DNA of 29,219 nucleotides from a virus. Below, one piece after another: positions 1 through 29,219 of this stretch. The first letter of the stretch is position 1. Each line of letters begins with the position of its first letter. Under the pieces are notes generated by a model. That model searched no databases. It saw only the letters and a program-made list of their open reading frames with translations, and was not told where the DNA came from. The stretch lies in IMG/VR virus record IMGVR_UViG_3300025286_000095, positions 1-29,219 of that record; one strand, 5' to 3'. The translations under genes were made by a program, and so were the position numbers.

Positions 1-2
1 AC

Positions 3-197
3 TTAGATAAGATTAGACAATCAATCGTCAAAGCTGAGACTAAGATGGTGAATATTGAAAGTATAGTACTAAAGATGTTAGACAGGTGGAATCGTTCAGA
101 TGAAACAAGTCAAAGACATAGAGAAGACATAGTTAAGGAATTAAATGATGTTACAGATGACCTAGCATATTTAAAGGGTAGGATAAACAGACAATGA
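3..197 (+). CDS. Partial small coiled-coil protein, 5' end outside window
   Basis: The reading frame is open from base 3 to the TGA at 195-197, giving the last 64 residues of a protein whose start lies off the left edge. The translation is charged and helical, with heptad-like spacing of Ile, Leu and Val, which suggests a coiled coil. I see no membrane segment and no family motif. The stop overlaps the next start as ATGA, so the two genes are probably translationally coupled. The next gene also begins with a coiled coil, so both may belong to the lysis or tail-adjacent module, but that rests on position only. Confidence 0.65.
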   Translation, partial: LDKIRQSIVKAETKMVNIESIVLKMLDRWNRSDETSQRHREDIVKELNDVTDDLAYLKGRINRQ

Positions 198-451
198 ATA
201 GGAATCAGGTGGATAATTGGAGAACAGATACGCAAGCTAGGTTAGAGGAATTGACTGTTATGAGTGCTAAGCAATCAGGTGAGATAACTCATATTAAACA
301 AACTGTAGACGAAATAAAAGTTTTAGTAAAGGAACAGAATGGAAGAGTTCGCACATTAGAATCTTCTGTATCAAGCATACAGAGTGTAGGTGCGTTTGTA
401 GCTCTTGTATTCGGTTCATTAATCGGATGGTTATATAAAGGAGACTCATAA
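194..451 (+). CDS. Coiled-coil protein with C-terminal membrane anchor (holin/XhlA-like candidate)
   Basis: This 85-residue protein has a helical, charged N-terminal two thirds (about residues 5-60) followed by one hydrophobic segment (about 63-81, GAFVALVFGSLIGWLY) and a short Lys/Asp tail. A coiled coil followed by one terminal membrane helix is the layout of XhlA-type holin accessory proteins, and the gene lies two positions before an endolysin. The start overlaps the upstream stop as ATGA, and its own stop overlaps the next start as TAATG. The lysis role is inferred from topology and position. A tail-associated membrane anchor is the alternative. Confidence 0.7.
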   Translation: MNRNQVDNWRTDTQARLEELTVMSAKQSGEITHIKQTVDEIKVLVKEQNGRVRTLESSVSSIQSVGAFVALVFGSLIGWLYKGDS

Positions 452-687
452 TGGAATGGATTCAAAGTCATTGGGTAGGTATTGTAGGAACACTCGCTGT
501 AATAGGTGGTGGTCTGTATATACCCTTTGTAAGAGGGCTTGTCATTACAGGGCTTAAAACCGTGATTAGCGAAGCAGTTTTAAAGAAGGTAGCCATTCAA
601 ATAATTGGAAAGCTGGTTAAATCAAGTAAGAATAAGTTGGATGATGTATGGTTTTCCGAGTTCAAAAAGAACGTGGAAGATGCCTAG
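451..687 (+). CDS. Small membrane protein, holin candidate
   Basis: This 78-residue protein has an N-terminal hydrophobic segment (about residues 8-27, VGIVGTLAVIGGGLYIPFV), a weaker amphipathic stretch (about 30-55) and a charged C-terminus ending KKNVEDA. A GGAG site lies 8 bases before the ATG. The gene sits between another small membrane protein and the endolysin and overlaps the endolysin start by 8 bases. That is the classical position of a holin, but no family motif decides it. It could instead be a membrane partner of the coiled-coil protein upstream. Confidence 0.68.
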   Translation: MEWIQSHWVGIVGTLAVIGGGLYIPFVRGLVITGLKTVISEAVLKKVAIQIIGKLVKSSKNKLDDVWFSEFKKNVEDA

Positions 688-1072
688 GTTCAGCATAAAA
701 AGTAAATCTAAACTTCATACTTGTAATGAAAATTTAATCGGATTATTTAATGAAGTTGTTAAACACTTTGACTGTACGATTATAGAAGGTCATAGGGGTC
801 AAAAGAGACAAGATGAAGCGTTTAATAAAGGGAATAGTAAAATCAAGTTTCCTAATGGTAAGCATAATTCGTCTCCGAGTATGGCTGTGGATGTTGCGCC
901 GTATCCAATAGATTGGAATGACCGTGACAGGTTTCATTACTTTGCAGGATACGTGTTAGGAACAGCGAAGCAGTTGGGTTTAAAAGTCAGATGGGGCGGC
1001 GACTGGGATATGGATACGCATACTAAAGATAACAAATTCGATGACTTAGTTCACTTTGAGTTAAAGAAATAA
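680..1072 (+). CDS. M15-family peptidoglycan L,D-peptidase (endolysin)
   Basis: This 130-residue enzyme probably cleaves the L-Ala-D-Glu or a related bond in cell-wall peptide stems to release virions. It shows the zinc site of the M15/VanY-type phage endolysins: EGHRGQ at about residues 36-41, KHNSSPSMAVDVAPYP with His62 and Asp71, WGGDWD at 105-110, and DLVHFEL with His125. His62, Asp71 and His125 are the expected zinc ligands. An in-frame TTG at 605 would add 25 residues, but they all lie inside the previous gene. The ATG at 680 gives the usual compact domain and the MPR start also seen in the next gene. There is no signal peptide, so export presumably depends on a holin. Confidence 0.9.
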   Translation: MPRFSIKSKSKLHTCNENLIGLFNEVVKHFDCTIIEGHRGQKRQDEAFNKGNSKIKFPNGKHNSSPSMAVDVAPYPIDWNDRDRFHYFAGYVLGTAKQLGLKVRWGGDWDMDTHTKDNKFDDLVHFELKK

Positions 1073-3423
1073 TGCCTAGACAGTATTTACAGATATCAAA
1101 CTTCTCAGGTGGATTAAACACTCAGTTTGACCAAAGAGATATAGCTGGTAACGAACTTACTGACGCAAGTAATGTTCAAGTATATAAGTCAGGTCAGATA
1201 TATTCTTCAAGAGTTTCAACTACTGTAACAGCTAGGGGAGCTGGCACATTAACTTCTGGTAGGGGATTGTTCTTATTTAACTCTGATAACGATATTGATA
1301 GTAGCTCTGGGGTAAGAAAACCTTTAGAATTACTTGCCGTATGTGACGCTGCGAGTAGCACAGTTGATATTTTAGAAGACCCATTTAATACTGGTGGGAT
1401 AAGGGATGTTACTAATCATTTAGCTGCTATTAATTTAGGCAGTAATAATGGTGGAGACGAATTTGTTTATTATTATGTTGATGGAGCTTTAAGGGTTTGT
1501 GATTCAGAAAATGCACCAAGTTCTGCTAATACATCTCAATGGTTTGGTCATGTTGATAAAATTGGGACTATACCAGGAGGAGTCGTAGACGCTTGGATTA
1601 CTGCTGATAATAAATTAGCTGCTCCAACAGGAGGAGATGTCACTACCACTGGTAGTGTTCAATATGCTTCTGCGGGAGCTGGTTTTGATGTAGATGTAAC
1701 CGTAGAAACAACTGATGATGATGGATTATGGGAAGCGACTACATATGAATTTGCTCAATCATTTGTTTATGAGGGAGACCAAGAATCATTATTAACAGAA
1801 TATAGCGGAAATGTTACTTTATCAACTAATAATTATTTTACTAATGTTTTAGTTGGAATAGAAAATAATATGTCTGGTGGAACTGATTTCCCGCATAGAA
1901 TTAAAGGCGGTAGAGTCTATATAAGAAAAAATGATAGCAATGATTTATGGACTTTATTTCTTGATATGGATTGGGAGCGTGGAGTTAGAAAGGATTTTGG
2001 AGATACATTTACTGTATGGAATAATGCGACTGGCAATAGTTGGAGAAACACAGCGGCATTAGAAATGAAGGGGCCTAGTATTGATACTTATGAATCAATA
2101 AATGGATTTAGTCCTGACGTTGGACATTTATCGTTTGGTGAAGCTGCGGGATTATCTTATAAAGATGCTACAGTTTGTAATATGAGAACATTTGTTGCTC
2201 ATGTTAATTATTATACATCTATTGGTGGAGCTGAAACAAAATTAATGCCAGACAGAATATTATATACTCCTATTGGTAAATATGATACATTTCCACCAAA
2301 TCATTTTATTGATATCGGTATAAATGATGGTGAAGATTTTACAGCTATTGAATCATTTGGAACGAAGTTATTAGCATTTAAAAATAGTACATTATATATT
2401 GTTGATGTTACTTCTCCTGATGATGTTGGTTGGTTCTTGGAATCTACTCATAAAGGACTTGGTGTTGATAAGCTAACATCTGTAGTAAGAACTGAATTTG
2501 GAATTTGCTGGGCCAATACCAATGGGGTATATTTATGGTCTCCATCTCAAGGAATATCAAACTTATCTATTAAGCTTGATAAAGATTTTGCTCCTTTAAG
2601 CGGAATGGCTAATCCTGTTATTGGATTTTATCCACCAAAAGCACACTTATTGATAGTGCAAGACTGTACACAGTCTTCTGATATGTTGGTATATGATTTT
2701 AATACTAAATCGTTTACAAAACTTGCATCTTATACAGGAGCTGCAATTACAAATATGCAGAACAACGTCAATGAATGTATATGGTTAGAAGGAAATAATG
2801 TTAAAAAGTATTCACCAACTCAAGGCACTACAAATATAGCTTTTTCATTTACTACTAAAGATTTTGATTTTGGAAATCCTGCTTTAACAAAAAAAATAAA
2901 AAAGATTATAGTGAGCTATTCAACAGGAATCGCTCTTGATAGTGTTTCATCTGATTCTGGAGTTATTACTAATATAACTGTAGCTAATCCAGGTGTAGTG
3001 ACTTCTGCTGGTCACGGATTGTCTAATGGGCAAGTTGTTAGAATTGATGGTGTGGTTGGAATGACAGAAGTAAACGATACTTTGTTTACTACAGCTGGTG
3101 TAGCTACTGATACATTTCAAATTGTAAATACTAGTAGTGGGTATACAGCTTATTCTAGTGCAGGAACATGGTCAAAAGCAACAGCTGGAGTCTCTGTAAC
3201 AACAACATACTTTACAAATGGAGATACTGACGCTACTGGTGCTTTAACTTCTACTTGGGCAACAGCTGCTCAAAATGGTATAATAAATATAAATGCATCA
3301 GCTATTGGGGCTGTAAGTAGTTTAAGGCTTAAATTCTCAGCTACAGGATGTTACAAGATTAATGATATTACTGTTGTATATAGAACAAGAATGAAACCAC
3401 TCGCAACATCGGTGAGTGCTTAA
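1072..3423 (+). CDS. Large virion protein, tail/stabilisation type, with FCCH-like domain
   Basis: This 783-residue protein opens with FSGGLNTQFDQRDIAGNEL, a start typical of phage stabilisation or tail-hub proteins in which a beta-propeller-like body follows. The body is rich in Gly, Thr, Ser and Asn with repeated beta-strand patterns, for example LLAFKNSTLYIVDV near residue 435. Around residues 625-705 there is a segment with SAGHGLSNGQVVRIDGVVGM and a following DTFQI and SGYTAYSSAGTW. This matches the FCCH-like small beta domain often found in phage surface proteins. There is no strong Shine-Dalgarno site, and the ATG overlaps the endolysin stop as TAATG. Head-tail connector and tail-tube-hub roles cannot be separated without a structure. 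Confidence 0.8.
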   Translation: MPRQYLQISNFSGGLNTQFDQRDIAGNELTDASNVQVYKSGQIYSSRVSTTVTARGAGTLTSGRGLFLFNSDNDIDSSSGVRKPLELLAVCDAASSTVDILEDPFNTGGIRDVTNHLAAINLGSNNGGDEFVYYYVDGALRVCDSENAPSSANTSQWFGHVDKIGTIPGGVVDAWITADNKLAAPTGGDVTTTGSVQYASAGAGFDVDVTVETTDDDGLWEATTYEFAQSFVYEGDQESLLTEYSGNVTLSTNNYFTNVLVGIENNMSGGTDFPHRIKGGRVYIRKNDSNDLWTLFLDMDWERGVRKDFGDTFTVWNNATGNSWRNTAALEMKGPSIDTYESINGFSPDVGHLSFGEAAGLSYKDATVCNMRTFVAHVNYYTSIGGAETKLMPDRILYTPIGKYDTFPPNHFIDIGINDGEDFTAIESFGTKLLAFKNSTLYIVDVTSPDDVGWFLESTHKGLGVDKLTSVVRTEFGICWANTNGVYLWSPSQGISNLSIKLDKDFAPLSGMANPVIGFYPPKAHLLIVQDCTQSSDMLVYDFNTKSFTKLASYTGAAITNMQNNVNECIWLEGNNVKKYSPTQGTTNIAFSFTTKDFDFGNPALTKKIKKIIVSYSTGIALDSVSSDSGVITNITVANPGVVTSAGHGLSNGQVVRIDGVVGMTEVNDTLFTTAGVATDTFQIVNTSSGYTAYSSAGTWSKATAGVSVTTTYFTNGDTDATGALTSTWATAAQNGIININASAIGAVSSLRLKFSATGCYKINDITVVYRTRMKPLATSVSA

Positions 3424-3424
3424 T

Positions 3425-4678
3425 ATGCCATCAATCGTAAATACAAATTTAAGAGAAGCTAGAAACCGTAAAGCACGGACTAACGACATGAATAGTCGAA
3501 TACAGGAAAGAGTCGGTGGATGGCAACCAACGCCATCAGGAATAAAATCTGGAAATATAGAAATAGTTTCTTCAGGCGGAGACCAGCATTTGCGCGTATG
3601 GGATAAATATTCTGATTCAGGTACTAATGCTGCTGAAGATATAGATAATTCTGAAACTGATATTAATGTTGGAATTGGAACAAAATTTATTGCAAGTCAG
3701 ATGATTCAAATTGGTACTGAAAATATGTATATACAAAGTATATCTTCAAATACACTTACAGTCAGAAGGGGACAGGATGGTACTAGTGCTGTTGCTCATG
3801 ATAACGGAGATGATATATATATTGTTAATGCTAAGAAATCAGATACATATACAGAACTATCATCTAAGACTTTAGAATTCAGCGTCGCTGGTAATGTATT
3901 TAATTATCCAAGACAGCTTCAGATAATACCAGCTTCAAAAATTAACTTCGGTACTGCACTTGATTTTACCGACGCAGGATTTGTTGATTACGATTCAATT
4001 AATTATGAAGTATTGTTTATGCCAAGGTCTATACAAACGTATTCTGTTACAAGTACAGATGAAAATAGTGCTCAATTTTTAAAATTTGCAGCTGAATCAA
4101 AATCATTAACAGGATTTACACCAACAGCTGAACTACAGATTGGAGCTGCTGGTACTTCTACTACGGTTACTTCAAGTTTTGATGATGCATCAGCTGTATA
4201 TGGAGATACTGAACAATCTGATACCCCTCCGTATGATGATGCGGTCGAGAGTGGTGATGCAGACCATCAATTAGCTACTGCTAATGTTACCAGTATAATA
4301 GTAAACTTTGATGTTGTATATAGTTCATTTGTTGGTACTGGTGCTATGAATATTCTTTGGGTAGTTAGAGCTGGAGAGAGTGATGGTTCGACAGCTTTTT
4401 CTTCAAGTGGTGCTGAATATTCTAGTACTGAAAATATAACATCTAGACATTCATCGTCAGGGAATGGTACTGAAACCGAGAGCGTTTCATTTACATTTGC
4501 AGCTGGAATGTCTGCTAGTGCTCGTGTAAGTATAAGAATTTGCGAAGAGTTTGGAGACCATACAGCAGATGCAACTGTACAAATTAATTTAACATCAATC
4601 ACTTTTGCGACTCCAGCGTCTACCGCTAGAGCTATAACAGGAACGGATTTAGCTGATGCTATGGTTGTTGCATATTAA
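3425..4678 (+). CDS. Virion-associated beta-rich protein
   Basis: This 417-residue protein is rich in Ser, Thr, Ala and Asp. Residues about 70-135 contain DINVGIGTKF, then NTLTVRRGQDGTSAVAHDNG. That is a small beta module of the type (I)TVxRGxxGTxAAxHxxG which recurs in phage tail and baseplate proteins. The C-terminal half has alternating beta-strand patterns and no catalytic motif. The ATG at 3425 is preferred to the in-frame GTG at 3416 because GGTGAG lies about 9 bases upstream and several neighbours also begin with ATGCC. It directly follows the large tail-type protein and precedes the ejection-type cluster, so a tail or adhesin role is likely but unproven. Confidence 0.75.
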   Translation: MPSIVNTNLREARNRKARTNDMNSRIQERVGGWQPTPSGIKSGNIEIVSSGGDQHLRVWDKYSDSGTNAAEDIDNSETDINVGIGTKFIASQMIQIGTENMYIQSISSNTLTVRRGQDGTSAVAHDNGDDIYIVNAKKSDTYTELSSKTLEFSVAGNVFNYPRQLQIIPASKINFGTALDFTDAGFVDYDSINYEVLFMPRSIQTYSVTSTDENSAQFLKFAAESKSLTGFTPTAELQIGAAGTSTTVTSSFDDASAVYGDTEQSDTPPYDDAVESGDADHQLATANVTSIIVNFDVVYSSFVGTGAMNILWVVRAGESDGSTAFSSSGAEYSSTENITSRHSSSGNGTETESVSFTFAAGMSASARVSIRICEEFGDHTADATVQINLTSITFATPASTARAITGTDLADAMVVAY

Positions 4679-4689
4679 AGGAGAATATT

Positions 4690-5412
4690 ATGCCACAAAC
4701 ACAATATAGTGCAATGAGGGGTATGTTAGCAGAGTCTAAAATTGGACAAGCCACCGGAGCCCCTGGTTTATTTTGGGAAAAGCTAATGAGGGGCGAGGGT
4801 AGAGAGACTGTACGTGATTGGTTGCAGAAACGAGCAAATGAAGTCGCAGCGGCCGCTGTAGGATTGGGAATGAAAAATATAATTAGTAAAGGATTGGGTT
4901 TGGGTGCTATGGCACTTACTGGAGGAGCGTCTATTCCATTACAAATAGCAGCTGGAGCTCTTACTTCTGGAATATCAAGTAAAGTTATGGGCGATATCGA
5001 GGTAGGTAAGTTAGATACTAGTGGTCTTGATATGAGTAAAATTTTATATGGGAGGAAGGAAGCTGGAGAAGCTGAAGATACAGCTCAATCAGCTATAAAT
5101 AGATTAATAGAAGGAGTGGATGCTCAAGCTGTTTCAACTGCTTTTACCACACCACTACTGTATTATACATTAAAAAATACTTTTCCAAGTACTGGTGGTA
5201 CGATGCCAGGTGGAGTTGAATCAGCTTTAGGAGCTTATTCACCAGAAATAACTAAACAAATGTCTATGATTGGAGCTCCAACTGGTATCGGAACTCAGTA
5301 TTATAGTACTGCAAAAAAACTTGGCGAAACAGGTGGACTTACTGACGCCATTAATGTTTTCGGTGATAAACCATATAAACCAGTAAGTCCTTTGGACTAT
5401 TTATTTAGATAG
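4690..5412 (+). CDS. Putative small internal virion / ejection protein (gp14-like position)
   Basis: This 240-residue protein contains a long Gly/Ala-rich hydrophobic region (about residues 53-101, including AAAAVGLGMKNIISKGLGLG) that could insert into a membrane. The flanks are helical and moderately charged. The start is strongly marked by AAAGGAG 6-7 bases upstream. It leads a series of four genes of rising size (240, 316, 508 and 2053 residues). In T7-like phages the internal core proteins gp14, gp15 and gp16 are arranged this way, and the small one forms the outer-membrane pore during DNA ejection. The equivalence is inferred from order and composition, not from a recognised motif. Confidence 0.7.
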   Translation: MPQTQYSAMRGMLAESKIGQATGAPGLFWEKLMRGEGRETVRDWLQKRANEVAAAAVGLGMKNIISKGLGLGAMALTGGASIPLQIAAGALTSGISSKVMGDIEVGKLDTSGLDMSKILYGRKEAGEAEDTAQSAINRLIEGVDAQAVSTAFTTPLLYYTLKNTFPSTGGTMPGGVESALGAYSPEITKQMSMIGAPTGIGTQYYSTAKKLGETGGLTDAINVFGDKPYKPVSPLDYLFR

Positions 5413-5422
5413 GAATAATAAA

Positions 5423-6373
5423 ATGGCTTTATACGACAATTACTTAAATCAAAACAATTTATATTCAAGACCAGCTTCAATGATGTCTGATGTAAACGAT
5501 TATCTTGGAGCTAACCGAGCTTCCTTACCAATGAATCAGGATAGCCTTGGTTCATTGATGGGTAGGCCAACGCTGGGTGGTATAAACGATATAGGCGGTG
5601 CTGGTGGTGCTGGTAGTGGTTTAGACCCATGGAAAGATAGGGACGATGAGTTAGACGGAGACCCTGAAGGCACAAAAGACACTAAAGACCCTATTGTCAC
5701 AGGCGGCACAGATAATCCATTACTTGCAAAGTTTATAGGTCAACTTGAAGTGCTTTCCAAAAGCCAAAGAGACAATCTCTTAGGCTTTATAGGGACGAGT
5801 GGTGGAGACAAAATCGCTGGAGTATCCCCATCGGAATACGCAGAGCTATATGGTATAAGTTCAGATTACTCTGAAAGATTTCAAGGATTTCCAAATTTAT
5901 CTTCACTTTTAGGTGATATAGAAAATGTTTTTGCTTATCAGAACCAGCAAAGAGGCTTTGAACAAAGAGCTGCTCAACAGGCTAATATTGCTCAGCGGGG
6001 TGGAAAATTCCAAGGAGGTATGGGGTTCGATAAATTTGGTAGGGGCAAAGGAATGTTTAGCGATTTAAACAGAAGAAATATGATGGACACATTAAGACAA
6101 AGACAGGGTGCTGTAGATGAAGCCGTAGCGGGTAGGTATGGAAATTTATTAAATACTTTATCTAGTAGATTAACTAGTGGATTTGGTGTAGCTGGAGACA
6201 TAGCTGAGGAGAATCCTTTTGCTAAAGTTGATTACGGTGTTCCGCCAAAAGAAGGTGATAAAAAGTATATGAATGGAATAAATTGGATTTTCATAGATGG
6301 AGTTTGGATGAACGAGCAGGCTTACAACGAAGAACAGAGGGGTTTAAGTGACCCTGCGGGTGTTCATGGATAA
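5423..6373 (+). CDS. Hypothetical virion protein with disordered Gly/Asp linker
   Basis: This 316-residue protein has a Gly-rich then Asp-rich low-complexity stretch at about residues 50-95 (GGINDIGGAGGAGSG followed by DDELDGDPEG), which is probably disordered. A helical, Gln/Arg-rich region follows (about 165-250, with NQQRGFEQRAAQQ). The C-terminus carries a compact strand-turn patch, INWIFIDGVWMNEQAY. AGGAATAATAAA precedes the ATG. I do not recognise a family. Its place between two ejection-type candidates suggests a structural or assembly role in the tail or internal core. Confidence 0.68.
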   Translation: MALYDNYLNQNNLYSRPASMMSDVNDYLGANRASLPMNQDSLGSLMGRPTLGGINDIGGAGGAGSGLDPWKDRDDELDGDPEGTKDTKDPIVTGGTDNPLLAKFIGQLEVLSKSQRDNLLGFIGTSGGDKIAGVSPSEYAELYGISSDYSERFQGFPNLSSLLGDIENVFAYQNQQRGFEQRAAQQANIAQRGGKFQGGMGFDKFGRGKGMFSDLNRRNMMDTLRQRQGAVDEAVAGRYGNLLNTLSSRLTSGFGVAGDIAEENPFAKVDYGVPPKEGDKKYMNGINWIFIDGVWMNEQAYNEEQRGLSDPAGVHG

Positions 6374-6385
6374 ATAGGAGATATA

Positions 6386-7912
6386 ATGGCTGACGCATTA
6401 AGTGATTTAAGATACATATCAAGAATGGGTTATAGAGACCCTTGGGCTGAAGCGACTAAAAGTATATCCGATAGCTTATTAGCTTATGGTCAAAGTAAAC
6501 TAAAACGTGATATGTTGATAGCCAGCGTCGCAAAGGATGATGCTGCTAGAGTTGAAAGAAAAGATAAAGAACAATTATTATCAGATAGATTTGCTTATTC
6601 TCAATTCAAAGATAGTCCTGAAGACCGAAAAGATTTTATTGAAAATGACCAATCAAGAGCTGTACGTATTTTTGGAAGTGAATTAGGAGCAACAACAGCT
6701 TTAGAAACTTCAATTAAGGAAATTGATTATAAAAGTAGACAATCAGCTTATAGTAATGAGGCTCGTAATCCAAAAAATCCTTATGAGGTTAGATTACAAA
6801 ATTTTAATGATGGATTAAATTTAGCGACAACTAATAAGGATAGTGCTACATCTCAAACCTATAGAAATGAAATAACTAATTTAAAAAATAATTATCTTAG
6901 AACTCAAAAAACAAACTTTTTAACAACATTTGCAGAAGAAGGTGTGACTGAAGGGTGGTTGAGCGAAGGAGACTTTAAAAGTGTTGAGGATGCTTTGGAT
7001 AAAAACACACCTGGTATTGCTGAAACAATATTAAATAGAAGTTTTACACAAAGTGCATCTCGAATTGGTTCTTTAGAAAGACGTTATGTTCAAGAAAAAA
7101 ATAAAATAATAAGCACATATATTGAAGACGGAGTAAATACAAATCCTGAAGAATTTAATAAAAAACTAGATAGTTTAAATACATCAACAAGAAGGTTTTT
7201 ACCTTCGCGATGGAAAAATGTAAGACTATCATTAGAAGAGATATTTAAAAATATAGAACAGGGTGCAGAGCCACTAAAAGTACAACAAAAAAAGAAAAAA
7301 GATGATGGTAAGGAAAAAGAAATAACGAATGTTATAAATCAAAATGTACTGTCAATTAATCCTGCAGAGCAAGTATTTAGTCCTAATGCTAGGGTAGTAA
7401 TAACAAATAAAACTACAAATCAAGAACAGTTAGTTACAGGTACAGTTGCTAATAGTCTTAAAAATAATATGAATGCTACATTTTCTGCAAGTAAAACAGC
7501 AGCTATGAAATCATATGTTCCACTTGATGTAAGTAGAGAACCATCTTTAACTATTCCAAAAGGCCCTTTCGACACTAAAAGAATTAATGAAAGATTATCC
7601 TTTAAAAAACAAAATAATACACAAGCGATTACTCCACTACAAACTGGTTCAGAAGTTATTGATATAAAAACTGGTAAAAGACACAGAGTTATTGTTAAAC
7701 AATTAGATGTTTCTAAAAAGAAAGAATTTAGTGGTGCTGGATTTATTCCAAGAAAAATTTCAGTGGAGCAACCATATAAGTATATTGTAGCTGGTAAATC
7801 ATACAGTTTAGATGAGTTCAAAGATAAATTTGGTGTACCTTTATTTAGTGAAATTGAGACTGATTCGACTGAACAAAGATTAACACCTTTTAGCGTAGAA
7901 GAAATTAAATAA
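6386..7912 (+). CDS. Putative internal virion protein, helical (gp15-like position)
   Basis: This 508-residue protein is strongly charged and mostly helical. Long Lys/Glu/Asp-rich stretches dominate residues 30-290, a basic patch (QQKKKKDDGKEKE) lies near residues 300-312, and the last 200 residues are more beta-like. AGGAG precedes the ATG by 6 bases. No enzymatic motif is visible. Size, composition and place just before the giant 2053-residue gene fit the middle member of a podovirus ejection set, such as T7 gp15, but I base this on arrangement only. The final codons run directly into the next start with one base between them. Confidence 0.7.
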   Translation: MADALSDLRYISRMGYRDPWAEATKSISDSLLAYGQSKLKRDMLIASVAKDDAARVERKDKEQLLSDRFAYSQFKDSPEDRKDFIENDQSRAVRIFGSELGATTALETSIKEIDYKSRQSAYSNEARNPKNPYEVRLQNFNDGLNLATTNKDSATSQTYRNEITNLKNNYLRTQKTNFLTTFAEEGVTEGWLSEGDFKSVEDALDKNTPGIAETILNRSFTQSASRIGSLERRYVQEKNKIISTYIEDGVNTNPEEFNKKLDSLNTSTRRFLPSRWKNVRLSLEEIFKNIEQGAEPLKVQQKKKKDDGKEKEITNVINQNVLSINPAEQVFSPNARVVITNKTTNQEQLVTGTVANSLKNNMNATFSASKTAAMKSYVPLDVSREPSLTIPKGPFDTKRINERLSFKKQNNTQAITPLQTGSEVIDIKTGKRHRVIVKQLDVSKKKEFSGAGFIPRKISVEQPYKYIVAGKSYSLDEFKDKFGVPLFSEIETDSTEQRLTPFSVEEIK

Positions 7913-7913
7913 T

Positions 7914-10900
7914 ATGCCTCAACAGGGTGCTCGAAAATGGACTGTTAATTATAATGGTTATCAGTTCCAAGTAAATAGTCCTACAGAGCCGACAGAACAA
8001 CAAGCCAAATGGTTGTATGATGATTATGTAGAAGGAGCAGGCGACTTTACAAAAGATTCTACAAATTGGTTAATGCCTGCATTGTTACCTGAAGACACTA
8101 CACAGAGTCTTGATTTTGGTTATATAGAAACTGATTTAGAACGAGCTCAAAGAAACTCTAGAGAGATTGGTTCTGTAATACCAGACCAAGAATATAGAGA
8201 TGCTACTTTTATGGGTAGATTTTGGGATAGCGCTGCATCATCTGCTATTCCATTCGGTAGGTATGAATCTACCTTATCCCCCGCCGATGAATCTTCTGAA
8301 CTATGGGCATCAGCCCTTGGTGGATTAGTTGGTGCGTTACCATCGTTTATAGTAGCCTCAGCTGTTACGGGAGGTGTAGGTGGTATAGGTACTTCAGTTG
8401 CTAGAGGTGGTAAGGTTATACAACAGTATATAAAATTTAAAAAAGCTCAGGATTTGTCTTTAAAAGCTGCTAAACTTGGAAGAACAAAACAAGCAAAAAG
8501 ATTTAAAAATATTGCTAAAAAAATAGTAGATAGAAATTCAGGTATATTCGCTAAAGCTATAGTCGCTAAGGAAATACCTGTAACTACAGGATTGCTTGGT
8601 GCAAGTAAATTATACACAAATAAAATATTAAAGATAGCTCAAAAGAATCCTAAGTTAGCTCGTTCACTTAATTTATTCTCTAATAACGTAATAGCATTTA
8701 ATTTATATGGTCAGACACGTTTTCCACTTAGTCAAATAGAAGGCCGATTAGAGTCCCTTACAGCCGATACAGCTGCGGGTCTTGTATTCTCTGTCGCTGG
8801 TATACCCACAATGATAGGAGCAAGTTTTAGGGGGGCTACGACTGTTGTAGAGCCTCTGATGTTGTTGGGTGCTGGTATGTATTCTGATTTAATGCAATCT
8901 GATATGTCAATGGAAGAAAGATTTATCCATGGTTTAACATTGGCTGGTTTCCATTACGCAAGACAGGGGCTAAGTAGAGCCCATATAAAAGAGAAACTTG
9001 AAACAGCTATTCGTACATCAATACCTGGCGTGGATGACATTGGTATAAAAAATATTGTTGAAGGTAAGGGTGTTAAAAAACAACTTGATGCTATAGAAAG
9101 TTATTTATCAGATAATGCAAGTAAAATGCATTTTTCATCCCGCAAAACGCCAGGAAAGAATGCCCGTATTGTTCGCGTTAGACAGACTGGTAAGGGTAAA
9201 AAGCCTAAGCATGAGTTAATGTATGAAGATATTGAAACTGGCGTAGTAAAAAGAATATCAGGGAAAACACGGGAAGAAGTTTTATTTAAGTTTGGTGAAA
9301 AATACGAAGTAAACGCTCCAAATCTTAAAGGTGAGCGTGTTATTGGTAGAGATTTAGATAAAGCAGATAAGAAAGCCTTAAAAGATTTAGAATTAACTGA
9401 GGAGCAATTTAGAGAAGCTTATCAGTCTAATCGTAGAGAATATAAGATTGAAGATAGGTCATTTAAGGGAGAGAGAGCCCCAGATGTTAAAAGCCCATTT
9501 AAAGAAGTAAAGGGACAAAAAGAAAGAGAGTATCTTGAATCTAAAATTGATTCATTTGAATCAGAATTATTACAATTAGCAGCTAAAAGAGTAGAAGATA
9601 TAAATAATGCAAAGAGCGATAGAGCGAGAAGTTCAATCAATAGTTTATATAAAGGAAAAGTTAGAGTATTAGATAGCTCTTTAAAAACATTAAGAAAAAA
9701 ATTAAATGAAGCAATCAATGAAGTAAGGACTGAAGATGTTGAGTTTTTACAGGGCGAAGAAATCTTTACAGGACGGACAATATCAAGGTCAAAGGGTGAG
9801 GTGCCTGAGAATTGGAAAATAGGAGATTATGTAAAGATTCCACTTTGGAATGAAAATACTAAATCATTTGAATATACATCTGCTGGTATTGGTAAATATG
9901 TTGGAAAAATATCTGACTTTAAAAAAGGTAGTGTTATTGTTCCAGAATCATTAAAAGCTGAATTTGTTGGTGAGAATTATCCTGTATTTGAAGTTCGTAC
10001 TCATGGAGGTTCTCAAGTACAAAAAATAGCTATTGGAACTAAAATACCAGAAAAAGTAATAAATAAAATCCAAGAAGCTAAAAGCTCTGATAAACCAAAA
10101 AGAACAGCTAAGACTAAAGAAGCTCAAGAAATAATTAACAATCCCATTGTTACTATTGGTGAGGATGGAAAACCTGTTTATAATACAAAAAGTCCATTAT
10201 TTACAAAGTTGTTTACCGATAAACTGTCTGGTAAAGATGCTGCTGAACGAGGAGAGCAAGCTATAGAAGTCGATATGGCTCGGTCTTGGATGGTTGAGAA
10301 AGGTAAGAAAGCATCGTTATCAGATAGATTAGCTGATTCCACTAGGAGAATACGTGACCCTGAAAATGCACTTAAAACTATAACAGAACCTAGACCAAAA
10401 TATCCAACAAAAGTTTATCCACGTTCTTCATCTGGATTAAAAAATCTTTCCAAGTCATTGGAAGAAGGGCTTACTCCTGGAAGGGCTAAAAGCTTTGAGG
10501 AATCTGTAATAGCAAAAACAGTTGAAAAAGGAACTGCAGAGAGAGAAAAAGCTCTTGAAGATTGGGAAAGATTGAAAAATATTGATGAGTCAGACCCAAA
10601 TAATTGGTACAATATGAATCAAATGAAAAAAGAAACATTGATTGATAGAAAAGCTTATGAATCATATCCTGAGTTTGACCCGTTAAATCAAAAGCCTATA
10701 TCACTTAAATTTTATTATGATAAGGTTACTAAGGGAGAAACTAAATCAGTTGAATTTAAAGACAATACGATAGAAGGCAAACCTATGCGATTTAAAAATC
10801 GTAAAGAAGCTACAGAATGGGCTGAAACCCATTGGGTACAAAATGAAGCTATCGAATCTAGGATACAACAAATTGCTGATAAAGTAGGCAATATTAAGCA

Positions 10901-13900
10901 GGGAGACTCATATAAAAAGTTTCGTAAAGAACAAATTAAATTAAAGAGAGCTCAAAACGATTCAAACATATCAGATTCCGAGTATCGACAATTATTAAAA
11001 TTGTTCTTTCCTAAGAGCGAAGGTACTTCAACAAAGATGACCTATGAAGAAGTTGTCGCTGCAAATGCTTTGATAGAGACTAAAACAAACACACCATCAT
11101 TTGAAAAGAAAATATCATCTACTGTTCCCCCAGACAATTTCATGAGTAAAGTTGATGTAAAGTGGAGAAAGTTTTTACTCGGAGCAGCAAAATTAACATT
11201 ACCAATATATACTGTACTTGGCATGGCTAAGAGTAAGGCCGCTCAAATACTTGCTGGTAAACAAATTGACTTTGAGTTGATGAGACAATCAATATCGGGT
11301 GAAGTTGCAGAGTGGAAACGAGGTTTAAGAAAAAAGTATAAGCTCAATCAAAAACAATTTGAAGCTCTATCAACAATACTCGATGGTAAATATGAAGATT
11401 TTTATAATCCAATATTAGATAAATTACCTAAACAAGAAATAATCAATGATTATAGAATATTTAGCGATGGTCTTGCTTTATCAATGATTGAAGTTAAGAT
11501 GGATGTTAAGAATGGTAGAAATGATGGTAAACGTGAAAAATTATTTGAGACTTATGATAAGGATGGAACTTTAATACAACTAGATGTTCCTTGGGATGCT
11601 TTTCGTGTTACAAGAGGATATGAATTTCTTGACTCAGGTTTGAATTCAAAAATGCCATCTGGCTTGAGTAAGGTAGTAAAGAAAAAAATTACGCAGGATA
11701 ATATAGAATACTATAAATCATTACGTGTAAAAAATGAAACAACTGGTGAGTATGACAATGGTTGGTTTATTATTGGTAAGGAAAGATTTGTTCCTGAGTG
11801 GAAGGGTGATAAGTTTCAAAGAGTGCGTAGAATAGGTTCTAAGGAAGTTGATGTAGCTGATGGTCGTAAAAATGTAAAAATGTATAAAGATTCGACATCT
11901 AAGAAAGCTGGATTCAAAAGTAATTTACAAGAAAACTATTTGATGCGTATGGTTACTGATGAATTTAGAGATTTAATTGGGTCTAGCTCTAACGGTAGAT
12001 TTGTAGAAGATATGGCTCTGAGGATATCAAAAACAGACCCAGAATTTTCTAAAATGGAAGGAAATTCCTACGAAAGATATGAAGCCGCTCTTGCTCATGT
12101 AAAGCAAATACGTAAATATTGGATGGATAGTGCTGGTGTATTCGGTACTCAATGGTCACGTATTGCAGAATTGCCACCAGTATTATTAATGGAAATTGGA
12201 ACAAGAAAATTAATAGATGTACCTAATTTTAAAGATATAAATGGGAAACCTGTTAAAAAAGGTTCTACTGTTATTGATAAGGATGGTAATAAAAGAAAAA
12301 TTGGTAAAGTTATAGACGTATATGAAAGAAATTTCGATAAGATTGTAACTAGATACGGTCAAAAAATAGCTCATATTGTACCTACATATAAATTTTTCGG
12401 TAAGGATGGGGCTAACACAAAGGGTGAAACTTCTAAATTATTCGCTAGATTAACTTTAGAAACTGGAGAGGATTTCTCAAGATGGGCTCATAGTCAATTA
12501 GAGCTTCAGGTTAATTCTACTTCAAAGAACAATCCAATGGAAAAGACTTTAAATGGATTAACAATGATTACAGCTCAGTTGGGATTGTCAAGTCCATTCT
12601 CAGGTGCAAAGAACTTCATACTTGGACAAACAAGTAATGCAACTGTATATGGTATTCGTGGAGCTTTAAGGGGAATGTACGAAACTATGTCTGATGTGGG
12701 ATTTTACAACACCCTGACAGGTGTACTTGGTGGTAAAGAAGCTGGTGTTCATGAATTGGTGTCAGGACGTATACGTTATACAAAGTATAGTCCAGGTTTA
12801 ATGAGACAAACTGAAGTTGTAAACCGTATTATATCTGTTGCAGCTGCAAAACCGATGCTTGTAACACATATTAATAATTTAAATGGTGTTAAAACACCTA
12901 TGAACAAGGGCATGAGTGAAAAGACATCAATGCGTATCTTAACAGATGTTTTTAAATTTACTACCGCTGAAGTAAAGGAGATGATGAAACTTGGAGCAGA
13001 GAGACTTCATGAAAAGCCTAATCATATACAAAGAGCACAACAAATGTCTCATTTGATTACTCAAGGCGGGCCCAGTTTGCCTTTTGTACCCAAGTGGATG
13101 GGTCAATGGTGGTCTAAGCCAATGACATTATTCTATAGAATTGCTTACAGAATGACCGATAATGTTTATACTCATGTTATTAAACCTGCAATAGTAGATG
13201 GTAATCCTGTCCCGTTGTTAAGATATGCTACTATAGTACCAATAGCGGGTCAAGCTATCTATTCTATGTACTACGCAGTACTTGGAGAAGAGACTCGTAA
13301 TAAATTTAAAACAATGTCACAGCAATATTGGATGTCTTTTATAAGAGCTGAGGGTTTAGCTGCTTTTAGTAACTCAGTAGATGAATATGGAAGTGCTCTT
13401 GATTCTTATAGACCTGTAGTGTTAAGAACTGTAGAGTCAATATTCAGAGAAACGTCAGCTACCATAACAGGAAAGAAAAAGATTGGACAATCCCTTGAAG
13501 ATTTAGCAAAAGAAAATGTTGTATTTTTAAATCACGCTACAAGATTTGTCCGTAAATTTACAGCACCAACAGAGAAGAAGGTTGAAGCGTCAAGACGTAG
13601 ACAAAGACAATTTACAGATACTTACTTTAGAGGTAAGCCGACATTTGGTGATGAACTTGATTTTCTTACAACAAGAAGTCCTTACTACCGTACCGTTAAA
13701 GATTCGTTCTGGTCTGAAGACGCTAAGGTAAAAGCACAGGCTTATTATTCAGCTTTAAATTATGTTATCCATCATGAGATACAAAAAGACCCCGCTTTAA
13801 TTAAAGTACCTCATAAAGCAAGAAAAATGGCTAAGAGTATTTTAAAAAGTATTATAAGCCGTTCAAGACCAATACCTAGCAGTTGGAGAAAGAAGACTAC

Positions 13901-14075
13901 TGGTAAAAAGACTCGATATCAGATATATTATAGCAAATTAAAACCTGAGTTTCAGCAAGAAGAATTAGAACTCGATAAACTTTATAAACAAAAAGTTAGA
14001 GAATTTAATTCAGCAATTAATCAATATAGAAATATATATGGCATGGATGCTGTATATGCTCCAACGGAGAATTAA
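7914..14075 (+). CDS. Giant putative DNA-ejection protein, 2053 residues
   Basis: This is the largest gene in the window. The N-terminus (GYQFQVNSPTEPTEQQA, about residues 15-31) resembles the short leader module of large phage internal proteins. Hydrophobic Gly/Ala segments lie at about 132-165 and 285-330, with another at about 1771-1792 (IVPIAGQAIYSMYYAVLG). A charged coiled-coil region spans about 500-610. A beta-rich patch follows (about 620-720), then helical blocks from about 1120, and a region around 1540-1620 (GLSSPFSGAKNFILGQTSN) recalls large phage polyvalent proteins. I saw no convincing lytic transglycosylase triad or N4-type RNA polymerase motif. Size and position fit the gp16-like core protein that helps move DNA into the host. 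Confidence 0.78.
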   Translation: MPQQGARKWTVNYNGYQFQVNSPTEPTEQQAKWLYDDYVEGAGDFTKDSTNWLMPALLPEDTTQSLDFGYIETDLERAQRNSREIGSVIPDQEYRDATFMGRFWDSAASSAIPFGRYESTLSPADESSELWASALGGLVGALPSFIVASAVTGGVGGIGTSVARGGKVIQQYIKFKKAQDLSLKAAKLGRTKQAKRFKNIAKKIVDRNSGIFAKAIVAKEIPVTTGLLGASKLYTNKILKIAQKNPKLARSLNLFSNNVIAFNLYGQTRFPLSQIEGRLESLTADTAAGLVFSVAGIPTMIGASFRGATTVVEPLMLLGAGMYSDLMQSDMSMEERFIHGLTLAGFHYARQGLSRAHIKEKLETAIRTSIPGVDDIGIKNIVEGKGVKKQLDAIESYLSDNASKMHFSSRKTPGKNARIVRVRQTGKGKKPKHELMYEDIETGVVKRISGKTREEVLFKFGEKYEVNAPNLKGERVIGRDLDKADKKALKDLELTEEQFREAYQSNRREYKIEDRSFKGERAPDVKSPFKEVKGQKEREYLESKIDSFESELLQLAAKRVEDINNAKSDRARSSINSLYKGKVRVLDSSLKTLRKKLNEAINEVRTEDVEFLQGEEIFTGRTISRSKGEVPENWKIGDYVKIPLWNENTKSFEYTSAGIGKYVGKISDFKKGSVIVPESLKAEFVGENYPVFEVRTHGGSQVQKIAIGTKIPEKVINKIQEAKSSDKPKRTAKTKEAQEIINNPIVTIGEDGKPVYNTKSPLFTKLFTDKLSGKDAAERGEQAIEVDMARSWMVEKGKKASLSDRLADSTRRIRDPENALKTITEPRPKYPTKVYPRSSSGLKNLSKSLEEGLTPGRAKSFEESVIAKTVEKGTAEREKALEDWERLKNIDESDPNNWYNMNQMKKETLIDRKAYESYPEFDPLNQKPISLKFYYDKVTKGETKSVEFKDNTIEGKPMRFKNRKEATEWAETHWVQNEAIESRIQQIADKVGNIKQGDSYKKFRKEQIKLKRAQNDSNISDSEYRQLLKLFFPKSEGTSTKMTYEEVVAANALIETKTNTPSFEKKISSTVPPDNFMSKVDVKWRKFLLGAAKLTLPIYTVLGMAKSKAAQILAGKQIDFELMRQSISGEVAEWKRGLRKKYKLNQKQFEALSTILDGKYEDFYNPILDKLPKQEIINDYRIFSDGLALSMIEVKMDVKNGRNDGKREKLFETYDKDGTLIQLDVPWDAFRVTRGYEFLDSGLNSKMPSGLSKVVKKKITQDNIEYYKSLRVKNETTGEYDNGWFIIGKERFVPEWKGDKFQRVRRIGSKEVDVADGRKNVKMYKDSTSKKAGFKSNLQENYLMRMVTDEFRDLIGSSSNGRFVEDMALRISKTDPEFSKMEGNSYERYEAALAHVKQIRKYWMDSAGVFGTQWSRIAELPPVLLMEIGTRKLIDVPNFKDINGKPVKKGSTVIDKDGNKRKIGKVIDVYERNFDKIVTRYGQKIAHIVPTYKFFGKDGANTKGETSKLFARLTLETGEDFSRWAHSQLELQVNSTSKNNPMEKTLNGLTMITAQLGLSSPFSGAKNFILGQTSNATVYGIRGALRGMYETMSDVGFYNTLTGVLGGKEAGVHELVSGRIRYTKYSPGLMRQTEVVNRIISVAAAKPMLVTHINNLNGVKTPMNKGMSEKTSMRILTDVFKFTTAEVKEMMKLGAERLHEKPNHIQRAQQMSHLITQGGPSLPFVPKWMGQWWSKPMTLFYRIAYRMTDNVYTHVIKPAIVDGNPVPLLRYATIVPIAGQAIYSMYYAVLGEETRNKFKTMSQQYWMSFIRAEGLAAFSNSVDEYGSALDSYRPVVLRTVESIFRETSATITGKKKIGQSLEDLAKENVVFLNHATRFVRKFTAPTEKKVEASRRRQRQFTDTYFRGKPTFGDELDFLTTRSPYYRTVKDSFWSEDAKVKAQAYYSALNYVIHHEIQKDPALIKVPHKARKMAKSILKSIISRSRPIPSSWRKKTTGKKTRYQIYYSKLKPEFQQEELELDKLYKQKVREFNSAINQYRNIYGMDAVYAPTEN

Positions 14076-14076
14076 A

Positions 14077-14661
14077 ATGAATCCCGAACTACAAAACTTA
14101 TTACAAATGGCAATGCAGACTACCTCTCCTGTTTCTACTCAAGTGATACCACAGTATGCACATGATTCCATTGATACAGAAATAGATAAGGATAATCAAT
14201 TTACTATGTCTCAAATGCCTGAGCGTAAAATTGTGGGAACAGGTCTTGGATTATTAGATATGGTGGGCGGTTTTTCAAAAGCAGGAGCTTTAGTTACAGC
14301 TGGAACACCAAAATTTATGAAGATGGTAAGTAATTTAAAAACTTCTACTGCGTTTCACCCGTCTACAAAAAGAGCGGTTATAAGTCACGCTAAGAAAATG
14401 CGCGACACAAGTCCATCTGAATATGCTAAGTACAAAGATGCTCCATCAAGAGAATTAATGGACATAGTTCTTAAACTTGACGACTTAATGATTAAATCAC
14501 CAAAAAGTAGAGTTATGGAAGAAGCTAGATATACTGTAGATAAAAATCTTTTAAAAGCGATGAAAGAGATTGAAAAAACTGGAATGGAAGGAACAATAGT
14601 TCCAGGTACAGAAATAAATATTAAAAATACATTTAGAACTCTTATGGAATTAATGAGATGA
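14077..14661 (+). CDS. Hypothetical helical virion-module protein
   Basis: This 194-residue protein starts at the ATG that follows GGAGA by 6-7 bases. An upstream in-frame ATG at 14038 lies inside the giant gene and is less likely. After a Gln/Met-rich start there is a short hydrophobic patch (GTGLGLLDMVGGFSKAGALV, about residues 48-67). A Lys/Arg-rich helical body then runs to the end, with KAMKEIEKTGMEG near residue 170. I recognise no family. The stop overlaps the start of the basic 46-residue peptide as ATGA, which suggests the two are made together. Confidence 0.68.
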   Translation: MNPELQNLLQMAMQTTSPVSTQVIPQYAHDSIDTEIDKDNQFTMSQMPERKIVGTGLGLLDMVGGFSKAGALVTAGTPKFMKMVSNLKTSTAFHPSTKRAVISHAKKMRDTSPSEYAKYKDAPSRELMDIVLKLDDLMIKSPKSRVMEEARYTVDKNLLKAMKEIEKTGMEGTIVPGTEINIKNTFRTLMELMR

Positions 14662-14798
14662 ATTTTCCAACAGTAACAACTGGTACACAGAGACGTGGCC
14701 CAAAGAAGACTTTCCAAGGACAAGGCCGTGGCTCTAAATTCGGTATTAAAGGCAGTAAAAAAAGATACCGTAAAGCATATAGAGGACAGGGAAGATAA
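14658..14798 (+). CDS. Highly basic 46-residue peptide
   Basis: This short gene is framed by an ATGA overlap with the upstream stop and a TAATG overlap with the downstream start, which is good evidence that it is real. The product has 14 Lys/Arg in 46 residues and no Asp or Glu. It contains Gly/Gln/Arg repeats (QGQGRGSKFG, then AYRGQGR) and the cluster KGSKKRYRK. Such a composition suits binding to DNA or RNA, or a disordered basic tail for packaged DNA. I do not know the family. Because the gene lies among late genes, a virion or packaging role is the reasonable guess. Confidence 0.72.
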   Translation: MNFPTVTTGTQRRGPKKTFQGQGRGSKFGIKGSKKRYRKAYRGQGR

Positions 14799-15628
14799 TG
14801 CCACAAAATCAAAGTAATATTCCAGGGGTTTACAAGCCAACTGCTGGAGCTCCGAGAGCTTTGGAGGTTGGAGTACCATTACATGAAGAAGAATATATTC
14901 CTATCCCTACTGATTCACTGCTTGAATTATTCAAATTAGGATTTACAAAAGAATCTCTTGCGGATTTTATGGGAGTTACAGATGAGAATGATAAGTCTTT
15001 AAATGAAGCATTTAATACTATTCTAGGTCGATTAGAAAAAGGGGATGCTCCTGGAGGTTTAGTTGGTTATAGATTTCCTGGAACTGTTGTATCCACAGCA
15101 AAAGATAGAAAGGGGGGGGTAGGGACTGGAGGAGAATATGTTGGTGCTTTAAAGCAACAACTTTATGACCTTCGACAAAATCCACCATTTCCACCTGTAT
15201 CATCAAAGGAAGAGGACGGATACACAAATTATAGATTTGAAGCCTACGGTGAAGCTCAAGTAAAACAAGTAAATGATTGGTTAAAAAAAATTAAGAGTTT
15301 GCAGAATCTACAAAAATCAGTTCCAGATACTTTTAATATTTACGCCAATCCTTTCGGCGGAGAGGAAACTAAATCATGGAAGGAACAATTAATTAATACT
15401 GTACTCCATGAACCATTACACTCTATTTTTCACCATGAGGAAAAAGAATCAAGTAAACTTAGGGGGAGCCTTTGGGATACTCAAAAATATTGGGATAAGG
15501 GATATACTCAAGACGAATACATGGATTTCACAAATAAGATGAAAAACAACATATTAGAAAATATGAGTGAAGAAGAATTAGCTGCAACAATTTATAAATT
15601 ATTATATAATAATGGACAGGGTAAATGA
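14798..15628 (+). CDS. Putative HEXXH zinc metalloprotease-like protein
   Basis: This 276-residue protein contains LINTVLHEPLHSIFHHEEKE at about residues 198-217. The HEPLH core (His204, Glu205, His208) has the hydrophobic flanks expected of a gluzincin-type active-site helix. A third zinc ligand could be His212/213 or a Glu in the helix MSEEELAATIY near residue 255, but I cannot decide which. The N-terminal half is Gly/Pro-rich and looks structural. An eight-G run lies in the codons for KGGVG near residue 105. The gene lies at the end of the late operon. A virion protease or a host-protein protease is possible, and a chance HEXXH match cannot be excluded. Confidence 0.7.
   Translation: MPQNQSNIPGVYKPTAGAPRALEVGVPLHEEEYIPIPTDSLLELFKLGFTKESLADFMGVTDENDKSLNEAFNTILGRLEKGDAPGGLVGYRFPGTVVSTAKDRKGGVGTGGEYVGALKQQLYDLRQNPPFPPVSSKEEDGYTNYRFEAYGEAQVKQVNDWLKKIKSLQNLQKSVPDTFNIYANPFGGEETKSWKEQLINTVLHEPLHSIFHHEEKESSKLRGSLWDTQKYWDKGYTQDEYMDFTNKMKNNILENMSEEELAATIYKLLYNNGQGK
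15112..15119 (+). repeat. Eight-base poly-G run inside the HEXXH gene
   Basis: Eight consecutive G residues occur in a sequence that is otherwise poor in G+C. They encode part of Lys-Gly-Gly-Val in the 276-residue HEXXH protein. A change of one base would truncate the protein before its HEPLH motif. Poly-G runs of this length are known slippage sites, and they are also a common place for sequencing error. Confidence 0.9.
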
Positions 15629-15798
15629 GTGACAACGAAAGATACTTTGTACAGAAATTATTAGCTGTAGAATCTGAAGGATTACCCGTAAAAGATAGAG
15701 CTAGAATATTTAAAGCTTTTAAAGATGATAAGATTAATTTTAACAATCTACAGTCCTGCCTTGATAAAATCAATACTATGAGACACCCAGATTGGTAA
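15625..15798 (+). CDS. Small hypothetical protein, last gene of the late operon
   Basis: This 57-residue protein starts in an ATGA overlap with the stop of the HEXXH gene and ends at the TAA that closes the plus-strand block. It is helical, with acidic and basic residues alternating (YFVQKLLAVESEGLPVKDRA) and a C-terminus MRHPDW. There is no membrane segment and a single Cys. I recognise no family. The coupled start and the codon composition, similar to its neighbours, support a real gene. Confidence 0.65.
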   Translation: MSDNERYFVQKLLAVESEGLPVKDRARIFKAFKDDKINFNNLQSCLDKINTMRHPDW

Positions 15799-15802
15799 CT
15801 AA

Positions 15803-15862
15803 GGGGTCTAATTCATCGAATACGGGACTTTTACCCCACTACCCGTACCTATTGTCCAATAG
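15803..15862 (+). terminator. Candidate end-of-operon RNA structure, interleaved stems
   Basis: GGGGT at 15803-15807 can pair with ACCCC at 15833-15837, and TACGGG at 15821-15826 can pair with CCCGTA at 15842-15847. The stems interleave, so they could form a pseudoknot or be alternatives. A third hairpin, CTATTGTCCAATAG, follows at 15849-15862. There is no T-run of the classical intrinsic-terminator kind. The location, five bases after the last late stop codon, suggests transcript ending or 3'-end protection, but the pairings are short. Confidence 0.4.
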
Positions 15863-15910
15863 AATATAAAACGTCCATATACAAAGTGTTTTGTAAATTA
15901 AGCTTATTAT

Positions 15911-15973
15911 ATATATATAGTATATATTCAGCTAACTAACTATTAAAAGCTATTACCAGCCTAGGCCTAGGCT
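15911..15973 (-). repeat. CCTAGG-palindrome / TA-hairpin element, copy 1
   Basis: On the minus strand, just after the stop of the 33-residue gene, the sequence reads TACTTAAAGCCTAGGCCTAGGC. It contains the perfect 16-base palindrome AGCCTAGGCCTAGGCT (15958-15973). About 30 bases further on lies a TA hairpin, ATATATA-TAG-TATATAT on the plus strand (15911-15927). The same order recurs at 23764-23861: TAATACTT next to a stop codon, an AAGCCTAGGCC core, then a TA-rich hairpin. That makes it a shared element rather than a single chance palindrome. Confidence 0.6.
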
Positions 15974-15980
15974 TTAAGTA

Positions 15981-16082
15981 TTAATACCCACTATCTTTAT
16001 TTTTTATTACCGAAATGATTCCCGCGAGTACAACGGAGACAATTATAATCAATCCGAATAAGTGGTGGTTACATATATCCAT
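15981..16082 (-). CDS. 33-residue single-pass membrane peptide
   Basis: The ATG at 16082 overlaps the stop of the upstream gene as TAATG and lies 8 bases after a GGAG. The peptide has a short polar start (MDICNHH), one hydrophobic segment of about 18 residues (LFGLIIIVSVVLAGIISV), and a charged tail KNKDSGY. It is the last gene of the minus-strand block. Function is unknown. Small phage membrane peptides of this kind can act in lysis, superinfection exclusion or membrane-protein inhibition, and nothing here selects one. Confidence 0.65.
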   Translation of the reverse strand: MDICNHHLFGLIIIVSVVLAGIISVIKNKDSGY

Positions 16083-16486
16083 TACTCTGTCTCCACAAAT
16101 TGAAATCTTAAAGGGTTAGATGCATTAGTTACGCCAAACCAAGGCGACCTTTTTTCATCAGCCTCCTCAACATCCAACCCTTTTGATTCTAATAGAATAG
16201 CGTGTAGGAGCATCAAGTAATTACGAGCGTCTCTTATACGTCCCGATATAGACTCATCCGACGCTTCCACACCATTTAATACATAGTTTCGTATTGAATC
16301 CATGTGTTTCAAAAGATAGACCATCGCAACAATAGGTGTAGTCACGTCCAATCTATCCGCTATGGATTTAAAATTCTTTAACTTGTCCTCATCGCTGACA
16401 GTATACTCTTCGCCTTTTACACGCATCAGTTCCATCTCGGTGGCGTATTCTTCATCTGCCCATTTAAAAAAATCTTTAACTGTCAT
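16082..16486 (-). CDS. DUF1599-like / all-alpha NTP-pyrophosphatase-like protein
   Basis: This 134-residue helical protein starts at MTVKDFFKWAD. An upstream in-frame start at 16537 lies inside the preceding gene. Helices carry KNFKSIADRL, then VYLLKHMDSIRNYVL, then RIRDARNYLMLLHAIL. The pattern of KN...F, a KH in the middle helix and a D..NYL motif in the last helix resembles the DUF1599 group, which is linked to nucleotide modification, and more distantly MazG-type pyrophosphatases. A role in shaping the nucleotide pool is plausible and would fit its place next to a DNA methyltransferase and zinc-ribbon peptides. The family call is from memory of the motif pattern. Confidence 0.7.
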   Translation of the reverse strand: MTVKDFFKWADEEYATEMELMRVKGEEYTVSDEDKLKNFKSIADRLDVTTPIVAMVYLLKHMDSIRNYVLNGVEASDESISGRIRDARNYLMLLHAILLESKGLDVEEADEKRSPWFGVTNASNPLRFQFVETE

Positions 16487-16685
16487 TTGATTTATCCAAT
16501 ACTTGCATCGGACTGTCACAGTATGAACAAGGAACAATCATTGTTTTAGCTCCCTTTTCAACCACATTGAATCTACTATTATCGCAACGTTTACACAACG
16601 GAGCTCCCATTTCCCAAGGTAGAGGGTCTGGTGTCAGATTCATCTCTTCCATTTCTATTAGCATGTTTTTAAATTTTCCCATCAT
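16476..16685 (-). CDS. Small zinc-ribbon protein (two CXXC)
   Basis: This 69-residue protein carries CKRC at residues 31-34 and CSYC at 53-56, a two-CXXC zinc ribbon with an 18-residue spacer. The N-terminus is helical (KFKNMLIEMEEM) and the linker is Pro-rich. Two adjacent start codons (ATGATG) follow GGAG. The second, at 16682, has the better spacing of 7 bases, and the first overlaps the upstream stop as TAATG. Zinc ribbons of this size in phages often bind nucleic acid or contact host polymerase, but no partner is indicated here. Confidence 0.75.
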   Translation of the reverse strand: MMGKFKNMLIEMEEMNLTPDPLPWEMGAPLCKRCDNSRFNVVEKGAKTMIVPCSYCDSPMQVLDKSNDS

Positions 16686-16852
16686 TACTCCTTATTCATT
16701 AAATCCCAATCTGGCTCGGGAATTTCAAGTTCTGCTCCACAATCTTCACAGGTGTAAGATTCGGGAACGTTAGTGTCATATTCTTCAGGCTGATAATGTC
16801 TATTTCTGTGTTTACAATTAATATCATCACCAGCTACTATTACTGCAATCAT
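16685..16852 (-). CDS. Small Cys/His zinc-binding protein
   Basis: This 55-residue protein is bounded by an ATGA overlap with the methyltransferase stop and a TAATG overlap with the next start. It has CKH at residues 13-15 and CEDC at 35-38, which can supply three or four ligands for one zinc. The C-terminal half is acidic (ELEIPEPDWDL). It is too short to be caught by common length cut-offs, but the coupling at both ends supports it. Function is unknown. It lies beside another zinc-ribbon gene, so the two may be related or act together. Confidence 0.72.
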   Translation of the reverse strand: MIAVIVAGDDINCKHRNRHYQPEEYDTNVPESYTCEDCGAELEIPEPDWDLMNKE

Positions 16853-17796
16853 TTGAATAGCTCCTGTTGTTGAAATCTCTCCTCAGCAATCTTTATGTAA
16901 TCAGGGTTAAGCTCAATACCTAACCAATTACGTCCAAGTCTTTGAGCAACCCAACCAGTAGTTCCACTACCAAAGAATGGGTCTAGTACAATGTCTCCTT
17001 CTTTAGAGCCTGCTTTTATACATAACTCAGGCAGTTTCTCAGGAAATGTAGCAAAGTGAGCTCCCCTAAATGGTCTAACAGGAATTGTCCACACGCTTCT
17101 CATGTTAGCTCCGTCCTTCATTTCAAAGTATCCCTGCTCTGACTTTTGCATTTTGCTCTTCATACCAAATTCTGAATTGCCCTTTTTACCACCGAACTGT
17201 GAACCTGGCTTGGTATTCTCTTTATATGGTTGTTTAATAGCGTTTGAATCAAAGTAATAATGTTTTGACTTCGATAATAAAAATATGTATTCATGAGCCT
17301 TTGTACATCTGTCTGTAACAGACTCAGGCATTGGATTGGGTTTGCTCCATATGATATCCTGTCTTAAATACCATCCATCAGCTTGTAGTCCAAAAGCTGA
17401 ACGCCACGGTATACCAACCATATCTTTCGCCTTGAATAGACTGTGTGTGCCCTTACCCATTGATATAGCATCTCCACAATGACTTCCTGGGTGTCCTTTT
17501 TGCACATCTCCACTATGCTTATTAAGTTCTACTCCTCTCCATCCGCCACCCCAATATGTATCGCCGAGGTTTAACCAAAACGTACCATCATCACGTAGCA
17601 CACGTTTAAGTTCCTGTCCAATCTCCACCAATCGCTCTACATAACCCTCAGGCGTAGGTTCAAGACCAAACTGTCCATCTTCTCCATAGTCTCTGAGGGC
17701 CCAGTATGGCGGACTTGTACAGACCATCTGAACATAGTCATCAGGTATATCTTTTAATCTGGCGAGTACATCGCCCTGTAGTATTTCATTTATCAT
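16849..17796 (-). CDS. DNA methyltransferase (N6-adenine/N4-cytosine type)
   Basis: This 315-residue enzyme transfers a methyl group from S-adenosylmethionine to a base in DNA. The catalytic motif IV is TSPPYW at residues 27-32, and the SAM-binding motif I is DPFFGSGTTG at 272-281, an order typical of the beta class. SPPY is more usual for N4-cytosine enzymes but also occurs in adenine enzymes, so the base is undecided. The middle region (about 90-230) should hold target recognition. No restriction gene lies next to it, so it is probably a solitary phage methylase that protects the genome from host enzymes. A structured leader lies directly upstream, and the usual GGAG site is absent. Confidence 0.92.
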   Translation of the reverse strand: MINEILQGDVLARLKDIPDDYVQMVCTSPPYWALRDYGEDGQFGLEPTPEGYVERLVEIGQELKRVLRDDGTFWLNLGDTYWGGGWRGVELNKHSGDVQKGHPGSHCGDAISMGKGTHSLFKAKDMVGIPWRSAFGLQADGWYLRQDIIWSKPNPMPESVTDRCTKAHEYIFLLSKSKHYYFDSNAIKQPYKENTKPGSQFGGKKGNSEFGMKSKMQKSEQGYFEMKDGANMRSVWTIPVRPFRGAHFATFPEKLPELCIKAGSKEGDIVLDPFFGSGTTGWVAQRLGRNWLGIELNPDYIKIAEERFQQQELFK

Positions 17797-17804
17797 ATTA
17801 AATC

Positions 17805-17899
17805 TTGCTGGTTTTAGTTTCTAGAGTATATGCCAGCAAACACTCTGCATTAGAGTTTCATTTTTAAGTGGTAAACCCTCTGCTATTAGTAAAAACCAC
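17805..17899 (-). promoter_or_regulatory. Three-hairpin leader of the methyltransferase gene
   Basis: The 114-base gap before the methyltransferase holds three inverted repeats, in transcription order: GTGGT/ACCAC (17899-17868), ACTCT/AGAGT with a five-base loop (17856-17842), and TTGCTGG/CCAGCAA (17839-17805). The last arm ends only 8 bases before the ATG and overlaps where a ribosome site would be. Folding could therefore control translation. No promoter boxes are convincing. Confidence 0.4.
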
Positions 17900-17910
17900 A
17901 TAACCCCCAA

Positions 17911-18135
17911 TTAAAACGGAGTTTCTTCTGTAGCTTCACCCTCTTTAGGCTTAGCATCTTCTACTTTTACTGAGATGTAACGTTTTCCACCTTTAGAAAC
18001 GTTCTTCCATCCCGCCAACCTGTATTCTGTACCTTTTACATCTACGTTACCAACGAAATCTGGTCTAGAATCACCATCTTCCTTGTATTTGTTTACAAAA
18101 AGTACACCTGAGTTGGTGTTGTCGTATTCACTCAT
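17911..18135 (-). CDS. Small protein with SSB-like acidic C-terminal tip
   Basis: This 74-residue protein has NSGVLFVNKYKEDGDSRPDF near its start, then GNVDVKGTEYRLAGW and GGKRYISVKVED. These alternating strands are compatible with a small beta barrel. The end, EGEATEETPF, is acidic and closes in Pro-Phe like the tail of bacterial SSB (…DDIPF), through which SSB recruits repair enzymes. I prefer the start at 18135 because GGAG lies 8 bases away, whereas the ATG at 18141 leaves only 2. Related short phage proteins have no agreed name. It is probably an ssDNA-binding accessory protein of the replication cluster. Confidence 0.7.
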   Translation of the reverse strand: MSEYDNTNSGVLFVNKYKEDGDSRPDFVGNVDVKGTEYRLAGWKNVSKGGKRYISVKVEDAKPKEGEATEETPF

Positions 18136-18151
18136 GAGCATTACTCCTTAT

Positions 18152-18526
18152 TTAAGTAACTTGTGAAAGTTTGCTGATTGGTACAAGTACAATTTTACTA
18201 TCGTTATTGTCTCCGCCCATAACAATACGGGCTTCCTTTCTTGACACCAATCTGCGTATTTTTTTTCTAAGTTTATGAACTTCAAACATAAATGCAGTAT
18301 CAATTTCGCCATTATCTGATAGTATGTGTACCCACCAGTCAGCGTTAGTGCTCGATAATCCACTTGGACTACCTTTAAAACCGACCTCTATAGCTATATT
18401 TCCTGTACGTTTCCACATATCACGCTCTGTTTTGACTTCTATACCACCCTTGCCTTGGAATATTTTACGTATCTTTTCCTCGTATACTTGTCCAAAATCA
18501 AGGTCTATGTCGAAGTTGCCGTTCAC
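18152..18526 (-). CDS. PD-(D/E)XK-type nuclease-like protein (resolvase candidate)
   Basis: This 124-residue protein starts with GTG, which overlaps the upstream stop as GTGA. The core IEVKTERDMWKRTGNIAIEV (about residues 29-48) gives the E-x-K of a PD-(D/E)XK active site (Glu30, Lys32), followed by TGNIAIE and then KGSPSGLSSTNADWW. Phage proteins with this E-V-K, TGN-x-x-I-E and PSG motif order are usually small endonucleases. The small size and the neighbouring recombination genes suggest a Holliday-junction or flap nuclease. The exact substrate cannot be read from the sequence. Confidence 0.72.
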   Translation of the reverse strand: MNGNFDIDLDFGQVYEEKIRKIFQGKGGIEVKTERDMWKRTGNIAIEVGFKGSPSGLSSTNADWWVHILSDNGEIDTAFMFEVHKLRKKIRRLVSRKEARIVMGGDNNDSKIVLVPISKLSQVT

Positions 18527-18699
18527 TTTGTAATCTGTCCATTGTTATATTTACGTATAACCATCTTTATTTCTGCAATTCTTTTTAATGTTTCTGTAGA
18601 CGGCTCTCCACCGCTATCTCTAATATTTTTTACAGCTTCTCTGTATGCTCGAAGAACTTCATACTCCAGTTTTCTTTCTTTAAACGAAGAAAAACACAC
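18523..18699 (-). CDS. 58-residue helical protein with GTG start
   Basis: The GTG at 18699 shares its first base with the TAG stop of the preceding gene (TAGTG), and its own stop overlaps the next start as GTGA. This fills the gap between two nuclease-like genes exactly. The product is helical and charged (RKLEYEVLRAYREAVKNI, then TLKRIAEIKMVIRKY) and looks like two amphipathic helices. There is no strong Shine-Dalgarno site, so translation probably depends on coupling. I recognise no family. Confidence 0.6.
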   Translation of the reverse strand: MCFSSFKERKLEYEVLRAYREAVKNIRDSGGEPSTETLKRIAEIKMVIRKYNNGQITK

Positions 18700-19019
18700 T
18701 ATAAATGCGACTTACATATTTTAAGCAGGAAACAAAAAGTATCATATGGAATAGATATGTACGGAATTTCTCTATCCATGCGAAATACAACACCATGTTC
18801 CTCTTTCTCAGGCAATACCCATGATGGTATTCTCTTTCGACGCTTACATCCATAAAATTTGCCTTCTATTTCTATGTCTCCCTGCTCATGTTGAGCCCCG
18901 CCCCTGTCACGGTTATAGGCTTCAAGTTCAAACTCTTTAGCTATCCTTACTGCTTGTCTTTGCAGTTCGGCTCCTCTTTGTCTGTTTCTTTTTCCCCGTA
19001 TTTGAGCTTTTGTTTTCAT
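18699..19019 (-). CDS. PD-(D/E)XK-like nuclease with altered catalytic Glu
   Basis: This 106-residue protein has a basic helical start (KAQIRGKRNRQRGAELQ), then NRDRGGAQHEQGDIEIEGKF, YGCKRRKRIPSW, and a closing ISIPYDTFCFLLKI. This order resembles small phage nucleases with the pattern (D)(I/V)...W-x-E-C-K-x-x-x. The usual Glu of the E-C-K motif is Gly57 here (GCK), so activity is uncertain unless another acid (Glu50 or Glu52) replaces it. The ATG at 19019 is chosen over a TTG at 19028. It overlaps the preceding gene by 83 bases. If inactive, it may serve as a binding subunit. Confidence 0.68.
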   Translation of the reverse strand: MKTKAQIRGKRNRQRGAELQRQAVRIAKEFELEAYNRDRGGAQHEQGDIEIEGKFYGCKRRKRIPSWVLPEKEEHGVVFRMDREIPYISIPYDTFCFLLKICKSHL

Positions 19020-19215
19020 TTTGTACAACCTTTTCTATATGTTTGACAAATTTTTCTGTATCACCCTTCATGGCAATATATTCTTCAAAAGTACTACCAA
19101 GAACGCTAACAGCTCGAACCAATGAATTAATAGTGCCCATCGTCATACTGTTGACAGTAATCTCAAGCGTTTTGATTCGTTCACGCATACTAATCTTACG
19201 TTTGCTCGCTTTCAT
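18937..19215 (-). CDS. Helical protein with basic C-terminal tail
   Basis: This 92-residue protein starts at an ATG in an ATGA overlap with the upstream stop. The N-terminal two thirds is helical (RIKTLEITVNSM, then VRAVSVLGSTFEEYIAM). The last 27 residues are Lys/Ser/Thr-rich, including GKKKQTKRSRTAKTSSKDS. That tail is read from an 83-base overlap with the next gene in another frame, so its low complexity may be a by-product of that gene's basic N-terminus. No family is recognised. A shorter protein, ended by an unseen change, cannot be excluded. Confidence 0.6.
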   Translation of the reverse strand: MKASKRKISMRERIKTLEITVNSMTMGTINSLVRAVSVLGSTFEEYIAMKGDTEKFVKHIEKVVQNENKSSNTGKKKQTKRSRTAKTSSKDS

Positions 19216-19427
19216 GTATCACACTCCTCACACTTAGCTTGTTGAACTGTTGAGCTAGTCTCTTCATATGGTTCCTCTATAGACTCCATATCAGCTATAA
19301 TAGTTTTCAATCGAGCTGCGTCAGCAGCTATGTTACCAATCTTCATTGAATCAATAGTTTTCATTGCAATCTTTAGACAGCTTCTAATCAAGATTGAATC
19401 TGATTCATCATAAACAATTTTAGCCAT
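19212..19427 (-). CDS. Small hypothetical protein with C-terminal CXXC
   Basis: This 71-residue protein has a helical body (SCLKIAMKTIDSM, then ARLKTIIADMESI), an acidic linker and the end AKCEECDT with one CXXC. It overlaps the helicase stop by 8 bases and the next start by ATGA, so it is read as part of the replication operon. I recognise no domain. The CXXC might bind metal with a partner or in a dimer. Confidence 0.62.
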   Translation of the reverse strand: MAKIVYDESDSILIRSCLKIAMKTIDSMKIGNIAADAARLKTIIADMESIEEPYEETSSTVQQAKCEECDT

Positions 19428-20730
19428 TAAATACCTCCGTTAAAGCTTCTTCTGGCGTAGAATAAATCTTACATCGGTCACCAGCTACACCCATCTTTAC
19501 CCTGCCGCTTTTGCCGTATCTATTTTTACCAAGTATTATTTCAATCCCATATTCACCCATATCAGATTCTTGCACGTAGTATCGCCACTCATAATACATA
19601 AACAATATGATTTCAGCATCCTGTTCAATAGAACCACTATCACGTAAATCTCTAAGCAATGGTCTTTTGTTTGCTCTTGTTTCACATTCACGATTTAGCT
19701 GTGAAACCAACAAGACAGCCATTTTATGCTTCTTGGCAGACCATTTATATTGTTTCATAATGTTATCAACACGCATCCTGTTGTCATCTACGCCAGCAAC
19801 GCTCACCAACCCTATGTAATCATCGACAACAACATCAGGTGTATGTTTGCGAATTTCACGCATTGAACCTTCTATATCAAATATTTTATCGTTCATTATT
19901 AAATTTTTATAATTCTTTCTAATGTTCTGTTTTGATTTTTCGAGCATATCATTATCATTATCGTTAAGTGTACCAATACGAATTTTCTCATACGACAGAT
20001 GCTCTGATTCAAGTATTATAAGCTTTTTCATCATTTCAATGTTACTCATCTCACGATTCATAACTAATACTTTATATCCGCTATGTATAATATTTCTCAC
20101 AATATTTAACATGGTTGTTGATTTAAAATGACCAGGCCTACCAGCAATAACAGTAATCTCGCCTCTTGTCATACCACCAGTTAATTCATCAAGCTCTGGA
20201 TATCCAAACCCAATTAATGCATTTTTGTCAAATATATTTTTAAATGTTTCTTCAAGAAGTTTATCTATATCGAACCCATCGCCAACCTGCATATCAAGGA
20301 CATCCTCAATCTCATGCTGTAATTGTTCGAGTACTTCACGAGCATCAGAATTTTTTACATTTAAAACATTCTTAACCTGCTCAGCTTTTAATATAACATT
20401 CCTAAGTAGCCATTTTTCATGTAAAATCTTAGCATTATTCTCAGAGTTAGCAGTTGTAGCGATTTCACATAATCCTGTTATTTTCCAACCCATATCACTG
20501 GTAGCGTATGATGGCGGTATCTCAGCAATAAGCGTATTGACTGTAATATCATCGGTTCCATTCTTGCGTAAACCCATAATACCCCTCCACACGCTTCTAT
20601 TAAATTCATTATAGAATATTGTATCTGATGGTATGTACTGTATTACTTTATCGATTAAACTATTATCTAGTATTATCTGACCAAGCAACTCCTTTTCAAC
20701 TTCGTATGAATTAGGTAATGTCTGTGCCAT
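19420..20730 (-). CDS. DnaB-type replicative DNA helicase
   Basis: This 436-residue protein is expected to form a hexamer that unwinds DNA at the phage fork. The N-terminal domain opens like DnaB (NSYEVEKELLGQIILDNSLI, residues 7-26). The RecA-type ATPase has Walker A GRPGHFKS at 197-204, Walker B VVVDDYIGL at 300-308, SQLNRECETR at 343-352 and SGSIEQDAE at 365-373. The closing KNRYGKSGRV supplies the arginine-finger region. His and Phe in the Walker A loop are unusual for DnaB but keep GxxGxxKS. The ATG at 20730 is chosen because it overlaps the preceding stop as TAATG and gives a normal DnaB N-terminus. The in-frame ATG at 20772 would lie inside the previous gene. Confidence 0.93.
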   Translation of the reverse strand: MAQTLPNSYEVEKELLGQIILDNSLIDKVIQYIPSDTIFYNEFNRSVWRGIMGLRKNGTDDITVNTLIAEIPPSYATSDMGWKITGLCEIATTANSENNAKILHEKWLLRNVILKAEQVKNVLNVKNSDAREVLEQLQHEIEDVLDMQVGDGFDIDKLLEETFKNIFDKNALIGFGYPELDELTGGMTRGEITVIAGRPGHFKSTTMLNIVRNIIHSGYKVLVMNREMSNIEMMKKLIILESEHLSYEKIRIGTLNDNDNDMLEKSKQNIRKNYKNLIMNDKIFDIEGSMREIRKHTPDVVVDDYIGLVSVAGVDDNRMRVDNIMKQYKWSAKKHKMAVLLVSQLNRECETRANKRPLLRDLRDSGSIEQDAEIILFMYYEWRYYVQESDMGEYGIEIILGKNRYGKSGRVKMGVAGDRCKIYSTPEEALTEVFNG

Positions 20731-20930
20731 TATTCTTGAGTCTTCAAATAGTACGTTGTGTTTCGATTCCATAAAAACCCTCTATTTTTTGTTTCGATTG
20801 TATATCCATGATTCTTAGCTCTTTTTATTGCACCCCTAACATCGTGAATGCCCAACATATGTATATCTAAATCTGTTGCGAATTCGCTGTATTTAAGGAA
20901 GTGCACGAGCCTATGAGTGTCCCTGTCCAT
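20730..20930 (-). CDS. Small winged-helix DNA-binding protein
   Basis: This 66-residue protein has FATDLDIHMLGIHDVRGAIK followed by KNHGYTIETKNRG and TTYYLKTQE. The pattern is a helix-turn-helix, a recognition helix, and then a two-strand wing ending in a Tyr-Leu strand, as in many small phage winged-helix proteins. It directly precedes the helicase and is coupled to it, so it may help bring the helicase to the origin or control the operon. It overlaps the preceding gene by 20 bases. The specific role is inferred from position. Confidence 0.7.
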   Translation of the reverse strand: MDRDTHRLVHFLKYSEFATDLDIHMLGIHDVRGAIKRAKNHGYTIETKNRGFLWNRNTTYYLKTQE

Positions 20931-21450
20931 CTATAGACTCATTTCTGACTCTTACGAGATTAGCGACTGGGCTTATTGCTCTACCGTTCTGGCCTTCCCA
21001 TTCATCGTGATATATGCTAATGACTACGGATTTATCCATTATCAAGTCCTTTGTAATAGCGGGAAGCTTAATTATAACTCTCGGCTCCTCGCCAGTGTTC
21101 CTGTCTATTTCAATTTTTTGAAGCGGAATGTGGATTTTATCAAGAAATCTCTTATAACCAGTATTGCTACCACCAGTTATTCTTCTGCCTTCACTATCCT
21201 TTACTCCAAGAAATCTCCATATGCCAGAATCTTGAATGTCCCTTCCACCGTAATTTTTTACGTTTTCATCAAGTTTGTACGTAGGTTTGTAGAGCATAGC
21301 GTCGTTTCCTCTGCGTGTTCTTATCTTTTTACTGTACAGACCTACTATTTTAGCTGGGTATGTACCTTCCGGCACAATCGTTGACATTTGCTGGTCATAG
21401 TATACCTCCTCATCGTCAAAGTTGTCTAATAAATCATCTACAGTAGTCAT
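20911..21450 (-). CDS. Putative ssDNA-binding protein, OB-fold type
   Basis: This 179-residue protein starts with an acidic stretch (DDLLDNFDDEEVYYD). A domain opening VPEGTYPAKIVGLYSKKIRT follows, then GIWRFLGVKDSEGRR and VVISIYHDEWEGQNG. Such a PEGTY start after an acidic region, then a beta-rich body, is common in phage ssDNA-binding (DUF669-like) proteins that lie beside annealing recombinases. The gene is coupled by ATGA to the ERF/Rad52-like gene, which supports a recombination/replication role. The fold is inferred and should be tested by structure prediction. Confidence 0.68.
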   Translation of the reverse strand: MTTVDDLLDNFDDEEVYYDQQMSTIVPEGTYPAKIVGLYSKKIRTRRGNDAMLYKPTYKLDENVKNYGGRDIQDSGIWRFLGVKDSEGRRITGGSNTGYKRFLDKIHIPLQKIEIDRNTGEEPRVIIKLPAITKDLIMDKSVVISIYHDEWEGQNGRAISPVANLVRVRNESIDGQGHS

Positions 21451-21926
21451 ACCCAGCCATCCTTAGTGTCTGCGGTATCACCACCAATCTTCTTACCATT
21501 GGCATCAACATATTTATTATCATCAAATCTACCCATAAATACATCAGCATTAAACCCAAGCTTTGAAAGTCCCTTAGTCAATGCATCTGTGGCAACCTTT
21601 TTAATACAGTCATCGTCAACACGGCTTCCCATTATAACTTTAATTGAGCTGCTTATTGGGAATGCTCCTTCAATACCATCCCACTTATAAAAGAATGTTG
21701 CCGTATACACAATAAGTGTATCATTTAGTATTGGTGTGTATAATTCATTCTTTACGCCAAATCCCAACCCAAACGGGCCAAACAGAGATGTTGCGTTTTT
21801 AAGTTGATACTGGGCCCCAATAGCAGTAAATCCTCCGCGCTTGTTAACCTTTGTTGTGAACTCTGGGTCTGTAGTATCAACGCTCTCCCACAGTCCTAAG
21901 TTTGTACTATCTTCTTTTTTTTGCAT
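21447..21926 (-). CDS. Single-strand annealing protein, ERF/Rad52-like
   Basis: This 159-residue protein has GLWESVDTTDPEFTTKV at its start, then RGGFTAIGAQYQLKNATSLF, FGPFGLGFGV, DDDCIKKVATDALTKGLSKL and GFNADVFMGRFDDNKYVD. The late ATDALTKGLSKLGF segment and the GxGFGV strand are typical of phage annealing proteins of the ERF/Rad52 type, which pair complementary single strands during recombination and genome concatemer formation. The start has AAGGA 8 bases upstream. It is the first gene of the ERF, ssDNA-binding, winged-helix and helicase run, and it lies 43 bases after a structured RNA element. Confidence 0.88.
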   Translation of the reverse strand: MQKKEDSTNLGLWESVDTTDPEFTTKVNKRGGFTAIGAQYQLKNATSLFGPFGLGFGVKNELYTPILNDTLIVYTATFFYKWDGIEGAFPISSSIKVIMGSRVDDDCIKKVATDALTKGLSKLGFNADVFMGRFDDNKYVDANGKKIGGDTADTKDGWV

Positions 21927-21969
21927 AATATTTTCCTTTTAATTTTGTAATATTACTTGCTATTAAAAT

Positions 21970-22066
21970 AAGGGCTTAGTATTCATATTATAGAAATAAA
22001 TCTAAATTATGAATGTACTACCCATGCGAGAGAATTCCCTCACTGCGATAATATAACTAAGCCCCT
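21970..22066 (-). ncRNA. Structured RNA element, three-way-junction-like, before the annealing gene
   Basis: The ends of this 97-base stretch pair over 11 positions with one G-U pair (AGGGGCTTAGT with ACTAAGCCCTT on the minus strand). Inside are GTGAGGG/CTCTCGC with an AATT loop and ATTCATA/TATGAAT. One closing stem enclosing two inner hairpins is the layout of a cis-regulatory RNA or a small stable RNA. It lies 43 bases before the annealing gene's ATG. It is not a tRNA: no T-arm or anticodon arm fits. No known riboswitch class is recognised. Confidence 0.5.
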
Positions 22067-22076
22067 ATTAGAACAA

Positions 22077-22105
22077 CTGATTGCAATTCAGTATTGCATC
22101 ATCAG
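22077..22105 (-). terminator. Hairpin overlapping the stop of the HTH gene
   Basis: CTGAT and TGCAAT pair with ATTGCA and ATCAG around an ACTGA loop. This gives 11 pairs with a two-base bulge. The TGA stop of the HTH gene is part of the outer stem. There is no T-run afterwards, so it may slow or protect the transcript rather than end it. It directly precedes the larger structured element. Confidence 0.4.
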
Positions 22106-22548
22106 ATTGTTAGAGACTCATCTTCTTTAGTAGAATCCTTAACTTCCCCAGTCAGTTCATCGTCAATATGCTGAAATATTGACACGAGCTGTCCGATGCT
22201 TCTGTTGATTTCAACTATCCCACCGGCAATGCTGGTTAGTTTGTTCACCGTATCTGCAAACATATCTGGAGTTAGGTTGGATGATGGTATCACCGAACTT
22301 TCCCCGTTTAAAGAGCTGTTTGAAGATGACGAAACTGATGTATCCTTCACATCTTTCTTTTGAGCTTCAAAATGAGCTCTCGTCTGCTGTTTGTACTTGT
22401 TAAGATTCCAGCCTGCGTTACGAGCTTGGTACACAGTCCAGTTACTAAAACCAAGAACATTAGCAATCATAGCAACTCTAACTCCTTGGTTGTGAAGCAT
22501 TTTCATGCTTTCAATAACCTCGTATGTTACTTTTCTTTTAGGTGCCAT
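22102..22548 (-). CDS. HTH DNA-binding protein with coiled-coil tail
   Basis: This 148-residue protein starts at MAPKRKVTYEVIESMKML, with AAAGGA about 10 bases before the ATG. A longer frame to 22641 is open but would overlap the 52-residue gene. Residues about 20-48 (QGVRVAMIANVLGFSNWTVY) form a resolvase/Psq-type helix-turn-helix. A Ser-rich linker follows (about 75-90), then a helical region (LTSIAGGIVEINRSIGQLV) and an acidic end. It is likely a sequence-specific regulator or nucleoid-type protein that oligomerises through its tail. It lies upstream of the structured element and the recombination genes, which it may control. Confidence 0.72.
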   Translation of the reverse strand: MAPKRKVTYEVIESMKMLHNQGVRVAMIANVLGFSNWTVYQARNAGWNLNKYKQQTRAHFEAQKKDVKDTSVSSSSNSSLNGESSVIPSSNLTPDMFADTVNKLTSIAGGIVEINRSIGQLVSIFQHIDDELTGEVKDSTKEDESLTI

Positions 22549-22579
22549 TATGCGCGTCCTTTCTGGTTTGGCATTTGGA

Positions 22580-22738
22580 TTAGTGGCGACGTTTGTTTCG
22601 ATAAACATAACCACTGGTAAACCACCACCATCCATTACCATTGTTATTAAAAATATTTCGTCTGTCTCTCAAATATTCAGCATCATCAATATCTCCATCA
22701 TAAGGCCATCCGCATTTTTGAGATTTCCAATTATCCAA
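22580..22738 (-). CDS. 52-residue Trp-rich peptide with TTG start
   Basis: The frame runs from a TTG at 22738, 6 bases after GAGG, to TAA at 22580. The peptide reads DNWKSQKCGWPYDGDI, then DDAEYLRDRRNIF, and closes GNGWWWFTSGYVYRNKRRH. Five Trp and a basic end make it unlike random sequence. An 8-residue frame, MLIEVKLG (22757-22731), overlaps the start and could be a leader peptide or the true N-terminus after a +1 shift. The neighbouring frame that extends the HTH gene upstream covers the same bases, so only one is likely to be translated. No family is known to me. Confidence 0.5.
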   Translation of the reverse strand: MDNWKSQKCGWPYDGDIDDAEYLRDRRNIFNNNGNGWWWFTSGYVYRNKRRH

Positions 22739-22770
22739 GTTTTACCTCAATTAACATAATTCCACCGCTT

Positions 22771-23523
22771 TCATTTATTCGCCTGTGTTTTACCAACTAA
22801 ACCACCGCCACAGGCTTCAAAGTATGAGCAGTATTTAGCGTTACACTCCCAGCTCAGCACTGGGGCAAACCCAAGTTTAATCGGTGGAGCCCCATTTTTT
22901 ACAGCTTCGTTGATTTTTTGCCAATAATCTACAGCTTCGTCTATCATTCTCATTGGAATGTCTAATTCTTGCATTTGTGAGTCATTTTTGTTATAAAACA
23001 ACAATGCCATTGATTTTATTTTTGGGTAATCGTGTTGAAAGTAAACATTATACCAATGAGCGTATGTAGCTGTTTGCATCATATAGTTTTTTACTGAATC
23101 TGGGTCATAATATTTGCTTTTTCTAAATATTGTTCGCCATTTCCAATAATTACATGATTTTATATCATAAAGCACGCCATCATCTACCATAACTAAGTCG
23201 ATGAAGCCACGAACATTTAAATCGTGCAAGAATAATTCTTTTTCTATAAAGATTCGGTTTCCATTTGTTGAAGCATACCATTGTATCGCGTCTTGTATAT
23301 CTGAATGTATTATGTCTCCAAGGCGGAATAGCCTTAGGGTTCCTGCGTCTCTTAGAGCAGGCTTTATTTTTTCGATTGATGAAAAGTAATGTTTTCGCGC
23401 ACACAAACCAGCCGATGAAGAATGAAACCATTCTTCTTTTCCGTCATATCTTTTAAACTTGGTATCGTTTAGGTGTGCAACGTAATCATTATAGATTTGT
23501 GTGACTTTTGATTCTTTGGCCAT
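22771..23523 (-). CDS. Cas4/RecB-like Fe-S nuclease
   Basis: This 250-residue protein carries the PD-(D/E)XK exonuclease pattern of the Cas4/AddB group: His73 in GDIIHSDIQ, Asp109 in GFIDLVMVDDG, Asp120-Ile-Lys122 in YDIKS, and QTATYAHWY at 150-158. Four Cys suit an Fe-S cluster: Cys41 (SSAGLCARKHYF), then Cys227, Cys232 and Cys238 (CNAKYCSYFEAC). Such enzymes trim DNA ends. With the ERF-like annealing protein encoded downstream, it could supply single strands for recombination. There is no CRISPR array or cas1/cas2 nearby, so a CRISPR role is not supported. It overlaps the preceding gene by 35 bases. Confidence 0.88.
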   Translation of the reverse strand: MAKESKVTQIYNDYVAHLNDTKFKRYDGKEEWFHSSSAGLCARKHYFSSIEKIKPALRDAGTLRLFRLGDIIHSDIQDAIQWYASTNGNRIFIEKELFLHDLNVRGFIDLVMVDDGVLYDIKSCNYWKWRTIFRKSKYYDPDSVKNYMMQTATYAHWYNVYFQHDYPKIKSMALLFYNKNDSQMQELDIPMRMIDEAVDYWQKINEAVKNGAPPIKLGFAPVLSWECNAKYCSYFEACGGGLVGKTQANK

Positions 23524-23677
23524 TGGTCATTGCATCTGTATTTAATGATTTACTTTGAACAAAATCTTTAACAAGATTGCCAAGTTGTGCTTGCATGGAA
23601 ACGTTTTCCATTGTGCATATTAACTTGAAATTTCGCCATGTTTTGTTATCGCATCTGAATGTTCTCATATTTTCCAT
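23489..23677 (-). CDS. Ribbon-helix-helix DNA-binding regulator
   Basis: This 62-residue protein has MRTFRCDNKTWRNFKLICTM followed by ENVSMQAQLGNLVKDFVQSK. This is the strand, helix, turn, helix layout of Arc/CopG-type repressors, which bind DNA as dimers. GAGGAT lies 5-6 bases before the ATG at 23677. A perfect palindrome, TTTCTAATTAGAAA, lies between this start and its probable promoter region and would suit self-repression. The gene leads the run containing the Cas4-like nuclease and may control it. Confidence 0.75.
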   Translation of the reverse strand: MENMRTFRCDNKTWRNFKLICTMENVSMQAQLGNLVKDFVQSKSLNTDAMTNGQRIKSHTNL

Positions 23678-23688
23678 TTTATCCTCAA

Positions 23689-23702
23689 TTTCTAATTAGA
23701 AA
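23689..23702 (-). promoter_or_regulatory. Perfect 14-base palindrome, candidate operator
   Basis: TTTCTAATTAGAAA is identical on both strands and lies 12 bases before the start of the ribbon-helix-helix gene. Repressors of this family commonly bind short palindromes at their own promoter. No clear -35/-10 pair with good spacing is visible: TTGTTC and TAATAC upstream are only 14 apart. Confidence 0.45.
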
Positions 23703-23763
23703 GTATTACAATTATTTTTACTGAACAATACTTTTTTAATGTTTTTTTGTATTTAATAATACA

Positions 23764-23785
23764 CCTATATATAATAATATATAGG
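23764..23785 (-). repeat. TA-rich hairpin of the CCTAGG element, copy 2
   Basis: CCTATATAT and ATATATAGG are exact inverted repeats around AATA, giving nine pairs. The hairpin follows the large CCTAGG stem on the minus strand by about 25 bases. The same order is seen at 15911-15973. Confidence 0.6.
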
Positions 23786-23810
23786 CTTAATTACTTTACC
23801 TTAGTTATAG

Positions 23811-23861
23811 CTTTAACAAGCCTAAGCCTAGGCTTAAGGCCTAGGCTTAAGCCTGTTAAAG
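23811..23861 (-). repeat. 23-base-pair hairpin with double CCTAGG, copy 2
   Basis: This 51-base inverted repeat forms a 23-pair stem with a five-base loop. It begins 5 bases after the stop of the zinc-finger gene. The only two positions that are not Watson-Crick become G-U pairs in minus-strand RNA (they are A-C in plus-strand RNA), which hints that the minus-strand transcript is the folded form. No T-run follows, so it is not a classical intrinsic terminator. It includes two GCCTAGGC blocks and ends CTTTAACA/TGTTAAAG. Confidence 0.65.
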
Positions 23862-23866
23862 TATTA

Positions 23867-24481
23867 CTAACAGATACGAAATCCGCCTGAGTGTTCACAA
23901 AACTCAGCGAATTCTAATATGCTTTCAACGTCAAATGGATAGCTTCGGTCAAAGTTCTTAACTTTACCAACACCATGACAGGAATTACAGCCTTTCATCT
24001 CGTTAGCCCGCTTAAAACCACCAAGGCTATCTTCTTCTTTTAGACTATCGTGGTACATTAACCATAGCTCTTCTGATTGCCAACCTTCCCATTCTTTTCT
24101 TGTGCCAGTACCGTTGCATATTTTGCACTCCTCGTCTGGCAAAGAATCCATCTCCGTTGCGTAGGTTCGAGCATAGTTAACTAAATCACCGCTTTTATGC
24201 AGAGAATTTATTCTATTTGATATTAACTTAGCTTTTTCTTTTGTTATCTTATGGCCGTCGTTATAAGAACCTGATTGAGCATCTTTTACTGATATTATAT
24301 CATCACAATTTTCCATGACATATTGCCAAATAGGACGCCAACCCCAGACACTTTCTCTGAAGTATGCTCCTTTTGTATTGTTTTGCCATGCAAAATATGC
24401 TTGTATCGTTTTTTCATCAGAAAAATCGCAATCAGGCACTTGTTCATTTGACGGGCTAAGACCATGTAGGTCGAATCCCAT
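23867..24481 (-). CDS. DnaJ-type zinc-finger phage protein (MGFDLHG family)
   Basis: This 204-residue protein starts MGFDLHGLSP and contains YFRESVWGWRPIWQYV (about residues 40-55). This N-terminus recurs in many phages as a conserved protein of unknown function. Two DnaJ-like zinc modules follow, CKICNGTG at 119-126 and CNSCHGVG at 165-172, which together can bind one zinc. The end is FAEFCEHSGGFRIC. The start has AAAGGAG upstream. The zinc modules suggest protein or nucleic-acid binding, but no J-domain is present, so a chaperone role is not shown. The large CCTAGG hairpin lies just downstream. Confidence 0.75.
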   Translation of the reverse strand: MGFDLHGLSPSNEQVPDCDFSDEKTIQAYFAWQNNTKGAYFRESVWGWRPIWQYVMENCDDIISVKDAQSGSYNDGHKITKEKAKLISNRINSLHKSGDLVNYARTYATEMDSLPDEECKICNGTGTRKEWEGWQSEELWLMYHDSLKEEDSLGGFKRANEMKGCNSCHGVGKVKNFDRSYPFDVESILEFAEFCEHSGGFRIC

Positions 24482-24496
24482 TATAAGCTCCTTTCG

Positions 24497-25012
24497 TTAT
24501 GATTTAGCGTTTAAATGACTATCTATATGTATATCTAAATCCGCATCATCTGAATCATCTGACTCAAAAGTTTTTGAATGGCCAGGTTTCTCCGAAGATA
24601 CACCATACGAAGCAGTGCAAAACCTATCAAATTCCTTCATTCTTTGATTGGATTTTAATGCTCTTTTAAGCTTCCTTAGAACTTTGCCTATGAACTCTTT
24701 ATGTGGCTTGTCCTCCTCTTCGTTCATCACTTCGTGTACTCCTGTTGCAACTAACTCTGTCATTAGCGTTACAATCGTAGCGTGTATCGACGATTCAATT
24801 ATACTATCACCGGTAAGCATTTCACTTAGACCGATGCGTTCGGATAAATAATGTTTTGTTACTACATAAAACATCTGTGGATTATCAGTAACTCTAAAAA
24901 ATTCTGATAAATCAGAGCTTAGGGCGTCGCACAGCTTTTTATTTTTCCTTACGTTAGTATAATCACCAGCTGGTATTTGAATCGCTACTGCTATAGCTTT
25001 TTGTTTATTCAT
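24497..25012 (-). CDS. Hypothetical protein encoded behind the vWA gene
   Basis: This 171-residue protein has AAGGTGA before its ATG and follows the vWA gene by only 4 bases. The N-terminal two thirds is helical, with IQIPAGDYTNVRKNKKLCDA at the start and KVLRKLKRALKSNQRMKEF near residue 115. The C-terminus is acidic and Ser-rich (FESDDSDDADLDIHIDSH) and is likely disordered. No motif is recognised. Its tight link to the MoxR and vWA genes makes it a candidate third component or substrate of that pair. Confidence 0.65.
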   Translation of the reverse strand: MNKQKAIAVAIQIPAGDYTNVRKNKKLCDALSSDLSEFFRVTDNPQMFYVVTKHYLSERIGLSEMLTGDSIIESSIHATIVTLMTELVATGVHEVMNEEEDKPHKEFIGKVLRKLKRALKSNQRMKEFDRFCTASYGVSSEKPGHSKTFESDDSDDADLDIHIDSHLNAKS

Positions 25013-25016
25013 TTGT

Positions 25017-26027
25017 TCACCTTATGGTTTTTGTTATTGAAATTAAATCTTTTCGCGTCCGACATCCGTACGCAGTTCCACCAAAGTCCGGTTGCTGTTT
25101 TTTAATATAATCAATGAACCGATAACTAGTTCTGTAAGTATAATCTTTGTTAAACCAGTGAATTTCATTTGTTTGCGATGCTTTTGAAATAATATCTTCG
25201 CCGTCCCAGTCACCAAAATACAATATGACGCGATTCTTAAAAAAATTGTGTAACTCGTCCATCCCGCAAATAATAAAGCTTGAATCCTTACTTAAATCAA
25301 AAATAGGCTCATATTCGTAACTCTTGCTGTTCATTTTGTGGGTTACATATGCATTTGGAGCTAAATAAATGTCTAAACAGCCTATTTTTACCGATAATAG
25401 AGCTATTTTAGCGTATAATTCTGACGTTGACTGACAGCTTGGAGAGCTATCGAGAACCAATACAATATTTTCACGCTCTCTTGACTGCATACAACTGTAT
25501 ATATTACGTTTTGTTATGCTTCTCATCATCAATTCTTGTAAATCCCACTCATCTTCGCCAATAATAACATCACCGCTTCTTTCCTCTGCTAATTTTGACA
25601 CCATAATTGCCAATGTATTCGCAAGTCTTTTATCTTTTGATTCCTTTGCGATAGCAAATACGCTCTTAGTTCTCTTGTCGTTCTTGTCGTACTTGCAATT
25701 CTTATCAAAATGTTGCGACCATTGTATATTATTGTCGTAATTGTCAAGAGCTTGTTCAATTCTATGCTTTGGAAAATCCTTCGATTTTAGGTCTAAATTA
25801 TTTTTATTGAACTTCACCCCGCATTTATTATTTTGTAGTCTTTTAGGGTGTGTTTTGGACGTTCTAATAGTATTTATAGGTGGCGATGGTATGTTTATTG
25901 TGATTCTTGGTTTGAGCTTCGGACTTTTAAGAGCAGACATCTTGCCGTAGTTTGATAATTTTTCGCTATAAGACGATGTGGCTGGCGGTTGCCAGTTTCT
26001 CCAATCCCTTTTTATAAGCTTAGACAT
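25017..26027 (-). CDS. vWA-domain protein, partner of the MoxR-type ATPase
   Basis: This 336-residue protein has a basic, Pro-rich N-terminal third (for example KLKPRITINIPSPPINTI). A vWA domain then opens at about residue 187 with IVLVLDSSPSCQSTSELYAK. The MIDAS metal site DxSxS is present as Asp193, Ser195 and Ser197. VILYFGDWDGED, near the end, supplies acidic residues of the same face. vWA proteins next to MoxR-type ATPases (NorD, CbbO, ViaA) act as substrate adaptors in metal or complex remodelling. The start overlaps the ATPase stop by 8 bases, so the two are coupled. The phage substrate is unknown. Confidence 0.85.
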   Translation of the reverse strand: MSKLIKRDWRNWQPPATSSYSEKLSNYGKMSALKSPKLKPRITINIPSPPINTIRTSKTHPKRLQNNKCGVKFNKNNLDLKSKDFPKHRIEQALDNYDNNIQWSQHFDKNCKYDKNDKRTKSVFAIAKESKDKRLANTLAIMVSKLAEERSGDVIIGEDEWDLQELMMRSITKRNIYSCMQSRERENIVLVLDSSPSCQSTSELYAKIALLSVKIGCLDIYLAPNAYVTHKMNSKSYEYEPIFDLSKDSSFIICGMDELHNFFKNRVILYFGDWDGEDIISKASQTNEIHWFNKDYTYRTSYRFIDYIKKQQPDFGGTAYGCRTRKDLISITKTIR

Positions 26028-28062
26028 TTGTACTTGCTGATTTAGCTAACTGATTAACAACTCTACGCATTTGTGAAAACCTTCGTACTACGTCCATGTC
26101 ATGGTTATAGCTAAACCCAAAGACTGCGAAATCGTCAAACAGATAGCAAGCTCCATACGCATCGAGCCCCATGTATACTTTCCTCATTAAACCACTGCGA
26201 CTCCCAAACGGATTCCATCCATGACGCTTTAAATGTTTTGATAATTTAGATGTATTAACGCTTACGGATTTGTAGATTGGTATTTCATCGCGCCTGTATC
26301 CCATCAATATTCCGAGCCTACATATACTATCTAAAGCCGTTTCTTTAGGCGTTCCGTCAATCTTAACTCTAATAACTTTAGTTTGGTTAAATTCAGTATT
26401 CTGCAGTTTTATCTCGAACCCCCTGCCTTTATACACAACCGCATCAGATTCAACGATTACCTCATCTGAATTTGATGGTATGCCACCAAATCCTCGAGGC
26501 AACTCACCTCTGTATTTAATTTTATTAGAGTATTGTATACAGTCGTGCTCTACCAGCTTACGTAAATTCAATATACCATTATCGCAATTATTTCTATCAA
26601 TAATTAGTCTAGCAGAACTATCGTCTGTGTTAAATTCAGTAATGTTTACAAACTTACCAGAGTTTCCATCTCCCGCAGAAGTAAAAAAGTCTGGGATTGT
26701 AAATGAGTCATTAGATGTTGCAATTAATGTAATACCGCTATCAGGTGTCCATCTTAAATCAATAGTTACAGGGTTATCGCGAGAATCTTTAATGGCCCTA
26801 GCTACTACTTCATTTTTTGAGTATCTGCGTATAATAAACGCCTGCCACTCGGGGATTCTTAGCAAATCCTTTAATTTACAGTTTTTATCAACATAGCATA
26901 CCTCATGAACCATCTTTTTACCCGATGAATACTGATTGTATTGCATATCGGTCATCTGGTATGGTTTTTTGCGTATCATTTTATCATGTATAACTTCAAA
27001 ATCGTTAACATTCGACGAATCTTCGCTTGTAGTCTCCCCCTGCATATTCTTATGTGCCATCATTGAATAATTCTCATCATTATAATCATATACGCCATAA
27101 ACTTCATTCTCGTTTGGAATCGGCTTGTCGTTGTCTATGGATTCAGAGAGAGTTAAATATGCTGTCTTTTTTGGCATCAATACATTAGATTTTACATCAG
27201 ATTCCTCAGAAAACTCACCTTCAAAGGCAATCTCCTTCAATTTAGCAATATTTTTGATAGATTCATATCTAGCATTCTCTGCTTCTTTTAATAATCGGTG
27301 GTTCTCAGGTGTTTTTGTAACATACTGATAAACTAAGCTATTCCAATCAGCTCCATCACCAAGAAAACTAATAGCATCAAGAAGTTGCCGTATTTCCTGT
27401 ATTGTAGCGGGTTTTGACATACCGCTCATCACAGCTCTTTCGTACAACTTGATTACATTACTTAAATGTGGATGAGCATCATGGGTCAATCTTAGAGCAG
27501 ACATCACAAGACTAGGAGCCATCGGGTCTACATCTATTTTAGGAAACCTACGTAATAATGCTTCATGAAAATCACGCTCATCATTCGCAGTAAAAAATAT
27601 GTACATATTATCAAGATTTGCATTGATATCGGAACCAGGAATAGATAAACGCCCGTACTGAAGGAAGTCTAAAAAGAATCCATCAGCGGTTGGTCGTGTT
27701 TTATCCCATTCATCGAGCACTAGCATCACTTGTTTGTGGTGCGACGCTTCTGCAGCTCTAAAAACTGTTGACTTTTTAATTTCTATGCCACTTTTAGTTT
27801 TTTCACTTGGAAGCATTTTAAGCACTAAGTCATCTTCGCGAGTCCCTGGAGCGCATTGATAGAAAAACATTTCTATACCGAGCATCTTGCTAAGAACTAT
27901 TGGAAGGTAACTTTTTCCTGTACCCGCTGGGCCATATAAAAACGCTCCACTAACCGGCTTGGTTTGCATTGCGCTTGTAATACGAGCAGCGAAGGGTACA
28001 TCGCAGATATATCCATTTGTATTAAGAGACTTGTGTATGCCCTTAACAGTTAGTTCTTGCAT
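26020..28062 (-). CDS. MoxR-type AAA+ ATPase with long C-terminal extension
   Basis: This 680-residue protein starts at MQELTVKGIHKSLN (ATG at 28062, overlapping the upstream TGA). The AAA+ core has Walker A GPAGTGKS at 44-51, Walker B LVLDEWD at 114-120, sensor FFTAND at 156-161 and an arginine finger in ALLRRFP near 171. The insert EDDLVLKML and the compact ring domain place it with MoxR/dynein-related ATPases. Residues about 280-680 form an extension with no family I recognise, including IPEWQAFIIRRYSKNE and FGGIPSNSDEVIVES, whereas MoxR proteins usually have about 300-350 residues. With the vWA gene it probably forms a chaperone-like machine. A TTG at 28065 could add one Met. Confidence 0.88.
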   Translation of the reverse strand: MQELTVKGIHKSLNTNGYICDVPFAARITSAMQTKPVSGAFLYGPAGTGKSYLPIVLSKMLGIEMFFYQCAPGTREDDLVLKMLPSEKTKSGIEIKKSTVFRAAEASHHKQVMLVLDEWDKTRPTADGFFLDFLQYGRLSIPGSDINANLDNMYIFFTANDERDFHEALLRRFPKIDVDPMAPSLVMSALRLTHDAHPHLSNVIKLYERAVMSGMSKPATIQEIRQLLDAISFLGDGADWNSLVYQYVTKTPENHRLLKEAENARYESIKNIAKLKEIAFEGEFSEESDVKSNVLMPKKTAYLTLSESIDNDKPIPNENEVYGVYDYNDENYSMMAHKNMQGETTSEDSSNVNDFEVIHDKMIRKKPYQMTDMQYNQYSSGKKMVHEVCYVDKNCKLKDLLRIPEWQAFIIRRYSKNEVVARAIKDSRDNPVTIDLRWTPDSGITLIATSNDSFTIPDFFTSAGDGNSGKFVNITEFNTDDSSARLIIDRNNCDNGILNLRKLVEHDCIQYSNKIKYRGELPRGFGGIPSNSDEVIVESDAVVYKGRGFEIKLQNTEFNQTKVIRVKIDGTPKETALDSICRLGILMGYRRDEIPIYKSVSVNTSKLSKHLKRHGWNPFGSRSGLMRKVYMGLDAYGACYLFDDFAVFGFSYNHDMDVVRRFSQMRRVVNQLAKSASTNV

Positions 28063-28208
28063 CAATGTAGCCTTAACTTTAGCATTTTAATTTGTTTGTT
28101 CAATTTGCCTACTGTACTCTGCAATCCACGTATAAGTTTATGCAATACACTAATGTATATTGATAATCCAATGACAGCGATTACAGCTATTATAGTTATT
28201 TGTAACAT
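28062..28208 (-). CDS. 48-residue single-pass membrane peptide before the MoxR gene
   Basis: The frame from ATG 28208 to TGA 28062 shares its last base with the ATPase ATG (TGATG), so translation is coupled. The peptide has one hydrophobic segment (about residues 2-23, LQITIIAVIAVIGLSIYISV) followed by a basic helical end (KLIRGLQSTVGKLNKQIKML) with Leu spacing typical of a coiled coil. It may place the MoxR-vWA machine at the membrane. The ribosome site is weak (AAAGAATT). It is too short for usual cut-offs but fills the gap exactly. Confidence 0.6.
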   Translation of the reverse strand: MLQITIIAVIAVIGLSIYISVLHKLIRGLQSTVGKLNKQIKMLKLRLH

Positions 28209-28225
28209 AATTCTTTCATAATTCT

Positions 28226-28300
28226 TTTGAGGCTAGAGCCATAGCATGTCCTAGTAGGGCCCGACACATTCTATAAACACTGGCAATGCCAAGCCTCAAA
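28226..28300 (-). ncRNA. Structured leader before the membrane-peptide/MoxR/vWA cassette
   Basis: TTTGAGGCT and AGCCTCAAA form an exact nine-pair closing stem of a 75-base element that starts immediately after the stop of the preceding gene. Inside are TGGC/GCCA with a three-base loop, TGTC/GACA, and GCTA/TAGC, which would compete with the closing stem. The size and outer stem resemble a tRNA, but there is no T-arm and no usable anticodon arm. It ends 18 bases before the membrane-peptide ATG. It could be a cis-regulatory RNA or a processing site. Confidence 0.45.
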
Positions 28301-28543
28301 TTAATCTAGCAGTACCATATATTCTTTTGGGTAGTTATCAATGAACCAGTCTAAACAGATACGCATTGTTTTATACATACCGAATCGTTCAGCTCCCATT
28401 GTCAAATCGTACATTGCTACCGCTTCTGGCTCAAGTTCTACTATTTCACCAGTAAATCTATTTGGCACAAATTCTTTTTCATCAAAAATTTCTAAGTCTG
28501 GGAATAACCTAAGAGCTTCTTCTCTTGGCGTTGGTGTGTTCAT
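28301..28543 (-). CDS. Conserved-type small phage protein, unknown function
   Basis: This 80-residue acidic protein has NRFTGEIVELEPEAVAMYDL (about residues 28-47) and ends WFIDNYPKEYMVLLD. That order (TGE, then L-x-P-x-A-V-A-x-Y-D, then WF, then Y-x-x-LLD) recalls small uncharacterised proteins in several marine phages. There is no metal site or membrane segment. The ATG overlaps the upstream stop as ATGA, and the ribosome site is weak, so it probably depends on coupling. It directly precedes the 75-base structured element. Confidence 0.68.
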   Translation of the reverse strand: MNTPTPREEALRLFPDLEIFDEKEFVPNRFTGEIVELEPEAVAMYDLTMGAERFGMYKTMRICLDWFIDNYPKEYMVLLD

Positions 28544-28794
28544 CTAAACCCAAACCTTTCCAATAGCCTGTATATCCACGAAGTCCTGCAATAGTTAGTC
28601 CATGCGGATAAAACAGTTTCTTTTATTTCAAGAGAGCGACTCTCCCTTGAACTTAAATCCAGTATCTGTTGCATATGTTGAATAAGAGCTGGTGGAGCAC
28701 CATTTATCTTAGCTTCACATATGGTAGACATTATTTCAGCAGAAGTTTTATTTTTACATAAACAAATAGCTTCTTCTTTGTAATTTGGATGCAT
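28540..28794 (-). CDS. Hypothetical helical protein
   Basis: This 84-residue protein follows AAGGAG with a 7-base spacer. It has an Ala/Glu/Ile-rich helical region (IMSTICEAKINGAPPAL), a Ser/Arg/Glu stretch (DLSSRESRSLEIKE) and a C-terminus with WIYRLLERFGFR. Three Cys residues (12, 26 and 69) show no clear metal pattern. It has no recognised family. The stop overlaps the next start as ATGA. Confidence 0.65.
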   Translation of the reverse strand: MHPNYKEEAICLCKNKTSAEIMSTICEAKINGAPPALIQHMQQILDLSSRESRSLEIKETVLSAWTNYCRTSWIYRLLERFGFR

Positions 28795-28795
28795 A

Positions 28796-28978
28796 TTATT
28801 TCTCCTTTATGTCTGTTACTTCTTCGTCTGTTACCGTAAAACATATTTGGTCATCATATCCACGATAGACTGAATACCCTAATTTATATACTGCCCAAAT
28901 AAAATCTTGTAATTCTTTATCAGACAAAACCCATTTTGGATTCTTTTCTTCTGTGCTTAATGCTATTTCGTATCTTAT
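28796..28978 (-). CDS. 60-residue protein with apparent AUA start codon
   Basis: The frame reads (I/M)RYEIALSTEEKNPKW, then LQDFIWAVYKLGYSVYRG, and ends FTVTDEEVTDIKEK. It fills the gap between two genes with 1-base spacers at each side. A perfect AGGAG lies 7 bases before an ATA codon at 28978-28976, and no ATG is available in the frame. The gene upstream has the same 15-base leader ending in ATG instead of ATA. Either the phage uses AUA, or the start was changed by mutation or sequencing error. Function is unknown. Confidence 0.6.
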   Translation of the reverse strand: MRYEIALSTEEKNPKWVLSDKELQDFIWAVYKLGYSVYRGYDDQICFTVTDEEVTDIKEK

Positions 28979-28979
28979 T

Positions 28980-29207
28980 TTATTTCTCCTTTCTTATTTC
29001 AAATAAAGTTTCTTCAAGAATTTCATAAACATCTTGATTTATTCCACAAAATCCGTATCCATCTGCTCTTTCAATAATCTTATTCCATTCTTCATTTGTA
29101 ACAGGGTCATCCCAATTAGTTAAAGCATCAGAATCCCACCACATTACAAGCATTTCATCTTCGGGGTTGTGCTCTTTCATGTATTTAATTACATCTTTTG
29201 CTTTCAT
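28980..29207 (-). CDS. Small acidic hypothetical protein
   Basis: This 75-residue protein starts 7 bases after AGGAG at the right edge of the window. It has KDVIKYMKEHNPEDEMLVMW near its start, then TNEEWNKIIERADGYGF, and ends EILEETLFEIRKEK. The opening (a helix, then NPEDEMLVMWW) is typical of small phage proteins with a helix-strand fold, but no function is assigned. The final codons, Lys-Glu-Lys-stop, contain the ribosome site of the next gene. Confidence 0.68.
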   Translation of the reverse strand: MKAKDVIKYMKEHNPEDEMLVMWWDSDALTNWDDPVTNEEWNKIIERADGYGFCGINQDVYEILEETLFEIRKEK

Positions 29208-29219
29208 TTTATTTCTCCT

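Follow-up and report, generated by a model that had tools for sequence, protein, structure and literature searches.

A MoxR-like AAA+ ATPase, a vWA-like partner and a variable third protein are encoded as a constant unit within the replication block of a lineage of uncultured tailed viruses represented here by IMG/VR virus record IMGVR_UViG_3300025286_000095 (hereafter "the window", i.e., the whole record of 29,219 bases). Our preferred reading, with a probability of roughly 0.6, is that the ATPase and its partner form a NorQD/Midasin-like protein-remodelling machine serving the replication/recombination programme of the virus. The pairing of an AAA+ protein with a vWA protein is itself already known: what is new is a very divergent family, with a small partner lacking a CobT signature and an arm attached to the ATPase.

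Gene layout and linkage to the replication block

On the minus strand, positions 28208 to 24497 of the window encode a 48-aa membrane peptide, a 680-aa AAA+ ATPase, a 336-aa vWA-like protein and a 171-aa protein. These genes and their neighbors are as follows:

28062..28208, minus strand: single-pass membrane peptide, 48 aa (hydropathy peak 2.7)
26020..28062, minus strand: AAA+ ATPase, 680 aa (Pfam AAA_5, invariant motifs, AF2 model); motor at residues 1-265, fast-evolving arm at residues 266-680 (window 26020-27269)
25017..26027, minus strand: vWA-like partner, 336 aa (AF2 model, 15-sequence alignment)
24497..25012, minus strand: third gene, 171 aa, no family, starting just after the vWA gene
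23867..24481, minus strand: gene with DnaJ-type CxxCxGxG pairs, 204 aa (Pfam DnaJ_CXXCXGXG below cut-off; synteny)
22771..23523, minus strand: PD-(D/E)XK Cas4-like exonuclease, used as block marker (Pfam PDDEXK_1, PHROG Cas4/CRISPR-associated nuclease)
21447..21926, minus strand: recombination-type gene (PHROG 7838, E 1e-32, PHROG label "exonuclease"), presumably Erf-like and labelled erf
20911..21450, minus strand: gene labelled ssb (no PHROG or Pfam match; syntenic in relatives), its single-strand-binding role being assumed from position
19420..20772, minus strand: DnaB-like replicative helicase, used as lineage marker (PHROG 19, E 2e-71)

The first three frames overlap at these positions, as originally predicted: the peptide stop and the ATPase start share one base (TGATG), and the vWA gene starts inside the ATPase gene, with an overlap of 8 bases. 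The most likely ATPase start is the ATG at 28062, the listed TTG at 28065 lying one codon upstream. Since gene order and overlap are kept in relatives at 42–60% protein identity, and since dN/dS is far below 1, we consider the peptide, ATPase and vWA frames to be real genes. Promoter and terminator scans remained near chance level.

Eight scans of viral contigs, using the ATPase, the vWA protein, the nuclease and DnaB as queries, identified 21 further IMG/VR contigs carrying the ATPase, three of which end inside its gene. The vWA gene adjoins the ATPase gene in all 19 contigs that run past the latter (window included), and where the overlap between the two was measured it amounted to 8 nt in close relatives and 14–32 nt in divergent ones. 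In 17 of 17 loci, a further gene begins no more than about 25 nt from the end of the vWA gene. Its product varies in sequence and in length (122 to 310 aa), but its last residue is always A or S, preceded by a polar one (AKS, AES, GQS, GEA, YEA, AEA, ADA), a pattern noticed after the fact in loci including the window, L005, L036-L038, L042, L050 and L052-L054. In the window this product has an acidic tail ending in -NAKS. The tail is possibly a recognition tail, a lead only, and the third-gene product is a candidate substrate or adaptor. Of the four genes, ATPase, vWA gene and third gene are constant, and the 48-aa peptide is found in only part of the lineage.

Nine contigs with this DnaB could be evaluated, and each of them carried the pair. 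Contigs sharing the nuclease only (L028-L034, L040 and L043) had neither the pair nor DnaB, although no judgement is possible for L029 and L032, whose sequence starts at the nuclease. This second group shares the nuclease at 33–50% identity, so that the nuclease also travels separately. Beyond this lineage, neither the ATPase nor the vWA protein had a match among 50,697 phage records, another search yielding only weak matches that were ClpA-type where named; the ATPase had no match in 84,980 genomes, and the sole match in the DnaB scan of genomes was a protein of 30% identity in a Gastranaerophilales MAG.

The surroundings show some variation of their own. The 204-aa DnaJ-type gene is a conserved neighbor whose zinc part is lost in L054 and which is also shorter in L053. 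In divergent relatives, the third gene and the nuclease are separated by a gene whose ParB-like "DGQHR" motif was recognized by eye (L038:8028-8816, L042:7866-8642, L050:5930-6718 and L054:5523-6380); this gene is absent from the window, and the L038 copy had no Pfam match. The replication strand of the window ends with an N6/N4 DNA methyltransferase (16849-17796; Pfam N6_N4_Mtase, 190 bits), without an evident restriction partner, and a 2053-aa protein encoded on the virion strand (window 7914-14075) had no Pfam or PHROG match.

This genomic context bears on whether the pair could instead be a virion-assembly chaperone, folding or maturing a phage structural protein in the manner of p618-p892 of Acidianus two-tailed virus. 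Such a role has a published precedent and has been proposed for jumbo phages (PMC7824862, PMC7911831), and these viruses encode very large virion-strand proteins, such as the 2053-aa product. However, both in the window, whose virion-type genes occupy the plus strand, and in L002/L003, the pair lies with the Cas4-type nuclease, recombination and DnaB genes on the strand opposite to the structural genes. Across contigs, it is also the replication block that the pair tracks, so that we regard a chaperone of virion assembly as unlikely.

A near-frozen motor with a fast-evolving arm

The ATPase scored 45 bits with Pfam AAA_5 (cut-off 22), and all 16 of its relatives matched this family too; AAA_3 was not matched in Pfam. 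Profile comparison also related it to phage CobS-type ATPases (probability 94%, E 9e-8). ClpA-type sequences also match the ATPase, ClpA being its best direct sequence match, and neither NCBIfam nor Pfam returned a RavA or ViaA family match. Matches to MADS (MadB) and PADLOC models were rejected as generic AAA+ similarity, MadB falling far under its cut-off. The predicted Walker A (residues 44-51, GPAGTGKS), Walker B (117-118, DE), sensor 1 (N160) and arginine-finger (R171/R172) motifs are all present, together with sensor 2 (R225), and K50, D117, E118, N160, R171, R172 and R225 are invariant in the 16 relatives, down to 33% identity.

We also examined an AF2 model of the ATPase (mean pLDDT 54; residues 500-680 mostly 64–89). 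In VIA-align comparisons, whose rows cover mainly residues 14-186 and barely sample the arm, CbbQ ranked best (Z 10.5, rmsd 3.2, 127 aligned), with NorQ at Z 10.0 (rmsd 3.8, 138 aligned). RuvB, ClpA and FtsH followed within 1 Z of CbbQ, so that the AAA+ clade is not fixed by structure. In the model, a strand pair (138-141/144-147) precedes sensor 1, and helix 2 falls in a loop modelled with low confidence. Overall, the ATPase probably belongs to the MoxR-like side of AAA+, its exact clade not being fixed, and it is genetically tied to a vWA-like partner, both as had been proposed from the sequence.

The roughly 400 extra residues of the ATPase do lack a sequence family, as noted at the outset. 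Their modelled secondary structure runs beta-alpha-beta4-alpha twice, followed by a third, shorter copy. A Foldseek search of the ATPase model against the PDB returned TATA-binding proteins (E about 4e-4, probability 0.97–0.99), as did a search against viral models. The Foldseek output came without ranges; as a TBP match in the AAA+ part can be dismissed, we place it on the arm. Comparing the three predicted segments with hhalign revealed no internal sequence repeats, so the repeat idea comes from secondary structure and Foldseek only. The arm may thus hold TBP-like repeats, a weak resemblance that we treat as a lead rather than a result.

The two parts of the ATPase differ strongly in their rate of change. 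Identity of the motor (residues 1-265) to close relatives is mostly 76–92%, and 60–82% in the most divergent of them; identity of the arm to the same relatives is mostly 20–50%. Among the better-populated pairs, dN/dS was 0.02–0.10 for the motor, 0.2–0.7 for the arm and the vWA protein, and 0.04–0.09 for DnaB and the exonuclease (the motor value of 0.27 for L024/L025 rests on two changes, this pair being too close to weigh). Overall, the motor is nearly frozen and the arm and partner are fast-evolving, all under purifying selection (dN/dS < 1).

Rapid change in the arm and on the vWA surface would be expected of a host-directed takeover or counter-defence machine that follows changing host targets, and the dN/dS of arm and vWA protein is indeed several-fold above that of the neighboring DnaB and nuclease. 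Yet these ratios are still below 1 and faster change also fits relaxed constraint, the pair was never seen lost in the lineage, and no known defence or counter-defence family was matched beyond generic AAA+. We consider this explanation quite improbable: the pair behaves as a stable component of the replication genes rather than as variable cargo, and the counter-defence role raised in the original prediction found no support.

The vWA-like partner and known AAA+/vWA pairs

The partner consists of a variable, low-confidence N-terminus and a vWA-like domain at about residues 130-336 (AF2 model, mean pLDDT 53). VIA-align ranked the MDN1-MIDAS domain first (Z 7.6, rmsd 3.9, 162 aligned) and NorD second (Z 6.6, rmsd 4.1, 156 aligned). 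The vWA domains of integrin and Ro ranked lower, and unrelated phosphoribosyltransferases came in between; all Z scores are below 8. Across the 15 vWA-like sequences, D193, S195 and S197 of the DxSxS motif (D193-S-S195-P-S197) are invariant, as are D273 and D275, W9-R10 and P224-N225. D273 sits at the end of strand 267-271, in the position of the loop-3 Asp. In the same alignment, no loop-2 Thr is conserved in the stretch leading from the second strand to D273, so the "intact MIDAS" first described was too strong a claim, the DxSxS motif and loop-3 Asp being the parts that stand. From sequence and model, we describe the partner as vWA-like with a partial MIDAS; the model also contains a short, low-confidence hairpin at 230-241.

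Database comparisons barely recognize this protein. The window copy had no family match at a meaningful score, and only two of 15 relatives touched Pfam VWA_CoxE, the best (L038) with 23.4 bits against a cut-off of 26.4. Searching solved structures by sequence, with the protein alone or as a profile, returned nothing.

Pairs of AAA+ and vWA genes are nonetheless well documented in tailed phages, for which they had at first been considered non-standard. Published examples come from cyanophages, haloarchaeal tailed viruses, jumbo phages and Roseobacter phages (PMC8651126, PMC7824862, PMC7911831, PMC2147016, PMC11288001), and include CobST in tailed viruses of eight host orders (PMC8651126), a MoxR-vWA pair in group 2.2 jumbo phages with the vWA fused to a metallopeptidase (PMC7824862), a pair in Hardycor1 and its relatives (PMC7911831), a two-subunit MoxR-type chaperone in 0305phi8-36 (PMC2147016) and CobS/CobT in CRP-810-type phages (PMC11288001). 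We also found AAA_5 genes with vWA or CobT neighbors in Gordonia phage Chidiebere, coliphage Cyrano, Bacteroides phage BS162P1 and HVTV-1.

Known systems share some features with the window pair and differ in others. NorQ-NorD likewise joins a small MoxR-like AAA+ domain to a vWA partner encoded with it, and both proteins rank high structurally (NorQ among the top AAA+ neighbors, NorD second for the vWA model), but NorQ lacks the 400-aa C-terminal arm, and NorD combines a complete DxSxS-T-D MIDAS with a pore finger where the window partner has no conserved Thr and only a short predicted hairpin. The group 2.2 jumbo-phage genes are also a phage-encoded chaperone-cochaperone pair (PMC7824862), whereas no peptidase domain was matched in the window vWA protein. 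The p618-p892 pair, likened here by description, is a viral MoxR-vWA pair too and is implicated in tail development. Midasin (MDN1/Rea1), whose MIDAS is the top neighbor of the vWA model at a Z of only 7.6, is an AAA+-coupled vWA system as well, but a single giant eukaryotic protein needed for pre-60S ribosome maturation. The CobS-CobT pairs of phages and haloarchaeal viruses resemble the window pair in their neighboring genes, their AAA_5 motor and, in the phages inspected, their position beside replication genes; their vWA proteins are 600–740 aa long with vWA/CobT Pfam matches, whereas the window partner is half that size and unrecognized, and the window ATPase carries the arm instead.

This last likeness raises the possibility of a metal chelatase, i.e., a CobS-CobT cobaltochelatase cassette that would raise cobalamin synthesis, which is the usual annotation of phage AAA+-vWA pairs (PMC8651126, PMC11288001) and agrees with the distant profile relationship, given above, between the ATPase and phage CobS-type ATPases. 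The partner nevertheless speaks against it: none of the 15 vWA proteins contains a CobT or CobT_C domain, where a coliphage Cyrano protein used as positive control scored 276 bits, and profile comparison of the vWA family with phage CobT gave a probability of 0.3%. Together with the foreign 400-aa arm and the lack of a CobS family match for the ATPase in NCBIfam, this makes a chelatase very improbable.

Likewise very improbable, against the envelope-bound function suggested originally, is a membrane machine in which the 48-aa peptide would tether the ring of ATPases to the host envelope: the peptide has a clear transmembrane segment and a basic coiled tail and is coupled to the ATPase in eight contigs (window included; junctions TGATG-type or directly abutting), but it is missing from the close relatives L007, L008, L014 and L015/L048 as well as from L050 and L052-L054, and other divergent contigs have different, uncoupled membrane peptides 178–784 nt away, so that it is not a core part and a membrane role is not supported. 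A spanin identity for the peptide was likewise rejected (weak PHROG match, E 0.006; lysis-type genes on the other strand).

A putative remodelling machine of the replication programme

Cryo-EM of NorQD places a finger of the vWA protein in the pore of the AAA+ ring, with the NorD C-terminus touching the post-sensor-1 loop, and ATP turnover has been proposed to twist the NorD linker and thereby open the target (PMC13036017, PMC9976466). By analogy, the viral ATPase would assemble as an AAA+ ring, on which the vWA-like protein would dock as adaptor and lever, like NorD on NorQ. The DxSxS site may then grip a target protein by an acidic or terminal group, ATP hydrolysis would twist or pull this protein, and the arm, perhaps TBP-like in part, could add contacts to the target or to DNA. 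From the position of the genes in the block, the strand shared with DnaB and the constant presence of the pair, we infer that the target belongs to replication or recombination and not to the virion or the membrane. It is probably a phage-encoded complex of the early replication/recombination programme, with the third-gene product as a possible substrate or adaptor.

In a more specific version, which we hold to be doubtful, the MoxR-like ring with TBP-like repeats would target DNA or a DNA-bound complex and be fed the third protein through its short, conserved C-terminal tail. We know of no precedent for a MoxR-vWA design in DNA metabolism, and a DNA-targeting remodeller, if true, would mean that this design is used there.

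More broadly, AAA+-vWA pairs of viruses mostly carry a cobalamin annotation or go without an explanation. The traits of the present family, i.e., a 336-aa vWA protein without CobT signature, a nearly frozen motor, a fast-evolving arm and a strict linkage to the replication block, make the real viral role of such machines a question that can be asked through one defined three-gene unit.
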